Positions 1 through 64,000 of a stretch of 64,000 nucleotides of DNA are shown here, one piece after another; positions within the stretch are counted from its first letter, which is position 1; each line of letters opens with the position of its first letter. This stretch comes from Bacteroidota bacterium (GTDB lineage: Bacteria; Bacteroidota; Bacteroidia; Bacteroidales; UBA5342). The stretch is taken from assembly GCA_003249935.1 (NCBI GenBank), contig QKHT01000212.1, positions 124,001 to 188,000 on the forward strand. The letters run 5' to 3'. The notes under the pieces were generated by a model. The model ran no database searches. It was not told the DNA's origin and saw only the letters and a list, made by a program, of their open reading frames with translations. The position numbers and the translations under genes were made by a program.

Positions 1-341
1 GGCGTTAGTTTTCCGTCAGATGTTGGAATCGCAATAATTTTACTTCCAGTTATCTTTTCCGGGGCTCCACATTCATCTACATTAATATGAGCTGTTTCTG
101 CACACAAAACGGAATGAAACGATTGACAAACACTCTGAATCGACAATACGTTAGCTCCGGTACCATTAAAAACAAAATAAACATCAACATCCGTTCCAAA
201 CAAATGTCTGAAATGGCAAATTGCTTCTGCCGTATACATATCTTCGCCATATCCAATCGTATGCTGTATATTTGCACCTTCAATCGCCTCCAGTATTTCG
301 GGACTTACCCCTGAATTATTGTCACTTGCAAATCCTTTCAT
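1..341 (-). CDS. Low-specificity L-threonine aldolase, N-terminal part (cut by window edge)
   Basis: PLP-dependent enzyme that cleaves threonine/allo-threonine to glycine and acetaldehyde in the cytosol. Only the first 113 codons are present. The translation opens MKGFASDNNSGVSPEILEAI, followed by a YGED segment and then FNGTGANVLS, which match the beta-eliminating lyase / threonine aldolase N-terminus (the SDNNSG and GTGAN segments are typical). AETAHINVDECGA follows, the stretch leading to the cofactor pocket. The active-site lysine lies outside the window. The ATG overlaps the TGA of the upstream rhomboid gene by four bases (ATGA), so the two are probably translationally coupled. Confidence 0.88.
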   Translation of the reverse strand, partial: MKGFASDNNSGVSPEILEAIEGANIQHTIGYGEDMYTAEAICHFRHLFGTDVDVYFVFNGTGANVLSIQSVCQSFHSVLCAETAHINVDECGAPEKITGSKIIAIPTSDGKLT

Positions 342-1051
342 TTTTTAGTATCATCATTAAATTCATTTTCTTCATCGAAATCAAACGCTTCTTCTTCAAA
401 TTCATCTTCATTTGGCCATGTTTTGGGTTGAACCGTGGGACCAAGGTTTCTGAAATAAAGTGCGGATATCGAGCCACCAATAGCCCCGAATAAATGCCCC
501 TCCCACGAAATCGGGTCATTGATCTCTATTGGAAACATATGCCAAATCATTCCCCCGTAAAGAAAAACCACTAAAAGCGAGATGGCAATCATTCTGATAT
601 TTCTACGGATAAAACCCGAAACAAATACAAATGAGGCTAAGCCATATACTAAACCACTGGCACCAATATGCCATGCCGGCCTTCCGGCAATCCATAACAT
701 CGTATTTCCAAAAACGATTACAAAAATAACTACCTTCCACGATATATCGTTATAAAAATAGTGTGTTAATCCCCACAAAACGATAATTGCTACTGAATTT
801 GAATATAAATGACCAAAATTTGCATGGATGAAAGTCATTGTAAAAATACCATAGAGCGTGGAAGTATCTCTTGGCCATACGCCTAGATAGGCATTCTCAA
901 AACCAAAAATGGTTACAATTAACTGAAGTATTGATAGTAGAAAAACAAAACAAAATGGAAAAAATACACTATAAAACAAGTGTTTTCGTTCTAATTGTTC
1001 ATTAAACCTATCATTCTTTATGTCTGTTTCAAGATTCATCAAAATTATCAA
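338..1051 (-). CDS. Rhomboid family intramembrane serine protease
   Basis: Multi-pass inner-membrane protease of about 237 residues. The catalytic serine sits in GASGLVYG and the partner histidine in GHLFGAIGG; an NFGHLYSN segment upstream matches the conserved second-helix His/Asn. Hydrophobic helices fill residues about 25-185, and the C-terminus is a very acidic soluble tail (EDEFEEEAFDFDEE). The start may be this ATG or the one four codons in (MNLETD, position 1039). A TACTTTTG box at 1075-1082 on the same strand fits either. Substrate unknown. It leads a two-gene unit with the threonine aldolase and is divergent from pheT. Confidence 0.9.
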   Translation of the reverse strand: MIILMNLETDIKNDRFNEQLERKHLFYSVFFPFCFVFLLSILQLIVTIFGFENAYLGVWPRDTSTLYGIFTMTFIHANFGHLYSNSVAIIVLWGLTHYFYNDISWKVVIFVIVFGNTMLWIAGRPAWHIGASGLVYGLASFVFVSGFIRRNIRMIAISLLVVFLYGGMIWHMFPIEINDPISWEGHLFGAIGGSISALYFRNLGPTVQPKTWPNEDEFEEEAFDFDEENEFNDDTKK

Positions 1052-1074
1052 ATTTCATTTGGTAAGTATAACAA

Positions 1075-1082
1075 CAAAAGTA
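1075..1082 (-). promoter_or_regulatory. -7 box (TACTTTTG) of rhomboid promoter
   Basis: Matches the Bacteroidota consensus TAnnTTTG and lies 24 bases before the rhomboid ATG. The -33 element is not clear. It is back to back with the pheT promoter. Confidence 0.5.
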
Positions 1083-1114
1083 GTAAGTAAGATGGATTCA
1101 AGCACTAATTTTAT

Positions 1115-1122
1115 TATTTTTG
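1115..1122 (+). promoter_or_regulatory. -7 box (TATTTTTG) of pheT promoter
   Basis: A TAnnTTTG match 26 bases before the chosen pheT ATG. It lies inside the in-frame extension that starts at 1020, which argues that the longer start is not used. Confidence 0.55.
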
Positions 1123-1148
1123 TGCTTCGTTCAAAAAAGATAATTCAA

Positions 1149-3599
1149 ATGAATATTTCGTACAATTGGTTACAAGAATATATTAATATTGATATGCCTG
1201 CCGAAGAAATTGGTAAAGTATTAACTTCAATTGGTTTGGAAGTAGGCTCAATCGGGAAGTATGAAAAAATTAAAGGTGGTTTAAAAGGGATGGTTGTTGG
1301 CAAAGTCTTAACTTGTCACAAACACCCGAATGCAGACAAACTAAGTGTAACTACCGTGGATATTGGTACCGGTGACCCCTTAAAGATTGTTTGTGGAGCT
1401 CCTAATGTTGCTGCTGGCCAAAAGGTTATTATTGCAACCGTTGGAACAGTATTAAATAGTGGAAACGAAAGTTTTACAATAAAACGATCAAAAATTCGAG
1501 GTGAAGAATCGGAAGGGATGATTTGTGCATCAGACGAAATTGGGGTAGGGGATGATCACAGTGGAATTATCGTACTGCCTCAAGACGTAACGATTGGAAC
1601 CACGGCTGCATCTTACTTTGGAATTGAAACCGATAACATTCTTGAAGTTGATATTACGCCTAATCGTATCGATAGTGCTTGTCACATAGGAATTGCACGC
1701 GATTTAGCTGCATCACTAAAAACAACCTGGAATTTACCAGATATATCCGGGTTCACTGCTAATAACAGCAATAATAAAATAAAAGTTAGCGTTCTGAATA
1801 CAGAAGCATGTATCAGGTACTCTGGGGTTTGCATATCTAATGTTAAAGTTCAGGAATCACCGGATTGGCTTAAACACAAATTATTAGCTATTGGGCTGAA
1901 CCCGATTAACAATATAGTGGATATTACCAATTTTGTACTTCACGAATGTAATCAGCCACTTCATGCTTTCGATGCAGCGAAAATAACCGGGAATACAGTA
2001 ATTGTACAAACGGTTTCAGAAGGAACTGAATTTATTACGCTCGATGGTAATAAACGAAAGTTAACGGCCAATGATTTAATGATTTGCAATGCTAATGAAC
2101 CAATGTGTATTGCTGGCGTATTTGGTGGCGCAGATTCGGGCGTTTCGAATGACACCACGGAAATATTTCTTGAGTCTGCATGTTTTCATCCCGTGTGGGT
2201 ACGTAAAACAGCACGACGCCATCAATTGAACACTGATTCATCATTCAGATTTGAACGAGGTACCGATCCAAATAATGTTTTGTATGCTCTAAAACGAGCT
2301 GCTTTACTTATTTGTAATTTAGCAGGTGGAGTAATTTCATCAGAAGTTACTGACATTTATCCTAATATAGTTGAACCGGTAATCGTAGATTTGGATCTGG
2401 ATTTCTCACGATCATTCCTGGGTAAAGACATTGACAATCAAGTAATAATTTCAACTTTACAGAGAGTTGAAATAGAAACAATAGCTCAAAATAATAATTC
2501 TATTACGGTAAAAATACCAACTTATAAAGTTGATGTTACAAGACCAGTCGATGTAATTGAAGAATTTTTACGTATATATGGCTTTAATGAAATTGAAATT
2601 AACGATAAACTTCATTCAACACTTAGTTTTGCTGGTTCAAGTGATTCGGATTATCGATTAAAAAATACTATATCGGAATTGTTAACCAGTAATGGATTCA
2701 ATGAAATAATGTGTAATTCATTAACAAAAGCGGGTTATTATGAATCTCTCAATGAATATAGATCAGAGCATTTGGTAAAGATACTTAATCCATTGAGTTC
2801 AGATTTAAATGTTATGAGACAAACCTTGCTTTTTGGAGGTATGGAGTCTGTTCAATACAATAAAAACAGACGAAAGAATGATATTTGTTTTTATGAATTT
2901 GGTAATTGCTATTTATTTAAAGAATCTGATAGAAACGAAAATAGTTCAATTTCAGCATATTCTGAGAATCAATCATTAGGAATATGGATCTCTGGAAAAA
3001 AGAATATCCCAAACTGGAAAAATCAAGTGCTTTCAGATTTTGATTTTTATGATTTGAAATCGCATGTGTTTAACATAATGCGAAGACTTGGCATTCAGAA
3101 TAGTATAACATTTGAAAGATCGGAGAATGAATTATTTGACTTTAGTCTTAATGTTATAAATCTGAACTCTAAGAAAATTATTGGAACATTAGGTCGGGTT
3201 TCTTCTAAACAAAATTTATTATTTGATATTGAGTCTCCGATATATTTCTGTGAATTAAACTGGGATTTAATTTTAAAATTAGTAGCAAAATCAAAAGTAA
3301 CTTTTGGCGAAATTTCTAAATTCCCTGAAGTTAAGAGAGATTTGGCTTTGCTAATTGATGCTGAAATAAATTATTCGACTTTGGAAGCGATAGCATTTCA
3401 AACTGAAAAGAAAATTCTTAAGTCAGTATCATTATTCGATGTGTACGAAGGAAAGAATATTCCGAATGGAAAAAAATCATATGCTTTAAGTTTTATTCTT
3501 CAGGATAATGATAAAACTTTAAATGATACACAAATTGAAAAAACGATGGACAAAATATTGCAATCATATTCTAATCAGGTTTCTGCATCATTACGATAA
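1149..3599 (+). CDS. pheT: Phenylalanyl-tRNA synthetase beta chain
   Basis: Beta subunit of the alpha2-beta2 PheRS that charges tRNA-Phe; 816 residues, normal for the family. Visible domains in order: an EMAP-II-like tRNA-binding domain (residues about 40-155, with HPNADKLSV and VCGAPNV), the B3/4 editing domain (about 215-400, with NNIVDITNFV and QPLHAFDA), the B5 domain (about 405-480), a degenerate synthetase core (about 485-700), and the C-terminal anticodon-binding FDX domain (FPEVKRDLALLID). I chose MNISYNWLQEYIN over a frame extension from 1020, because that extension carries the promoter and does not resemble PheT. pheS is not adjacent, as is common in this phylum. Confidence 0.97.
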   Translation: MNISYNWLQEYINIDMPAEEIGKVLTSIGLEVGSIGKYEKIKGGLKGMVVGKVLTCHKHPNADKLSVTTVDIGTGDPLKIVCGAPNVAAGQKVIIATVGTVLNSGNESFTIKRSKIRGEESEGMICASDEIGVGDDHSGIIVLPQDVTIGTTAASYFGIETDNILEVDITPNRIDSACHIGIARDLAASLKTTWNLPDISGFTANNSNNKIKVSVLNTEACIRYSGVCISNVKVQESPDWLKHKLLAIGLNPINNIVDITNFVLHECNQPLHAFDAAKITGNTVIVQTVSEGTEFITLDGNKRKLTANDLMICNANEPMCIAGVFGGADSGVSNDTTEIFLESACFHPVWVRKTARRHQLNTDSSFRFERGTDPNNVLYALKRAALLICNLAGGVISSEVTDIYPNIVEPVIVDLDLDFSRSFLGKDIDNQVIISTLQRVEIETIAQNNNSITVKIPTYKVDVTRPVDVIEEFLRIYGFNEIEINDKLHSTLSFAGSSDSDYRLKNTISELLTSNGFNEIMCNSLTKAGYYESLNEYRSEHLVKILNPLSSDLNVMRQTLLFGGMESVQYNKNRRKNDICFYEFGNCYLFKESDRNENSSISAYSENQSLGIWISGKKNIPNWKNQVLSDFDFYDLKSHVFNIMRRLGIQNSITFERSENELFDFSLNVINLNSKKIIGTLGRVSSKQNLLFDIESPIYFCELNWDLILKLVAKSKVTFGEISKFPEVKRDLALLIDAEINYSTLEAIAFQTEKKILKSVSLFDVYEGKNIPNGKKSYALSFILQDNDKTLNDTQIEKTMDKILQSYSNQVSASLR

Positions 3600-3722
3600 T
3601 TGATTTAGTCCATTTCGATCTTTAATTTAATGTCGGATATTTTACGTAAATATTCGGCATTAATTATGTTAAACGCTTTTGATCCTAAAACAGTATAATT
3701 AATATTATGTTAAATAGCATCA

Positions 3723-3754
3723 CAAAAAAAAGTCCCGTCTTAAAAACGGGACTT
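3723..3754 (-). terminator. Intrinsic terminator of the gyrA-TPR unit
   Basis: Nine-base-pair perfect stem (3730-3738 with 3746-3754; AAGTCCCGT/ACGGGACTT), 7-base loop, then an eight-base U-tract on the minus strand. It stands 8 bases beyond the TPR gene stop. Confidence 0.9.
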
Positions 3755-3761
3755 CTACAAG

Positions 3762-5012
3762 TTATTTACCCAATTTGGCTTTAACTTCTTCAAATTTTGC
3801 TGCATATTCTTTGGCCTCAGCACTAGTGCCATTACTCAATCTATAATATATAGGTTTAAGAGCTTCATATGCCATTGTCTCAGTAGTACTATCATAAAAA
3901 TTTTGTAAACAACCTTCAAAATATGGAATACATACTTTAAATGCTGCTACTGCATTTTTCTGCTTTTCAATATATTTTGCATATACTTTTTCTGCAGTTG
4001 CATCATTGTTTGCTTCAAGCGCAATGTTGTAATAATATACGCCAAGATTATAATTGGCATTATAAATATCCTGTTTATTTGTCGCCAATTCTAATACCTT
4101 TCGGTAGCAATCAAGTGCTTTATCGGTTTCCTTCAATGCGTCGAAAAATGTTCCTTTTGCAAAAATATATCCACTATTATTAGGTTCTGCAGCTAAGGCT
4201 TTGTCCAAGAATTCAATTGCCTGATTTGGATCAGTAGAGTTAACATAATAATTTACAAGTTGCTTTAAAAACAACGATTCCTTCGGATATTTTTCGTAAC
4301 CAGCTTTTAATGCCGACACCATATTTACCGTATCTTTCAAATCGCGATACAATGCGAACATCATTTTATATACATCTTCATCACCATAGTTTAGTTCAGC
4401 AGTTTTCTGAAGATATTTTACTGATTTTGTCATAAACTCAGTCTTATTTTGTTCAGAATAAGCCTGATACGCTGCAACAGCAGTATTAAAAATCGTTGAT
4501 GTATCTACACCCATTGTACCTTTTGAGCCTAAACTTTGGTAAGCAGGTTGATCATTCATCATCAACATTCCTTCAAAAGCACCGCATGCTTTATCGAATT
4601 CTTTTGCATTCCAAAAATCTACAGCAGCTTTATTGAAAGCCATTTTTAATTGTTGCGTCTGAAGCGCAATTTCATTTCGATCACGTAATTTTCTTTTTCC
4701 TTTTGCATCGCCTTTCTGATCAAGTTCGTCAGCTTTTTTAATGGCTTCGGCTGCTACAAGTAAATCTTTAAAATTTGCTTTCTTCTCATTTATTCGAGAA
4801 TACAATTTAGATTTTACTAAATAAGTTTTTGTATATTCAGCTGTTTTTGGATCTTTTTCAGCCTCAGAAATCCATGTTTTCGCTCGTTCAAAATCAGGTT
4901 TGTCTGAACTTAACTCATACTCTGCCGCGTTCACATTGCCCTTCTGAGCATATGCTCCTAAAGTTAAAGCCGACAGACTTAATAATAAAATTACCCTTTT
5001 CATAATCTTCAA
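3762..5012 (-). CDS. Secreted tetratricopeptide-repeat protein
   Basis: A 416-residue protein of unknown role. The N-terminus is a clear signal peptide (MKRVILLLSLSALTLGAYAQ; the start may be this ATG or the one three codons in), so it acts in the periplasm or at the outer membrane. The rest is helical with TPR-like units. The best lies around residues 265-330 (NQAIEFLDKALAAEPNNSGY, then TDKALDCYRKVLELA). Such repeats bind partner proteins; no catalytic motif is visible. It follows gyrA by 29 bases on the same strand and ends in the terminator at 3723, so it is probably co-transcribed with gyrA, though no functional link is evident. Confidence 0.85.
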   Translation of the reverse strand: MKIMKRVILLLSLSALTLGAYAQKGNVNAAEYELSSDKPDFERAKTWISEAEKDPKTAEYTKTYLVKSKLYSRINEKKANFKDLLVAAEAIKKADELDQKGDAKGKRKLRDRNEIALQTQQLKMAFNKAAVDFWNAKEFDKACGAFEGMLMMNDQPAYQSLGSKGTMGVDTSTIFNTAVAAYQAYSEQNKTEFMTKSVKYLQKTAELNYGDEDVYKMMFALYRDLKDTVNMVSALKAGYEKYPKESLFLKQLVNYYVNSTDPNQAIEFLDKALAAEPNNSGYIFAKGTFFDALKETDKALDCYRKVLELATNKQDIYNANYNLGVYYYNIALEANNDATAEKVYAKYIEKQKNAVAAFKVCIPYFEGCLQNFYDSTTETMAYEALKPIYYRLSNGTSAEAKEYAAKFEEVKAKLGK

Positions 5013-5041
5013 AATTATTCTTCCCTATTACTGCTAATTAA

Positions 5042-7585
5042 TTATTCTACAACATTATTTTCTGAATCGGTATCTGATTCTGGATTTTCATCACCAAGAT
5101 TATAACTTTCCGTCTCAATTTCTTCTACCTCTTCTTCAATACTACGTTCGGCCGCAACTTTTGTTACAGAAGCAATTTCATCTTGTCGCTTTTCGAGGTT
5201 TATTAATCTAACGCCTTGAGTCGCCCTACCCTGTACGCTAATGTCGCTCACAGCTAATCGAATGGTGATTCCCGATTTGTTAATAATCATCAGATCGTGA
5301 TCATCATTTACATTTTTTATTGCAATTAAATTACCTGTTTTTTGCGTGATATTCAGTGTCTTAACGCCTTTGCCTCCACGGTTTGTTACACGATAATCTT
5401 CAATTAATGAACGTTTTCCGTATCCTTTTTCACTAACAACTAAAATGGTGTCCTCAGATTCTGATACGTTAATCATACCTACAACCTCATCATTTTCATC
5501 ATCCAAAGTCATCCCAATTACACCACGTGCAGTTCTTCCCATCGGGCGTACTTTTGATTCGTTAAAACGTATTGCCCTACCATTTTTATTTGCAATGACA
5601 ATTTCGCTTAAACCATTCGTTAGCCGAACTTGTAGTACTTTATCATTGTCATCGAGTGTAATTGCATTAACGCCATTCTGACGGGGTCTACTATAAGCCT
5701 CTAATACAGTTTTTTTAATTATGCCCTTACTGGTACAGAAAAGTAAATAGTTATTATTTATAAAATCAGTATCATCAAAACTTTTGATTTTAATGAACGC
5801 ATTAATCTTGTCATCCGGTTCAATGTTCAGCATATTTTGTATTGCACGTCCTTTAGATGCTTTTGAACCTTCCGGAAGTTCATAAACCTTTTGCCAAAAA
5901 CATTTCCCCTTTTGTGTAAAAAAGAGCAGCGTATTATGCATCGACGCAGGATAGATATATTCAACAAAATCTTCTTCACGTGTTGAACTTGATTTGCTGC
6001 CAACTCCTCCACGGTTTTGAGTTCGGAACTCTGCTAATGGCACACGTTTGATATAACCTAAATGCGACATCGTGATGATCATCTCATCATCAGCATAAAA
6101 ATCTTCGGGATTAAACTCCTCCGAAGAATAAACTATTTCTGTTTTTCTGTCATCACCATATTTCTCTTTTAATTCTGTTGTTTCATCTACAATGATTTGC
6201 ATCCGAAGTTCAACTTTCTCAAGTATTTCATTCAAATGAGCAATCAACGCCAATAAGTCGTTATATTCGGCTCTTAATTTATCTTGTTCAAGACCAGTTA
6301 ATTGTCTCAACCGCATCTCAACAATCGCTCTTGCCTGAATTTCAGTTAAGTTGAACCGTTCCATTAAGGTTTCTCTTGCCTGATCTGGCGTTTGGGATCC
6401 TCTTATTATGCGTATAACTTCATCGATGTTATCTGAGGCAATAATTAATCCTTCGAGAATATGTGCACGTTTTTGCGCTTGTTCCAATTCAAATTGGGTT
6501 CGACGAACAATAACATCATGACGATGTTCAACAAATAGCTTAATTAAATCCTTAATATTAAGCATCTTGGGTCTTCCCTTAACCAAGGCTATATTGTTTA
6601 CATTAAAAGCCGATTGAAGTTGTGTGTATTTATATAACTTATTTAAAACAACTGATGCCATAGCATCGCGCTTTAAATCGAAAACGATACGCATGCCTTC
6701 ACGATCCGATTCATCATTGACATTAGAAATACCTTCAATTTTTTTATCATTCACCAAATCGGCAATTTTCATTATCAATTCGGCTTTATTAACCAGATAT
6801 GGTATTTCGGTAACAACAATTTTTTCCTTACCGTCAATATTTTCAATTTCAGCTTTTCCCCGAACTACTACTCTGCCTCTGCCGGTTTCGAAAGCTTCTT
6901 TTACGCCGGCATAGCCATATATTATTCCTCCCGTCGGAAAATCCGGTGCTTTAATGTGCGTTATTAATTCTCCAATTGTGATGTCCTTGTTGTTAATATA
7001 CGCTATAATTGCGTCGGCAACTTCACGCAAATTGTGTGGCGGCATGTTTGTTGCCATACCAACAGCAATACCCGAAGCACCATTAACCAATAAATTTGGA
7101 AGTTTTGATGGCAGAACCGACGGTTCAGACAATGAATCATCGAAGTTTGGTTGATAATTCACTGTGTTTTTGTCTATATCAGCAAGCATTTCTTCGGAAA
7201 GCTTTTTCAATCGGGCTTCAGTATAACGCATGGCTGCCGGACTATCGCCATCGACCGATCCAAAGTTACCCTGTCCATCAATTAATGGATATCTTAAAGA
7301 CCATTCCTGGGCCATACGAACCATTGCGAAATAAACTGAACTATCGCCATGCGGGTGAAATTTACCTAATACTTCACCCACAATTCTTGCCGATTTTTTA
7401 TATGGTTTATTTGAAGCAACCCCTAATTCATGCATACCAAATAGCACTCTTCGGTGTACTGGTTTTAATCCATCTCTAACATCAGGTAATGCACGCGACA
7501 CAATTACAGACATCGAATAATCGATGTATGCGCTCTTCATTTCCTCTTCAATGTTGACAACGACTATTTTTTCTCCTTCAGCCAT
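5042..7585 (-). CDS. gyrA: DNA gyrase subunit A
   Basis: Breakage-reunion subunit of gyrase (A2B2), introducing negative supercoils; 847 residues. The N-terminal winged-helix/tower part contains the catalytic tyrosine Y121 in AMRYTEARL. The quinolone region reads [17 protein letters not shown]: serine is kept at the E. coli Ser83 position (S82), but phenylalanine (F86) stands where E. coli has Asp87. The C-terminal beta-pinwheel has GyrA-box-like repeats ([29 protein letters not shown]), which favours GyrA over ParC. A strongly acidic tail follows ([18 protein letters not shown]). A TAATTTCG element (7650-7657) could be its -7 box. Confidence 0.97.
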
Positions 7586-7887
7586 TTGAAATACATTTTC
7601 TTTTTATTAGTGCAGAAAAATCTCTGCATTCATTTTTTTCACTGAAGGGCGAAATTAACTAAAAAAAAGGAATTATCCGTACGATTCATCAAAAACTTTG
7701 TGTCATATTTAAGACTTTCCCGATTCAATTTGCATTACATTCTAATTCTTAATTTTCAGTGACAAATTGTCCTGAAATTTGTGTTATTACTACTACGTAA
7801 TGTAATATTTAATCAGAACTTATTCGGTATAAAATTTGTTCTCTATTTTATATGTACTAATTTTACGGGTAAAAACAGAATAGATAT
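7586..7887. promoter_or_regulatory. Divergent gyrA / clpC control region
   Basis: About 300 bases without a gene. On the gyrA side there is a near-consensus -7 box (TAATTTCG, minus strand, 7650-7657) and a six-pair hairpin TGCAGA/TCTGCA in the presumed leader (near 7612-7629). On the clpC side only a weak match (TAATTTTA, near 7858) is visible. I see no CtsR-like or CIRCE inverted repeat in front of clpC. Confidence 0.4.
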
Positions 7888-10425
7888 ATGGATTCTAAAT
7901 TGTCGCAAAGAATCAAGGAAGTATTAAATCTTAGCCGGGAGGAAGCTGAGCGTTTGGGCAATAATTTTATTGCACCTGAGCATTTGTTTCTTGGCATAAT
8001 CCGTGAAGGAGAGGGGCGGGCAATTGATGCTTTAGAGGCTTTTAATGTGGATTTAAGTGAAATAAAAAGAGATATTGAAATAGAAATGCGTTCCGATGAA
8101 ATTACGATTAAAGGAGCTTCAATTCCTTTATTAAATTCCTCGGAAAAAATACTTAAAATGATATATCTCGAAGCGCGTAGTCTTAAGGAGTCCATTGTTG
8201 GCACCGGACACCTTCTGCTCGCAATTTTGAAAGAAAAAAATAATATAGCTTATAAAATTATGAAAGAAAAAGATTTAACCTACGATCGCTTTTTAAATTT
8301 TTTTAAAGGCGTAAATCCATCGAATCGTTCAGATTTTCAAGATAATAATAATGATGATGACGATGATGATATGGATCAACCATTGGGTTCGAAAGATACC
8401 TCAAATCCTTCTTCAGCAAAATCATCATCCGAAACTCCAGTGTTAGACAATTTCGGCTTTGATATGACAAAAGCTGCAAGAGAAAATCGCCTCGACCCAA
8501 TTGTAGGACGTGAGCGCGAAATTGAACGATTGGCACAAATTCTTAGCAGACGAAAAAAGAATAATCCAATTTTAATTGGTGAACCTGGCGTTGGAAAATC
8601 GGCCATTGTTGAAGGCTTAGCATTACGAATTACAAATCGAAAAGTTTCGCGTGTACTATTTGATAAAAGGGTTATTTCACTCGATATTGCTTCTATTGTT
8701 GCTGGCACAAAATACCGTGGACAATTTGAAGAACGGATGAAAGCAATACTAAACGAATTGAGTAAAAATCCTAATGTTATTTTGTTTATCGACGAAATAC
8801 ATACCATTGTTGGTGCAGGTGGTGCTGCAGGTTCGCTCGACGCTGCTAATATGTTAAAACCGGCATTGGCTCGTGGCGAAATTCAATGCGTTGGCGCGAC
8901 AACCTTAGATGAATATCGACAAAATATTGAAAAAGATGGTGCATTAGAACGAAGATTTCAAAAAGTAATAGTTGAAGCCACCACTGAAGACGAAACCGTT
9001 GTTATTTTAAATAATATCAAAGCGCGATACGAAGATCACCATAATGTGACTTATACTCCTGAAGCATTAGTGGCCTGCGTAAAACTTACAACCAGGTATA
9101 TTAGCGACCGGCATCTGCCCGATAAGGCAATTGATGCATTAGATGAAGCTGGTTCAAGGGTGCATATTACAAATATCGTAGTACCAAAACATATAACAGA
9201 ATTAGAAGAGCTCATCGAAAAAACAAAAGAAAATAAACTTAAAGCAGTAAAGGCTCAAAATTTTGAATTAGCAGCATCATATCGCGATAAGGAAAAAGAA
9301 TCGCAGAATCAGCTCGAAATCGCCAAAAATAAATGGGAAGAAGACATTCAGCAAAATCGTGAGATTGTAGATGAAGAAAAAGTTGCAGAGGTTGTTGCCA
9401 TGATGTCAGGCATCCCTGTTCAACGTATTGCACAGGCTGAAGGTATTCGATTATTGAAAATGGCTGAAGAATTAAAAGGAAAAGTTATTGGTCAAGACGA
9501 TGCGGTAAAGAAAATTGTAAAAGCGATACAACGTAACCGAGTAGGGTTGAAAGATCCAAATAAACCAATTGGCACTTTCATATTTCTTGGACCAACAGGC
9601 GTTGGGAAGACCTATCTTGCAAAAGTTCTTGCCGAATATTTGTTCGATACAGCCGACGCTTTGGTTCGAATAGACATGAGCGAATATATGGAAAAATTTT
9701 CTGTGTCGCGTTTAGTCGGTGCGCCTCCCGGCTACATCGGTTATGAAGAAGGTGGTCAGCTAACAGAAAAGGTCCGAAGAAAACCTTATGCCGTTGTATT
9801 ACTCGATGAAATAGAAAAGGCACATCCTGATGTATTTAATATCTTGCTTCAGGTATTGGATGAAGGACGTTTAACAGACAGTTTAGGGCGCAGAATCGAT
9901 TTTAAAAACACAATTATTATCATGACTTCGAATATTGGAACTCGTCAATTAAAAGATTTTGGACGAGGTGTTGGTTTTGCAACAGATACCAATATTCCCG
10001 ACAACGATCATTCGCGAAGTGTTATTCAAAAAGCGTTGAATCGCGCTTTTGCTCCAGAATTTCTTAATCGAATTGATGATGTAATTATGTTTGATCAATT
10101 GGATAAAGAGAGTATTAATCATATTATTGATCTCGAACTTAAAGGTTTATATCATCGTGTAGAAATACTTGGGTATAAGTTAGAACTTACAGAAAACACC
10201 CGCGAATTTATTGCTTCCAAAGGGTTTGACATACAATTTGGTGCACGGCCATTAAAACGTGCAATACAAAAATACCTTGAGGATGAAATGGCGGAAATAA
10301 TAATACAAGCGACTGTAACAGAAGGGGATATTATTAGAGTTGATTACGATAAAGAGTTATTCAAAATTGTTACCGAAATAATTAAAAGTCCCGAAAAGTC
10401 GGTTCAAAGTAATATAACAGATTGA
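7888..10425 (+). CDS. clpC: ATP-dependent Clp protease ATP-binding subunit ClpC
   Basis: AAA+ unfoldase that feeds substrates to ClpP; 845 residues. Order: double Clp-N repeat (1-145), a variable acidic linker (NNNDDDDDDMDQ, about 150-165), D1 ATPase with Walker A GEPGVGKS (about residue 231) and Walker B VILFIDEIHT, a middle region with a UVR motif (KAVKAQNFELAASYRDKE, about 450-470), and D2 ATPase with GPTGVGKT (about 568) and VVLLDEIEKAHPD. The UVR motif and short middle domain identify ClpC rather than ClpB. It is a single-gene unit with its own terminator. Confidence 0.96.
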   Translation: MDSKLSQRIKEVLNLSREEAERLGNNFIAPEHLFLGIIREGEGRAIDALEAFNVDLSEIKRDIEIEMRSDEITIKGASIPLLNSSEKILKMIYLEARSLKESIVGTGHLLLAILKEKNNIAYKIMKEKDLTYDRFLNFFKGVNPSNRSDFQDNNNDDDDDDMDQPLGSKDTSNPSSAKSSSETPVLDNFGFDMTKAARENRLDPIVGREREIERLAQILSRRKKNNPILIGEPGVGKSAIVEGLALRITNRKVSRVLFDKRVISLDIASIVAGTKYRGQFEERMKAILNELSKNPNVILFIDEIHTIVGAGGAAGSLDAANMLKPALARGEIQCVGATTLDEYRQNIEKDGALERRFQKVIVEATTEDETVVILNNIKARYEDHHNVTYTPEALVACVKLTTRYISDRHLPDKAIDALDEAGSRVHITNIVVPKHITELEELIEKTKENKLKAVKAQNFELAASYRDKEKESQNQLEIAKNKWEEDIQQNREIVDEEKVAEVVAMMSGIPVQRIAQAEGIRLLKMAEELKGKVIGQDDAVKKIVKAIQRNRVGLKDPNKPIGTFIFLGPTGVGKTYLAKVLAEYLFDTADALVRIDMSEYMEKFSVSRLVGAPPGYIGYEEGGQLTEKVRRKPYAVVLLDEIEKAHPDVFNILLQVLDEGRLTDSLGRRIDFKNTIIIMTSNIGTRQLKDFGRGVGFATDTNIPDNDHSRSVIQKALNRAFAPEFLNRIDDVIMFDQLDKESINHIIDLELKGLYHRVEILGYKLELTENTREFIASKGFDIQFGARPLKRAIQKYLEDEMAEIIIQATVTEGDIIRVDYDKELFKIVTEIIKSPEKSVQSNITD

Positions 10426-10447
10426 TAAATAGAAAAGTATAAAAGCC

Positions 10448-10476
10448 GGCGTTGTAGAAATACAACGCCTTTTTTT
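10448..10476 (+). terminator. Intrinsic terminator of clpC
   Basis: Nine-pair stem GGCGTTGTA/TACAACGCC closed by a GAAA tetraloop and followed by seven U. Confidence 0.93.
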
Positions 10477-10583
10477 GTATATATGAATTATTTCTTGTTA
10501 TCAATAAACTTAAAAAGCTTGCTGATTGTTATAACACAGATGGTTAAAAACAATTTTTTCCATTTAATATTGACAGTAGATAA

Positions 10584-12116
10584 ATGAATAAGGAAAAAAC
10601 AAAAGATGGTGTAAATATTGATGCCTTGGATGAAAATGCTTTCAGGCAATATCTTACAAATTTCGAATCAAAACTGAAAACATTGTTTCACGAAGATAAT
10701 GATATAAATAAAATTAGTATTACCAGAGGCCTACCAGCTCCAATTATTAGTACTTTAAAAGAATTCAATCCTTTGTCTATGGGTATATCTTCAGCCTATG
10801 GTGGAAAATCGGGGACTGTTAGGCAAAATCTAGCAATGATGACCGCTGCATCATACGAATCGTTAGCCTTATCGCTGGCTTATGGTATCAATTGGGCACT
10901 TTTTCTTCAGCCTTTTATAAAATATGGTGAAGAACCGGCTAAAAAGAAAGTTTTATCCGATTTTGTTTTGAACCGAAGACTTGGTGGATTGATGATTACC
11001 GAACCCGAATATGGGAGTGATGCATTACGTATGCAAACCTCGTTTACAAAGGAACCAAACCATTATCACATTAAAGGAATGAAGCACTGGGCCGGGCTAA
11101 CAGGTCATGCAGATTATTGGTTGTTAACTGCACGACAAAAAAGTTCAGATGGAAACTTAATGCGCGATATTGATTTTTTTGTAAGTGATAACAATGCGCC
11201 GGAACAAAGAATTATTGTTGAAGAATATTACGAAAATCTTGGATTATATATGTTACCATATGGGTTGAACCGCGTTGATGTAAAGATACCCATTGGTTAT
11301 AAATTAGTTCCGACTCAAAGTGGAGTATCAATGATGCTCGATACTTTGCATCGCAGCAGGATGGAATTTACAGGTATGGGTATGGGGTTTATTAAGCGCA
11401 TGCTTGATGAGGCTCTTATTCATACAGATGGGCGTTTAATTGGTGGAAAAAAACTCAATACCTACGATCAGGTTCAGTTTCGATTAAGTAAAATGCAATC
11501 CAATTACACCGTATGTTCGGCAATGATTACACACGTTAGTCAGCGTTCTGATATCTCAAATGATCTTGCACCTCACAGTATCGAAGCAAATTCAATCAAA
11601 AGCGTTCTTTCCGATATGATGCAGGAATCGGCACAATACCTGTTACAACTGGTTGGGGGTAAGGGTTATCGGTTGAACCATATAGCTGGGCGGGCAATTG
11701 TAGACAGTAGGCCTTTTCAAATATTCGAAGGATCTAATGATATTTTATATAATCAAATTTCTGAAGCGTTTATTAAAAACATGAAAGCCGTAAGTTTACG
11801 TAATTTTGGAGATTACCTTACCTCTTTTGAACTTACACAAAAAGCCGCTGATTTTGTAAAGAAATTTACCAATTTTGAGATTGGCACCTCCATGTCTCAA
11901 AGAAAAATGGTGGATCTGGGCAAAGTTATTGGTCGAATTGTTTCAATGAATCTTTTGGTTACATTATCAGAAAAAAGCTTTCGAGCCGATCTAATAAATA
12001 ATGCAATAGAGATACTGACCGAAGAAATAAATACGTTAATACATTCATATAGATATAATTGTTCTGTTGTAGCAGTAAATTATTATCACGAAAATAGCAA
12101 CTGGGTTGATCTTTAG
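10584..12116 (+). CDS. Acyl-CoA dehydrogenase family protein
   Basis: FAD-dependent acyl-CoA oxidation enzyme, 510 residues, somewhat longer than the usual 380-400. The middle beta domain carries MITEPEYGSDALRMQT and GMKHWAGLTGHAD, equivalents of the flavin-binding T-E-P-x-x-G-S-D and K-x-W-I-T motifs. The C-terminal helical domain carries FQIFEGSNDILYNQ, where the Glu of the EG(T/S)N segment aligns with the catalytic base of the medium-chain enzymes. The N-terminal helical domain is divergent, so the substrate cannot be guessed. No etf genes are adjacent; an etfBA pair lies 31 kb away in this window. It is convergent with fabH over a shared terminator. Confidence 0.85.
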   Translation: MNKEKTKDGVNIDALDENAFRQYLTNFESKLKTLFHEDNDINKISITRGLPAPIISTLKEFNPLSMGISSAYGGKSGTVRQNLAMMTAASYESLALSLAYGINWALFLQPFIKYGEEPAKKKVLSDFVLNRRLGGLMITEPEYGSDALRMQTSFTKEPNHYHIKGMKHWAGLTGHADYWLLTARQKSSDGNLMRDIDFFVSDNNAPEQRIIVEEYYENLGLYMLPYGLNRVDVKIPIGYKLVPTQSGVSMMLDTLHRSRMEFTGMGMGFIKRMLDEALIHTDGRLIGGKKLNTYDQVQFRLSKMQSNYTVCSAMITHVSQRSDISNDLAPHSIEANSIKSVLSDMMQESAQYLLQLVGGKGYRLNHIAGRAIVDSRPFQIFEGSNDILYNQISEAFIKNMKAVSLRNFGDYLTSFELTQKAADFVKKFTNFEIGTSMSQRKMVDLGKVIGRIVSMNLLVTLSEKSFRADLINNAIEILTEEINTLIHSYRYNCSVVAVNYYHENSNWVDL

Positions 12117-12120
12117 AAAT

Positions 12121-12162
12121 AAAAAAAGAGGGTTTCAAAATATTACTGAAACCCTCTTTTTT
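12121..12162. terminator. Bidirectional terminator between acyl-CoA dehydrogenase and fabH
   Basis: Ten-pair perfect stem (GAGGGTTTCA 12128-12137 with TGAAACCCTC 12147-12156), with an A-run on the left and a T-run on the right, so it works for both converging genes. Confidence 0.93.
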
Positions 12163-12177
12163 CTATAGTTGAAATAT

Positions 12178-13170
12178 TTAGTAACCCCAAACATAATAAG
12201 CAGCTCCCCATGTGAACCCCGCTCCAAAAGTTGCCATAATAATTTTGTCACCCTTTTTAAGTTGATTTTCCCACTCCCACAAGCAAAGAGGTAAAGTTGC
12301 AGCAGTTGTATTTCCATATCGCTGTATATTTATCATTACCTTTTCTTTGTCAAGATTCATATGGTGGGCCGTAGCTTCAATAATTCTCATGTTAGCCTGA
12401 TGAGGTACAAACCATGCCAAATCATTGGATTCGATATTGTGTTTTTTCATCATATTAACAGACACTGCCGACATATTTGAAACAGCATATTTAAACACTT
12501 GTCTGCCTTCTTGATAAATGTAGTGCTCCCTGTTCTCAACAGTTTTAAAACTTGCAGGATTAGCCGAACCACCAGCTTTTAGTTGTAGTAACGGAAGCCC
12601 TACTCCATCTGTATGTAAATCAGAGTCAATCAGTCCAATGCCTTCTTCTTCTGTCCCCTCCAACAAAATTGCTGCACCGGCATCACCAAATAACGGACAT
12701 GTGGTTCTATCGGTATAATCAGTTATAGCCGACATTTTTTCAGCAGCCACCAATATTACCTTTTTATGGCGTCCACTAACGATGAATTGTGATGCGACTT
12801 CGAGTCCGTATAGGAATCCGGAACAAGCCCCAACCACATCAAACGCCCATGCATTTTTAAGTTGTGTATTATAAGCTATTATGGAGGCATTCGAAGGAAA
12901 AATATGATCAGGCGTTGCCGTTGCACAAACCAACAACTCAACATCTTCTGGTTTTGTATTGGTTTTACGTAGCAAATCTTCCACAGCTTTGGTGCCAAGA
13001 TAAGAAGAACCAAGATTAGGATCTTTAAGAATCCTACGTTCTTTAATACCTACTCTGGACATTATCCATTCGTCGGTAGTATCCACCATAGTACCTATTT
13101 CTTCATTGGTAAGACGATATTCCGGCACAAATGCACCAATGCCTTTTATAACTGCATTTAACTTTTTCAT
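12178..13170 (-). CDS. fabH: Beta-ketoacyl-ACP synthase III
   Basis: Starts type II fatty acid synthesis by condensing acetyl-CoA (or a branched acyl-CoA) with malonyl-ACP. It is 330 residues, with the complete Cys-His-Asn triad: C116 in [11 protein letters not shown], His in [13 protein letters not shown], and Asn in [12 protein letters not shown]. Two tandem thiolase folds. It lies downstream of DUF177-rpmF but behind a terminator (13238-13281), and no plsX is present in between, unlike the common rpmF-plsX-fabH order. Primer preference (straight or branched) cannot be read from the sequence. Confidence 0.96.
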
Positions 13171-13237
13171 TTTTTATCTTCCAAGTTAATACATTGATAA
13201 TAATTGTAAAATGTAATCTCTATGCTGCATTTTATCC

Positions 13238-13281
13238 AAAAAAATATAACCGGATACTTACACTTCAGTTAAGTAATCCGG
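13238..13281 (-). terminator. Intrinsic terminator after rpmF
   Basis: CCGGATACTTA (13250-13260) pairs with TAAGTAATCCGG (13270-13281), with one bulged base. On the minus strand it is followed by TTATA and then a seven-base U-tract. It separates rpmF from fabH. Confidence 0.78.
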
Positions 13282-13350
13282 CTAATTATTCTTTTCTTGC
13301 AATTCAAGTATTTTATGATATTTGATATCGCAAGAATGCATTTATGAAGA

Positions 13351-13536
13351 TTAAGCTTCAACAGATTTTTCAACTGCTAAGCGACCTCTGTAATGACCGC
13401 ACTCACCACATACAGTGTGGTATTTGTGAGTTGCACCACAGCTTGGACAAATTGCCAATGTTGGTAATGTTGCCTTATCGTGGGTTCTTCTTTTGTCTCT
13501 TCTGGTTTTTGAATGTCTGCGCTTTGGATGTGCCAT
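13351..13536 (-). CDS. rpmF: 50S ribosomal protein L32
   Basis: Small large-subunit protein of 61 residues, with the family opening MAHPKRRHSKTRRDKRR. A zinc ribbon follows: CPSCGATH and, about 14 residues on, CGECGHYRG, so this is the four-cysteine zinc-binding (C+) form. It is 14 bases downstream of the DUF177 gene, the conserved yceD-rpmF pairing. Confidence 0.97.
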   Translation of the reverse strand: MAHPKRRHSKTRRDKRRTHDKATLPTLAICPSCGATHKYHTVCGECGHYRGRLAVEKSVEA

Positions 13537-13550
13537 TTTTTGTTATTTTA

Positions 13551-14057
13551 CTAATTATTATTCAACAATTTTTTTAATTCGTCCCATCTTGAGTCTGATG
13601 ATTCCTGTATATTGAAAGACGCCAATTTTTTAAGCATATCCGGATTACAAAATCCTTCATCGTGCAATACCCTGAGAGGAATAGAAATACAGATAAATTG
13701 ATAAATAAATTCAGAAGTATCAAATTCACCAGATTCTTCAGGAATAATTACAATTTCATCATCGAGTTCCTTAAACTCTGTACCAAATTTTACAATCAGT
13801 AATCCTTTGTATTCGATTGGTTGCTGAACTGTCTCCAGACATCTGTCGCATTCCAAATTTACCGTACCTGTAATTTCGAAATCAAATTCCATCGTTATGG
13901 TGCTTTTTTTTAACACAACCTTAACGATTAAATCGCCCTCAGAAATTATCGACGTCTCAAAATGTTCAAAGAACTCATTCTTAATAACGTATTCATACTC
14001 ATGAATCCCGTTTTTCAATCCCTTTAACGGGATGATATATTCGTTCAAACCTTTCAT
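13551..14057 (-). CDS. DUF177 (YceD-like) protein
   Basis: A 168-residue member of the YceD/DUF177 family, always found next to rpmF and linked in other bacteria and plastids to 23S rRNA accumulation. CDRCLE (within LECDRCLETVQQPI) is the typical C-x-x-C motif, and an acidic segment with DEIVIIPEES follows. I start it at MKGLNEYIIPLKG rather than 14 codons upstream: a perfect -7 box (TAATTTTG, 14078-14085) lies inside the longer frame, and the short start matches the family length. Confidence 0.9.
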   Translation of the reverse strand: MKGLNEYIIPLKGLKNGIHEYEYVIKNEFFEHFETSIISEGDLIVKVVLKKSTITMEFDFEITGTVNLECDRCLETVQQPIEYKGLLIVKFGTEFKELDDEIVIIPEESGEFDTSEFIYQFICISIPLRVLHDEGFCNPDMLKKLASFNIQESSDSRWDELKKLLNNN

Positions 14058-14077
14058 CCCCTGTGATAAAAACCCTG

Positions 14078-14085
14078 CAAAATTA
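14078..14085 (-). promoter_or_regulatory. -7 box (TAATTTTG) of the DUF177-rpmF promoter
   Basis: Exact TAnnTTTG, 20 bases before the ATG, followed by C as in the strongest Bacteroidota promoters. It implies a leader of only about a dozen bases. Confidence 0.65.
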
Positions 14086-14164
14086 TAAAAAACCAGCATA
14101 CAAAAGAAGTATTGGCATGTTTTTATTGCAAAAAAGTGGATTTATAAATGCAAGTATTTATGTA

Positions 14165-15319
14165 TTAGTGATATAACGGGAGGGCAATTCTTATAATTGT
14201 ACCTTTATTTATCTCAGAAGTCTTTACAAAAATGCGACCTTTGTGATAATTTACAACAATTCTTCGTGCCAGCGATAACCCTAGTCCCCATCCTCGTTGT
14301 TTTGTTGTATAGCCGGGATTGAAGATTGTTTTATACTTTTTCTTTGCAATGCCACGACCTGTATCTTCAAAATCAATGATACAGGATTCGTTGCGTAAGG
14401 TCATGCGAATGCTTATTTTTCCGGCATCATTGATAGCGTCTACCGAATTTTTTACTAAGTTTTCAATAACCCATTCAAAGAGTGAAATATTTAGAGGTAC
14501 AATAACTATTGATTCCGGGGTATCCACTTTTATACATATTTTGTTTGACACCCTTTTTCTTAAATAGTTTACAGAATCTTCTACAACTATTCTCACATCT
14601 GTTGGCTCTAATATTGGCTGTGAACCAATTCTGGAAAATCTTTCGGCAATGGTTTTGAGTCTTTGGATATCCTTATCCATTTCCGGAATCAACGCCGGAT
14701 CATTGTGACCCTCTTTCATAAGTTCGATCCAGGCCAAAAGCGAAGAAATGGGTGTGCCAAGCTGATGGGCTGTTTCTTTAGATAAGCCTACCCATACCTG
14801 ATTTTCTTCAGCCTTTTTCGAATAACCAAAGGCGATAAAGGCGACTACAAAAAAGAGGATGATTATCGTAATTTGAACATATGGGAAATAGGCTAATTTG
14901 AGTAGAAGTGTCGAATCGTTATAATAAAGAAAATGTGAGTATTCCGGCGTAATGTTTATTTTAATCGGTTCTTGCTTTAACTTTAATTCCCGCACGATAT
15001 TCGTGAGGTATTTGGCCGTATCTTTTTCTTTGAATTCAACATTTCTGTAAAAAATAACATTATCCAAAGAATCAGCAATAAATACAGGTATTGTGTTATT
15101 ATTTGAAATGACCTTTAGAATAAGATTCAGGTTTATTGAATTATCTTCAATACCCATCATTCGGTATGCTTCGGCCCACAGTTCAATCTTTAATTTTTCC
15201 TCATCAGCCAGCTTTTTTGCCAGATTGTTGGTAAAAACCACCGACAAAATGATAATTAAACCGGCAATTCCAAGAAATACCAATTTAAATCGTTGTCTTA
15301 AATCGTAAAATTTTTGCAT
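14165..15319 (-). CDS. Orphan sensor histidine kinase
   Basis: Inner-membrane sensor of 384 residues. TM1 is at about 13-31 and TM2 at about 147-165, and the roughly 115 residues between them form the periplasmic sensor. H185 in SKETAHQLGTPISSL is the phospho-acceptor. The ATPase domain shows the N box (ENLVKNSVDAI), the G1 box (DTGRGIA) and GWGLGLSLA. There is no HAMP domain and no receiver domain or response regulator next to it. It lies 28 bases downstream of rsgA and is probably co-transcribed with it. What it senses is unknown. Confidence 0.9.
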   Translation of the reverse strand: MQKFYDLRQRFKLVFLGIAGLIIILSVVFTNNLAKKLADEEKLKIELWAEAYRMMGIEDNSINLNLILKVISNNNTIPVFIADSLDNVIFYRNVEFKEKDTAKYLTNIVRELKLKQEPIKINITPEYSHFLYYNDSTLLLKLAYFPYVQITIIILFFVVAFIAFGYSKKAEENQVWVGLSKETAHQLGTPISSLLAWIELMKEGHNDPALIPEMDKDIQRLKTIAERFSRIGSQPILEPTDVRIVVEDSVNYLRKRVSNKICIKVDTPESIVIVPLNISLFEWVIENLVKNSVDAINDAGKISIRMTLRNESCIIDFEDTGRGIAKKKYKTIFNPGYTTKQRGWGLGLSLARRIVVNYHKGRIFVKTSEINKGTIIRIALPLYH

Positions 15320-15347
15320 TGAACCTGATATTTACACTCAACAACGG

Positions 15348-16277
15348 TTAAACCCTGTATTTAGTATCTTCAGGATCATTTAAAATACTGACATAGCTTC
15401 TGTACCTTGAATAGCTTATTTTTCCTTCTTCCACCGCGCTTTTAACCGCACAGTCAGGTTCATTGATGTGGAGACAATTGTGAAATTTACATGCTGAGGC
15501 CGCAGCAAATATTTCCGGGAAAAAGTGATAAATTTCTTCACGCTCAAAGCCAATTGTACCGAATCCCCTGATTCCGGGTGTGTCTATAATGTAACCACCA
15601 AAAGGCAATTTATGCATTTCAGAGAAGGTGGTGGTATGTTTACCTGCATTGTTTGCATCAGAAATTTCTCCGATTTTTATTGAAAGTTCGGGTGCAACCA
15701 ATTTTATCAGAGACGATTTTCCGACACCGCTATTCCCTGCAATAAGCGAAGTTTTGTTTTCGAGAAGCGGCTGAATAAAGTCCAGATTTATCTTTTTTCG
15801 AATTGAAATCGCTTCGAACCTATAGTTTATTGTTGCGTAAGTATCAGCCCATTCGGCAAGTAGATCCAAATCTTTGTCGCGATAACGGTCGAGTTTATTT
15901 ACAATAATAATACATGGAATAGAATAAGCATGAGCAGCAGTCAGAAACCTGTCGATAAAAACCGATGAAGTCATTGGATAATTTGCTGTGGCCAATATAA
16001 TTGCCTGGTCGATATTTGCGGCAATAATTTGAGTTTTACGCGAAAGGTTAACTGATTTTCGCTTTATAAGATTAATGCGGTCGTATATCGATTCTATAGC
16101 ACCAATCCCATCCGAATCAACTTCATATTCAACCCAATCGCCAACAGTTACCGGATTGGTACTCTCATCGCCCAAAAGGCGTACCTTTCCTTTGATTCTG
16201 CTTTGTATCTCTTCATCGGCCGAACCAAGAACGGTATACCAACTGCCTGTTGCTTTTATTACTCTTCCCTTCGCCAC
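15348..16277 (-). CDS. rsgA: Ribosome small subunit-dependent GTPase RsgA
   Basis: Late 30S-maturation GTPase, 309 residues. The N-terminal OB fold (1-75) is followed by the circularly permuted GTPase order, with NKLD (G4) before GNSGVGKSSL (G1) and DTPGIRGFG (G3). The C-terminal zinc module is CKFHNCLHINEPDC, with Cys-Cys-His-Cys ligands. A TATCTTTG box sits only about 17 bases before the ATG, so the mRNA leader must be very short. Confidence 0.96.
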   Translation of the reverse strand: MAKGRVIKATGSWYTVLGSADEEIQSRIKGKVRLLGDESTNPVTVGDWVEYEVDSDGIGAIESIYDRINLIKRKSVNLSRKTQIIAANIDQAIILATANYPMTSSVFIDRFLTAAHAYSIPCIIIVNKLDRYRDKDLDLLAEWADTYATINYRFEAISIRKKINLDFIQPLLENKTSLIAGNSGVGKSSLIKLVAPELSIKIGEISDANNAGKHTTTFSEMHKLPFGGYIIDTPGIRGFGTIGFEREEIYHFFPEIFAAASACKFHNCLHINEPDCAVKSAVEEGKISYSRYRSYVSILNDPEDTKYRV

Positions 16278-16293
16278 AAAATATCATTTTTTT

Positions 16294-16301
16294 CAAAGAT
16301 A
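16294..16301 (-). promoter_or_regulatory. -7 box (TATCTTTG) of rsgA
   Basis: Exact TAnnTTTG on the minus strand, 16 bases ahead of the ATG. Confidence 0.6.
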
Positions 16302-16371
16302 CATATAAATAAGAATAACAAAAATTTCGAAAAAAAAAGAGGTACTGCTGGACATTGAATTAACGATTTTA

Positions 16372-16420
16372 TTTACCTGAAAATGATAGAATTGCTTATG
16401 AAATAAGGATTTCAGGTAAA
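16372..16420. repeat. 11-bp inverted repeat upstream of the small-RNA promoter
   Basis: Perfect arms TTTACCTGAAA (16372-16382) and TTTCAGGTAAA (16410-16420), separated by 27 bases. It ends six bases before the TTTG (-33) element of the promoter at 16427. It has no U-tract, so a protein-binding site is more likely than a terminator. Confidence 0.55.
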
Positions 16421-16426
16421 AATATA

Positions 16427-16458
16427 TTTGGTAAGAAAGATAAATTGGATTATCTTTG
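16427..16458 (+). promoter_or_regulatory. Strong Bacteroidota promoter (TTTG-N20-TATCTTTG)
   Basis: Both elements of the Bacteroidota sigma-ABfr consensus are present: TTTG at 16427-16430 and TATCTTTG at 16451-16458, 20 bases apart. No protein gene starts behind it; the next ATG of a real gene is 335 bases away and has its own -7 box. It therefore seems to drive the non-coding transcript at 16465. Confidence 0.75.
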
Positions 16459-16464
16459 AAGTAG

Positions 16465-16679
16465 AAAAGCGTTCTAACCAAGATATTAAGATTTAGCCGC
16501 ATCATCACAGATTGATAAACTCAACACGATACAATTTTACGAGAAAGCTTTGGAGAAATAAAGCGGGCCACACCTTCGGGATTCCAATTGCGGAACGGTG
16601 GATACTTGACAGCTTCGGCACTCAAAACCTGTTAACAAGGAGTTTATTCAGATCCTTGGATGCGGCTTTTTCTTTTTTT
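16465..16679 (+). ncRNA. Candidate structured small RNA, about 210 nt, 6S-like outline
   Basis: I do not recognise its family. The segment has a promoter and a U-tract (16667-16679, interrupted by one C) but no credible protein. Its ends pair: AGCCGCATC (16495-16503) with GATGCGGCT (16659-16667), a perfect 9-bp helix running directly into the U-tract. A second long-range helix stacks inside it: GATAAACTC (16514-16522) with GAGTTTATT (16640-16648), 9 bp with one G-U. Inside lie local hairpins: GCTTT/AAAGC (16547-16564), CCACACC/GGTGG capped by TTCC/GGAA (16568-16601), and TTGA-CA-GC-TTCG-GC-AC-TCAA (16606-16625). Length and closed-end shape recall 6S RNA. tRNA, tmRNA, SRP and RNase P signatures are absent. 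Confidence 0.65.
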
Positions 16680-16777
16680 AGTTACTCTGTTTGTTTGAAA
16701 TTCCTATATTTCTGTTATTTATGCATTTCAATAGTAGTCGTCTTGGGGATTGCCATGAATGATTTTAGATTAATTTG

Positions 16778-16785
16778 TATTTTTG
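16778..16785 (+). promoter_or_regulatory. -7 box (TATTTTTG) of mnmA
   Basis: Exact TAnnTTTG ending 7 bases before the mnmA ATG. The transcript should start at or next to the initiation codon (leaderless). Confidence 0.6.
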
Positions 16786-16792
16786 TGCCATT

Positions 16793-17953
16793 ATGAGTAA
16801 GATAGTTGTAGGAATTTCGGGTGGAGTTGATTCGAGCGTGGCAGCTTTGTTGCTGAAGCAACAAGGGCACGATGTGCATGGACTGTTTATGGTTAACTGG
16901 CATGATCGTACCGGTACAATTACCTCGAGTTGCACATGGGAAGATGACTGGGATTTGGCGCAATTGGTGGCAAAAAAAATTGATATCCCGATAAGTTTGG
17001 TCGATTTGTCGGAAAGTTATCGCACACGTGTTGTTGATTATTTATTTGATGAATATGCCAAAGGACGAACCCCCAATCCCGATGTATTATGCAATAGGGA
17101 AATTAAATTTGATGTTTTTTTGAATGAAGCACTAAAAAAAGGTGCTGATTTTGTCGCTACCGGACATTATTGTCAAAGAGGTGTGGATAAAAACGGTTTT
17201 TATAAATTGCTGGCTGGTGCGGATCCAAATAAGGATCAGAGTTACTTTTTATGCCAGTTAAACCAATACCAACTTTCAAAAGCATTGTTTCCAATTGGAG
17301 ACCTTTTAAAACCAGAGGTGCGAAAAATTGCACTTGATAATAATTTACCAACTGCCCAGAGAAAAGATAGTCAGGGAATTTGTTTTGTTGGTAAAGTTGA
17401 TCTTCCGGTTTTTTTGCAACAAAAATTGGCTTCAAAAAAGGGCGATATAATTGAAATAGAATCGCGTTATTTTGAAAATATAATTGAGAATACAGATTTA
17501 AAATCCCAATCGAAACCATACCGGTTCAGCCCAAAAGATGGGAAAAAAGTTGGAGAACACGGCGGTGCACACTTTTATACCATTGGGCAGAGAAAAGGCC
17601 TGAATGTAGGGGGCAAGTTGTTGCCTCTGTTTGTTGTAGGAACCGATGTTGAACAAAATGTGGTATATGTTGGTCAGGGGCACGAATTTAAAGGTATGAT
17701 GCGCAAAGCTTTATTCATTGATATATCAGAAATACATTGGGTTAGACCCGATTTTGAATTAAGAATTGGAGAAGAACGACGTTTTTTAGTGAGAATCAGA
17801 TACCGGCAACCGCTACAAAAGGCCATTTTAATTCGCAATGAAGAGGGGTTATATATTGTGTTTGATGAATATCAGCGAGCAATTACACCCGGACAGTTTG
17901 CTGCGTGGTACTTAAATGAAGAACTTATTGGATCCGGAGTTATTTTTGAGTAA
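16793..17953 (+). CDS. mnmA: tRNA-specific 2-thiouridylase MnmA
   Basis: Makes s2U34 in tRNA-Lys, -Glu and -Gln. 386 residues from MSKIVVGISGGVDSS; the six codons upstream overlap the -7 box and are not used. The PP-loop is SGGVDSS. The two catalytic cysteines are in NPDVLCNREIKF and DSQGICFVGKVDL. The C-terminal beta-barrel includes HFYTIGQRKGLNVGG. A transcript of its own is likely, as the upstream small RNA ends in a U-tract. Confidence 0.96.
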   Translation: MSKIVVGISGGVDSSVAALLLKQQGHDVHGLFMVNWHDRTGTITSSCTWEDDWDLAQLVAKKIDIPISLVDLSESYRTRVVDYLFDEYAKGRTPNPDVLCNREIKFDVFLNEALKKGADFVATGHYCQRGVDKNGFYKLLAGADPNKDQSYFLCQLNQYQLSKALFPIGDLLKPEVRKIALDNNLPTAQRKDSQGICFVGKVDLPVFLQQKLASKKGDIIEIESRYFENIIENTDLKSQSKPYRFSPKDGKKVGEHGGAHFYTIGQRKGLNVGGKLLPLFVVGTDVEQNVVYVGQGHEFKGMMRKALFIDISEIHWVRPDFELRIGEERRFLVRIRYRQPLQKAILIRNEEGLYIVFDEYQRAITPGQFAAWYLNEELIGSGVIFE

Positions 17954-18128
17954 ACAAATTGGATCTGTTTCCTGATTTTTAACATTTAGTTTCGTAAAAT
18001 ATGGTGTCGACATTTACCATAAAATAGTTGTAACCATACTAAATTTATGTTGTTTAGCATGTATTTCGCGTCTTATGAAAATTATTGCACTTTTTTTTGG
18101 AATTAACTGATATTTTTTTTCATAAACA

Positions 18129-18159
18129 TTTGCATTAATGCGATTTTGAGTTATTTTTG
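18129..18159 (+). promoter_or_regulatory. HU gene promoter (TTTG-N19-TATTTTTG)
   Basis: TTTG at 18129-18132 and TATTTTTG at 18152-18159 with a C after it: a full match to both Bacteroidota elements. The leader to the HU ATG is about 45 bases. Confidence 0.75.
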
Positions 18160-18208
18160 CTTGAAATCACAGTTTAACGTAATTATTAACTCAAAACCAT
18201 TTTTTGTT

Positions 18209-18481
18209 ATGAACAAGGCTCAACTGATAGATGGAATGGCTGAAAAAGCCGGTCTCAGCAAGGCAGATTCAAAAAAAGCACTCGAAGCTTTTGTTGCTAC
18301 AGTAAGTGATGCACTTAAAGCAGGCGATCGTATTGGTTTAGTAGGATTCGGATCTTTTTCTATTACAGAACGCGGAGAAAGAACAGGTATTAATCCAAGA
18401 ACAAAAGAATCTATTACGATTCCGGCAAAAAAGGTAGTAAAGTTTAAGCCAGGTGCAGAATTGGACGAAATAATAAAATAA
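18209..18481 (+). CDS. HU family DNA-binding protein
   Basis: Nucleoid-associated dimer-forming protein of 90 residues. Two N-terminal helices (MNKAQLIDGMAEKAGLSKAD) lead to the GFGSFSITERGERTGINPRT beta-arm with the conserved RxGxNP-like tip, then the C-terminal helix (KVVKFKPGAELDEIIK). I chose the start that gives the standard 90-residue length; an upstream in-frame ATG at 18146 would overlap the -7 box. It is a single-gene unit with a strong promoter and terminator, as expected for an abundant protein. Confidence 0.96.
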   Translation: MNKAQLIDGMAEKAGLSKADSKKALEAFVATVSDALKAGDRIGLVGFGSFSITERGERTGINPRTKESITIPAKKVVKFKPGAELDEIIK

Positions 18482-18508
18482 TCGTTCGGTTTGTACGGAA
18501 GAAATTTT

Positions 18509-18539
18509 GGGAGTACCTTTGTGGTGCTCCCATTTTTTT
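18509..18539 (+). terminator. Intrinsic terminator of the HU gene
   Basis: Nine-pair stem GGGAGTACC/GGTGCTCCC (one G-U), 5-base loop, then seven U. It ends five bases before the trmH start, so the tail overlaps that gene's initiation region. Confidence 0.92.
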
Positions 18540-18543
18540 GTTT

Positions 18544-19224
18544 ATGAGTATTACGTTAGCATCGTATTTAGAAGAGTTTATTACCGAAAACAGGAGGACC
18601 CTCCTGAAACGGGTTCTGAATAATCGAACACGCCACATTGCATTGGTTTTGGAGGACATTCATCATTCTCAAAATGCCAGTGCCATATTACGCACGGCCG
18701 AATGTTTTGGCATTCAGGATGTTCATATCATTGAAAAGCAGAACAAATTTGAAGTGAATCCAATGGTTGTTAAAGGTGCAACCAAATGGCTCACCATAAA
18801 AAAATATAAGCGAAGCGAAACAATTACTGTCGAAGCGGTAAAATCACTTAAACAAAACGGATATCGTATAGTAGCTACCAGTCCGCATACAAACAGTTGT
18901 AGTTTAACTGATTATAAAATATCATCAGAAAAAATTGCATTGGTTTTAGGTGCCGAAAAACGGGGTGTTTCCCAAGAGATGATGGACATGGCCGACGATT
19001 TTATTACGATTCCAATGTATGGTTTTACCGAGAGTTATAATGTATCGGTTTCTGCCGCCATGTGCCTCCAAAATTTAGTGGGAAAACTTCGCGAAAGTGA
19101 TGTCTCCTGGTCATTACAAGAGAGTGAGCGCGAAGCATTGTATCTGGAATGGTTGAGAAAAAGTGTGCGATCGGTATCGGATATCGAAAAAGCATACGAT
19201 ATGCGATATGGTGCGATCCAATAA
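18544..19224 (+). CDS. trmH: SpoU-family RNA 2'-O-methyltransferase, TrmH-like
   Basis: Probably makes Gm18 in tRNA. 226 residues, the length of TrmH and without the extra N-terminal domain of RlmB. The three SPOUT motifs are visible: NASAILRTAECFGI with the conserved N and R, ALVLGAEKRGVS, and IPMYGFTESYNVSVSAAM. The ATG at 18544 is preferred to the TTG two codons upstream, which lies in the HU terminator. tRNA is preferred over rRNA as substrate from length and the opening motif only. Confidence 0.87.
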   Translation: MSITLASYLEEFITENRRTLLKRVLNNRTRHIALVLEDIHHSQNASAILRTAECFGIQDVHIIEKQNKFEVNPMVVKGATKWLTIKKYKRSETITVEAVKSLKQNGYRIVATSPHTNSCSLTDYKISSEKIALVLGAEKRGVSQEMMDMADDFITIPMYGFTESYNVSVSAAMCLQNLVGKLRESDVSWSLQESEREALYLEWLRKSVRSVSDIEKAYDMRYGAIQ

Positions 19225-19248
19225 CATTGAATTATGGTGTGAAAATAT

Positions 19249-19256
19249 TAATTTTG
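19249..19256 (+). promoter_or_regulatory. -7 box (TAATTTTG) of argS
   Basis: Exact TAnnTTTG followed by C, 28 bases before the argS ATG. Confidence 0.6.
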
Positions 19257-19284
19257 CAGCCCACAATATAGAAATTTATATATA

Positions 19285-21084
19285 ATGAACAATATAGAGC
19301 AAATTTTGAGTCATGCGGTAATTGAAGCGGTGAATGAACTTTACGGAGCTAAAGTAGATCTGTCGCAGGTTCAATTGCAAATTACACGCAAAGAGTTTGA
19401 AGGAGATTATACTTTGGTCGTATTTCCGTTAGTGAAAGTATCAAAAAAATCGCCCGAAATAACTGCCACCGAAATTGGCGACTATTTGTGCAATATTCAA
19501 CGTGTGGCCGAAAAATACAATATTGTCAAGGGCTTTCTTAATTTAAGTCTGAATAGCACGACATGGGTCGGGAAACTCAATGAAATTGCAGCCGAACAAG
19601 AGGAATATGGTTTTGTTACAGCGACACCTGAATCGCCATTGGTGATGGTGGAATATTCGTCGCCAAATACCAATAAACCGCTGCATCTCGGACACATTCG
19701 CAATAACCTTTTGGGTTATGCATTGGGTGAAATAATAAAAGCGAATGGCAATCATGTGGTGAAAACCAATATTGTAAACGATCGCGGGATTCATATCTGT
19801 AAATCGATGTTGGCCTGGCAGAAATGGGGCAATGGCGAAACACCCGAAGCAACCGGAAAAAAGGGCGACCATTTGGTTGGCGAATACTATGTAAAATTCG
19901 ACAAGGCTTATAAAGCCGAAATAGCCGAAAAAGTAGCCGCAGGCATCGAAAAGGAACGTGCCGAAGCCAATTCGGAATTGATGGCCGAAGCACGTGAAAT
20001 GTTGTTGAAGTGGGAAGCCGGCGACGAGACTGTTGTATCGCTCTGGAAAATGATGAATAGCTGGGTTTATGCCGGTTTCGACGTGACCTACAAAACCATG
20101 GGCGTAGATTTCGACAAAATATATTACGAATCGGAAACCTACGCTATTGGGCGCGATGTGGTATTGGAAGGTGTAGAGAAAGGCGTGTTGAACCGCCGGG
20201 AAGATGGTTCGGTTTGGGCCGACCTTACAGCCGATGGGCTCGATGAAAAGCTGTTACTTCGTCGCGATGGTACATCGGTATATATGACTCAGGACATTGG
20301 CACGGCAAAAATGCGGTTCAACGATTATGCCATTGATAAAATGATTTATGTGGTTGGTAATGAACAGAATTACCATTTTCAGGTGCTTTCGCTTGTGTTG
20401 GACAAATTGGGGTTCAGTTGGGGTAAAGATCTGGTCCACTTTTCGTATGGCATGGTGGAATTACCCGAAGGTAAAATGAAATCGCGAGAAGGCACTGTGG
20501 TGGATGCCGACGATTTAATTGCCGATATGGTAAAAACAGCACGCGAGGTGTCGGAAGAACTCGGAAAACTGGATGGTTACTCGAAAGAGGAGGCCGAAAG
20601 GATATACCGGATTGTGGCACTTGGAGCCTTGAAATATTTTATACTTAAGGTTGATCCTAAAAAAACAATGACGTTCAATCCGCGCGAATCGATAGATTTT
20701 AACGGAAATACCGGTCCGTTTATTCAGTATACCTATGCACGGATTAACTCAGTGATGCGAAAGGCAGCGGAAAATGGGTACGAAATACCTGCTGCCATTG
20801 CGTCGAACCTGCAAATGAATGGAAAAGAGTTGGCGTTAATCAAAAATTTGTCGCGTTTCCCGGCTATTGTAGCCGAAGCCGGCAAGGCATACAGTCCGGC
20901 TGTAGTTGCGAATTACACTTACGAGCTGGTTAAAGAGTACAACCAGTTTTACCATGAATACTCGATTCTGAATGAGACCGATGCTGTAAAACGTGCGGCA
21001 CGGTTGCTATTGAGTAAAACCACCGCTATTGTATTACGCAAAGGATTTAGTCTTTTAGGCATCGAAATGCCCGAAAGAATGTAG
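19285..21084 (+). CDS. argS: Arginyl-tRNA synthetase
   Basis: Class I synthetase, 599 residues. N-terminal additional domain (1-110), catalytic Rossmann fold with the HIGH equivalent HLGH in NKPLHLGHIRNN, KMSKS equivalent GKMKSREGT, and a C-terminal DALR anticodon-binding domain (VANYTYELVKEYNQFYHEYS). GC content and codon choice rise here compared with the pheT region: the 19-25 kb stretch uses more G/C third positions. Confidence 0.97.
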   Translation: MNNIEQILSHAVIEAVNELYGAKVDLSQVQLQITRKEFEGDYTLVVFPLVKVSKKSPEITATEIGDYLCNIQRVAEKYNIVKGFLNLSLNSTTWVGKLNEIAAEQEEYGFVTATPESPLVMVEYSSPNTNKPLHLGHIRNNLLGYALGEIIKANGNHVVKTNIVNDRGIHICKSMLAWQKWGNGETPEATGKKGDHLVGEYYVKFDKAYKAEIAEKVAAGIEKERAEANSELMAEAREMLLKWEAGDETVVSLWKMMNSWVYAGFDVTYKTMGVDFDKIYYESETYAIGRDVVLEGVEKGVLNRREDGSVWADLTADGLDEKLLLRRDGTSVYMTQDIGTAKMRFNDYAIDKMIYVVGNEQNYHFQVLSLVLDKLGFSWGKDLVHFSYGMVELPEGKMKSREGTVVDADDLIADMVKTAREVSEELGKLDGYSKEEAERIYRIVALGALKYFILKVDPKKTMTFNPRESIDFNGNTGPFIQYTYARINSVMRKAAENGYEIPAAIASNLQMNGKELALIKNLSRFPAIVAEAGKAYSPAVVANYTYELVKEYNQFYHEYSILNETDAVKRAARLLLSKTTAIVLRKGFSLLGIEMPERM

Positions 21085-21101
21085 TCTAAATTGTAGAATG
21101 A

Positions 21102-21989
21102 CTAATCTGCTGCAATACGTTCCATTAACGAACTAAAGTCGTGAATATCGACCGAAACCCCGCTCAATGCGGGGTTTTGTTTTAGCAGTTGCAGAAAGTT
21201 TTTGAAACCCGCCAAAGAGCCATACACAAAGTTTTCGCCATTAACAGCCACTGCCACACGTATTTTGTCAGGGCATTGTGCTATTTCGTATTGAGCCGCA
21301 GAGACAACCGATTCGGGTTGTTTTTTACCATAAATCATTAGCATTATACTACTACAGTTGTTTCCTAACTGCTCGTACCAGTATTGTTTGTAGTTATCAG
21401 ATAACCAATTTATAAATGTATCGTTATCTACATTTGGGTGCAACGTTATGCTGAGTGGTAAATCGGGGGTTTCGGTGTTTCGTATATTTTGGTTGAACCA
21501 GATAATTTCGTTGAGTAGCCGGTTGTAACAAATGGTACGTTGTGCCGAATCTGATGCGTATTCTGCATCGCCCACCTGTGGTTCCCAATCGAGTACAATG
21601 CCGACAAAACGTTGAGATTCAGTACTTGCTGCATTGAACGTAGCGAGTTGTATGGTTTCGCGCACAACTTTATCGTGGTTCAGGTAATCGCCGGTGGCTA
21701 CGTAGAGCGGTTCAATACCAGCTTGCATTAATTTAACGTTAAAATTGCGAATTGCAGTTGAGAGAGAACTTTCAAACAAATCGGCCCTGAGGAATACTTG
21801 CGTAATTCCCCACTCTTTCAGTACTGTAATGCACGAATCCTGTTTTGTCGCACTACGCAAAATGGCATTATACCCCCACTCGCGTGTTTTGTGTTGCCAC
21901 ATCCATATGCCGTGCGATGCAGTATGCGCCTGTTGTGCCATTGAAAACATGGTTAAAATAATGACTAAGATTGTTGTGTACTTTTTCAT
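21102..21989 (-). CDS. Secreted protein of unknown function
   Basis: 295 residues from MKKYTTILVIILTMFSMAQQ, a clear signal peptide; 32 codons upstream are also open but look unlike coding sequence. The mature part has the rhythm of a TIM barrel: alternating strands such as VFLRADLF, EPLYVATGDYL, and RFVGIVLDWEPQVGD with an acidic DWEP at a strand end, then LPLSITLHPNVD, SIMLMIYGK, RVAVAVNGE and GVSVDIHDF. This resembles glycosidase-like or polysaccharide-associated barrels, but I cannot name a family or a catalytic pair. It is convergent with argS, with no terminator between them (17 bases). Confidence 0.7.
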   Translation of the reverse strand: MKKYTTILVIILTMFSMAQQAHTASHGIWMWQHKTREWGYNAILRSATKQDSCITVLKEWGITQVFLRADLFESSLSTAIRNFNVKLMQAGIEPLYVATGDYLNHDKVVRETIQLATFNAASTESQRFVGIVLDWEPQVGDAEYASDSAQRTICYNRLLNEIIWFNQNIRNTETPDLPLSITLHPNVDNDTFINWLSDNYKQYWYEQLGNNCSSIMLMIYGKKQPESVVSAAQYEIAQCPDKIRVAVAVNGENFVYGSLAGFKNFLQLLKQNPALSGVSVDIHDFSSLMERIAAD

Positions 21990-22178
21990 CCGAACATGCA
22001 TTAATCTATTGGTTCTGCGGAATGCTCCAGTCTTTGGCATTGGGTTCAGCCCCAAACGGTAAAACTGATTGTTTTCGCTTAACAAATGTGCTACAATTAT
22101 ACGAAATGGACAACAAAAAACACACCGAACTTAAACAAAACAGGTTCAATAACCATTGTTACAATAAAAAACAGAATT

Positions 22179-22751
22179 ATGTCACTTACATTTTCGCGCA
22201 TGTTTGCATTGGGGCAACAAGCTCCCGACTTTCAACTTCCCGACGTGGTTTCGGGCAAGCAATATACATTTAACGACCTAAAAGGCGACAAGGCAACCGT
22301 GGTGATGTTTATCTGCAACCATTGTCCCTATGTGAAGCATATTAACGAAGCCATGGTTCAATTAGCCAACGACTATCTACCCCAAGGTGTGGCTTTTGTG
22401 GCTATTAGTGCCAACGATGCGGAGGCTTTTCCGGCCGATGGTCCCGAAATGATGAAGCAGAATGCGGTTGATTTGGGTTTTCCGTTTCCGTATTTGTACG
22501 ACGAGAGTCAGTTGGTGGCCAAGGCGTATCAGGCAGCCTGCACGCCCGATTTTTATGTTTTTGATGGAACCGGAGGCTGCGTGTATCGCGGACAGTTTGA
22601 TGATTCGCGTCCAAAAACCGACATCCCTGTAACCGGGAACGACATTCGTGCAGCTATTGATGGGGTTCTTGCAAACCAACCAGTATCCACCACTCAGAAG
22701 CCGGCTTCGGGATGTAACATTAAATGGAAACCCGGCATTTCGCCCTTTTAG
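22179..22751 (+). CDS. Thioredoxin-fold redoxin (AhpC/TSA-like)
   Basis: A 190-residue cytosolic thioredoxin-fold protein starting MSLTFSRMFALGQQAPDFQL. GQQAPDFQLPDV is the peroxiredoxin/redoxin opening, and VVMFICNHCPYVKHIN holds a CxxC (Cys-Asn-His-Cys) at the helix start. FYVFDGTGGCVYRGQFDDSRP follows and belongs to the PRX-like-1 group. Exact substrate unknown: peroxide or thiol reduction. In-frame sequence upstream of 22179 overlaps the control region of the divergent secreted gene and was left out. Confidence 0.85.
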   Translation: MSLTFSRMFALGQQAPDFQLPDVVSGKQYTFNDLKGDKATVVMFICNHCPYVKHINEAMVQLANDYLPQGVAFVAISANDAEAFPADGPEMMKQNAVDLGFPFPYLYDESQLVAKAYQAACTPDFYVFDGTGGCVYRGQFDDSRPKTDIPVTGNDIRAAIDGVLANQPVSTTQKPASGCNIKWKPGISPF

Positions 22752-22757
22752 TCGCTG

Positions 22758-23915
22758 TTACATGCGGTTGCGCAGTCCAAGATTCGATGCTTTGTGTACC
22801 GCAGTGTTTCCGTATCGTTTGCGGATGGTATCCATGGCTTTATAAAGGTTTATCTGTTCGGGGGTATCGTCGAACAGGTTGAGTTGTTGTGTGCCCGATA
22901 CCAAGTGCGAAAAACGCACCCCAAGCAAACGAATAAGCATGCGGCGGTTATAGAGCCGTTGAAACAGGCTTTTGGCCACCGAAGTAAGTTGATGGTCGAG
23001 CGAGGTATAGGGCACGCGGCATTGCAGCGTGTGTGTATCGAAGTTGGCGTATTTAATTTTTACCACTACACACGAAGTAAGTTTTTGTTTGGCTCGCAAT
23101 TCGAAACAAAGTTTTTCGACAATGGCCGAAATAAGGTCGTTAAGCATGGTAACGTCGGTGGTGTCGGTATTGAAAGTGGTTTCGCTGCCGATAGATTTTT
23201 GAACAGAATAGTTTTCGACCGGTGTAAAATCGATGCCGTTGGCTTTTTCCCATATTGTACGCCCGTTTTTACCGAGAACCTGTTCCATCATTTCGGGCGG
23301 CACAGAGCGTAGTGTGGCAATATCGGCCACACCCATCGAGCGCAGCAACATACAGGTTTTAGGTCCAAGCATGGGTATCTTTTTTATGGGCAACGGATCC
23401 ATAAATGGTTGAACCAAGGCGCGGGGTACTTCGCGTTCGCCAGCGGGTTTCGCTTCGCCGGTCGCTATTTTCGAAACGGTTTTATTTACCGACAATCCCA
23501 ATGAAATGGGCAACCCGCTTTCGTTTGTAATGCGCATACGCAGCTCGTGAGCCCACTTTTTACAACCAAAAAAACGGTCCATACCGGTAAGGTCGAGATA
23601 GTGCTCATCGATAGATGCCTTTTCGTATACTGGTGCATGTGAGGCAATAATATCGGTAACCATATCGGAATAGTAAATATACGAATCCATATCGCCACGA
23701 ATAATTTGGGCATCGGCACACATCAATCGGGCCATACGCATAGGCATACCCGAACGTACGCCGAAATAGCGTGCCTCGTAGCTACATCCGGCCACCACTC
23801 CACGGTCCGATATGCCACCTATAATTACCGGAATACCAAATAGTTTACTGTTTTTCAGTCGCTCTACCGACACAAAAAACGTATCGAGGTCGATGTGCAT
23901 AACGGTGCGTTCCAT
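22758..23915 (-). CDS. dinB: DNA polymerase IV (Y family)
   Basis: Translesion polymerase of 385 residues. Palm acidic residues: D in MHIDLDTFFVSVE (the following F is a steric-gate position) and DE in KASIDEHYLDLTG. A helix-hairpin-helix follows (LGPKTCMLLRSMGVADIATLRSV), then the little-finger domain. The C-terminus (EQINLYKAMDTIRKRYG) is a familiar DinB tail. The beta-clamp motif QLNLF, a good match to QxxLF, lies in SGTQQLNLFDD. Only six bases separate its stop from that of the convergent redoxin. No LexA-type box was recognised upstream. Confidence 0.95.
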   Translation of the reverse strand: MERTVMHIDLDTFFVSVERLKNSKLFGIPVIIGGISDRGVVAGCSYEARYFGVRSGMPMRMARLMCADAQIIRGDMDSYIYYSDMVTDIIASHAPVYEKASIDEHYLDLTGMDRFFGCKKWAHELRMRITNESGLPISLGLSVNKTVSKIATGEAKPAGEREVPRALVQPFMDPLPIKKIPMLGPKTCMLLRSMGVADIATLRSVPPEMMEQVLGKNGRTIWEKANGIDFTPVENYSVQKSIGSETTFNTDTTDVTMLNDLISAIVEKLCFELRAKQKLTSCVVVKIKYANFDTHTLQCRVPYTSLDHQLTSVAKSLFQRLYNRRMLIRLLGVRFSHLVSGTQQLNLFDDTPEQINLYKAMDTIRKRYGNTAVHKASNLGLRNRM

Positions 23916-24066
23916 TGCTTATTGGTTATATATTAATCATTATTATGGATTATAATATAATCAAATTATGTCGGTTCAGCAACAAAATAACACGCGGTTC
24001 ATTCACAAATAATACTAAAACGCACGGTGTAAGGGCGAAACAAATTGCAAAGTGCGCAATATTTTA

Positions 24067-24074
24067 TACTTTTG
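24067..24074 (+). promoter_or_regulatory. -7 box (TACTTTTG) of purB
   Basis: Exact TAnnTTTG followed by C, 26 bases before the chosen ATG and inside the longer frame that opens at 23915, which supports the shorter start. Confidence 0.6.
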
Positions 24075-24100
24075 CGTTTTACAAAATATTTACGAAAACT

Positions 24101-25444
24101 ATGTCCGTATCTTCATTAATGGCTATTTCGCCCATCGACGGCCGTTACAACGACAAAACAGCTCTGTTATCGGGTTATTTCAGTGAATTTGCATTAATAC
24201 AATACCGTGTATTGGTAGAAATAGAGTATTTTATTGCATTATGTCGTATACCCTTACCTCAATTAGTTGGCATTGACGAAGCGGCATTTACGCAATTACG
24301 CGAAATATACACCGCTTTTACACCCGAAGATGCTCAACGGGTAAAAGAGATAGAAAAAACCACCAATCACGACGTGAAAGCGGTGGAATACTTTATAAAG
24401 GAGGCTTTTGACCGTTTGGGATTGAGCCGGTATAAGGAGTTTATCCATTTCGGACTTACTTCGCAGGACATTAACAATACTTCGGTGCCGTTGTCGTTTA
24501 AGGAAGCTGTAAACGAAGTGCTTTTGCCCGAAATCGACAAAGCTATTGCCACACTCAACGGTTATGCCACCGAGTGGGCCAATATCGCACTTTTGGCCCG
24601 CACGCATGGTCAACCAGCTTCGCCAACCCGTTTGGGAAAAGAGATTATGGTATTTGTGAACCGCTTAAAGGTGCAACGTGCACAGTTGGTCGCATTAAAA
24701 TATCCGGCCAAGTTTGGCGGGGCTACGGGCAATTTTAATGCCCATGCAGTGGCCTATCCGGCTATCGACTGGAAATCTTTTGGTAACAGATTTGTAAACG
24801 AGGTATTGGGGCTGGACCGCGAGCAGGTAACCACACAAATATCCAACTACGATAATCTGTCGGCCATTTTCGACAATCTGAAACGGATTAACGTGATATT
24901 GCTCGATCTTTGCCGCGATATGTGGACTTATATTTCGATGGAATACTTTAAGCAACGCATCAAAGCGGGCGAAATTGGTTCATCCGCTATGCCACATAAG
25001 GTAAACCCAATCGATTTTGAGAATGCCGAAGGTAACCTTGGTGTTGCCAACGTACTTTACGAACACTTGAGCGCAAAGTTGCCGGTATCGCGTTTACAGC
25101 GCGACCTTACCGACTCTACCGTATTGCGTAATGTGGGTGTACCGGTGGCTCATTCGCTTATTGCGTTACAAAGCCTGCAAAAAGGTTTGGGTAAATTATT
25201 GCTGAACCGCCCGGCTATTGATGCCGATCTTGAAGCGAACTGGAGCGTGGTGGCCGAAGGGATTCAAACCATTCTTCGTCGTGAGGCCTACCCCAACCCA
25301 TACGAAGCACTAAAGGCACTTACACGCACCAACGAAGCCGTTACCGGCGAATCGATCCGTGCGTTTATCGAAACACTCGATGTTTCGGAGTTGGTAAAAG
25401 CGGAACTTCGCCAAATTACGCCGTTTAATTACACAGGCATCTGA
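24101..25444 (+). CDS. purB: Adenylosuccinate lyase
   Basis: Acts twice in purine synthesis (SAICAR to AICAR, adenylosuccinate to AMP). 447 residues from MSVSSLMAISPIDGRYNDK. The fumarase-superfamily signature GSSAMPHKVNPIDFENAEG is intact, with the mobile-loop serine. HFGLTSQDINNT and ARTHGQPASPTRLGKE supply the active-site histidines. The length and opening sequence put it with the E. coli-like PurB group. Terminated by the hairpin at 25467. Confidence 0.96.
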   Translation: MSVSSLMAISPIDGRYNDKTALLSGYFSEFALIQYRVLVEIEYFIALCRIPLPQLVGIDEAAFTQLREIYTAFTPEDAQRVKEIEKTTNHDVKAVEYFIKEAFDRLGLSRYKEFIHFGLTSQDINNTSVPLSFKEAVNEVLLPEIDKAIATLNGYATEWANIALLARTHGQPASPTRLGKEIMVFVNRLKVQRAQLVALKYPAKFGGATGNFNAHAVAYPAIDWKSFGNRFVNEVLGLDREQVTTQISNYDNLSAIFDNLKRINVILLDLCRDMWTYISMEYFKQRIKAGEIGSSAMPHKVNPIDFENAEGNLGVANVLYEHLSAKLPVSRLQRDLTDSTVLRNVGVPVAHSLIALQSLQKGLGKLLLNRPAIDADLEANWSVVAEGIQTILRREAYPNPYEALKALTRTNEAVTGESIRAFIETLDVSELVKAELRQITPFNYTGI

Positions 25445-25466
25445 AAAATTTATTAAAAATATTGTT

Positions 25467-25514
25467 CCCCCTCATAGTCAAGCATTATTGCATTGGTATG
25501 AGGGGGTTTTATTT
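25467..25514 (+). terminator. Intrinsic terminator of purB
   Basis: Ten-pair perfect stem CCCCCTCATA/TATGAGGGGG around a 20-base loop that can itself form GCA/TGC pairs, followed by TTTTATTT. It ends 15 bases before the ABC transporter start. Confidence 0.88.
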
Positions 25515-25529
25515 CAAAAACAGCATCGA

Positions 25530-27371
25530 ATGAAAGACGTTATTACTATCCTGCGACGATTTGTACCTAAGTATAAGCGGTTTATGGCAATGCATGTGAT
25601 ATTTATTACACTGTCGAATGTACTGGGTCTCTTTTCGTTTGCCATGCTTATGCCGGTATTGGGTATTCTGTTTCAAACCCAAAAGGCTGTAACTACACTC
25701 TATACATTCGATATGGTTCAAAACCATACCATTAATATTAAGGCGTTTGTCGAAAATCAGATGAACTACTATACCACACACATTATTAACACTTATGGTG
25801 CAGATAATGCTTTGCTGGTTATCGGTTTATTTCTCATTATAATGACCATGCTAAAGGTTGGATTTGCCTATTTGGCGGCCTATTCATTAGTTCCTTTACG
25901 TACAGGTGTTTCGCGCGATTTACGTAATATGGTGTTCCGCAAAATTACAATACTGCCATTGGGGTTTTTTACTACCGAACGTAAGGGGGATGTAATGAGC
26001 CGTATGACCAACGATGTCCAGGAAATTGAAAACTCGGTAATTTCGTCGCTCGATGTATTGTTTAAAGATCCCATTACCATTTTCGTAAATCTTGTAGCCA
26101 TGTTTATTATGAGCTGGCAGCTTACGTTGTTTGTACTCACTATTTTACCCATAAGTGGTTTTATAATTGGGCGAATTGGCCGGTCGCTGAAGAAACCATC
26201 CACAAGTGCACAAATACAGTTAGGTGTTTTGTTAAGCCAAATAGAGGAAACACTAACCGGTTTACGCATTGTTAAAGCGTTTAATGCTGAGGCAAAAGTC
26301 GTTAATCGGTTTGGTAAAGCGAACGAGCTTCATCGCAAATTTAACCACCGTATTATGCGGAAACGCTTATTGGCTCATCCCATGAGCGAATTAATGGGTA
26401 CATTGGTGATTGTAATAGTGCTTTGGTATGGTGGGAAACTGATTATAAAGGGCGAAGGATTTCTTACCGGCGAAGCTTTTATATACTACATCGTTTTGTT
26501 TTACAGTATTATTAATCCGGCAAAATCATTCACCACGGGTTTGTATTCAGTTCAGAAAGGGATGGCATCTATCGATAGGGTCGACGGTTTGCTGAATACC
26601 GAAAATCCGATTGTGGAGTCGCCCGATGCCATTCCGGTAAAACAGTTTGCCGAAAAGATAGAGGTTCGGGATCTTTGGTTCAGATATAAAGATGTAGATG
26701 TACTTAAAAACGTAAGTTTAGATATAGAAAAGGGCACAACTGTGGCATTAGTCGGTCAGTCGGGCTCAGGAAAATCGACACTGGTTGATTTAATTCCACG
26801 TTTTTACGACATTATAAAGGGTTCAATAAAAATTGATGGGATTGAAATTAAGGATATTAAAATTGCCGATTTACGCCATTTAATGGGTAATGTTAATCAG
26901 GAACCATTGCTGTTTAACGATAGTTTTTACAATAACATTACTTTCGGTGTTGAACATGCGAGTATGGACGAGGTAATATCGGCAGCAAAAGTAGCCAATG
27001 CACACGACTTTATTGTGGCTACGGCCGAAGGATACGACACCATGATTGGTGATCGGGGTTCACGGTTATCGGGCGGTCAGCGTCAGCGTATCAGTATTGC
27101 CCGTGCCATTTTGGCTAATCCACCGATTCTTATTCTCGACGAAGCCACTTCGGCTCTCGATACCGAATCGGAAAAATTAGTGCAGGATGCGATAGAAAAA
27201 CTGATGAAAAACCGAACCACCATCGTCATTGCTCACCGTTTATCGACGGTTCGCAATGCCGATATGATTTGCGTATTGCACGAAGGTGAAATTGTGGAGC
27301 GTGGCCATCACGATGAGCTTTTAGCTCTTGGTGGCGTGTATCATAAATTGCATTCGTTGCAGACGAAGTAG
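25530..27371 (+). CDS. ABC exporter, MsbA-like (fused permease and ATPase)
   Basis: Homodimeric half-transporter of 613 residues in the inner membrane. The transmembrane domain covers about residues 1-340 (six helices; first helix near VIFITLSNVLGLFSFAML). The ATPase domain shows Walker A GQSGSGKST, Q-loop NVNQEPLLFND, signature LSGGQRQR, Walker B ILILDEATSALD and H-loop IAHRLST. This organisation fits MsbA-type lipid A/lipid flippases and also drug exporters. The start at MKDVITILRRF avoids the terminator hairpin. The last 141 bases are repeated 1.36 kb downstream. Confidence 0.92.
   Translation: MKDVITILRRFVPKYKRFMAMHVIFITLSNVLGLFSFAMLMPVLGILFQTQKAVTTLYTFDMVQNHTINIKAFVENQMNYYTTHIINTYGADNALLVIGLFLIIMTMLKVGFAYLAAYSLVPLRTGVSRDLRNMVFRKITILPLGFFTTERKGDVMSRMTNDVQEIENSVISSLDVLFKDPITIFVNLVAMFIMSWQLTLFVLTILPISGFIIGRIGRSLKKPSTSAQIQLGVLLSQIEETLTGLRIVKAFNAEAKVVNRFGKANELHRKFNHRIMRKRLLAHPMSELMGTLVIVIVLWYGGKLIIKGEGFLTGEAFIYYIVLFYSIINPAKSFTTGLYSVQKGMASIDRVDGLLNTENPIVESPDAIPVKQFAEKIEVRDLWFRYKDVDVLKNVSLDIEKGTTVALVGQSGSGKSTLVDLIPRFYDIIKGSIKIDGIEIKDIKIADLRHLMGNVNQEPLLFNDSFYNNITFGVEHASMDEVISAAKVANAHDFIVATAEGYDTMIGDRGSRLSGGQRQRISIARAILANPPILILDEATSALDTESEKLVQDAIEKLMKNRTTIVIAHRLSTVRNADMICVLHEGEIVERGHHDELLALGGVYHKLHSLQTK
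27231..27371 (+). repeat. Direct repeat, copy 1 (3' end of ABC exporter gene)
   Basis: This 141-bp stretch is matched without gaps by 28734-28874 at 135 of 141 positions. Three of the six differences are synonymous (Ala, Arg and Leu codons of AHRLS) and three change residues (E to D, G to S, S to P). Similarity stops exactly at the stop codon. Confidence 0.93.
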
Positions 27372-27898
27372 CTTGAAAGAGCAAAGACAAAAGACTGACC
27401 GTGACCGCGTAATCTCAATACTTTGTACTTGATACTTTGTACTTTGCACCATCTTCTCAACAGATTTGTGCCGGTGCTCCTCAAACGGTATCGTCGATCC
27501 ATTTACTATCCTCGCAAAATGGCAGCAGTCTGTTTTGCGCCATCGGGCGAAATGCCGATGGATGACCTGCCTGCCGGAAGGGCAAGCATATTAAATTCAA
27601 CAGAATATACAATGTTTATACTACTACAATTCTACTGATCGGGATAAAATACACCTATCATGTTCGATGCGAAACTCCTATTTCTATAGCAAAAAATCAT
27701 AGGCAATCGGTTGTTTAGTAACCGATGATAATTTTACCAGCAATAAAAAACCGCTGCTAATAGGAAAATATGACGCAAAAAAAATTTGCAAAGCAATTTG
27801 GTTTTGGGGAAAAGTACTGTGTATGTGGTTATATTTGGCAGTAAACGCCTATCTGAGAAATGCTCTTTAGAAAAATAGCAGTTTTAAAATTAGAATTG
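27372..27898. other. Gene-free stretch after the ABC exporter
   Basis: About 530 bases with no credible gene. It opens with short TACTTTG-type reiterations (near 27418-27448, TACTTTGTACTT-like), common intergenic filler in this phylum. It contains a seven-pair hairpin ATCGGTT/AACCGAT (near 27706-27728). A 12-base string TCGGGCGAAATG (near 27543) recurs near 28592. The rest is unremarkable AT-rich DNA. Confidence 0.5.
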
Positions 27899-27906
27899 TA
27901 TCTTTG
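27899..27906 (+). promoter_or_regulatory. -7 box (TATCTTTG) of the antitoxin-toxin pair
   Basis: Exact TAnnTTTG, 16 bases ahead of the antitoxin ATG. Confidence 0.55.
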
Positions 27907-27922
27907 TAGTGAAGATGTCATT

Positions 27923-28126
27923 ATGGAACAGATTCAATTATATTCAAAGCTAAATTACTTACCGACTGATTTAAAATCAGAAGTAAATGATTTCATTGAT
28001 TTCTTGTTAAGTAAAAGGAAAATGGCGATTAAGAAAAAGACACCAAAATTTGGCTGTGCAAAAGGACAGATTTATTTGTCTCCTGATTTTGATGAATCGT
28101 TAGATGATTTTAAAGATTATATGTAA
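27923..28126 (+). CDS. VapB-like antitoxin (DUF2281 type)
   Basis: A 67-residue small protein, MEQIQLYSKLNYLPTDLKSE, with a helical segment EVNDFIDFLLSKRK and then a basic stretch KKKTPKFGCAKGQIYLSPDFD. It ends in an acidic DESLDDFKDYM tail. This is the layout of the DUF2281 antitoxins found with PIN-domain toxins: a short dimer/DNA-binding part and a C-terminal toxin-wrapping tail. Its TAA shares one base with the ATG of the PIN gene (TAATG). The antitoxin frame is intact although the toxin is not. Confidence 0.82.
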   Translation: MEQIQLYSKLNYLPTDLKSEVNDFIDFLLSKRKMAIKKKTPKFGCAKGQIYLSPDFDESLDDFKDYM

Positions 28127-28509
28127 TGGATTTATTGCTTGATACACATTCGTTGATTTGGTTTCTAAATGGAGACGAAAAATTATCGGACAAGGCAAAA
28201 TCTGTGATTGAAGATTCATCAAATTCTAAAATTGTTAGTATAGCTTCGATTTGGTAGATTGCAATTAAGATAAGTCTTGACAAATTTAGATTTCCAGCAG
28301 GATTTAAGCATTTTCTTGACATGGTTGAAGATAATGGTTTCGAAATATTGCCAATAACATTTGAACATACGTTAGAATTATCGACTTTGGAATTTATACA
28401 TAGAGACCCATTTGATTGACTTTCGATTGCGCAAAGTAAGGCAAATAATTTAGTTATTGTGACAAAGGACGATAATATAAAACGATATAAAATTAACGCA
28501 ATTTGGTAA
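28126..28509 (+). pseudogene. VapC-like PIN-domain toxin broken by two in-frame stops
   Basis: Reading straight through gives 127 residues of a complete VapC-type PIN ribonuclease: MDLLLDTHSLIWFLNGDEKL with the first acidic residue (D6), ASIW-stop-IAIKISLDKF, HRDPFD-stop-LSIAQ, and VIVTKDDNIKRY with the last Asp. Stop 1 is TAG at 28255-28257 (codon 44), where the family has the catalytic Glu (GAG would be one change away). Stop 2 is TGA at 28417-28419 (codon 98), where Arg (CGA, one change away) is usual. There are no frameshifts. Without readthrough the product ends after 43 residues, so the toxin should be dead. Confidence 0.85.
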
Positions 28510-28665
28510 AGACAGCCATCCCCCATCGCTGCCACGTATTTTCTACACGTTTCGCAGCATAAATTGGCACAACTTTAAACTTTGTGCCCTCGGGCGAAAT
28601 GACGAAGATTTTGTCTAATCTTTTCAGGATTTTCGGCTTACTCCTAAAATACTTTTTATTTTACA

Positions 28666-28700
28666 AAACTCTTCCAAAGCATAAGTCTTTTGAAGAGTTT
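28666..28700 (+). terminator. Strong hairpin, possible terminator
   Basis: Arms 28666-28679 and 28687-28700 pair at 13 of 14 positions (AAACTCTTC.AAAG type) with a 7-base loop, then ATTTTG. It could end transcripts from the toxin remnant. Confidence 0.55.
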
Positions 28701-28733
28701 ATTTTGTATACAAGCCATCCATGGCAGAATATA

Positions 28734-28874
28734 GCACACCGCTTGTCGACGGTTCGCAATGCCGATATGATTTGCGTATTGCACGATGGTGAAATTGTGG
28801 AGCGTGGCCATCACGATGAGCTTTTAGCTCTTAGTGGCGTGTATCATAAATTGCATCCGTTGCAGACGAAGTAG
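28734..28874 (+). pseudogene. Detached copy of the ABC exporter 3' end
   Basis: Encodes [20 protein letters not shown] and on to the same C-terminal QTK and stop as the exporter at 25530, lacking all upstream ABC motifs. It cannot make an ATPase: it holds only the H-loop and tail. The difference pattern (half synonymous) suggests descent from a second functional gene, not a fresh copy. The sequence 5' of 28734 does not match the exporter gene. Confidence 0.85.
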
Positions 28875-28928
28875 AAATTTGAAACGGCTGTTAAGACACC
28901 GGCCTAATGGTTACAAAAAACAATAGAT

Positions 28929-29036
28929 TGTTAGATTTTAGATATTCGATAAAACTTATCAGGCTTATAAACAATATTCATTCTATAATTTAATTTTCTT
29001 ATAATCAACACATTATAAAAGATTAACAAACTATTA
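28929..29036. repeat. Dispersed intergenic repeat, copy A
   Basis: Shares with copy C (41471-41615) the strings GTTAGATTTT, AGGCT.ATA.ACAAT and ATTATAAAAG.TTAAC.AACTATTA in the same order, with gaps. It contains TATTCGATAAAA in place of the CGACGTT reiteration of copy C. It lies directly downstream of the sulfatase gene. Confidence 0.55.
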
Positions 29037-29056
29037 AAAAAGATGGTATGTTCGAA

Positions 29057-31606
29057 TTAGTGAATCGTAATTTTTGAAACGCCATTTTGTGTTGAAATAA
29101 TGTAAATACCTGGTTTTAAATTCGAAATATTTATCCTTTGATTTGTAGTGGAGGTAATTTTTTTTCCTGATGCATCAAAAATCGTTACCATTTCGTTATT
29201 TAGCAAATTATTAATTGTAAGTATTTGGTGCATGTTATCCACCGATATTGATATTTTATTTAACCAATGTTTTTGTAAAGTGGTCGCAATATTGCATTGC
29301 ATGTCGGTATATTTTACAATCGAATTTTTAGTTAAATCGTGGCTTGCCGATGCTAACCCAACATAAAATTCATTGCTCATCGGTATTGAAACGGTTCGTT
29401 CGAGTGTCCAGTTGATACCATTGGTTGAATAGTAACCAGAGAAATTATTACCAGCTCGAACTAATTTTAGCCAGTATGGTGCTTGTAGTACGGTAGTCGA
29501 TAATGGTTTTTGATTGGTTGCGCCATCAGTTGCAATACGATCGCGCATAATTTTTCTTTTATCGCCGGAGAGAAACATGAACGCCATTTTTGATCCTGCA
29601 TCGAGTGTCTCTCTAAACATGATACCGCCCTGGGTATAGGCTTGTACATTGTCTAATTGGGTTATTTTTACTATCATTTCGGCATTGCTACCGGTTGCCG
29701 GTTGATAAATATAATGAACACGGTCCGCAACATCCCATGCATCAAAATCTGCTGCATCGACAGTAATTGTATTTTCGATATATTCGGCATACGATTCCGA
29801 AGCGATTTTTCCAATATGCATCGAAGACCACGGTGCAGGAAGAAAATCTGTTTTTCCCACCCTTCGTGTAGCTACTGTATTGGAGAAATCGGACAAACTA
29901 TCGGTAAATTTTGCATTTACACGGTAAAAATAGTAAATCATTGGTGATAAACCAGTGTTCACAAATTCTGATTCGTTTGTTGCGACAGAGTCTATTGTAA
30001 TCCAGTGATTCGTATTTGATTCGGAACGCTGAATTAAAAATCCATTTTCGTTGTTCGAGTTGTCTTGCCAATTCAATGAAACACCATCGGTTTCATTTAT
30101 TTGCGCCATTAAATCAGATGGCGAAGTTGTTGGTACTACCACCGTACCATTCCATGCCGGATTTGGTTTTGGAACCAAAGCTTTTGTTGCTACAAGCCAG
30201 CTGTTTAACATTGTTTTCATGGTAACAACTAATTCCGGAAGAAATTTTGCAGAATCTTTGGATTCGCTGATGTCTAAACGGATGTTATATAGTTCGTAAC
30301 TATCACTTGCATCACTATTTAAGCCATACAATCTGCATAATTTATAGTCGCCCAACCTTATAAATGAACCACCCACATCGGCACCGATTTGACTTTTGCG
30401 AGGGAAATGACAATATAAAGGCCGATCAATTAATTTTCCTGATTTTTTTAATATTGGCAATATACTTACACCATCGTATACATCTTTGTTTGGCGATATA
30501 CCTGCTCCGGTTAGTTCGCAGAGAGTAGGATAGAAGTCAATAATATGAACCGGTGTATTTTCAATTCGACCCGAATCGATCATTGCCGGATATTTAATTA
30601 TAAGCGGAACCCTTACGCCACCTTCATAAAAACATGATTTACCTGCACGTAAAGGCGAGTTTGATGTGCAAGGGATAGAAGCATATAATGGATTATTATC
30701 ATTAGCCCAATGCACGCCCCCATTATCGCCCATTACTATAATCATTGTTTTATCGGCTATACCCAGTTTATTTAGTTTGTCCATTACTTTACCAACACTG
30801 GCATCCAACGATTCGATCATGGCTGCCATTACCGGATTGCGATGCTTATTTGAAGGATCGGCAGCAATTTTTGTCTTATATTTCGATATCAGATCTGCTT
30901 TTGCCTCATAAGGCGAATGCACATTGTAATGAGCAAAGTAGATAAAGAATTTATCGTTCTTTACTTGTTCAATTTTATTACAAACCTCATCGGTTAATCT
31001 CTCGGTAAGGTATTCACCTGTTAACCCCTGTGGAATATCGTCGATTCCTGCATATGGTGCAAAGTAGCCACCCGTTCCACAACCAGCACCTCCCACTGCA
31101 AATTGAGAATCAAAACCTTGTTTAATGGGATAATAGGATTTATTCCCCAAATGCCATTTCCCGTATTGAAACGTTTTGTATCCGGCTCGTTTTAACTCTT
31201 CGGCAATGGTAATCTCTTCGTTGGCCAAATGATCACTCGATTCCGGAAATAATGTTTTTACATTTGCCGAAGCTGTTGACGGTAATATCGGATTTGGTTT
31301 ACTGTCGCCCGTAATGGCCTGATGCATATGCAGCCGGGCACCGGGATATTTACCCGTTAACAATGCAGCACGCGATGGCGAACAGAGTGGTGTTGCATAC
31401 GCTTGCGAAAAACTGACTCCTTCGCTTGCCAATTTATTCAAATTTGGTGTTTCGTACATGGTTGAACCCAAAGGTCCACCATTCATTTGCCAATCTGTCC
31501 AGCCCCAATCATCGGCCAGAATAAAAACAATATTTGGAGATGTTTGGGCCTGCAATAATAATGAAGAGAACAGCCCTGATAAGAGTAAAAGATTTCCGGT
31601 ATTCAT
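29057..31606 (-). CDS. Secreted S1-family sulfatase with fibronectin-like domain and type IX sorting tail
   Basis: Hydrolyses a sulfate ester, probably on a polysaccharide; 849 residues. The signal peptide (1-22) is followed by the sulfatase domain (about 24-470). It has metal-binding D32/D33 in ILADDWGW, and C75 in CSPSRAALLTG, the Cys-type motif converted to formylglycine. DNGGVHW and HIIDFYPTL complete the core. A fibronectin III-like module follows (about 495-585), then a jelly-roll/DUF1349-like module (about 590-775). The C-terminal type A sorting domain (about 785-849: MVTIFDASGKKI, INISNLKPGIYII, ending VSKITIH) targets the protein for T9SS export and cell-surface anchoring. No formylglycine-generating enzyme is in the window. 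Confidence 0.93.
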   Translation of the reverse strand: MNTGNLLLLSGLFSSLLLQAQTSPNIVFILADDWGWTDWQMNGGPLGSTMYETPNLNKLASEGVSFSQAYATPLCSPSRAALLTGKYPGARLHMHQAITGDSKPNPILPSTASANVKTLFPESSDHLANEEITIAEELKRAGYKTFQYGKWHLGNKSYYPIKQGFDSQFAVGGAGCGTGGYFAPYAGIDDIPQGLTGEYLTERLTDEVCNKIEQVKNDKFFIYFAHYNVHSPYEAKADLISKYKTKIAADPSNKHRNPVMAAMIESLDASVGKVMDKLNKLGIADKTMIIVMGDNGGVHWANDNNPLYASIPCTSNSPLRAGKSCFYEGGVRVPLIIKYPAMIDSGRIENTPVHIIDFYPTLCELTGAGISPNKDVYDGVSILPILKKSGKLIDRPLYCHFPRKSQIGADVGGSFIRLGDYKLCRLYGLNSDASDSYELYNIRLDISESKDSAKFLPELVVTMKTMLNSWLVATKALVPKPNPAWNGTVVVPTTSPSDLMAQINETDGVSLNWQDNSNNENGFLIQRSESNTNHWITIDSVATNESEFVNTGLSPMIYYFYRVNAKFTDSLSDFSNTVATRRVGKTDFLPAPWSSMHIGKIASESYAEYIENTITVDAADFDAWDVADRVHYIYQPATGSNAEMIVKITQLDNVQAYTQGGIMFRETLDAGSKMAFMFLSGDKRKIMRDRIATDGATNQKPLSTTVLQAPYWLKLVRAGNNFSGYYSTNGINWTLERTVSIPMSNEFYVGLASASHDLTKNSIVKYTDMQCNIATTLQKHWLNKISISVDNMHQILTINNLLNNEMVTIFDASGKKITSTTNQRINISNLKPGIYIISTQNGVSKITIH

Positions 31607-31779
31607 CGCAATACTTCAACTGAGTTCATATTACCGATAAAGATACTGTATCTCAATATCTTACAATTTATCTATTCTATCTATTCGTTTATATTTTCTG
31701 ACACTAATGTTACAAAATATTCGAAGAAGTTCATCAACCCATAGTATGGTGACTGATTTATGTCCAAAACATTGTTGCC

Positions 31780-31849
31780 GGTTCAATGCTGGTTCAACCA
31801 TAAGGTTCAAAACAAACAAATCTTTATCAAGTTAAGTATTTTGGTTCAG
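31780..31849. repeat. Cluster of GGTTCAA motifs upstream of the sulfatase
   Basis: GGTTCAA occurs at 31780, 31791 and 31804, with GGTTCAG at 31843. The second is part of the palindrome GGTTCAACC. This lies in the 273-base gap between the regulator gene's 3' end and the sulfatase start, 175-245 bases upstream of that start. Otherwise the gap shows only AT-rich sequence and a weak -7-like TATCTTTA (minus strand, near 31640). Confidence 0.35.
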
Positions 31850-31879
31850 TGCAAACGCATAATTTATCTGCGATAGCGT

Positions 31880-32686
31880 CTAATCCCCACTCTGTTTTTT
31901 TAGTTCGCCTATTTCTTCGCGAATTTTTTTGATTTCCGCAAGGATTATTTCGTTGTGTGAGCTTACCGGTATTTCGTGCGAGATGTAACTCACAAATTTC
32001 CAAATTTCGGTAATCTCTTCAGCGGCAATATCAAAAGGCTGGTATAGAAGGTTAAGCGAATATAACCGCAGGCGCGAATCACTTTCCAAATCGTTTTGTA
32101 TCGTTTTAAACACCACGCCATCGTTGAGTGTTACCACCACGCACAAATCGCCATATTTAAGGCTGAGCCAATCGGTTACAAATTCGCATATTACGGTAGA
32201 ACCGTGTGGTATAGGCAACATGCTATCACCTTCGATTTGAAAAGCGCGGTATTTGCGGTCGTTCGAAAGAAACGGGAGTTGAAAAACCGGCAATGCGCCA
32301 ATAAACTCCGGATCAGCGTAACCTAACGTATATCCGGCTTTGGCCTTTTGATTCACCAATTCGATATTTTCGCGGTTGTTGCTGTCGATAGTCGTGGAAA
32401 TAACCCTCAGTTTCTCGCCCTTGACATAAGGCACATGGCTGTTTTCGAAATCCCACAACTGCTTTTCGGTAAAGGTTTCAAGGTCGGAACAGAGCAATGC
32501 ATCGACGGGTATTTTAAAGAAGCGGCTAAATTCCACTAATTTTTCGAGTCCGGGATCGGCCACACGATTTTCGTAACCATTAAGAGTCGAACGCTTTAAC
32601 TCCATAGCGGCGGCAAGTTGCTCCTGTGTAAGTTTGCGCCTTTTACGAAGCAATTTTAGATTCGATGCAAAGTAAATCGATACCAT
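31880..32686 (-). CDS. LexA/CI-like XRE regulator with S24 autopeptidase domain
   Basis: Cytosolic transcription regulator of 268 residues. The N-terminal HTH (about 8-62: RKLTQEQLAAAMELKRSTLN) is joined to an S24 domain. It has a putative Ala117-Gly118 cleavage pair in KAKAGYT, catalytic S155 in IEGDSMLPIP and K194 in VVFKTI, with a C-terminal coiled-coil-like tail (EIILAEIKKIREEIGELKKQ). The family self-cleaves on RecA filaments or acts as a simple repressor. It is the last gene of the mutarotase / MTH1187 / regulator run, one base from its neighbour, so its target may be that unit. An alternative role in mobile-element or stress control is open. Confidence 0.88.
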   Translation of the reverse strand: MVSIYFASNLKLLRKRRKLTQEQLAAAMELKRSTLNGYENRVADPGLEKLVEFSRFFKIPVDALLCSDLETFTEKQLWDFENSHVPYVKGEKLRVISTTIDSNNRENIELVNQKAKAGYTLGYADPEFIGALPVFQLPFLSNDRKYRAFQIEGDSMLPIPHGSTVICEFVTDWLSLKYGDLCVVVTLNDGVVFKTIQNDLESDSRLRLYSLNLLYQPFDIAAEEITEIWKFVSYISHEIPVSSHNEIILAEIKKIREEIGELKKQSGD

Positions 32687-32687
32687 T

Positions 32688-33002
32688 TCAATGATTTACC
32701 GGCCCGATTTTTTCCTCTATCGAAGCTATTTTTTGTGTCATTCTACCCGGCTCACCCTTACGGATATCGAGTTTAATGGTCATATAAACCCTTGCACAAT
32801 CGGGTTCGAGCACGTGATAACATTCGGCCACAATTACATTAAGTTCTTCGATTGTATTTGTTTCAATGGTTGTACCCATCGAGCTCAGTTTGTATTCGAA
32901 TCCACTGTTTTTAATTACAGTGAGTACGCGGCTTACATAAGCACTAACGCCTCCGGCACCTTTGTCGGTAGGGAATATAGTTAAATCGGCTATTACACTC
33001 AT
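32688..33002 (-). CDS. MTH1187/YkoF-like thiamine-binding protein
   Basis: A 104-residue protein, MSVIADLTIFPTDKGAGGVS, with the ferredoxin-like MTH1187 fold. Conserved parts are IADLTIFP, GFEYKLSSMGTTIE and the closing VYMTIKLDIRKG. Relatives bind thiamine or a thiamine precursor and form tetramers. The gene is 22 bases downstream of the mutarotase and one base upstream of the S24 regulator. No TPP riboswitch was recognised nearby. Confidence 0.88.
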   Translation of the reverse strand: MSVIADLTIFPTDKGAGGVSAYVSRVLTVIKNSGFEYKLSSMGTTIETNTIEELNVIVAECYHVLEPDCARVYMTIKLDIRKGEPGRMTQKIASIEEKIGPVNH

Positions 33003-33024
33003 TGTTTTCTTTTTTTAAGCTTTG

Positions 33025-33981
33025 TTAAATAACATTCAGGCCTTCCATACCTTTTAGCACACTATTTTCGGGATTAATACCTTTTTCGCCGCAACTTATA
33101 GTGGTACCGGTCGTATGGGATGAACCCGGTTCAAGCGTAATCATATCGTTATAGGCGTTTACCGCTTCGAGACATACGAACGAATGAAACCCGTCTTCGG
33201 GAATATCAGCGAAGTTGCCGCAAGTTTCGGCACCAGGATTCCAAAGTACAGTGACTTTACTACCGGTTTTTTCGACCAAAATAGTTCGCATAAATGCCGT
33301 ATCGAGAATAGCACATGGCCCTTCGTGGTCGATATAACGGCTGTTAACATGTCCCCGAAGTGTACGTAGTGGCTCTTTAATGGCAAACAATTCGGTGCCA
33401 AACTCCTCGTAAAAGGCTACATTCTGCAATCCATCTATGCCGATATGCTCCACGGAAGAGACATTGAAATAGCTATGCAGGGCTGAACCATAGGTAAATG
33501 TCCTTTTGCCGGTGTTGGTTATAGTGAGCATAACAGTCAGTTTTGAACCGATTTGCACCGATAGCACCGCTTCGAATTCGAAAGGCCACATGGTTTTGGT
33601 TTCGTTGTTCGATTTCAGAATCAGTTTTACCAATGTTTCGCCGGCAGGTAACGACTTGGTTTCCAAAACATTCCAAACCATATTACGTGCAAAGCCGTGT
33701 GCCGGCAGGCTTTTATCTCCGGCTGGCCCAAACCACGGAAAACAGATAGGAATACCACCACGTATCGGTTTACCATTATCAAAGGTATTGTCGGGGCTCA
33801 TCCAAAGCACATCCATGCCGTTTTGCGGGCGATAAGTGGTTATTTGTGCGCCTTGAAGACAGATATCTACATCGGCAAATTTGTTAAATATAGAAATAAA
33901 CGGAAGTTCGCCTTCGAGTTCGGCAAAACCAACTTCACCTTCAATGGCAAATTGTTCTTCGAGATCGTCGATATTTATCAT
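33025..33981 (-). CDS. D-hexose-6-phosphate mutarotase / aldose 1-epimerase family
   Basis: Interconverts alpha and beta anomers of a hexose or hexose-6-phosphate; 318 residues, beta-sandwich. Family landmarks: GGIPICFPWFGP, PAHGFARNMVW with the first catalytic His, ALHSYFNVSS with the second His, VLWNPGAETC, and FVCLEAVNAY with the catalytic Glu. These features match the YeaD-like group rather than GalM. It is the first gene of a three-gene unit on this strand. Confidence 0.9.
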   Translation of the reverse strand: MINIDDLEEQFAIEGEVGFAELEGELPFISIFNKFADVDICLQGAQITTYRPQNGMDVLWMSPDNTFDNGKPIRGGIPICFPWFGPAGDKSLPAHGFARNMVWNVLETKSLPAGETLVKLILKSNNETKTMWPFEFEAVLSVQIGSKLTVMLTITNTGKRTFTYGSALHSYFNVSSVEHIGIDGLQNVAFYEEFGTELFAIKEPLRTLRGHVNSRYIDHEGPCAILDTAFMRTILVEKTGSKVTVLWNPGAETCGNFADIPEDGFHSFVCLEAVNAYNDMITLEPGSSHTTGTTISCGEKGINPENSVLKGMEGLNVI

Positions 33982-34034
33982 TTATTCGAACGTTTAATTA
34001 TACCCTGCAAGATAAAAAAACTATTGGGTAATGT

Positions 34035-34080
34035 TTACCCCTGACAGGGTTTTTTATTCAAAAAACCCTGTCAGGGGTAA
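34035..34080. repeat. Long perfect palindrome, copy 1
   Basis: Twenty-one-pair perfect stem (34035-34055 with 34060-34080) and ATTC loop: TTACCCCTGACAGGG, T6, ATTC, A6, then the complement. The same 46 bases recur at 35231-35276. The internal T-run gives terminator ability in both directions, yet sequence identity between the copies suggests a repeat family rather than two independent terminators. Lies between the GH43 stop and the mutarotase start. Confidence 0.85.
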
Positions 34081-34101
34081 GGTTTGTAGTATTAAATATC
34101 A

Positions 34102-35025
34102 TTATTTGAATCTACTTCGCAACAATGCGGCCTCCTTATCACTTATTTCAATAAACCCGCCATGCTTTGCTGTAATGTCGATCGAGAGTTTTTCGGTTAC
34201 GTTAGTAAATGATTTAAAATTGCGAGTAAAAAGTGCACCCATGTGTTGCGGATTACTGTAACTATCGAAATAAATAAGGTAGCCATTGTCGATTTTCAAC
34301 ACTGTTGGACCTTCTGTCCATGTTGGTGTAATTGTATCGCTGAGGGCTTTCCACGGTCCATATGGCGACGCAGACATTGTGAAGCGTAATTGTTTATGCA
34401 TTGGCCATCGGCGTTCGTCCTTGATTACCATAATCCATCGGCGATTTGTTTTAAACAACGTGGCATCTATAACCGGAAACCCCGGATTGTAAAATATTTC
34501 CGGTTTGGTAAACGACTTAAAATCAGTGGTATGACATGAAAATATTCGATGATTTTTTTCGTTTTCTACTTGTCCGGCTGTTTCCGGAAACAGGCCTTTA
34601 ATGGTCGATGACCAAAAAATAGTCCAGCATTTTTTGTCGTAATCGTAAAACATCTCGGGAGCCCAAACATTAAGTACCAGCGTATCATTACCAAAAGGTT
34701 TGAATGTAGATTGAACCGACCAATCTATTAAATTTTTCGAAGTGGCATGTCCCAGTTTACCGCCGGCAGTCCATAAGCAATGGTAAATATTATCCGGACC
34801 CTTTATCAAAAACGGATCGCGCATAGTTGCCTTAGGGCTTTCGGGTTTAATAATCTTTTCACCGCCTTGTAGTGCGTGCCAGACATATCCATCGTGGCTC
34901 AACAAATACGAAAAACCACTGTTTCCCGGATCGGTAAAAGAGATAAATAAATAGTTTTTGGCTTGAACCGGCATGAACATAACCATAAGGATTATTACCA
35001 CAATGCATTGAAATTTGCTTTTCAT
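34102..35025 (-). CDS. Secreted GH43-like five-bladed beta-propeller glycosidase
   Basis: 307 residues from MKSKFQCIVVIILMVMFMPV (signal peptide); a further 16 codons upstream are open but less likely. Motifs fit GH43/GH62-type propellers: MRDPFLIKG (the catalytic base Asp would be in RDPF), VWAPEMFYD, PVIDATLFK (the pKa-modulating Asp) and WTEGPTVLK (the acid Glu). HCLWTAGGKLGHATSKNLIDW is typical of the Bacteroidota GH43-like set. Substrate is unknown, with arabinan or xylan likely. Short: a single catalytic domain with no carbohydrate-binding module. It stands between two copies of the long palindrome. Confidence 0.78.
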   Translation of the reverse strand: MKSKFQCIVVIILMVMFMPVQAKNYLFISFTDPGNSGFSYLLSHDGYVWHALQGGEKIIKPESPKATMRDPFLIKGPDNIYHCLWTAGGKLGHATSKNLIDWSVQSTFKPFGNDTLVLNVWAPEMFYDYDKKCWTIFWSSTIKGLFPETAGQVENEKNHRIFSCHTTDFKSFTKPEIFYNPGFPVIDATLFKTNRRWIMVIKDERRWPMHKQLRFTMSASPYGPWKALSDTITPTWTEGPTVLKIDNGYLIYFDSYSNPQHMGALFTRNFKSFTNVTEKLSIDITAKHGGFIEISDKEAALLRSRFK

Positions 35026-35121
35026 TCTTTTTTTCGGTGAAGATAATGCATGCCCGGCGATGTTTCTATTCACATTGTTCGCAATAGTGACATATTCTGT
35101 TCAACCCTCAATGGATGACTT

Positions 35122-35219
35122 GATTTCAGATGTTCGATATTCGATAATCGACAAAATTTAACAGGTTCACATACCGTAATTAAAAAAAACAAACCCTATT
35201 ACGTAATATTCATTAAACT
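35122..35219. repeat. Dispersed intergenic repeat, copy B
   Basis: TTCGATATTCGATAATCGAC, then AAAATTTAACAGGTTCACATAC, matches copy C (TTCGACAAAATTTAAGAGG.TCATATAC) best. The downstream half is more diverged but keeps ATATTCA. It abuts palindrome copy 2. Confidence 0.5.
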
Positions 35220-35222
35220 TTA

Positions 35223-35284
35223 CCGTTACCTTACCCCTGACAGGGTTTTTTATTCAAAAAACCCTGTCAGGGGTAAGGTAACGG
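35223..35284. repeat. Long perfect palindrome, copy 2
   Basis: Twenty-nine-pair perfect stem (35223-35251 with 35256-35284) around the same ATTC loop. The inner 21 pairs are identical to copy 1; the outer eight (CCGTTACC/GGTAACGG) are unique to this copy. It begins right after repeat B and ends nine bases before the stop of the PPC-repeat gene. Confidence 0.87.
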
Positions 35285-35292
35285 CTTCATTT

Positions 35293-37401
35293 TCAACGAA
35301 CAAGTTTAACCAGTATGATGGGCGATAATTCGCGGTACTTCGCATTTTCGAAGGTGCGTTTCCCTTTTTTTACTATTTCGCCATTTACAGTACCAACCAG
35401 TGAGATGGGTAATTGCTGTCCGATAAATTTTTTGCCTTTAGGTAAGTCGTAGTGTATATTCACAATTTTTTCAGTTTCACCAGCCAAAAAAGTAACGGGT
35501 TCTATCGTAATCTTTTTCATTTTACGACCAAGATTTACCATCACAGGGTCTGTAAAACCCGGTTCCCGAATAATACGTACTTTTAATGGTAATACATTAG
35601 CTGAAGCCGAAGCAATTACCGGTACCGACAAAAAACGCTCTGTTTCGGGCGAAAAATGAACCGAAAAGGGTGCCTTAGGGGTAATGTGTGCTTCGAAATC
35701 GGCTGCCGGAATATGGTGTGTATAGTAAAATGCCTGCATCATTTCGTCGGTGGCTACGGCTGTTTTTGTCTCCGGTTCATTCTTTCCTCTTGCCACACTG
35801 CTAGCACTCACAGCGATTTTTACCTTACCGGGTTTGGCTTTTTCGGGAGCTGTAACCGAAATTTCCCAAACCTTAACACCCGGTGGAATGTTTAAGCTAC
35901 TGACCTTGTACCCATCGGGTAGTCCGTCTATTTTTACAGTCATGGGTGTTGTTTTATTTTCGGCTGATGTTATTTGGAGTTTAAAAATTGCTGTTCCGGC
36001 TTGTGGTAGTGTAATTATTGCCGGTGAAACAAATACTTCGAACGAAGGTATGGTTTTAAGCCGTTGAATTACATAATTGTATTGCGGACCATAATGGCCT
36101 GTTACATCCTCTACTTCAATATGATACGTACCCGAACTCTTTATCTGGTATTTTAACAGTGGGTCGGCATGAAAGGTCATCAGCCCCTGCATATCATCTT
36201 CAACATCGTCCGAGCTGGCCAAAAGATTTCCATTGGCATCGGTTAAACGTAGTCTGGCATCGAGTAACGAGCCAAGTTTTCGGGCCGAAATAGCCACAAT
36301 TACTTGCTCATTTTTCTTTGCTTCGATGGTGTACTTTTGAACCGGATGTGCCATTGACAGCGAATCGAACACTACCCTGCCCGTTTCGAGTGTCTCTATT
36401 GCCCCGGCTTTGGTAAATACTTTTAAATGGCGCGGTTCACTCAAAAACGGTACACTGTTGCTTATATAACCGCCTTTTCCTGTGGCGGTAACTGATATAA
36501 TACCATCGGCTTTTGGTTTGAACCGTAATGATTCTTTGGGTAAGTTTATTCCTGAGAGTTGAACGGTGCTTGTTTTTCCGGTTCGGCCAATAAATGGTGT
36601 AACACTATTTAATAACGGAATTTCACCAAGGTCGATACGATAGTTAAAATCCTCACGGCCACGGAATATCGCATCGTGTATCTCCAGGGTGTAGGTATCT
36701 GTTTCGGGAATTTGAAAAGCAATAACAGGATCGGGCATATTGTGGTAGTCGTCGTTATAAGCCACCTCATGCCCGGCACTGTTGGTAATGGTTAACACTG
36801 CCTGAAACCATCCCGGCACAGCATCGGCAATGTAAGGCACCAAAGCCCTTGCCTTTGTATACGCCACTAACCGGGTTCCTTTTTCGGCTCTGAAGGTAAA
36901 ATAGTCGCATTCGCCAGGCATAATCTGGCCACATAATGTAGCCGGAAGTTCGGACACCGGAGTCGGTGTTATTTTGGTTGAACCAAGCCGTTCGGTTATG
37001 TTAATATATTGACCCACATCGAATGGAAGTTTGTTAGAAACCCCACTGGTCGACAATAGGCGTAAATCGCGAAATCCGGGGACAGCATTGCGGGCTATTT
37101 CTACACGCACTTTTATCCGATCGGCTAACTGCGGACTAACCTGATCGTCGATTCTTTTGCCTTTATTTTTAAACTTTTTGTTGGTTGTGCCATCTGTTTC
37201 TGTTGGCAAGATAGTGGTTTTTACGCCATCGCCGCTAACCAATACACTTGTGGCATTACCAAGGTTCAATCCTCCGATTTCTATATCGAAAGATGTGCCA
37301 CATTGGCCTCCTGCCGGATAGATATAACCGATGGTAAGCTTTTGCGCCCATACATTTACAACACATGTTAGGGCCATTATTGCCATTAAATATCGTTTCA
37401 T
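35293..37401 (-). CDS. Secreted PPC-domain protein of the planctomycete-type operon
   Basis: 702 residues with signal peptide MKRYLMAIMALTCVVNVWAQ. An IPT-like module (about 25-110) is followed by two bacterial pre-peptidase C-terminal (PPC) beta-sandwiches: DYFTFRAEKGTRLVAYTKAR and TYTLEIHDAIFRGREDFNYRIDLG mark the first (about 170-265), and VIVAISARKLGSLLDARLRL and TYHIEVEDVTG the second (about 345-450). Several Ig-like segments end the protein. No protease domain and no sorting tail are visible. PPC proteins of this kind accompany DUF1501/DUF1553 in planctomycetes and some Bacteroidota. Its ATG overlaps the DUF1501 stop (ATGA). Exact role unknown; likely periplasmic or surface binding. Confidence 0.82.
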   Translation of the reverse strand: MKRYLMAIMALTCVVNVWAQKLTIGYIYPAGGQCGTSFDIEIGGLNLGNATSVLVSGDGVKTTILPTETDGTTNKKFKNKGKRIDDQVSPQLADRIKVRVEIARNAVPGFRDLRLLSTSGVSNKLPFDVGQYINITERLGSTKITPTPVSELPATLCGQIMPGECDYFTFRAEKGTRLVAYTKARALVPYIADAVPGWFQAVLTITNSAGHEVAYNDDYHNMPDPVIAFQIPETDTYTLEIHDAIFRGREDFNYRIDLGEIPLLNSVTPFIGRTGKTSTVQLSGINLPKESLRFKPKADGIISVTATGKGGYISNSVPFLSEPRHLKVFTKAGAIETLETGRVVFDSLSMAHPVQKYTIEAKKNEQVIVAISARKLGSLLDARLRLTDANGNLLASSDDVEDDMQGLMTFHADPLLKYQIKSSGTYHIEVEDVTGHYGPQYNYVIQRLKTIPSFEVFVSPAIITLPQAGTAIFKLQITSAENKTTPMTVKIDGLPDGYKVSSLNIPPGVKVWEISVTAPEKAKPGKVKIAVSASSVARGKNEPETKTAVATDEMMQAFYYTHHIPAADFEAHITPKAPFSVHFSPETERFLSVPVIASASANVLPLKVRIIREPGFTDPVMVNLGRKMKKITIEPVTFLAGETEKIVNIHYDLPKGKKFIGQQLPISLVGTVNGEIVKKGKRTFENAKYRELSPIILVKLVR

Positions 37402-38711
37402 TTTTCGGTAGATTTCTGTGTATTAATAAGTTCGTATAGCAAACCATTGCTTTGGTCCTTTTTTCCAAGCGAAGGCAAAAGCGGCAATGTTCCTTCCGAC
37501 GGATGCGGTAGCGTGCCATTGGGGTCAATTCCCATTAACGTATAAACTGTACCAATTAAGTCGCAAGGATACACTTTGCGGTCCAGAATCTCCTCGCCGG
37601 TGGCATCGGTTCGACCCAGAATTTTGCCAGGCATCAATCCGCCGCCAGCCACTAAATAGCTAAAAGCTTTACCAAAATGCGACCGGCCACCATTCCATGG
37701 GGCTTCCCACAACACTTTTGGCGTGCGGCCAAACTCGCCACCACATAAAACAATGGTGCTATCGAGTAATCCTTTTTCGTCGAGGTCGGTAAGTAGTGCC
37801 CACAATGCCCGGTCCAATTCCGGTAACATCTCGTTCATGCGCTGAAAGTGCATTTTATGTGTATCCCAACCAGTGGTACGTACGTTTACAAATGGAACGC
37901 CGGCTTGCACTAATTTTCGGGCAACGAGACACGACTGACCCAACCGGTTCATACCATATTTATCGCGCATGGCTTTAGATTCGGTAGATAGGTCGAATAT
38001 ATTCTTTGCATCGCCGGTAATAAAATTCATATTTTTACGGTGATAATTATCAAAAAGTAGCTGTATGGCCGAGTCGGCTTTTACCGGCGAGCAACTGTTA
38101 ATTTGGTCAAGCAGAGCCATTCGGTCTGCTAATTTTTGTGGTTTGACCCATGTATTAATAATCCCTTCGACTTCGAATTTACCTTTTTCGGGCGAACCAC
38201 CTGTGTCGAACGATTTGTAGTTATTGCCCAAAAAACCACCCTCATTAAACCGGCTATTTGCACTTGTAAGTGAAATATACGGAGGCAAAATTCCCGAATA
38301 TGAATGCTGTTTTTCGAAATTAATAACCGCCCCGAATGAAGGATAAACCACTGGTCCGCCGCTAAGATCGCCCGTAATCATGGCATAATGAGCCGATTCA
38401 TGAGCATTAATACCATGTGTCATACTGCGAATAAGCGTATATTTATCGGCAATGGAAGCAAGCAGAGGAAGCTTTGCACCAATAAAAGTTCCGGGCACAT
38501 TGGTTTCAATAGCGTCTTTGTACAAACCAAAATAATCGCGGCCGGCATCGGGTTTGGGGTCGAACGTATCGGTTTGTGCCGGTCCGCCATCGAGGTATAT
38601 GAGTATTACCGATTTAGCTGTTTGTGCCTGAACCGACATGGAACTTATAAGAGCTAAAACAGCCAGACCTTTTGAATTGATATAATGACCTAAAATCATG
38701 GGTTCAAACAT
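37398..38711 (-). CDS. DUF1501 (sulfatase/phosphatase-fold) secreted protein
   Basis: 437 residues; the family shares the alkaline-phosphatase/sulfatase fold, with no proven activity. Diagnostic parts: VILIYLDGGPAQTDTFDPKP (metal-site Asp), SMTHGINAHESAHYAMITG, and IVLCGGEFGRTPKVLWEAPW-NGGRSHF (Asp/His cluster). A hydrophobic start (GLAVLALISSMSVQAQT) indicates export. Stop and start overlap both neighbours: TAATG with DUF1553 upstream and ATGA with the PPC gene downstream. DUF1501 and DUF1553 proteins nearly always occur as a pair, so they probably act in one complex or pathway. Confidence 0.9.
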   Translation of the reverse strand: MFEPMILGHYINSKGLAVLALISSMSVQAQTAKSVILIYLDGGPAQTDTFDPKPDAGRDYFGLYKDAIETNVPGTFIGAKLPLLASIADKYTLIRSMTHGINAHESAHYAMITGDLSGGPVVYPSFGAVINFEKQHSYSGILPPYISLTSANSRFNEGGFLGNNYKSFDTGGSPEKGKFEVEGIINTWVKPQKLADRMALLDQINSCSPVKADSAIQLLFDNYHRKNMNFITGDAKNIFDLSTESKAMRDKYGMNRLGQSCLVARKLVQAGVPFVNVRTTGWDTHKMHFQRMNEMLPELDRALWALLTDLDEKGLLDSTIVLCGGEFGRTPKVLWEAPWNGGRSHFGKAFSYLVAGGGLMPGKILGRTDATGEEILDRKVYPCDLIGTVYTLMGIDPNGTLPHPSEGTLPLLPSLGKKDQSNGLLYELINTQKSTEK

Positions 38712-40156
38712 TAATGATTATATAAAAATTCGATACTGTTAATCTGTGTCCAAACAATATCGGTTGCAAAGTTGCGTAACGATTGTTTGTTTAAGTTGGC
38801 GTATGTTTTATAAATTTCGCGCTCTTTTGCTGTAGGCATACGCGAAAGTGTAAGGAGCGTAATTTGCTGCAGCAGTTGAACCTGATTTTTGTACGTTTTA
38901 CACAACCCGTTGAGAACCGGACTCTGCCGTATTTTGTTTTCGAGTTCAGATGAGTTCATAAGATACAGCAATTGTTGTGCAGTGAGTTGGATATTATGCT
39001 GGTTTTCGAACGAAATATCACGGGAAGCACGGCCAAAGAGTTCGAGAACAGGGCTTGAGACAGTGGCATCACCTAATTCAATGGCAGGCGTTCCCAAGGG
39101 ATAAAACGTAAAGGGTTCGGGCACACGACTAATATATTGGTCTGATATGCCGGTAATATCGGCAATCGCATCAACTACAACCTCGGCTAAAAGCCGTTGC
39201 GACACAAATCCGCCGGGAGTTCCGGCCGCACTTTGGTAAATGTCCGAATTAAGTATTTCCCGCATCAAAGCTTTTACATTGTAACCATTTTTAATAAAAT
39301 GGGTTGTAAGGGCATTAAGTAATGATTCATTCGATGGCGGATTATCATCACGCCAATCGTCGGGTTCGTCCACAATACCCTTGCCCATAATCCAGTACCA
39401 GATACGATTGGCCATAACTGCTGCAAACTGTGTATTATTATTGGTGAGCCAGTTAACATAAGGAATACGCCAATCTGTTCCGGCATTAAGTTTAATATTT
39501 GTACTATCATTTATACGAATGGAAGAATTAAATATCGGAACATGCGTATCGATAAACACAATTTCCTCCTTCCATTCTTTAGTGTTTTTATAATTCAACT
39601 GTGCAAAGCAGGTGCTGCCATCGCCTCTTGTCGATCGGCTTCCCAAAAACAAAAGGTTTATGTTATTGTAAATAATGGCAGGGGTGCGTTTTGGAAAAGC
39701 CCGGTAGAAGTTAACAGCCGGTTGTCTGAAATTGCTGCCTTGCGAAAGCAGTAGTTCGCGAACCATCTGATGATAGGGCGTATTTTCAGCAATATGCTCG
39801 TGAAGCCAGCGGTTGTATGCCTGCACCCCGTTGGGCCATAGTTTAGATGGAAACTCCGATTTAATTCGCAGCATATCGCCCCATCGCATGGTGAGCATTG
39901 CATTACAACCTTCGGATGCCAATAAACTGTCGATAAGTTGAGCGCGTTTGCTTGGATTCTCGGATTTTAAAAAAGATTCGGCGAATGTTGGTTGGGGCAG
40001 GCGACCGGTAATAACTATAAATGTACGACGCAAAAATTCAGCATCCGAGATGCGTTTATCGTGTGGTGGCTTTTGCTTAATATAACTGTCGATAGAATGG
40101 CCAAATGACGTAACGGCGATTATCCATAACAATAATATGACTTGTAATTGGTTCAT
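38711..40156 (-). CDS. Compact DUF1549-DUF1553 (PSCyt2-PSD1) secreted protein
   Basis: 481 residues from MNQLQVILLLWIIAVTSF (signal peptide; a longer frame from 40225 overlaps the upstream gene). The first half is DUF1549 (about 35-190: EFLRRTFIVITGRLPQPTFAE, MLTMRWGDMLRIKSEFPSK, NTPYHQMVRELLLSQGS). The second is DUF1553 (about 235-470: AVMANRIWYWIMGKGIVDEPDDWRDDNPPSN, ALMREILNSDIYQSAAG). Planctomycete versions are twice this size and begin with a haem-binding PSCyt1 domain; none is present here, and no CxxCH is visible. Function unknown. It follows the chorismatase-like gene by 10 bases. Confidence 0.87.
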   Translation of the reverse strand: MNQLQVILLLWIIAVTSFGHSIDSYIKQKPPHDKRISDAEFLRRTFIVITGRLPQPTFAESFLKSENPSKRAQLIDSLLASEGCNAMLTMRWGDMLRIKSEFPSKLWPNGVQAYNRWLHEHIAENTPYHQMVRELLLSQGSNFRQPAVNFYRAFPKRTPAIIYNNINLLFLGSRSTRGDGSTCFAQLNYKNTKEWKEEIVFIDTHVPIFNSSIRINDSTNIKLNAGTDWRIPYVNWLTNNNTQFAAVMANRIWYWIMGKGIVDEPDDWRDDNPPSNESLLNALTTHFIKNGYNVKALMREILNSDIYQSAAGTPGGFVSQRLLAEVVVDAIADITGISDQYISRVPEPFTFYPLGTPAIELGDATVSSPVLELFGRASRDISFENQHNIQLTAQQLLYLMNSSELENKIRQSPVLNGLCKTYKNQVQLLQQITLLTLSRMPTAKEREIYKTYANLNKQSLRNFATDIVWTQINSIEFLYNH

Positions 40157-40166
40157 GCAGAAGATA

Positions 40167-41330
40167 TTAAATTGTTGAAGTATATTTTGGTTGATTACAT
40201 GGCACAAATATGCCCGAGGCAACACCCTCTATTTCTACCAATAGTTCGCGGCGACAGATACCGGCTTGTGTGTAGAGTGTTGGTATCTTTGGCCATATTT
40301 TATCAATTTCGGCTTTAACAGGCGCGAAATCGGCCGCATTTCTCACATAAACACGCACCGATTCCATTTGCATTTCGGCTTTTGGTTTATACCCCGGAAT
40401 GTGAAGATTATCGGAGGCAATAAGTGCTTTAATATTGTTGATGGTTTCGATTGTTTGCCGAACAGCGTCGGTATTTTGTGAACTTTGTTCGCCATGTATG
40501 GCAGCAGTTCCCGAAATGTAACACACGGCCATTCCATTGCTGATGATTAGTTTGGCACGTTCGAATTTTGGCGTGGTATTAATATTTCGACCTACAAGAA
40601 CCCGGGGCGAATATGCATGTGCGGCCAATTGCACCGGACTGTTCACTGAAAAAATGGATGTATTGCCGGTTGGATTGAATGCTATAAAACTTACTATTAC
40701 ACCGTGCATTTCCATCGAAATTCCTGTGGCTGCCGGGTAACCTTCGGGCCATTTGGCTTGACCGTAGAACCGGCTTCGTGAATCGTTAAAAGCCTGATAA
40801 TTTTGTACTAACCCATCCATTTGAGTAATATGACCGATGTAGTTCCACTGTCTTATGATGTCTTTTACTTCAAAATTTTCGGCATGTAAAAGTGCCTTAC
40901 AAGTAGCAAATACCTCATCACTTTGGATACCGACATTTTCGTGTGGATTGTTTGCAAATAGGCCATCGGCAAAAAAATATTTACCCTCTTTTGTCGATAT
41001 GGTGAGGGTATTCACATGGTTCGAAACACGGTACACTTTGGGTATATTTCGCCAAACTTCCGGCAAACTGTATACCTCCACCGCCATTTCGTCTGCACAA
41101 GTACAGGGTTGAACCACAAAACTAACCAATGGTGTATTTTTTGAAAACTGTCCGGATACAGCCGATTTTATGCCCTCTAATATTTCGAAATAACTGATAT
41201 TTGAACCGGTACCGAAAAACGTAAGTTTTATTACCAGCTCTTTTTCTTCAATCTGAAGTAAAAGTGCATCAATTGCCTGTAACAAGTTTTTATCCTTAGT
41301 AGTAAAGACTTTGCATAAAAATGGAATCAT
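40167..41330 (-). CDS. Chorismatase-like two-domain Rid-fold protein (FkbO/Hyg5/XanB2 group)
   Basis: 387 cytosolic residues (no signal peptide). The C-terminal third is a YjgF/Rid-like domain (about 245-385: LIISNGMAVCYISGTAAIHG, IKALIASDNLHIPGYKPKAE), and the N-terminal part is a second, degenerate copy. The closing AGICRRELLVEIEGVASG carries a Cys-Arg-Arg and a Glu at the place where chorismatases hold their catalytic Glu, and the internal SRSRFYGQAKWPEGYP resembles their Arg/Tyr chorismate-binding region. If correct, it would turn chorismate into pyruvate plus a hydroxybenzoate or dihydrodiol. The assignment rests on memory of those motifs; a plain Rid-like imine deaminase is the alternative. 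It leads the operon with the DUF1549/1553, DUF1501 and PPC genes. Confidence 0.62.
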   Translation of the reverse strand: MIPFLCKVFTTKDKNLLQAIDALLLQIEEKELVIKLTFFGTGSNISYFEILEGIKSAVSGQFSKNTPLVSFVVQPCTCADEMAVEVYSLPEVWRNIPKVYRVSNHVNTLTISTKEGKYFFADGLFANNPHENVGIQSDEVFATCKALLHAENFEVKDIIRQWNYIGHITQMDGLVQNYQAFNDSRSRFYGQAKWPEGYPAATGISMEMHGVIVSFIAFNPTGNTSIFSVNSPVQLAAHAYSPRVLVGRNINTTPKFERAKLIISNGMAVCYISGTAAIHGEQSSQNTDAVRQTIETINNIKALIASDNLHIPGYKPKAEMQMESVRVYVRNAADFAPVKAEIDKIWPKIPTLYTQAGICRRELLVEIEGVASGIFVPCNQPKYTSTI

Positions 41331-41470
41331 TTTGGATTTTTGTTTTAGCTAAAAGATTTTAAGTATAGACAACCTATTTTAAGGAAGGTTTAATTTTACT
41401 GCACAATAAATATTCCGGAACCGTTTTATCTTTAGCTTAATTTGTTCCGATATAGTTAACCCAATAATTC

Positions 41471-41615
41471 GTTAGATTTTCGACGTTCGACGTTCGACGT
41501 TCGACAAAATTTAAGAGGCTCATATACAATTATTTACAAATATTCACATTATTGTGTAATGTGCTTAATATCAATGTATTATAAAAGCTTAACGAACTAT
41601 TATAACCATAGTGAG
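41471..41615. repeat. Dispersed intergenic repeat, copy C, with 7-bp tandem units
   Basis: The fullest copy. GTTAGATTTT is followed by three and a half tandem CGACGTT units (41481-41505), then AAAATTTAAGAGGCTCATATAC, and at the end ATTATAAAAGCTTAACGAAC. Both flanks match copy A, and the middle matches copy B. Confidence 0.6.
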
Positions 41616-42213
41616 TTAGAAAAAAAAGAATAAAAGTTTAATTTATAACAGCTTACATTTTAAGAACTTGATAGGTATGATTAGATTTATCAAACAATAG
41701 TAAATATTTACCGAACTTTTCAGTTAAAGTATGCTCTGATTAATGGTTTTTATTGGCATTCAATACGTATGCAGTACAAAAATCGGGATTACAATCTGAC
41801 ATAAAAAGTATGGTAACAGATCGTATCATCGACAGTCACTTTACATTGGTTTATATTTAATTTTAAGCTCTTTTGCGGGATTTAATATGTTAAATGCAAA
41901 GTAGTACAAATTGAAAAAAAGTGGTAGTATAATAATCAAATTCTCTTGTTTTTGGCGTATTTTAAAGTCTGCTCATGTAAAATGCTTAAAATCATATTTG
42001 AAGACCATAACTGGCTGTTTTTTGAGGTTTTTCGGTTCAAATAATACAATAATATGGAAGTAATCCGTCGAAATACAACCGGAAACAGTAATTTAATACT
42101 CACTATTCTAATTATTTACACATTTTATTCAGAATAACTCTAAATCACTTTTACCCCATGATTGACAAAGCAATAAATACTATATTGCAACGATTTTTTG
42201 GAAAGGAGAGAAA

Positions 42214-42237
42214 CCCCTTTTTGTGAGCAAAAAGGGG
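42214..42237. other. Perfect hairpin in the etfB leader
   Basis: Ten-pair stem CCCCTTTTTG/CAAAAAGGGG with TGAG loop, about 63 bases before the etfB ATG. No U-tract follows, so it is not a normal terminator. It could be a leader structure or a protein site. Confidence 0.45.
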
Positions 42238-42299
42238 CAAAAGGAAAGAATATAAAATTTAGTTTTTAATAAGCAGAAAGATTAAAAGTCTAATACATT

Positions 42300-43172
42300 A
42301 TGGGATTGAAGATTGTAGTTTTGGCTAAGCAGGTACCCGATACACGCAATGTGGGTAAAGATGCGATGAAAGCCGACGGAACAGTGAACAGGGCCGCTTT
42401 GCCGGCAATATTTAACCCTGAAGACCTGAATGCACTTGAACAAGCATTGAGATTAAAGGAAAAATATGAAGGTTCGACTGTGACCATACTTACGATGGGT
42501 CCGGGCAGAGCGGCCGAGATCATCAGAGAGGGCATGTACAGAGGTGCAGACAACGGTTTTTTACTTACAGACAGGGCATTTGCAGGTAGCGACACGCTGG
42601 CTACTTCGTATGCACTTTCGAAAGCAATTGAATACATTGGAAAGTTCGATGTTATTGTGTGTGGTCGCCAGGCTATTGATGGCGATACCGCGCAAGTTGG
42701 ACCGCAAGTAGCAGAAAAACTTAATTTACCGCAAATTACCTATGCCGAAAATATTGTTTCGGCCGAAAATGGTAAGATTGTGGTTGTACGTCGTTTGGAA
42801 AGAGGTGTTGAAACGGTTAGCGGTCCAATGCCAATGGTTGTAACAGTAAATAGTACCGCACCCGAATGCCGTCCGCGTAATGCACGCAGATTAATGCAGT
42901 TTAAACATGCACGCACCATTACCGAACGTCAGGAATCGAACGACGATTATGTGGCCATGTATAGCGAACGTCCTTATCTTAACATACAGGAAATCACAGC
43001 ATTGGACATAAAAGGTGATGCCGCTCAACTTGGACTTTCGGGTTCACCCACAAAAGTAAAGACCATCGAAAACATCGTTTTTCAAGCCAAAGAATCTAAA
43101 ATATTGGGTACTTCGGACGACGAAATCGACGAATTGATGAAAGAGTTAATAACCAACCATACTATTGGTTAA
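42300..43172 (+). CDS. etfB: Electron transfer flavoprotein beta subunit
   Basis: Small Etf subunit of 290 residues, binding AMP or a second flavin and forming the dimer that carries electrons from acyl-CoA dehydrogenases. MGLKIVVLAKQVPDTRNVGKD is the FixA/EtfB opening. DVIVCGRQAIDGDTAQVGPQ and LNLPQITYAENIV are the family signature region, and VVRRLERGVETVSGPMPMVV follows. It is longer than the 255-residue mitochondrial type, with a C-terminal extension (SKILGTSDDEIDELMKELI). First of three genes, 18 bases before etfA. Confidence 0.95.
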   Translation: MGLKIVVLAKQVPDTRNVGKDAMKADGTVNRAALPAIFNPEDLNALEQALRLKEKYEGSTVTILTMGPGRAAEIIREGMYRGADNGFLLTDRAFAGSDTLATSYALSKAIEYIGKFDVIVCGRQAIDGDTAQVGPQVAEKLNLPQITYAENIVSAENGKIVVVRRLERGVETVSGPMPMVVTVNSTAPECRPRNARRLMQFKHARTITERQESNDDYVAMYSERPYLNIQEITALDIKGDAAQLGLSGSPTKVKTIENIVFQAKESKILGTSDDEIDELMKELITNHTIG

Positions 43173-43190
43173 TTAAAAGGAATTGAGAAA

Positions 43191-44210
43191 ATGAACAATG
43201 TATTTGTATATCTCGAGATTGAAGAGGGCATTGTAGCCGATGTGAGTCTCGAACTACTCACTAAAGGTCGCTCGCTGGCCAATCAACTGAATTGTAAACT
43301 CGAAGCTGTTGCCATTGGCCACAATTTAAAAGGACTTGAAAAACAGGTATTTCCCTATGGTGTGGATGTATTGCATACCGCCGATGATGCCCGATTGTAT
43401 CCTTATACCACGCAACCACATGCCACAATTTTGATTAAACTTTTCGAAAAGGAAAAACCACAAATTGCACTCATGGGTGCCTCGAGTATTGGTCGCGATT
43501 TGGGTCCAAGGGTTTCGTCGGCGTTGCACAGTGGGTTAACAGCCGATTGTACTTCACTCGAAATTGGTGGTCACGAAGATAAAAAGGCAGGTAAAACGTA
43601 TACCGATTTGCTTTACCAAATTCGTCCGGCATTTGGCGGTAACATTGTGGCTACAATTATTAACCCCGATTGTCGCCCACAAATGGCTACCGTACGTGAA
43701 GGTGTGATGAAAAAAGAGATTTTCGCGCAAAATCACGTTGGAAAAATTAAGCCGATTGAGGTTGCTGAATATGTGTCGGAAACAGATTTTGCAGTAAGCA
43801 TTATTGAACGTCACATGGAAAAATCGAAAGTAAACATTAAAAACTCATCGATTATTGTAGCCGGTGGTTACGGTGTAGGTTCGCGCGAGAACTTTAAGTT
43901 ACTTTTTGACCTGGCAGAAGTTATTGGAGGCGAAGTTGGTGCTTCGCGTGCCGCTATCGATGCAGGATATGCCGATAAAGACCGTCAGATTGGCCAAACC
44001 GGTATTACGGTTCGCCCAAAACTATATATCGCTTGCGGTATTTCGGGTCAAATTCAGCATGTGGCAGGTATGCAGGAAAGTGCTATCATTATTTCAATCA
44101 ACAACGATGCCAATGCGCCAATTAATCAATTGGCCGATTATCGCATCAATGGTGAGTTAGAAGAGGTGCTTCCTAAAATGATTCAATTCTACAAAAAAAA
44201 TACGAAGTAA
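43191..44210 (+). CDS. etfA: Electron transfer flavoprotein alpha subunit
   Basis: 339-residue FAD-binding subunit. The N-terminal alpha/beta domain (1-200) is followed by the FAD domain with GGYGVGSRENFKLLFDLAEV, GEVGASRAAIDAGY, RQIGQTGITVRPKLYIACGI-SGQIQH and INNDANAPINQLADYRINGE, which together are the EtfA signature. AAAGGAATTGAGAAA before the ATG is one of the few Shine-Dalgarno-like leaders in the window. No ferredoxin or NADH module is fused or adjacent, so a bifurcating role is not supported by context. Confidence 0.96.
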   Translation: MNNVFVYLEIEEGIVADVSLELLTKGRSLANQLNCKLEAVAIGHNLKGLEKQVFPYGVDVLHTADDARLYPYTTQPHATILIKLFEKEKPQIALMGASSIGRDLGPRVSSALHSGLTADCTSLEIGGHEDKKAGKTYTDLLYQIRPAFGGNIVATIINPDCRPQMATVREGVMKKEIFAQNHVGKIKPIEVAEYVSETDFAVSIIERHMEKSKVNIKNSSIIVAGGYGVGSRENFKLLFDLAEVIGGEVGASRAAIDAGYADKDRQIGQTGITVRPKLYIACGISGQIQHVAGMQESAIIISINNDANAPINQLADYRINGELEEVLPKMIQFYKKNTK

Positions 44211-44255
44211 CAGTGGATAAGCGTAATAACGGTTAACCCAAAAAAATTTTGAACA

Positions 44256-45962
44256 ATGGCAAATTTCTATTTGGATAATCCCGATTTGAGGTTTCACCTC
44301 AGTCATCCGCTGATGCAAAAGATTGTAGCATTAAAAGAGCGGAATTTTAGTGAAAAAGATAACTTCGATTATGCCCCCATGGATTTTGAAGATGCCATGG
44401 ACAGCTATAATCAGGTATTAGAAATAGTAGGCGAAATTTGTGGTGATATTATTTCGCCAAACGCCGAAAGTGTGGACCACGATGGCCCGGCACTTATCGA
44501 TGGCCGTGTGGAGTATGCCGCAGGCACAAAAGTAAACATCGATGCGTTGGTTAAAGCCGGTTTGATGGGTATTACCTTGCCCCGCAAATATAACGGCCTT
44601 AATTTCCCGATTGTACCATATATTATGGCTGCCGATTTGGTTAGCCGTGCCGATTGTGGTTTTGTAAACATTTGGGGGTTACAGGATTGTGCCGAAACCA
44701 TTCATGAATTTGCAAACGAAGAACAAAAAGCACACTATCTTACCCGTGTGTCGGGTGGCGAAACCATGGCCATGGACCTTACCGAACCCGATGCAGGTTC
44801 AGACTTGCAAGCGGTAATGTTGAAGGCGACTTACAGTGAAGCAGATGGCATTTGGTATTTGAACGGTGTTAAACGATTTATTACCAACGGTGATGGCGAT
44901 ATTTCACTGGTATTGGCACGTTCTGAATCGGGCACCCTCGACGGCCGTGGTTTGTCGATGTTTATCTACGACAAACAAAAAGGTGGTGTAACCGTTCGTC
45001 GTATCGAAAATAAAATGGGTATTAAAGGTTCGCCTACATGCGAACTTGTGTTCAAAAATGCACCTGCTGAGTTGGTTGGTGACCGTAAAATGGGTCTTAT
45101 TAAATATGTAATGGCATTGATGAATGGTGCACGATTGGGTATTGCCGCGCAAAGCGTGGGCGTTTCGGAATCGGCCTACCGCGAATCGTTGTCGTATGCA
45201 AAAGAACGTAAACAGTTTGGTAAAGCTATTATCGAATTCCCCGGAGTGTACGAAATGCTTACAAAAATGAAAGCAAAACTCGATGCATCACGCACTTTGC
45301 TTTACGAAACCAGTCGCTTTGTGGACATGTATAAAACTTACATGCACATTGCCGAAGAGCGTACGCTAACGAAAGACGAACGTGAGGAGATGAAAAAATA
45401 CCAAAAATTGGCCGACATCTATACCCCACTTGCCAAAGGTCTCTCCAGCGAATATTGCAACCAGAATGCTTACGATGCTGTTCAAATCCATGGTGGTTCG
45501 GGCTTTATGAAAGATTATCCGGTTGAACGGATCTATCGCGATGCGCGTATTACGTCAATTTACGAAGGCACCACTCAGCTTCAGGTTGTTGCTGCAATCC
45601 GTGGCGTAACCACTGGTGGCTATCTCGCTCAAATGCGCGAATATGAAATGATGGAAATTAAACCCGAGTTGTTACCTATTCGACGCAAACTCATCGTAAT
45701 GACCGAGGAGTACGATCACATTGTACAGCGCATTATAAAAACCAAAGACAACGAACTTATTGATTTCCATGCACGTAGATTAGTTGAAATGGCTGGAAAC
45801 ATCATTATGGGTTACTTGCTTATGCTCGACACTAACCGCGACGAGCGCTTCCGTCGTTCGACAGAGGTATTTGTTAGCCAGGGCAAATCAGAAAACCATC
45901 AGCGTTTCGAATTCATCGAAAACTTCTCGATCGATGAATTAAGCAACTACAAATGGGTTTAA
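44256..45962 (+). CDS. Acyl-CoA dehydrogenase (large, etf-linked)
   Basis: 568-residue flavoenzyme, partner of the upstream Etf. MAMDLTEPDAGSDLQAVMLK and NGVKRFITNGDGDIS are the flavin-site motifs, KERKQFGKAIIEFPGV the helical-domain signature, and RDARITSIYEGTTQLQ contains the catalytic Glu. About 150 extra C-terminal residues (after EGTTQLQ) form a helical tail seen in the large bacterial acyl-CoA dehydrogenases. Transcribed with etfBA (45-base gap) and ended by the hairpin at 45998. The operon should feed fatty or amino acid derived acyl-CoA electrons to the quinone pool; the Etf-quinone oxidoreductase is not in the window. Confidence 0.94.
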   Translation: MANFYLDNPDLRFHLSHPLMQKIVALKERNFSEKDNFDYAPMDFEDAMDSYNQVLEIVGEICGDIISPNAESVDHDGPALIDGRVEYAAGTKVNIDALVKAGLMGITLPRKYNGLNFPIVPYIMAADLVSRADCGFVNIWGLQDCAETIHEFANEEQKAHYLTRVSGGETMAMDLTEPDAGSDLQAVMLKATYSEADGIWYLNGVKRFITNGDGDISLVLARSESGTLDGRGLSMFIYDKQKGGVTVRRIENKMGIKGSPTCELVFKNAPAELVGDRKMGLIKYVMALMNGARLGIAAQSVGVSESAYRESLSYAKERKQFGKAIIEFPGVYEMLTKMKAKLDASRTLLYETSRFVDMYKTYMHIAEERTLTKDEREEMKKYQKLADIYTPLAKGLSSEYCNQNAYDAVQIHGGSGFMKDYPVERIYRDARITSIYEGTTQLQVVAAIRGVTTGGYLAQMREYEMMEIKPELLPIRRKLIVMTEEYDHIVQRIIKTKDNELIDFHARRLVEMAGNIIMGYLLMLDTNRDERFRRSTEVFVSQGKSENHQRFEFIENFSIDELSNYKWV

Positions 45963-45997
45963 AATAATTGTATAAAACCTTAGTAAACACTTTATAT

Positions 45998-46039
45998 TAC
46001 CCCAAAAGTTGATAAAAAACTTTTGGGGTATTTTTTTTT
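45998..46039 (+). terminator. Intrinsic terminator of the etf operon
   Basis: Thirteen-pair perfect stem TACCCCAAAAGTT/AACTTTTGGGGTA, 7-base loop, then nine U. Confidence 0.95.
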
Positions 46040-46365
46040 CGTCCAAGAATGTGCAATATTCCTATTTTAGTATTTGGCTTATTTTGGACTATTAGGACTT
46101 TCGCACTTTAAAAATTACAAATACTTTAACAAATTACCGAACATCCGAATTCACATCATTTTTTTTATACCGTTATTAAGCGACTGCTAATTAAATTAAT
46201 TTACGAAGCTCGAAGTGATGTAGTGACACTAATTTTTGATGGTGTCATCAATAGGTTCGGGATATTCAAAGTGGGAATTTTTTAGTTTAATTTTTCCTTG
46301 GTCGTCTAAATGCGTTTGTCCCGGAAGTAACGAGCGAACGTATCGAACCTTTCGCAAAGTTTTTG

Positions 46366-46373
46366 TACTTTTG
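46366..46373 (+). promoter_or_regulatory. -7 box (TACTTTTG) of the ubiA-like/maf unit
   Basis: Exact TAnnTTTG, 16 bases before the chosen ATG and inside the longer frame that opens at 46363. The 320 bases between the etf terminator and this box hold nothing else but a short TGACAC/GTGTCA hairpin near 46223-46246. Confidence 0.6.
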
Positions 46374-46389
46374 GCTAAATTTTATTTCA

Positions 46390-47376
46390 ATGGACTTTTT
46401 AAGGTTGATCCGTTTTGGCAATTTGGTTTTTATTGCAATTATACAGTGGTTAATATACCGTTGTGTGGTGGTGCCGGTAATACTAACCGAAAACTATCAA
46501 CCTGCTATGCCAAAATTGATGTTGTGGTTATTAATCGCCAGTACAACTCTTATTACCGCTGCCGGTTATATTATTAACGATTATTTTGATGTAAAGATAG
46601 ATGAGATAAACAAGCCCGATAGAGTGATCGTGGGCAAAAGCATTAGTCGACGATTGGCAATGGGTTTACATCAGTATTTTTCTGTTGCAGGAGCACTTAT
46701 TGGCCTGTATGTATCGTACGAAGCAAAAAGCAGTCTGGTTGCAATTATTATTGTGATAACACCGGGAGCCTTATGGTTTTATTCTTCAGTTTACAAACGT
46801 ATGTTGTTAATTGGCAACATTGTGGTGGCATTTTTAGCGGCTACTGTACCATTAATATTAATTGCCGTTGCCGAAAACGGGTTTCAACACAAACTAAATA
46901 GCGAAGCCATGATGCAGAGTAGTTTAACACATCACATCATTGCTATTGTGGGTGTTTTTGCTCTGTTTTCATTTATTACCACACTGATGCGCGAAATTAT
47001 TAAGGACACAGAAGATGCCGATGGCGACCGCGAATTGGAATGTGCCACACTACCAATAGTCTATGGTACCACTGTGGCAAAATATAGTGTAATAGGTTTG
47101 GCTGTACTTACGCTTGTTTTGGTCAGTTATATTTATTACAGTTTTTTGGCATATCCCGACAATGACATTACCTTTAAGTATTTGCTGTTTATGGTAGTTA
47201 TGCCATTAATCATTTTAATTGTGCGCATTGCCACAGCAAATGTAAAGGACCATTATACCCAAGCCAGCAAACTACTTAAATATATTATGTTGGCCGGAAC
47301 CTTATATGCTGTGGTATTTTACTTTTATTTGGCCAAATCTTCCGGTATTTTATTTTTTAACTATTTAATTCAATGA
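46390..47376 (+). CDS. UbiA-family prenyltransferase
   Basis: Integral-membrane prenyltransferase with about eight or nine helices, 328 residues from MDFLRLIRFGNLVFIA. Both Asp-rich motifs are intact: NDYFDVKIDEINKPDRVIVG (NDxxDxxxD) and KDTEDADGDRELECATLP (DxxDxxGD). Bacteroidota copies in this position are usually annotated as geranylgeranylglycerol-phosphate geranylgeranyltransferase; menaquinone (MenA-like) or haem O transfer are alternatives not excluded by sequence. It is translationally coupled to maf (ATGA overlap). Confidence 0.86.
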   Translation: MDFLRLIRFGNLVFIAIIQWLIYRCVVVPVILTENYQPAMPKLMLWLLIASTTLITAAGYIINDYFDVKIDEINKPDRVIVGKSISRRLAMGLHQYFSVAGALIGLYVSYEAKSSLVAIIIVITPGALWFYSSVYKRMLLIGNIVVAFLAATVPLILIAVAENGFQHKLNSEAMMQSSLTHHIIAIVGVFALFSFITTLMREIIKDTEDADGDRELECATLPIVYGTTVAKYSVIGLAVLTLVLVSYIYYSFLAYPDNDITFKYLLFMVVMPLIILIVRIATANVKDHYTQASKLLKYIMLAGTLYAVVFYFYLAKSSGILFFNYLIQ

Positions 47377-47960
47377 GTGCTCCATTAATAAATCTCGAAA
47401 AGTATTCTATCATTTTAGCTTCACAGTCGCCACGCCGTAAACAACTTCTAAAAGACTTAGGTATAATATTTACAACCAAAACACGCGATATAGACGAAAG
47501 TTATCCCGCAGAAATGCCGGGCGAGGATGTTGCCGCATTTTTAGCCGATAAAAAAGCCGCCGTTTGGATGCCACAACTGGCTTCCAATGAGCTAATTATA
47601 ACTGCCGATACGGTAGTTTGCTACAAACATCATGTTTTGGGAAAACCCGAAACGCGGGAAGAAGCAATTGAAATGATTGCAATTCTTTCGGGCAATGTTC
47701 ACCAGGTTTATACCGGTGTTTGTGTGGCTACTACGGCCCGAAAGGAGGTTTTTTCGGTATGTACCGATGTGACATTTGCCACTTTAAGTCCATCAGAAAT
47801 TGCTTTTTATGTCGATAACTATCGTCCATTTGATAAAGCCGGAGCCTATGGCATTCAGGAGTGGATTGGATACATTGGTGTTGAGCGTATTAATGGCTCA
47901 TATTTTAATGTGATGGGACTACCGGTACAGCGATTGTATACCATACTTAAAACTTTTTGA
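47373..47960 (+). CDS. maf: Maf-family nucleotide pyrophosphatase
   Basis: House-cleaning dTTP/UTP pyrophosphatase of 195 residues. IILASQSPRRKQLLKDLGI holds the conserved S-x-R-R; LIITADTVVCYKHHVLGKPE the catalytic Asp and the GKP; DKAGAYGIQEWIGYIGVERI the G-I-Q. The Q in YGIQ and the overall type agree with the YhdE group acting on dTTP/UTP. Four-base overlap with the prenyltransferase. Confidence 0.93.
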   Translation: MSAPLINLEKYSIILASQSPRRKQLLKDLGIIFTTKTRDIDESYPAEMPGEDVAAFLADKKAAVWMPQLASNELIITADTVVCYKHHVLGKPETREEAIEMIAILSGNVHQVYTGVCVATTARKEVFSVCTDVTFATLSPSEIAFYVDNYRPFDKAGAYGIQEWIGYIGVERINGSYFNVMGLPVQRLYTILKTF

Positions 47961-48017
47961 TATATGCTTTTACAAAATAACCTGCCTCTTTTTTCGTTAT
48001 CGTTTTATTTTGTTTGA

Positions 48018-50465
48018 ATGAAATATACAAAATATTTATATCTTCTGATTTTCGTGCTGTGTGCAGTGGTATCTTCTTTTGGGCAAAATCAGGTGCGCTC
48101 AACCCGTATTATATATGGTAAAGTGATAGATAACGAAGGAAAACCACTCGATTTGGTTTCTGTTTTTGTAAAAAATTCGCCACGTGGTACAACAACCGAT
48201 TCTAATGGCAACTTCGAACTAAAACCCGATGGACGAGATTCTTTGGTGGTCACTTTTTCACGTATTGGATGTATTACCAAAGATGTATTAGTAAGCCATA
48301 ATTCGGGAAAAACCGAACTAATTGTTACGCTACAATACAGTGCCACTGTTATGCAGGAAGTTTCGGTTAAAGAACAACGTCATGCCGATTATAACCTGTC
48401 GCGACTCGATTCGAAACTTGCACGTATTGTTCCCGATGCCTCCGGTGGTGGCGTAGAGGCTTTGGTAATGACCCAACCCGGTGTATCGACCAATAGTGAG
48501 CTTAGCTCGCAATATATGGTTCGAGGCGGCAATTTCGATGAAAATTTAGTGTATGTTAATGATGTGGAAATACACCGGCCGTTTTTAGTTCGAACGGGAC
48601 AACAGGAAGGTCTCTCTTTTGTGAACCCCTGGATGGTACAATCTGTCGGTTTTTCGGCAGGGGGGTTCGATGCTAAATATGGTGATAAAATGTCGTCGGT
48701 ACTGGATATTCGTTATCGAAAACCAACCCGCTTTGGTGGCAATATAAGCGCAGGTCTGCTTGGTGGAAATATCAATATCGAAACAGTAGCCGACAGTAAC
48801 AGGTTTACTATGCTACACAGTTTAAGGTACAAAAGCAATAGTTATCTGTTAGGCACCCTCGATACCAAGGGCGAATACAACCCAAGTTTTGTGGATTATC
48901 AAACCTATATGACATACAAAATAAACGAAACATCATCGTTCGAATTTCTGGGTAACTTTTCGCGCAATCGTTACGAATTTGTGCCTCAGAGCCGCGAAAC
49001 AAAGTTTGGCACCTTTAATACAGCTCTGGCTCTTAAAGTATATTTTGATGGCTGGGAAAATGATCTTTTTCAAACATCTACTGCGGCATTAACATACAAC
49101 TACCGCCCAAATGGCAACAAATTATATAAAATTATTGGAGGTATATTCAATACAGTTGAAACCGAAAATTATGACATTCTTGGTGAATACTGGATTAACC
49201 AACTCGATAATAATCAGGGTAGCAGTACTTTGGGCGATAGCATACAAAATATAGGTGTGGGTGGTTATATGCAACATGCCCGAAATCAGTTGAATGCCAC
49301 AGTTACTTTTGCTGAATTTAAAGCGGCAGAGAATTTTAAAAATCATGCACTGTTGTGGGGATTGAAACTCCAAAGGGAAATGATTCATGACCGTATTAGC
49401 GCGTGGGAATTACGCGATTCGGCAGGTTACTCATTGCCTTATGATGGCATGAAAACGAACCTCTACGATGTATCGCGTGCTACGGCCGATTATACAGCCT
49501 ATACTTTTTCGGGTTATGTTCAGAGTAACTTTCGGTCGGTTTTTAATGTAAAAGGACTTAGCTGTTCAATGGGTGTTCGACTCAATTATTGGTCTTTTAA
49601 TCAGCAAGGCATCGTTAGCCCACGTATTAATCTCTTTTATGAACCCGGAACCTCAAGACAGTGGGTTTACCGGATGGCTATGGGCGTATATCAGCAACCG
49701 CCATTTTATAAGGAGATTCGTAACAGTAAAGGCGATTTAAACGAAAACATTTTGGCTCAACGTTCGTATCAGATTTTGGGCGGTATAGATCGGTACTTTA
49801 TCCAATGGGGTCGTCCGTTTAAATTTACGGTTGAGAGTTACTATAAACAAATGGACCGGTTAATACCCTATGATGTGGATAATGTACAAATTAAATATTA
49901 CGGCAAAAACTTGTCGAAAGGTTTTTCAACCGGCATCGATATGCGGCTCTATGGCGAATTTGTGCCCGGTATCGACTCGTGGTTAAGCCTATCGGTTATG
50001 CGAACAATGGAAGATCTTTACAACGATCAGGTTACGCTTTACGACGAAAAAAACAATGTGACAGGCACACTTTATCCGGGATTTCTGCCCCGCCCTACCG
50101 ACCAGCGCGTTAACTTCTCTATGTTTTTTCAGGATTATTTACCGGGAAAGCCACAATACAGGGTTCATCTTCGAACAATTTTTGGTACCGGATTGCCTTT
50201 TGGTCCGCCAAATGGCGAAAAATATCTTATGAAATTCCGCATGCCACCTTACCAGCGGGTAGACCTTGGATTTTCGCGACAGATTGCATCCAAAACACCT
50301 GCATGGTATAAAAATATTTGGTTGGAATGCGAAATATTCAACCTTTTTGATATTAATAATGTAAATTCGTACTTTTGGATTAATGATATATATGGCCATA
50401 TGTTTGCCATACCTAACTACCTGACAGGTAGAAGATTGAATATAAAAGTATCGATAGATTTCTGA
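48018..50465 (+). CDS. TonB-dependent outer-membrane receptor with carboxypeptidase-like domain
   Basis: 815-residue 22-strand barrel. The signal peptide (MKYTKYLYLLIFVLCAVVSSFG) is followed by a CarboxypepD-regulatory-like domain (about 28-115: IIYGKVIDNEGKPLDLVSVF), the plug (about 118-225: QYMVRGGNFDENLVYVNDVE and GFDAKYGDKMSSVLDIRYR), and the barrel to a C-terminal aromatic strand (RLNIKVSIDF). There is no SusD gene next to it, so a SusCD carbohydrate uptake pair is not indicated. Cargo unknown. The gene is one base before rsmE and may be co-transcribed with rsmE-ruvX-def. Confidence 0.92.
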   Translation: MKYTKYLYLLIFVLCAVVSSFGQNQVRSTRIIYGKVIDNEGKPLDLVSVFVKNSPRGTTTDSNGNFELKPDGRDSLVVTFSRIGCITKDVLVSHNSGKTELIVTLQYSATVMQEVSVKEQRHADYNLSRLDSKLARIVPDASGGGVEALVMTQPGVSTNSELSSQYMVRGGNFDENLVYVNDVEIHRPFLVRTGQQEGLSFVNPWMVQSVGFSAGGFDAKYGDKMSSVLDIRYRKPTRFGGNISAGLLGGNINIETVADSNRFTMLHSLRYKSNSYLLGTLDTKGEYNPSFVDYQTYMTYKINETSSFEFLGNFSRNRYEFVPQSRETKFGTFNTALALKVYFDGWENDLFQTSTAALTYNYRPNGNKLYKIIGGIFNTVETENYDILGEYWINQLDNNQGSSTLGDSIQNIGVGGYMQHARNQLNATVTFAEFKAAENFKNHALLWGLKLQREMIHDRISAWELRDSAGYSLPYDGMKTNLYDVSRATADYTAYTFSGYVQSNFRSVFNVKGLSCSMGVRLNYWSFNQQGIVSPRINLFYEPGTSRQWVYRMAMGVYQQPPFYKEIRNSKGDLNENILAQRSYQILGGIDRYFIQWGRPFKFTVESYYKQMDRLIPYDVDNVQIKYYGKNLSKGFSTGIDMRLYGEFVPGIDSWLSLSVMRTMEDLYNDQVTLYDEKNNVTGTLYPGFLPRPTDQRVNFSMFFQDYLPGKPQYRVHLRTIFGTGLPFGPPNGEKYLMKFRMPPYQRVDLGFSRQIASKTPAWYKNIWLECEIFNLFDINNVNSYFWINDIYGHMFAIPNYLTGRRLNIKVSIDF

Positions 50466-50466
50466 T

Positions 50467-51186
50467 ATGCAACTATTTTATTCCGAAGATATACAAAGTA
50501 CAACACTTACGCTCGATGAAGCCGAAAGTAAACATGCGAGACAGGTTTTACGTTTGAAAGAGGGCGATAACATAACCGTAGTCGATGGTAACGGCAATCT
50601 GTACCATTGTGTCATCACAGCTTTTACAAAGCATAATGCCATCGCACGGATAAACAAAACAGAAATAAAGTTCGGCAAACGACCCTACACATTGCATGTT
50701 GCATTAGCACCCACAAAAAACATCGACCGCTACGAATGGTTTCTCGAGAAGGCAGTTGAAATAGGTGTCGACGAAATTACGCCGATCATTTCCGCACACA
50801 GTGAACGTAAATTGGTAAAGACCGAACGCTCCTTAAAGATTCTGATTTCTGCGATGAAACAATCGGTAAAGGCAACTTTACCAAAACTAAACGAACCAAC
50901 CCTATTTGGCGAGTTCATTAAAATGACGCATCAAAATTTGTTCATTGCTCATTGCAGCGAAGATAATCAAAAGCAACCATTGCATCTATTGGTCGAACCA
51001 GATACAAACCATACCATTCTTATCGGACCGGAAGGCGATTTTACTGATGATGAAATTACGATGGCACGAATGGCGGGTGCAAGGGCTATTTCGCTTGGTT
51101 CCGAAAGACTGCGAACCGAAACAGCCGGTGTTGTGGCGGTTCATACAGTAAATCTAATAACAAATATTAAAAAACAACATATTTAA
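50467..51186 (+). CDS. rsmE: 16S rRNA m3U1498 methyltransferase RsmE
   Basis: SPOUT-class enzyme of 239 residues. N-terminal PUA-like domain (ESKHARQVLRLKEGDNITVV), then the knot domain with KNIDRYEWFLEKAVEIGVDE, ILIGPEGDFTDDEI and ISLGSERLRTETAGVVAVHT, the RsmE signatures. The TAA of this gene shares one base with the ruvX ATG. Confidence 0.95.
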   Translation: MQLFYSEDIQSTTLTLDEAESKHARQVLRLKEGDNITVVDGNGNLYHCVITAFTKHNAIARINKTEIKFGKRPYTLHVALAPTKNIDRYEWFLEKAVEIGVDEITPIISAHSERKLVKTERSLKILISAMKQSVKATLPKLNEPTLFGEFIKMTHQNLFIAHCSEDNQKQPLHLLVEPDTNHTILIGPEGDFTDDEITMARMAGARAISLGSERLRTETAGVVAVHTVNLITNIKKQHI

Positions 51187-51614
51187 TGCCCCGGATACTT
51201 TCTATAGATTATGGCCGTAAACGGGTTGGTATTGCGGTAACCGATCCGGCTATGATTGTAGCTCAGGGATTAACAACGCTAACCCCCGACAAGGTAAATG
51301 CATTTTTGAGAGAATACATACCCCGCGAACAGGTTAACACGATCGTATTGGGCTGGCCTACCCGACTCGACAACTCAATGTCGGAGACAACATTAATGGT
51401 AGAACGGTTTTATGTAAGTCTGCGATCGATTTTTCCAAAAGTACTTATCGTAAAACAGGATGAACGATACACATCAATTATGGCACAGCAGGCCATGATT
51501 GATGGCGGCATGAAAAAGAAAGACCGGCAAAATAAGGCGATGGTCGACCAGATCGCTGCGACGATTATTTTACAGGAGTATTTAGAACAACAACGTAATA
51601 ATTTAAACAGATAA
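51186..51614 (+). CDS. ruvX: YqgF/RuvX-family RNase H-like nuclease
   Basis: 142-residue RNase H-fold protein: RILSIDYGRKRVGIAVTDP with the first catalytic Asp, NTIVLGWPTRLDNSMSE, and VKQDERYTSIMAQQAMIDGG with the conserved D-E-R. QNKAMVDQIAATIILQEYL carries the last Asp. Implicated in Holliday-junction or rRNA processing. Overlaps both neighbours by one base (TAATG each time), so translation is chained. Confidence 0.93.
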   Translation: MPRILSIDYGRKRVGIAVTDPAMIVAQGLTTLTPDKVNAFLREYIPREQVNTIVLGWPTRLDNSMSETTLMVERFYVSLRSIFPKVLIVKQDERYTSIMAQQAMIDGGMKKKDRQNKAMVDQIAATIILQEYLEQQRNNLNR

Positions 51615-52165
51615 TGATATATCCAATTTCGGTTTTCGGAAACCCCGTTTTAAGAAAAGAGACAAAAGAGATTGATGCTAACTATGAAGGCCTCAATGAA
51701 TTGATTGAAAACATGTTTGAAACCATGTATAAAACCAGCGATGGTATTGGACTTGCTGCCCCACAAATAGGTTTGCCCATACGATTGTTTGTTATGGATT
51801 TGGACCCGTTTGGTGATGATATTCCGGAACTTAAAGGATTTAAAAAAGCATTTATCAATGCCAGAATAACAAACTTTTATGGCGATAAAGTATCCGAAGA
51901 AGAAGGTTGCCTTAGTTTGCCCGGAATCCACGAGAACGTGCCGCGCCATAACGATATTGACATTACTTATTACGATGAAAACTTTGTTTTGCACAACGAA
52001 AGTTATTCGGGCTGGGCGGCAAGAGTTATTCAGCATGAATATGACCATATCGAAGGGAAATTATTTATTGACTATATCTCTCCTATTCGTCGTCGTTTAA
52101 TCAAGAGCAAATTAGAAGCAATACAAAAAGGTAAAGCAAGTGTAAAATATAAGATTAAACTATAA
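51614..52165 (+). CDS. def: Peptide deformylase
   Basis: Metalloenzyme removing formyl groups from new proteins; 183 residues. Three canonical motifs: GIGLAAPQIGL, EEGCLSLPGI (metal Cys) and IQHEYDHIEGKLFID (HExxH variant HEYDH). Its inner loop (DPFGDDIPELKGFKKAF) is of the Bacteroidota length. No fmt gene is next to it. Ends in the terminator at 52169. Confidence 0.96.
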   Translation: MIYPISVFGNPVLRKETKEIDANYEGLNELIENMFETMYKTSDGIGLAAPQIGLPIRLFVMDLDPFGDDIPELKGFKKAFINARITNFYGDKVSEEEGCLSLPGIHENVPRHNDIDITYYDENFVLHNESYSGWAARVIQHEYDHIEGKLFIDYISPIRRRLIKSKLEAIQKGKASVKYKIKL

Positions 52166-52168
52166 TAC

Positions 52169-52201
52169 AGAAATACAGTCACATAGACTGTATTTCTTTT
52201 T
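52169..52201 (+). terminator. Intrinsic terminator after def
   Basis: Twelve-pair perfect stem AGAAATACAGTC/GACTGTATTTCT, 5-base loop and a U-tract. Ends 15 bases before the next gene's ATG. Confidence 0.9.
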
Positions 52202-52216
52202 AATACTCTATAAATT

Positions 52217-55200
52217 ATGAAATATCCATTTTTAATGCTGTTAAGTTTGCTGCCGTTGATAACGGGAGCAAAGGAGAAAAACGTTGGAGATGTACTTACA
52301 CAATTCAACATCAAGTATCAACCTCAAAAAATTTATGTCGAAACCGACCGAAATTATTATCTGCCAGGTGAAACAATTTTTTTAAGCTCGTGGATCTTAA
52401 ATTCCATAACTGGTATTGTGGAAAACCGCGACCTATGGGTTAATGCCGAACTTATTGCACCCGACAAGTCTTTAGTAAAAAGATATTTGCTTTTGGTAAA
52501 AAAGGGCAGAGTCGAAGGTAGTATTACATTGGGACTCGATGTTTTACCCGGACAATATCAGTTAAATTTATACACCGGTTGGAGTTATAATTTGGGAAAT
52601 GATTTTGTTACCACCAAACCGTTGTTTGTATTAAGCGAATCGAGCAAATTGCCCGATTATAAACTTACAAAAACCATTAAAACAGGTACAAAGGGTGATT
52701 CGCTCATGCTCACTCTCGACTTCCCTGTCGACGATAACACACCCAACTATGGTTCGTATAAAATTAATCTTGGAAAAACATCTGCCGAAGGCTTCTTTTC
52801 GGTAAGAAATCGGGTGGCTCAAATAGCCATTCCAATTAAAGAGAGTGCTCCGGATAAACTTGAAATTTTTTGGGATTTTAACACGCCGGCCGGAAAAGCT
52901 ATTAAGCGTCAGATTATCTCGAAATCAGAAGCCCCGGATATTAAATTCTATCCCGAAAGTGGATGGCTGTTGGCCGATAAAAACTGCAAAGTGGCCATGG
53001 AAGCCATTAAAATTTCTAATGGCTTACCATTACAGCTCGACGGCGAAATCACAGAGGTTCAATCCGGAAAAAAAATTACGACAGTTTCAACGGGCAATGA
53101 TGGGATGGGAGCTTTTAGCTTTACCCCTGTTGCCAATACAAAGTATCAATTTACCACAGGTGGTTCAACCAAATATACTTATGAACTGCCCGAAGTTAAG
53201 AGTAATGGTGCTATAATTAAAGTGTTGTCGCAAACGGCAACAACCATTACACTCGAAGCAGCACAAAATGGAATGGATGGCGATTTTACCCTACTTGGGT
53301 ACAACTCGAAAAAGGAGTTGCTGAATAAAAAACTTAGTGCCGAAGCGTTACAGAAAATAGAAATTCCCGTATCGGGGTGGCCTGCAGGAATTATTCGTTT
53401 TGCACTGTTCGACAAATCGCAAAATCCGATTTGCGAAAGGGCCGTATTTATTCAGCCTAAAACCAATGCCTGCCTCTCTGCTTCAATTGTGCCCGATTCG
53501 GTTAATGCACGAAATAAATTAGATGTAAAATTAAATCTGAAGTCGGCTAATGGAGCTACAATTGGCGGTTCACTTGCCGTTTCGGTTGTCGACGAATCGC
53601 AGATAAATGGACAAGGTAGCGACCAAAGTACACCCCTTTCGTGGTTATTGCTTGGCAGTGAGCTTCCGGGTTTTGTGCGCAATAGTGCCCAATATATTGT
53701 TGGTAATAAATACTATTCGCCGGAAAAAACAGATCTGTTAATGCTGGTTAAAGGCTGGTCGCAGTACGAATGGATGAAAAAAATGTTGGATGACAACATC
53801 ACAACAGCTTCGCACGATACCATATTTTATATTAAGGGAAAAGTATTAAATCCACTGTTTAAAAGACCAATATCGGGATATAATGTTAAGATGAGTTTTT
53901 CGTTACGTGGTCAAGCCAGCAGTGGAATGGATGTAACGGATAAAAATGGTGAATTTGTGTTTAGATTTCCACCATTTGTAGATACATTAACTGCTTTTAT
54001 GCAGGTGGCAAATAAAAACAAAGAACTTACCAACACTTTGTTATGGATAGACCAACCATGGGAAAGAGTTAATATTGACATGTTTTCGGCAGCGGAAGTA
54101 AAATCGAGGGATGAAAAAATTGTTGGTAGTCTCAATCGCCCCGATTATTATGTAACTGCATCCGAACAGTTTGTAAAGAGCGATTTAACTGAGTATTCCC
54201 GTATTTTTAATATTCGGAATCACAAAAGAAACGACGATTTCAGTATACCGGGTGGTGATACCATAACGCTTACCGAAGTGGAAATTGTTTCGCAAAAACC
54301 GCTTTCTACACGTATGCGTAAGGCTGCTGAATTTGGAAATCCGGATTATGTACTCGAAAAAGAAGAGATTACAGCCACAGCATCCGAATTAAAATCATAC
54401 ACCAGTATTTTTGACATCATTCTGGCCCAAATTCCACAAATCAGTTACGAGTGGTTCGACCCCGAAGCGTATCCGGAAGGTGCACTAAGTAAGAAAATTG
54501 GTTCCAATAAGTATATTTTTGTACCTGGAGCCAATGTAATTCTTAAAAATGTAAATTCTATTTACATTGACGGACAAGCCGTTGTACGCACATTTGATGA
54601 TAATGGAGATGCAGCCGATACCGAACAAACGGCCAGAGGAAACCTTGCAGATGTAGCCTTGATGCCAGTAAAGAATTTAAAATCGGTTGAATTTTATGAA
54701 AATCCCAACAGCAACATTTCAAACGACGAATTGCTAACCATAGCTCCGCAGTCTCAGCTTAGCTTTAACACAGGAAAACTCGTTATAACCACAGTAAGTG
54801 GTGGTGGAATACACGGTGAAGCACGTGCGGGATCGCAAATGTTTAAGATGCCTGGCATTACACTTGCCCGCAAAATTTATCAGCCAAATTATGCAGTGGT
54901 CGACGAGGCAAAGAAAATTCTTGCAGACAAACGCAAAACCATTTTCTGGAATCCAAATCTCACAGTCAATGAGAATGGTGAGGCGTTATGTTCATTCTTT
55001 TTAACCGATGGTGGCAGTGCATTGCATTTAAAAGCAAGTGGTTTCGGCTCAAATGGTGAAGCACTAATCGTTGATACCATTTTCGATGTTAGCTGGGGGC
55101 AAGCAAAAGCCGATCTACAGGCTTTAACAAATCTTAAAATTGAAAACGACAAAAAAATGGCTGCCCGTGTACTTGAGTTTAAAAACTGTACCGAAATGGC

Positions 55201-56338
55201 CGATGATATAGTAACCCTCTGTTTTACTGATAAAACCTCTAAAAATGTATTACCATTTGTAAATGTTCGCAATGCTGGATTTGGCTCTGTAACCAATGTG
55301 GATGGTGAAGCAAACATAGTGTTGAACCGGTTAAATAACAATGCAGTAACAGCCTTTTGCCCGGGATATAAAGATGTAACCATACCATTTGCGAAACTTT
55401 CTAAAAGCAAAATTCTGGTTGAAATGGAACCGGTTAAGATTACCAATACTAAAAATGAAGATGGTTTAAAATTGGTGCAGAAGATGATGGGCGATTTTTC
55501 TAAAAATCATACAGACAAAGCTGTTCACTGGAATTTTTATACCGAAAACATTTACCTAAATGGCGCAATTTGGGGTATTGGCGAAAAACAGTTCCGCTAT
55601 ATGTGGCAAAGTTATGGCATTCCCGATCAATCGTACCGTTGCGACTATCAAAAAACACGTACTTTTAAAACATTCAATTACAACGAACAAGTTGGTTTTG
55701 ATATTAACCGTCATAATAGTTACTATCCGCTTAATGCCGATCTTACCGTAAATTATGCGCCATTTGCAGCCACAGAAACATACAAGTTTTACAACTTTAT
55801 TTATCTTGGCAAAACGGTGTTAGATCATCGGACATGTTATATTGTTTCGTTTGAACCAAAACCCGAAGAGTATCGTACCGGTTTTGTTGGCACAATGTAT
55901 ATCGACAGTGCCAGCAATGCATTAACGTATGCTAAGTGGAAACTTGATCCGGCAACAAAAAAATATGCCACATTCCAGTTTTTTGTCCACGAGAATCCAC
56001 GTGAAGACCTGATCGCTCCATTGACATTAGAAAACGAAGTTAGCTACTTTTACACCCCAAATGGATGGAAAATGGCGGCATGTCGCGAAATAACATCATT
56101 TTTGGTAAACAGAAACAGCACTTATAAGTTTGAGAAAACTAGTGTTAACTATTTAGTAATGGACGACTCCCGATTATCAGTAATACAAAAAGACGAAAAA
56201 CAATTGGAACGCAAAACCATGTTGGTTAAAAAACCGGTATACAATAATGATTATTGGTCGGGTATACCATTTATATCGCCTACCGTTGATAATAATATGC
56301 AAATACCGTATCTGCATGAAATTACGCTTCGATATTAA
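52217..56338 (+). CDS. Very large secreted MG2 / TonB-plug-domain protein
   Basis: 1373 residues with signal peptide MKYPFLMLLSLLPLITGAKE. The first segment is macroglobulin MG2-like (about 40-140: KIYVETDRNYYLPGETIFLS, LNLYTGWSYNLGND). Further Ig-like stretches follow to about residue 560, then a short carboxypeptidase-like insert (YIKGKVLNPLFKRPISGYNV, about 535-605). A TonB-receptor plug-like region (about 690-870: ITLTEVEIVSQKPLSTRM, NSIYIDGQAV) and a second carboxypeptidase-like repeat (VLPFVNVRNAGFGSVTNVDG, about 1010-1065) come next. A C-terminal domain of unknown type, rich in Tyr/Phe, ends at LHEITLRY. Without a barrel it is not a receptor itself; a surface or periplasmic partner of receptors is an inference. 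Function unknown. Single-gene unit between two terminators. Confidence 0.8.
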   Translation: MKYPFLMLLSLLPLITGAKEKNVGDVLTQFNIKYQPQKIYVETDRNYYLPGETIFLSSWILNSITGIVENRDLWVNAELIAPDKSLVKRYLLLVKKGRVEGSITLGLDVLPGQYQLNLYTGWSYNLGNDFVTTKPLFVLSESSKLPDYKLTKTIKTGTKGDSLMLTLDFPVDDNTPNYGSYKINLGKTSAEGFFSVRNRVAQIAIPIKESAPDKLEIFWDFNTPAGKAIKRQIISKSEAPDIKFYPESGWLLADKNCKVAMEAIKISNGLPLQLDGEITEVQSGKKITTVSTGNDGMGAFSFTPVANTKYQFTTGGSTKYTYELPEVKSNGAIIKVLSQTATTITLEAAQNGMDGDFTLLGYNSKKELLNKKLSAEALQKIEIPVSGWPAGIIRFALFDKSQNPICERAVFIQPKTNACLSASIVPDSVNARNKLDVKLNLKSANGATIGGSLAVSVVDESQINGQGSDQSTPLSWLLLGSELPGFVRNSAQYIVGNKYYSPEKTDLLMLVKGWSQYEWMKKMLDDNITTASHDTIFYIKGKVLNPLFKRPISGYNVKMSFSLRGQASSGMDVTDKNGEFVFRFPPFVDTLTAFMQVANKNKELTNTLLWIDQPWERVNIDMFSAAEVKSRDEKIVGSLNRPDYYVTASEQFVKSDLTEYSRIFNIRNHKRNDDFSIPGGDTITLTEVEIVSQKPLSTRMRKAAEFGNPDYVLEKEEITATASELKSYTSIFDIILAQIPQISYEWFDPEAYPEGALSKKIGSNKYIFVPGANVILKNVNSIYIDGQAVVRTFDDNGDAADTEQTARGNLADVALMPVKNLKSVEFYENPNSNISNDELLTIAPQSQLSFNTGKLVITTVSGGGIHGEARAGSQMFKMPGITLARKIYQPNYAVVDEAKKILADKRKTIFWNPNLTVNENGEALCSFFLTDGGSALHLKASGFGSNGEALIVDTIFDVSWGQAKADLQALTNLKIENDKKMAARVLEFKNCTEMADDIVTLCFTDKTSKNVLPFVNVRNAGFGSVTNVDGEANIVLNRLNNNAVTAFCPGYKDVTIPFAKLSKSKILVEMEPVKITNTKNEDGLKLVQKMMGDFSKNHTDKAVHWNFYTENIYLNGAIWGIGEKQFRYMWQSYGIPDQSYRCDYQKTRTFKTFNYNEQVGFDINRHNSYYPLNADLTVNYAPFAATETYKFYNFIYLGKTVLDHRTCYIVSFEPKPEEYRTGFVGTMYIDSASNALTYAKWKLDPATKKYATFQFFVHENPREDLIAPLTLENEVSYFYTPNGWKMAACREITSFLVNRNSTYKFEKTSVNYLVMDDSRLSVIQKDEKQLERKTMLVKKPVYNNDYWSGIPFISPTVDNNMQIPYLHEITLRY

Positions 56339-56357
56339 AAACAGATAAATAAGTTTT

Positions 56358-56396
56358 AATCCCCCTGATGCAATAAATCAGGGGGATTTTTTTTTT
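56358..56396 (+). terminator. Intrinsic terminator of the large MG2/plug gene
   Basis: Twelve-pair stem AATCCCCCTGAT/ATCAGGGGGATT, 7-base loop, then ten U. Confidence 0.94.
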
Positions 56397-56459
56397 GAAT
56401 AAAGGGCTATTTTATAGTTCCTTAATGGGTATTTATAGTATATATTCGATCCATTTTTC

Positions 56460-56467
56460 TATTTTTG
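56460..56467 (+). promoter_or_regulatory. -7 box (TATTTTTG) of ffh-folD
   Basis: Exact TAnnTTTG followed by C, 19 bases before the ffh ATG. Confidence 0.6.
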
Positions 56468-56486
56468 CACAAAATTTTTCCGAAAG

Positions 56487-57818
56487 ATGTTTGAAAATTT
56501 AAGCGAAAAGCTCGAACGTTCGTTTCAGTTATTGAAAGGACAAGGCACAATTACCGAAATTAATGTGGCCGAAACGTTGAAAGATGTGCGTAAAGCACTT
56601 CTCGATGCCGACGTAAACTATAAAATTGCGAAACAATTTACCGACACTGTTAAGGTAAAAGCACTGGGACAGAATGTACTTACCTCACTCAAACCCGGGC
56701 AGGTAATGGTAAAAATTGTTCATGATGAACTAACTGAATTAATGGGTGGAACCTCTTTTGATATCAATATCAAAGGAAATCCGGCTGTAATTCTGATGTC
56801 GGGTTTGCAGGGATCGGGTAAAACTACTTTCTCGGGAAAGCTGGCATCGATGCTTAAAAACAAAAAGAGTAAAAATCCCATGTTTATCGCATGCGACGTT
56901 TACCGTCCGGCTGCAATCGAACAGTTAAAAGTACTGGGTTCACAAATAAATGTGCCGGTTTACAGCGAAGAAGGAAACAAAAATCCGGTGGACATTGCAT
57001 TAAAGGGAATAAAGGAAGCGAAAGCAAAAGGTTACGATATTGTAATTATAGATACTGCCGGCCGTTTGGCAATAGACGAAGAGATGATGCGCGAAATAGA
57101 GGCCATTAAAAAGGCTGTATCGCCATCGGAAACACTTTTTGTAGTTGATGCCATGACCGGACAGGATGCGGTGAACACAGCGAAGGAGTTTAACTTACGC
57201 CTTGGTTTCGATGGTGTAGTTTTAACCAAACTCGATGGTGATACACGTGGTGGAGCTGCACTCTCCATTCGTTCAATAGTAGATAAACCGATCAAGTTTG
57301 TTGGAACAGGCGAAAAATTAGAAGCAATTGATGTATTTCACCCGGCACGTATGGCCGATCGTATTTTGGGCATGGGTGATATTGTATCACTTGTTGAGCG
57401 GGCACAGGAAAATTACGATGTAGAAGCAGCCCGTAAACTACAGGCAAAAATTGCAAAAAATCAGTTCAATTTTAACGACTTCCTGAGCCAGATTCATCAA
57501 ATAAAAAAGATGGGAAATATAAAAGATTTGGCATCAATGATTCCGGGCATGGGAAAAATGTTGAAGAATGTGGAAATTGAAGATGATGCATTTAAACATG
57601 TAGAGGCCATCATCTATTCAATGACACCGACCGAACGTGAAAAACCTGAACTGATTAATGGTAACAGAAGAAAACGAATTGCGGCAGGAAGCGGCACATC
57701 GGTTCCCGAGGTTAACAAACTTTTAAAACAGTTTGAAGAAACACGTAAAATGATGAAAATGGTAACGACTAACGGTGGCAATATGAAAAATATGATGCGC
57801 AACATGCCACGTCGCTAA
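56487..57818 (+). CDS. ffh: Signal recognition particle protein Ffh
   Basis: GTPase that binds signal sequences and SRP RNA; 443 residues. N domain (1-90, with LKDVRKALLDADVNYKIAKQ). G domain with G1 GLQGSGKTT, DVYRPAAIEQL, G3 DTAGRLAIDEEM and G4 TKLDGDTRGGAAL. M domain (about 325-443) with MIPGMGKMLKNV and RRKRIAAGSGTSVPEVNKLL, the RNA-binding helix pair. It ends in a Met-rich tail (MMKMVTTNGGNMKNMMRNM). folD follows after 15 bases. Confidence 0.97.
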   Translation: MFENLSEKLERSFQLLKGQGTITEINVAETLKDVRKALLDADVNYKIAKQFTDTVKVKALGQNVLTSLKPGQVMVKIVHDELTELMGGTSFDINIKGNPAVILMSGLQGSGKTTFSGKLASMLKNKKSKNPMFIACDVYRPAAIEQLKVLGSQINVPVYSEEGNKNPVDIALKGIKEAKAKGYDIVIIDTAGRLAIDEEMMREIEAIKKAVSPSETLFVVDAMTGQDAVNTAKEFNLRLGFDGVVLTKLDGDTRGGAALSIRSIVDKPIKFVGTGEKLEAIDVFHPARMADRILGMGDIVSLVERAQENYDVEAARKLQAKIAKNQFNFNDFLSQIHQIKKMGNIKDLASMIPGMGKMLKNVEIEDDAFKHVEAIIYSMTPTEREKPELINGNRRKRIAAGSGTSVPEVNKLLKQFEETRKMMKMVTTNGGNMKNMMRNMPRR

Positions 57819-57833
57819 TAATAAAAACAAAAA

Positions 57834-58703
57834 ATGATGATATTAATAGACGGAAATGCTACGGCAAAACAGATAAAAGCTGAGATTGCATCTGAAGTGG
57901 CCGAAATGGTTGCTAATGGCAAACAGGCACCACATTTGGCCGCTGTTTTGGTTGGCCACGATGGTGGCAGCGAATCTTATGTTGCTTTTAAAATAAAGGA
58001 TTGTGCAGAAGTAGGATTTAAATCGACATTAGTACGGTTCGAAGACGATGTAACCGAAGAAGTACTTTTAGCCAAGGTACACGAATTAAATAACGATCCC
58101 AACCTTACGGGTTTTATCGTACAATTGCCTTTGCCAAAGCATATCAGCGAAGAAAAGATCATCGAAGCCATTGATCCGTCGAAAGATGTAGATGGATTTC
58201 ATCCGGCCAATGTTGGGCGAACCGTAATTGGTTTGCCAAGTTTTGTTTCGGCTACTCCTTATGGTATTGTCGAATTATTGAAACGATATAACATAGAAAC
58301 CAAAGGGAAAAACTGTGTTGTAATTGGCCGCAGTAACATTGTTGGCCGTCCAATGAGTGTTCTTATGTCACAAAAAGGCATAGATGCTACTGTAACCGTA
58401 GCACATAGTCGCACAAAAAACATAAAGGAATTGTGTCTTAGTGCCGATATTATTATTGCAGCAATTGGAATGCCGGGTTTTGTAACCGCAGAAATGGTAC
58501 GTCCCGGAGCTGTGGTTATCGACGTTGGTACCACACGAATACCTGCACCCGAAACGAAATCGGGGTTTAAATTAAAAGGTGATGTGGTTTTTGATGAAGT
58601 TGCACCAAAATGTTCATACATCACGCCTGTTCCCGGCGGCGTTGGCCCCATGACAAGGGTTTCGCTACTAATCAACACCCTTAAAGCCGCGAAACTTCGG
58701 TAA
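57834..58703 (+). CDS. folD: Methylenetetrahydrofolate dehydrogenase / cyclohydrolase FolD
   Basis: Bifunctional one-carbon enzyme of 289 residues (or 288 from the adjacent second ATG). [16 protein letters not shown] supplies the substrate Tyr and catalytic Lys (the Y-x-x-x-K motif YVAFK). [12 protein letters not shown] and KDVDGFHP are the family signatures, and [17 protein letters not shown] is the NADP-binding loop. [20 protein letters not shown] closes the protein. Likely co-transcribed with ffh, a common Bacteroidota order. Confidence 0.97.
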
Positions 58704-58723
58704 TTACGGTTCAAACAAAACAT

Positions 58724-58762
58724 AAAAAAACAGGCTGCTCCAAATTAGAGCAGCCTGTTTTT
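58724..58762. terminator. Bidirectional terminator between folD and pyrC
   Basis: Fifteen-pair stem (58726-58740 with 58748-58762; core ACAGGCTGCTC/GAGCAGCCTGT), 7-base loop, with an A-run on the left and Ts on the right; serves both converging genes. Confidence 0.93.
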
Positions 58763-58779
58763 GCTTATGTCTTTTGGTC

Positions 58780-60132
58780 TTAAACCTCAAAAGTAAGAGC
58801 CTGACCACGATAACTGTCATCGACAACACCGTTGTCGAACACCAATTCGCCGTTTACCCATGTTTTTTCTACCGAAGCCGAAAATGTTGTGCCTTCGAAT
58901 GGCGACCAACCGCATTTGTACAAAATGTTCTCTTGCGATACAGTGTATGGCTTGTTTGGGTTCACCAATACCAAATCGGCAAAATAACCTTCACGAACAA
59001 ATCCTCTTTCTTTTATCCTGTACACGGTTGCCGGGGCATGACACATTTTCTGAACCACTGCCTCGGGCGAAATAAAACCTTGTGCTGCTTTAGTAAACAT
59101 AGCCATCACAGCATGTTGCACCATTGGTCCTCCCGAAGCTGCGTTCAATGCCCCGCCTTCTTTCTCTCGGGGTAAATGTGGTGCATGATCTGTTGCAATA
59201 ATATCGAGTCTGTCTTCCTTTAAAGCTATCCACAATGCATCGCGGTCGGCAGCCGATTTTACCGAAGGATTCCATTTTATGTTTGAACCGTAATTTGCAT
59301 AGTCTTCGTCCGAAAACCAAAGATGGTGAATACAAACTTCTCCGGTGATAAGTTTGTTACTAATGAATGCCGCATTGCTAAACAAACTCATCTCTTTTGC
59401 CGATGAAAGATGTAAGACATGCAACCGGGTATTATATTTTCGTGCAAGGCTTACTGCAAGAGATGAAGATAAATAACAAGCTTCGGCGTTGCGAATAACC
59501 GGATGCATTTCTATGGGAACTTCTTCGCCAAATTTTGCTTTGGCTTTTTCAGTATTTTCTCTTATTGTGGCTTCATCTTCGCAATGAACCGCAACCAAAA
59601 GTTTTGTTTCCGAAAATATTTTTTCTAATGTTTCACGATTATCCACGAGCATATTTCCGGTTGAGGACCCCATAAAAATTTTCAGGCCACAGGTTCGAGT
59701 TGGATCAGCTTTCCGTATTTCTTCAATATTGTCGTTAGTGGCACCGAGATAAAAAGCGTAGTTCACCACCGATTTTTCGCTGCCGAGTTTATTTTTTTCT
59801 TCCCATGCCTCAATCGTGGTGGTTTGTGGTTTTGTATTGGGCATTTCCATAAAAGATGTAATACCACCTGCTGCTGCTGCACGCGATTCGGTAAAGATAT
59901 CGCCTTTATGTGTTAATCCCGGTTCGCGAAAATGCACCTGATCGTCAATGGCACCCGGCATAAGATACATGCCTGTGGCATCAATTATTTCAGCATTGGT
60001 GTATACTTCTCCGGGAACTGCACTTCTGTATATACCGGTTATGCGACCATTTTCGATAAGTACAGAACCAGGCACCCTTTTTTGCTCGTTTAGTATCTCG
60101 GCATTGTGTATTAGAACTTTATGTGAAGCCAT
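58780..60132 (-). CDS. pyrC: Dihydroorotase
   Basis: Cyclises carbamoyl-aspartate in pyrimidine synthesis. 450 residues, class I amidohydrolase, from MASHKVLIHNAEIL (30 codons upstream overlap the preceding gene). The metal-site motif reads DDQVHFREPG: the usual first His of HxH is Gln (Q65), while H67 and R69 are kept. GLKIFMGSSTGN (Lys), VAVHCEDE (His), LHVLHLSS (His) and ATDHAPHLP (catalytic Asp) are present, and the remainder aligns well, so activity is plausible. It lies 26 bases downstream of the GT2 gene in the ispF / GT2 / pyrC run. Confidence 0.93.
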   Translation of the reverse strand: MASHKVLIHNAEILNEQKRVPGSVLIENGRITGIYRSAVPGEVYTNAEIIDATGMYLMPGAIDDQVHFREPGLTHKGDIFTESRAAAAGGITSFMEMPNTKPQTTTIEAWEEKNKLGSEKSVVNYAFYLGATNDNIEEIRKADPTRTCGLKIFMGSSTGNMLVDNRETLEKIFSETKLLVAVHCEDEATIRENTEKAKAKFGEEVPIEMHPVIRNAEACYLSSSLAVSLARKYNTRLHVLHLSSAKEMSLFSNAAFISNKLITGEVCIHHLWFSDEDYANYGSNIKWNPSVKSAADRDALWIALKEDRLDIIATDHAPHLPREKEGGALNAASGGPMVQHAVMAMFTKAAQGFISPEAVVQKMCHAPATVYRIKERGFVREGYFADLVLVNPNKPYTVSQENILYKCGWSPFEGTTFSASVEKTWVNGELVFDNGVVDDSYRGQALTFEV

Positions 60133-60158
60133 GTTGATTTTCTTTCTAAAACAATTGA

Positions 60159-60902
60159 TTAAGTACTTTGTTTCGGGTATTTTCTGAAGAAACTGCGTAA
60201 GCGCATTTTTATTACCCCCCAAACAGCTTCATTAAAAATACCTCCACTCATTTTTGAAGTTCCCAATTCCCGGTTAACAAAAACAATGGGTACTTCTTCG
60301 ATTCTGAATCCACACATATATGCTGTGAATTTCATTTCTATCTGAAAAGCGTACCCTTTGAAGCGGATTTTATCGAGTTCGATGGTTTCGAGCACTCTGC
60401 GGCGGTAACATTTAAATCCGGCAGTGGTGTCGAACACCTTCATGCCAGTTACTATTTTAACATATTTGGAGGCAAAGTAGCTCATTAACACACGACCAAT
60501 TGGCCAGTTAACCACATTTACGCCACTAACATAACGCGATCCAATTGTTAAATCGGCTCCCTGATATTTGCACATGGCATAAAGCTTCGTTAAATCGCTT
60601 GGGTTGTGACTAAAATCGGCATCCATTTCAAATATGTATTGGTACTTGTTAGCCAGTGCGTATTTGAATCCTGCAATATAAGCTGTACCCAGTCCCTGTT
60701 TACCCGATCGCTCAAGGATATATAATCTGTTGCGGTAACGTTCGGCCATGAGGGACTTTACGACATCGGCTGTGCCGTCGGGCGAACCATCGTCGATAAT
60801 AAGTAAATCGAATCCTTCGGATAACCCCATTACCGCATCGATAATTTTTTCAATATTTTCTATTTCGTTGTAAGTTGGAATCAGTACTAATCCGTCTGCC
60901 AT
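60159..60902 (-). CDS. GT2 glycosyltransferase, dolichyl-phosphate mannosyltransferase (DPM1)-like
   Basis: 247-residue GT-A enzyme: LVLIPTYNEIENIEKIIDAV opening, LLIIDDGSPDGTADVV nucleotide site, IFEMDADFSHNPSDL with the DAD metal motif, and the acceptor region GSRYVSGVNVVNWPIGRVLM and DTTAGFKCYRRRVLE. No transmembrane helix follows the catalytic domain, as in the soluble DPM1 type. It should make a polyprenyl-phosphate sugar for glycan or protein O-glycosylation; the sugar cannot be read. Adjacent to pyrC on the same strand. Confidence 0.92.
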   Translation of the reverse strand: MADGLVLIPTYNEIENIEKIIDAVMGLSEGFDLLIIDDGSPDGTADVVKSLMAERYRNRLYILERSGKQGLGTAYIAGFKYALANKYQYIFEMDADFSHNPSDLTKLYAMCKYQGADLTIGSRYVSGVNVVNWPIGRVLMSYFASKYVKIVTGMKVFDTTAGFKCYRRRVLETIELDKIRFKGYAFQIEMKFTAYMCGFRIEEVPIVFVNRELGTSKMSGGIFNEAVWGVIKMRLRSFFRKYPKQST

Positions 60903-60946
60903 TTCCTTATATTTTTGCGGCTAAGATAGCCAAAATAAAACTGAAT

Positions 60947-61432
60947 TTAAATCCTTTTTTCTAAAAGAACAACTGCATAGGCCGCCATTCCGTCTTCGCG
61001 TCCTACAAATCCCATTTTTTCGTTAGTCGTAGCTTTGAGTCCAATATCATCAGGTTCAATTTTAAGAACAGCAGCTAACACTGTTTTCATTTCTTCAATT
61101 TTTGGATTTATTTTAGGTTGTTCAGCCACAAGCGTTGCATCGATATTCCCTATATCAAAACCCTTTTGGTTCACAAGATCTGCTACTTTAGCCAACAGAT
61201 GGGAACTATTAATGCCTTTAAACGCGTTGTCTGTATCCGGAAAATAAAAACCAATATCACGAAGTCCTGCTGCACCAAGTAATGCATCACAAATCGCATG
61301 TATAAGTACATCGCCATCGGAATGAGCCACAGTTCCAAGATGATAATCAAATGACACACCACCAAGTATTAGCGATTCACCGGTAGCCAGTTGATGTACA
61401 TCATATCCAAAGCCCACCTTAAATTTTGCCAT
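60947..61432 (-). CDS. ispF: 2-C-methyl-D-erythritol 2,4-cyclodiphosphate synthase
   Basis: Fifth enzyme of the MEP isoprenoid pathway, trimeric and zinc-dependent; 161 residues. KVGFGYDVHQLATGE supplies D and H of the DVHxL metal site. VAHSDGDVLIHAICDALLGA supplies the second His. DIGFYFPDTD and LKATTNEKMGFVGREDGMAAY follow. The start two codons in (MAKFKVGFG) is chosen over MVMAKF. First gene of the run leading to the GT2 and pyrC genes, 44 bases ahead of GT2. Confidence 0.96.
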   Translation of the reverse strand: MAKFKVGFGYDVHQLATGESLILGGVSFDYHLGTVAHSDGDVLIHAICDALLGAAGLRDIGFYFPDTDNAFKGINSSHLLAKVADLVNQKGFDIGNIDATLVAEQPKINPKIEEMKTVLAAVLKIEPDDIGLKATTNEKMGFVGREDGMAAYAVVLLEKRI

Positions 61433-61446
61433 AACCATATATTATT

Positions 61447-61480
61447 AAAAACAAAAACAGCCGGCAATACCGGCTGCTTA
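61447..61480 (-). terminator. Intrinsic terminator of the porU-porV unit
   Basis: Seven-pair stem CAGCCGG/CCGGCTG, 5-base loop, then UUUUUGUUUUU on the minus strand. It separates porV from ispF on the same strand. Confidence 0.88.
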
Positions 61481-61497
61481 AAAAATATTTATACTAA

Positions 61498-62685
61498 CTA
61501 TTTGGTTCCAAGAATGTTTCCCAATCCATTTACACCAAACAAGAGCGAAAAGCGCAATGTATTTGCCAAAGGACTCTGATTGTCTGTTGGGATGAGGTAC
61601 GAGAAGTCGATACCAAATGCATTCATATGCAAACCAGCACCTACCGAAAAGAATTTACGATTCCCTTTACTTGCATCTTCGTGAAAATAACCGCCCCGTA
61701 AAAAGAACATTTTATCATATATATACTCAGCACCTACCGAATACATTACCTCTTTCAACTCTTCGGAAGACCCACCCGGAGCATCACTGAATGATTTGAA
61801 GATCGCTTTGATAGGCGACATTTCGTCCCTTATCTTCCGGTCTTCTGTTGCATCGGTAGCATAACCACCGGGCGTTGGCACCAACAATTTACTCATTTCG
61901 AACACCGGTGCAATAGCATTGTAATCGTCGATATTGTAAACATACGAAGCACCTAAACGCATTGTGGCAGGTAAAAACATGCTCGTTGCATTTTCATCAT
62001 ACGAAATTTTTGAACCAATATTCGAAAAGTTTAAACCAATATTTAACAACCCTTCACTGCCATTCATATATATTGGCCGGCTATAATAAGTGGCTACATC
62101 TGCAGCAAACGCTTTGCCGGGATACATAAACTCATTACTACCACCAGTGGCGCGCACACCTCCAGATAAATCGGAACGAATGTAGCGAAATGCAACTGCC
62201 CCACTCCAATAATCCGAAAATTTACGACTATATGCTGCATCGATAGCAAATTCGTTTGGCGAAATAGTACCTTGTTCATTACCTGTTACATCGGTCCAGG
62301 TAATATCACCCAATGAAAAATATTTAATAGAGGCACTTACTGCCGACATATCATCAAGCTTGTAGAACCCGGTTGCATAAAAAAGACCAATATCGTTCAC
62401 CAATTGTCGTAACCAAGGTGTGTAAGAAAAAGAAACACCAAAAGACTCGCCGTAAAAAGGAAATTTTGCCGGATTCCAGAATTGTGAGTTTAAGTCGGGT
62501 GTTGTTGCCACCCCGGCATCACCCAATGCGCTCGAACGCGAATCGGGTGAAATGGTTAAGAATGGTGTAGCAGTTGGTACTACATTATAATCGGTATTTT
62601 GACCAATTGCATTAAATATTGTGGCCATACTTCCTGTTAATACAGCAAACAAAAGCGTTTTTCTCGAGTGAAATATCATAATCAA
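61498..62685 (-). CDS. porV: Type IX secretion outer-membrane protein PorV (LptO)
   Basis: 395 residues. Signal peptide (RKTLLFAVLTGSMATIFNAI; the start may be this ATG or the one two codons in), then a FadL-like beta-barrel. The opening PFLTISPDSRSSALGDAGVA-TTPDLNSQFWNPAKFPF is the PorV signature. In the known system PorV collects cargo with a C-terminal sorting domain from the SprA/Sov translocon and hands it to the PorU sortase. The C-terminus has the usual barrel-ending strand (FSLLFGVNGLGNILGTK). It is directly downstream of porU, the conserved order. Confidence 0.93.
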   Translation of the reverse strand: MIMIFHSRKTLLFAVLTGSMATIFNAIGQNTDYNVVPTATPFLTISPDSRSSALGDAGVATTPDLNSQFWNPAKFPFYGESFGVSFSYTPWLRQLVNDIGLFYATGFYKLDDMSAVSASIKYFSLGDITWTDVTGNEQGTISPNEFAIDAAYSRKFSDYWSGAVAFRYIRSDLSGGVRATGGSNEFMYPGKAFAADVATYYSRPIYMNGSEGLLNIGLNFSNIGSKISYDENATSMFLPATMRLGASYVYNIDDYNAIAPVFEMSKLLVPTPGGYATDATEDRKIRDEMSPIKAIFKSFSDAPGGSSEELKEVMYSVGAEYIYDKMFFLRGGYFHEDASKGNRKFFSVGAGLHMNAFGIDFSYLIPTDNQSPLANTLRFSLLFGVNGLGNILGTK

Positions 62686-62717
62686 TTTATTTTTATTCTA
62701 AAAAATGAACGGTTAAA

Positions 62718-62733
62718 AATACGATTTCGTATT
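62718..62733 (-). promoter_or_regulatory. Small hairpin between porU and porV
   Basis: Six-pair stem AATACG/CGTATT with a 4-base loop and a run of five U after it on the minus strand. A weak attenuator that might lower porV or porU-proximal readthrough; the stem is short. Confidence 0.3.
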
Positions 62734-62759
62734 ATAGTATCAAAAAAAATAGTCAAAAA

Positions 62760-64000
62760 TCATTCAATTACCATTTTTTGCGTTTCGCTGTAGGTCGATT
62801 TACCTGATTTTTCAGTAATAATACGATAAAAATAGAGTCCCGAATCGGCTCTTCTACCAGAAATTGTACGAAAATCCCAAACTAAAGTTGGTAATGAAGC
62901 CTGCCCGTTATTAGTCTGATTAATTCGTGCAACAATATTGCCTTCTGAGTCAAAAACTTCGGCTGTTACTTTGCTAATTTCGGAACCTGAAGCAGAATCG
63001 AATTTAAAAATAACATTTTTATTATTAACTTCCGGATAGGTAATAATCTCTGCGTTTGTTGGTTTATAAACGTCGTTAACTGTAAAATTAAGTGTTTTGG
63101 CACCAACATTATTAAAAATATCCCATGCTTTTAATGTAAGAGAATGATTTCCTTTTGATAATCCATATAATTTATATACAATACTACCCTTCTCACCAAT
63201 TTCTGTTGGTTGCGAAAAATAATATGGATTCAGCACGATTACATCTTTAGAGCTATTATCTAAGGTAAGGGTAATGTCATGCCCCAAACCATTGGAACTT
63301 GAAAGAATACCACTAGAATCGGACAAAACTACATTTAGAACCGGATTTGAATCAAAAATTAACAAAGGATCCTGTTTTGGTTCATTCAAAAACAGGTTGA
63401 TTACAGGTGCTAAGGTATCGGCAATCATATAACCATTTATTCCACCAATCTGAATGGTGCGGTCATCGCCATTTGCTTCATCTCCGGTTGAATCGTTATA
63501 AGCATAGTACGAAATCCGACCCTTCCCAACCGAATAGTTTATATTTTTAGGGATCTGAAAAGTGAAGCTGAATTTCCCGTTTTTGATTTCACTTTTACCA
63601 GAATAAATGATATTTTCCCATGTATTAAATTTAAAAGGGTTTGAAATACCACCCTGTGGCGGGTCGTTTTCGAGGCAGGTTTTTGCTACTTCTTTATCGA
63701 AAACAGTGGCCACAATATAGCCATTAAAATTATTTTGCAAATTGCCTTTAAAATCGGCAGTAAATCCGTCTATAGTTACTTTATCAAGTGCTTTAAGCGT
63801 ATCGGTTGAGTAGTCGGATTTGCCATTTACCGTAGAAGTTTTTACTTTCATTTTCGGATAAATAATTTCAAGTGCCGGATCGCAAAGGAGGGCAAATTTA
63901 CGTTTATTATCACCAGCAGCTGCTGCTGTTTTTGTAGCCTTAAAAATATCGCCAATACGTAATCTTTCGCCATTCGAATCATAATTGAACATATAATCCA
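62760..64000 (-). CDS. porU: Type IX secretion sortase PorU, C-terminal part (cut by window end)
   Basis: The frame runs off the window end; 412 codons plus stop are present. MFNYDSNGERLRIGDIFKAT-KTAAAAGDNKRKFALLCDPAL is the end of the gingipain-like C25 peptidase domain. Ig-like domains follow (TIDGFTADFKGNLQNNFNGY, FNNVGAKTLNFTVND), then a FlgD-like/CTD module (AEVFDSEGNIVARI, SGRRADSGLYFYRI, ending YSETQKMVIE). The catalytic His and Cys would lie outside the window. PorU cuts sorting domains from cargo and joins the cargo to A-LPS. Confidence 0.93.
   Translation of the reverse strand, partial: DYMFNYDSNGERLRIGDIFKATKTAAAAGDNKRKFALLCDPALEIIYPKMKVKTSTVNGKSDYSTDTLKALDKVTIDGFTADFKGNLQNNFNGYIVATVFDKEVAKTCLENDPPQGGISNPFKFNTWENIIYSGKSEIKNGKFSFTFQIPKNINYSVGKGRISYYAYNDSTGDEANGDDRTIQIGGINGYMIADTLAPVINLFLNEPKQDPLLIFDSNPVLNVVLSDSSGILSSSNGLGHDITLTLDNSSKDVIVLNPYYFSQPTEIGEKGSIVYKLYGLSKGNHSLTLKAWDIFNNVGAKTLNFTVNDVYKPTNAEIITYPEVNNKNVIFKFDSASGSEISKVTAEVFDSEGNIVARINQTNNGQASLPTLVWDFRTISGRRADSGLYFYRIITEKSGKSTYSETQKMVIE

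Follow-up and report, generated by a model that had tools for sequence, protein, structure and literature searches.

A structured RNA gene between rsgA and mnmA

The window, i.e., the whole stretch of 64,000 nucleotides that was analyzed, contains a 6S RNA gene at 16495-16673 (+), between rsgA on the minus strand and mnmA on the plus strand; the identities of both neighbors were confirmed by Pfam. No convincing protein gene overlaps 16495-16673, and we regard a 94-aa open reading frame on the plus strand as a by-product. Upstream of the RNA lies an exact match to a promoter of the Bacteroidota primary-sigma type (16427-16458, +), with a -33 TTTG element and the -7 box TATCTTTG at N20 spacing. 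Pairs of these elements with a spacing of 19-21 are rare in the 64 kb, namely six on the plus strand and three on the minus strand. Among Bacteroides-type relatives, TANNTTTG is found in 43 of 46, mostly 20-40 nt before the closing helix of the RNA (P1), against a mean of 4.5 in shuffled sequences. Transcription would start some 7 nt downstream of the -7 box, giving a probable transcribed 5′ leader at 16465-16494 (+). At the other end, the U-tract region GGCUUUUUCUUUUUUU (16664-16679, +) stands directly behind the end helix, and the 3′ arm of that helix (16659-16667) probably acts together with 16668-16679 as an intrinsic terminator.

The RNA is located about 120 nt upstream of mnmA and on the same strand, as would suit a cis-acting leader or attenuator of this gene. 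We consider this explanation very improbable. The RNA has its own terminator, and mnmA has its own -7 box (TATTTTTG, 16778-16785, +), 7 nt before the ATG at 16793. Moreover, when 80 mnmA loci of other genomes were searched with the covariance model R1, described below, the RNA was near none of them, and the nearest relative carries it in a different neighborhood, beside a peptidase-like gene (named by eye). A first-pass annotation of this segment, made from the sequence alone, had likewise described a full promoter, the absence of a protein gene, and a free-standing structured RNA rather than an mnmA leader. Synteny with rsgA and mnmA was considered as supporting evidence and dropped, because 0 of the 80 other mnmA loci carry the RNA; that is, this context is local. 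As a separate observation, since TATTTTTG ends 7 nt before the start codon, the mnmA transcript probably has little or no leader.

Assignment to a known RNA family

A cmscan search of the whole window matched the Rfam family RF01693 (Bacteroidales-1) at 16495-16673 (+), with 76.4 bits and an E-value of 1.6e-10. The cut-off of the family is 60 bits, and the match is full length (model positions 1-179 of 179). The window RNA is thus alike over all 179 model positions and above the gathering score, although it is a divergent member, with 76 bits versus up to 189 in our sample. Rfam's own label for RF01693 is "6S-Bacteroidales RNA suggested". Copies are present in relatives from the same order, and the context around mnmA is not conserved, as befits a free-standing gene. 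We conclude that the 6S RNA of Bacteroidota is represented at 16495-16673 (+) by an ordinary copy; the RNA is known, and its location is new. The likeness to 6S RNA pointed out in the first-pass annotation agrees with what Rfam itself suggests. The same annotation had left the RNA unassigned, with no match to a known family, and had proposed a search with Rfam models; that search corrects it, with RF01693 above its curated cut-off and 6S-Flavo below.

The 6S-Flavo family, RF01685, was matched at 16519-16645 in a permissive scan (a 521-base search), with 44.4 bits and an E-value of about 1e-5. The gathering score of RF01685 is 85 bits; the window RNA is homologous to this family and is not filed as a member. 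The match spans the full length of the model (1-108), and the window RNA shares the ACUCAAC ... GGAGUUU frame and the apical arm with 6S-Flavo, but its apical arm is longer and includes a UUCG hairpin.

RF00013, the model for classical 6S RNA, matched in 0 of 31 genomes (the genome of origin and 30 relatives), whereas control genomes do match. The window RNA is therefore not filed under RF00013, and the 31 related genomes offer no detected rival 6S gene for the role. The RNA is present in one copy in its own genome, and also in one copy per genome in relatives. A low copy number, with an independent promoter and terminator, is what characterizes the broad 6S class, and here we find one copy, a promoter and a terminator-like end.

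Secondary structure and covariation

The closing stem, helix P1, is formed by AGCCGCATC (16495-16503, +) and GATGCGGCT (16659-16667, +), with 9 of 9 pairs of the Watson-Crick type. Helix P2 pairs GATAAACTC (16514-16522, +) with GAGTTTATT (16640-16648, +), again 9 of 9, with one G-U pair. Inside P2 is a central bubble, whose 5′ strand (16523-16540, +) is A/U-rich, variable and unpaired in the consensus, and whose 3′ strand, AAAACCUGUUAACAAG (16624-16639, +), has a conserved CNUGU core in the consensus and a candidate local UCC/GGA hairpin. The bubble is followed by helix P3 (GAG, 16541-16543, with CUC, 16621-16623, +) and by the apical arm, an irregular stem with a GC/GC base (16547-16619, +). 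Within this arm are an inner helix, CCAC/GUGG (16568-16571/16598-16601, +), and a hairpin with a UUCG loop, CCUUCGGG (16573-16580, +). The two 9-bp long-range helices, the outer one directly before the U-tract, and the UUCG hairpin are all as first annotated. Of the closed-end rod with open internal loops proposed at that stage, the rod holds, but the loops were overstated: apically, the RNA forms one long, irregular stem in which several helices covary.

The fold of 16495-16667 has an energy of -46.7 kcal/mol, which corresponds to z = -2.9 relative to 200 dinucleotide shuffles, or z = -2.1 with flanks included. On its own, the energy of the single-sequence fold is only moderate evidence for structure. 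We therefore turn to an alignment of 57 relatives within the order, counting the window copy, produced with MAFFT, i.e., blind to structure. In this alignment, the named structure is paired in 93.1% of cells, versus 38-48% when the partners are slid by 1-3 columns. Changes on both sides are observed for 24 of the 31 pairs, and the covariation score is 0.388, versus 0.172 for shuffled letters. The moderate z-score is the one point in keeping with a chance structure in an intergenic region. That explanation is refuted by the strong covariation, and it also conflicts with an Rfam match above the cut-off and with homologues across the class; we assign it a negligible probability.

The individual helices differ in how they vary. 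All seven tested pairs of P1 show compensatory changes (e.g., GC/CG/AU/UA and CG/UA), with 96.9% of cells paired. In P2, 96.7% of cells are paired and the sequence is almost invariant, with a single covarying pair and changes from U-A to U-G wobbles. Thus, the covariation anticipated in the first-pass annotation for both long-range helices is clear in the outer one, but limited to one pair in the second. Because P2 is almost invariant, it appears to be constrained beyond pairing; a role as template for a product RNA would explain that. P3 is paired in 98.8% of cells, and two of its pairs covary. In the apical arm, covariation is seen in helices 4-8. The closing stem, open central bubble and apical stem of the broad 6S class are therefore all present with covariation, and an alternative with local hairpins exists.

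This alternative emerges from RNAalifold: it recovers P1 together with the helices of the apical arm, but where the long-range form has P2 and P3, it favors local CUC/GAG hairpins. The bubble may accordingly have two states, since each CUC can pair with either GAG. In one clade, the extended P3 pairs UAGAG/CUCUA and UGGAG/CUCCA, read from the alignment, favor the long-range form. In an APC-corrected ranking, P1 and apical pairs are among the top scores; so are some columns that do not pair and whose scores reflect common ancestry. The candidate UCC/GGA hairpin in the 3′ strand of the bubble was rejected as weak: it pairs in 75% of cells, which is near the value of the control with slid partners. 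In the structure annotated for RF01693, P1, P2 and P3 are all absent; hence, the two long-range helices of the first-pass annotation add to the Rfam record.

One gene behind two Rfam families

The model R1 was built from the 57 Bacteroidales sequences only, and was used to search 295 genomes of the class; its three P3 pairs were set wrong, and the remainder of the model is intact. R1 matches in 95 of the 295 genomes, always at one place per genome. This large-set search used strict filters, so that the lack of a match in the remaining 200 genomes carries little information. The window RNA scores 139.8 bits with R1, a value to be read with its own sequence among the 57 used to build the model. 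All seven places outside the genome of origin at which RF01685 matches in the class sample are within the 95 found by R1, on the same contigs and with overlapping coordinates. Cross-matches at single loci agree with this. Because R1 finds every RF01685 locus of the class sample, RF01693 and RF01685 (e.g., at L217, L193 and L371) represent one gene. Neither family alone covers the class; the divergent window copy matches both, and one model can cover both. The outer helices, the link to the second Rfam family and the zapA location described next are not recorded in RF01693.

Gene order shared with E. coli

Among 108 divergent Bacteroidia loci, 65 have zapA directly upstream of the RNA and on the same strand; none has it on the opposite strand. 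The distance from zapA to the RNA in these 65 loci is mostly 20-125 nt, and the identity of zapA was confirmed with Pfam PF05164 in four example loci. In E. coli K-12, the 6S RNA gene ssrS follows zapA after 41 nt, also on the same strand, and the literature treats this order as the rule in beta- and gamma-proteobacteria (PMC7641849). Since the order is common to different phyla, it independently supports orthology between the Bacteroidota RNA and classical 6S RNA. That is, gene order ties both Bacteroidota 6S families to classical 6S RNA by context, where sequence models alone do not. The window RNA itself has the closing stem, central bubble and apical stem in common with ssrS, but is undetectable with the RF00013 model, and unlike many of the divergent Bacteroidia copies it does not adjoin zapA. 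In the Bacteroides-type loci sampled, the gene upstream is often rplT (read by eye from sequence), whereas the window copy lies between rsgA and mnmA.

These data bear on whether the RNA could instead be a Bacteroidota-specific structured sRNA (Bacteroidales-1) with another function, merely rod-shaped like 6S RNA. RF00013 detects neither the window RNA nor its relatives, and RF01693 was first published as a motif with no function stated in the main text (Weinberg et al. 2010, PMC2864571). Yet the RNA is the same gene as 6S-Flavo, the zapA order is shared with E. coli, and the 6S RNA of Bacteroides thetaiotaomicron, which is the Bacteroides counterpart of the window RNA, is expressed, with two classes of product RNA, as seen by dRNA-seq (Ryan et al. 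2020, PMC7366714). We thus regard another function as improbable, and 6S RNA as the preferred identity.

In the genome of origin, zapA is on a different contig (C156) from the window copy. Between this zapA and the next gene, whose N-terminus resembles RNase Y by eye, there is a hairpin similar to P1 of 6S RNA, CCGCATTATTTT...GAAATAATGC-TTTTTTTT (T8). The CCGCATTATTTT...GAAATAATGC hairpin might perhaps be what remains of the ancestral 6S gene.

A boxA-like motif in 6S leaders

Within 110 nt upstream of the 6S RNA, 58 of the 108 divergent loci contain aCGTTCTTTgAa (boxA-like GTTCTTT) between zapA or the promoter and P1. As controls, the reverse complement occurs in 2 of 108 leaders, the motif itself in 5 of 783 regions upstream of open reading frames, and shuffles give about 1 of 83. 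Nearly every 16S rRNA locus whose upstream sequence is long enough has the same motif, as do 18 of 30 tmRNA loci. The motif precedes RNase P RNA in 0 of 30 loci and SRP RNA in 0 of 30; these are imperfect controls, as in most of these genes the RNA begins about 12 nt after the -7 box, which leaves no leader. The boxA of rRNA antitermination is established for E. coli, and GTTCTTT bears a resemblance to it at the level of sequence. We found no relevant link between 6S RNA and boxA in the part of the literature covered.

The window leader has a degenerate form, CGTTCTAAC (16470-16478, +), at a distance similar to that of the intact GTTCTTT in many divergent relatives, and none is visible in another family member, G002. 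Because the motif in the window is degenerate, we claim no antitermination for this copy. We tentatively propose, with a chance a little short of even, that the ancestral Bacteroidia 6S gene was a zapA-boxA-6S unit, and that 6S RNA, tmRNA and rRNA share a NusB/S10-type control of elongation or processing; lineages that left zapA, such as Bacteroides and that of the window, would have lost the signal and use their own promoter. That the motif precedes 6S RNA, tmRNA and rRNA, but neither RNase P RNA nor SRP RNA, amounts to a statement on the control of stable RNAs in Bacteroidota that can be tested.

Proposed mode of action

The 6S RNAs studied so far imitate an open promoter and hold RNA polymerase in check. 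We are highly confident that the window contains the only 6S RNA gene of its Bacteroidales genome, with its own primary-sigma promoter, a terminator made of P1 and the U-tract, and a rod fold, and that it most likely follows the ordinary 6S cycle. Its family, structure, covariation, copy number, promoter and context are established here. Transcription would start near 16465 from the primary-sigma promoter and end at the P1 closing stem and U-tract, and the transcript would fold into a rod, with the closing stems P1 and P2, the open central bubble, and then P3 and the apical arm. By analogy with other 6S RNAs, it would be abundant in slow growth, mimic an open promoter and capture the RNA polymerase holoenzyme with the primary sigma factor. 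The polymerase would then copy the bubble into a short product RNA, whereupon the 6S RNA would be released. If E. coli is a guide, the product RNA would start in the 5′ strand of the bubble and run into P2 (5′-GUGUUGAGUUUAUC...), so that the 5′ arm of P2 is the putative template side. For the organism of the window, polymerase binding and this start of the product RNA are predicted. The points against the 6S reading are the lack of an RF00013 match, the moderate minimum-free-energy fold, the local hairpins in RNAalifold, and a copy that is not beside zapA. The window RNA is a regulator already known, here in a species that has been studied less.

A second Rfam match in the window

Among the open reading frames of at least 90 aa that overlap 27700-28800, none is an obvious DUF805 gene. 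In this region, at 28612-28646 (-), the window matches Rfam RF02914, the DUF805b cis-regulatory RNA, with 38.3 bits versus a cut-off of 35.6.
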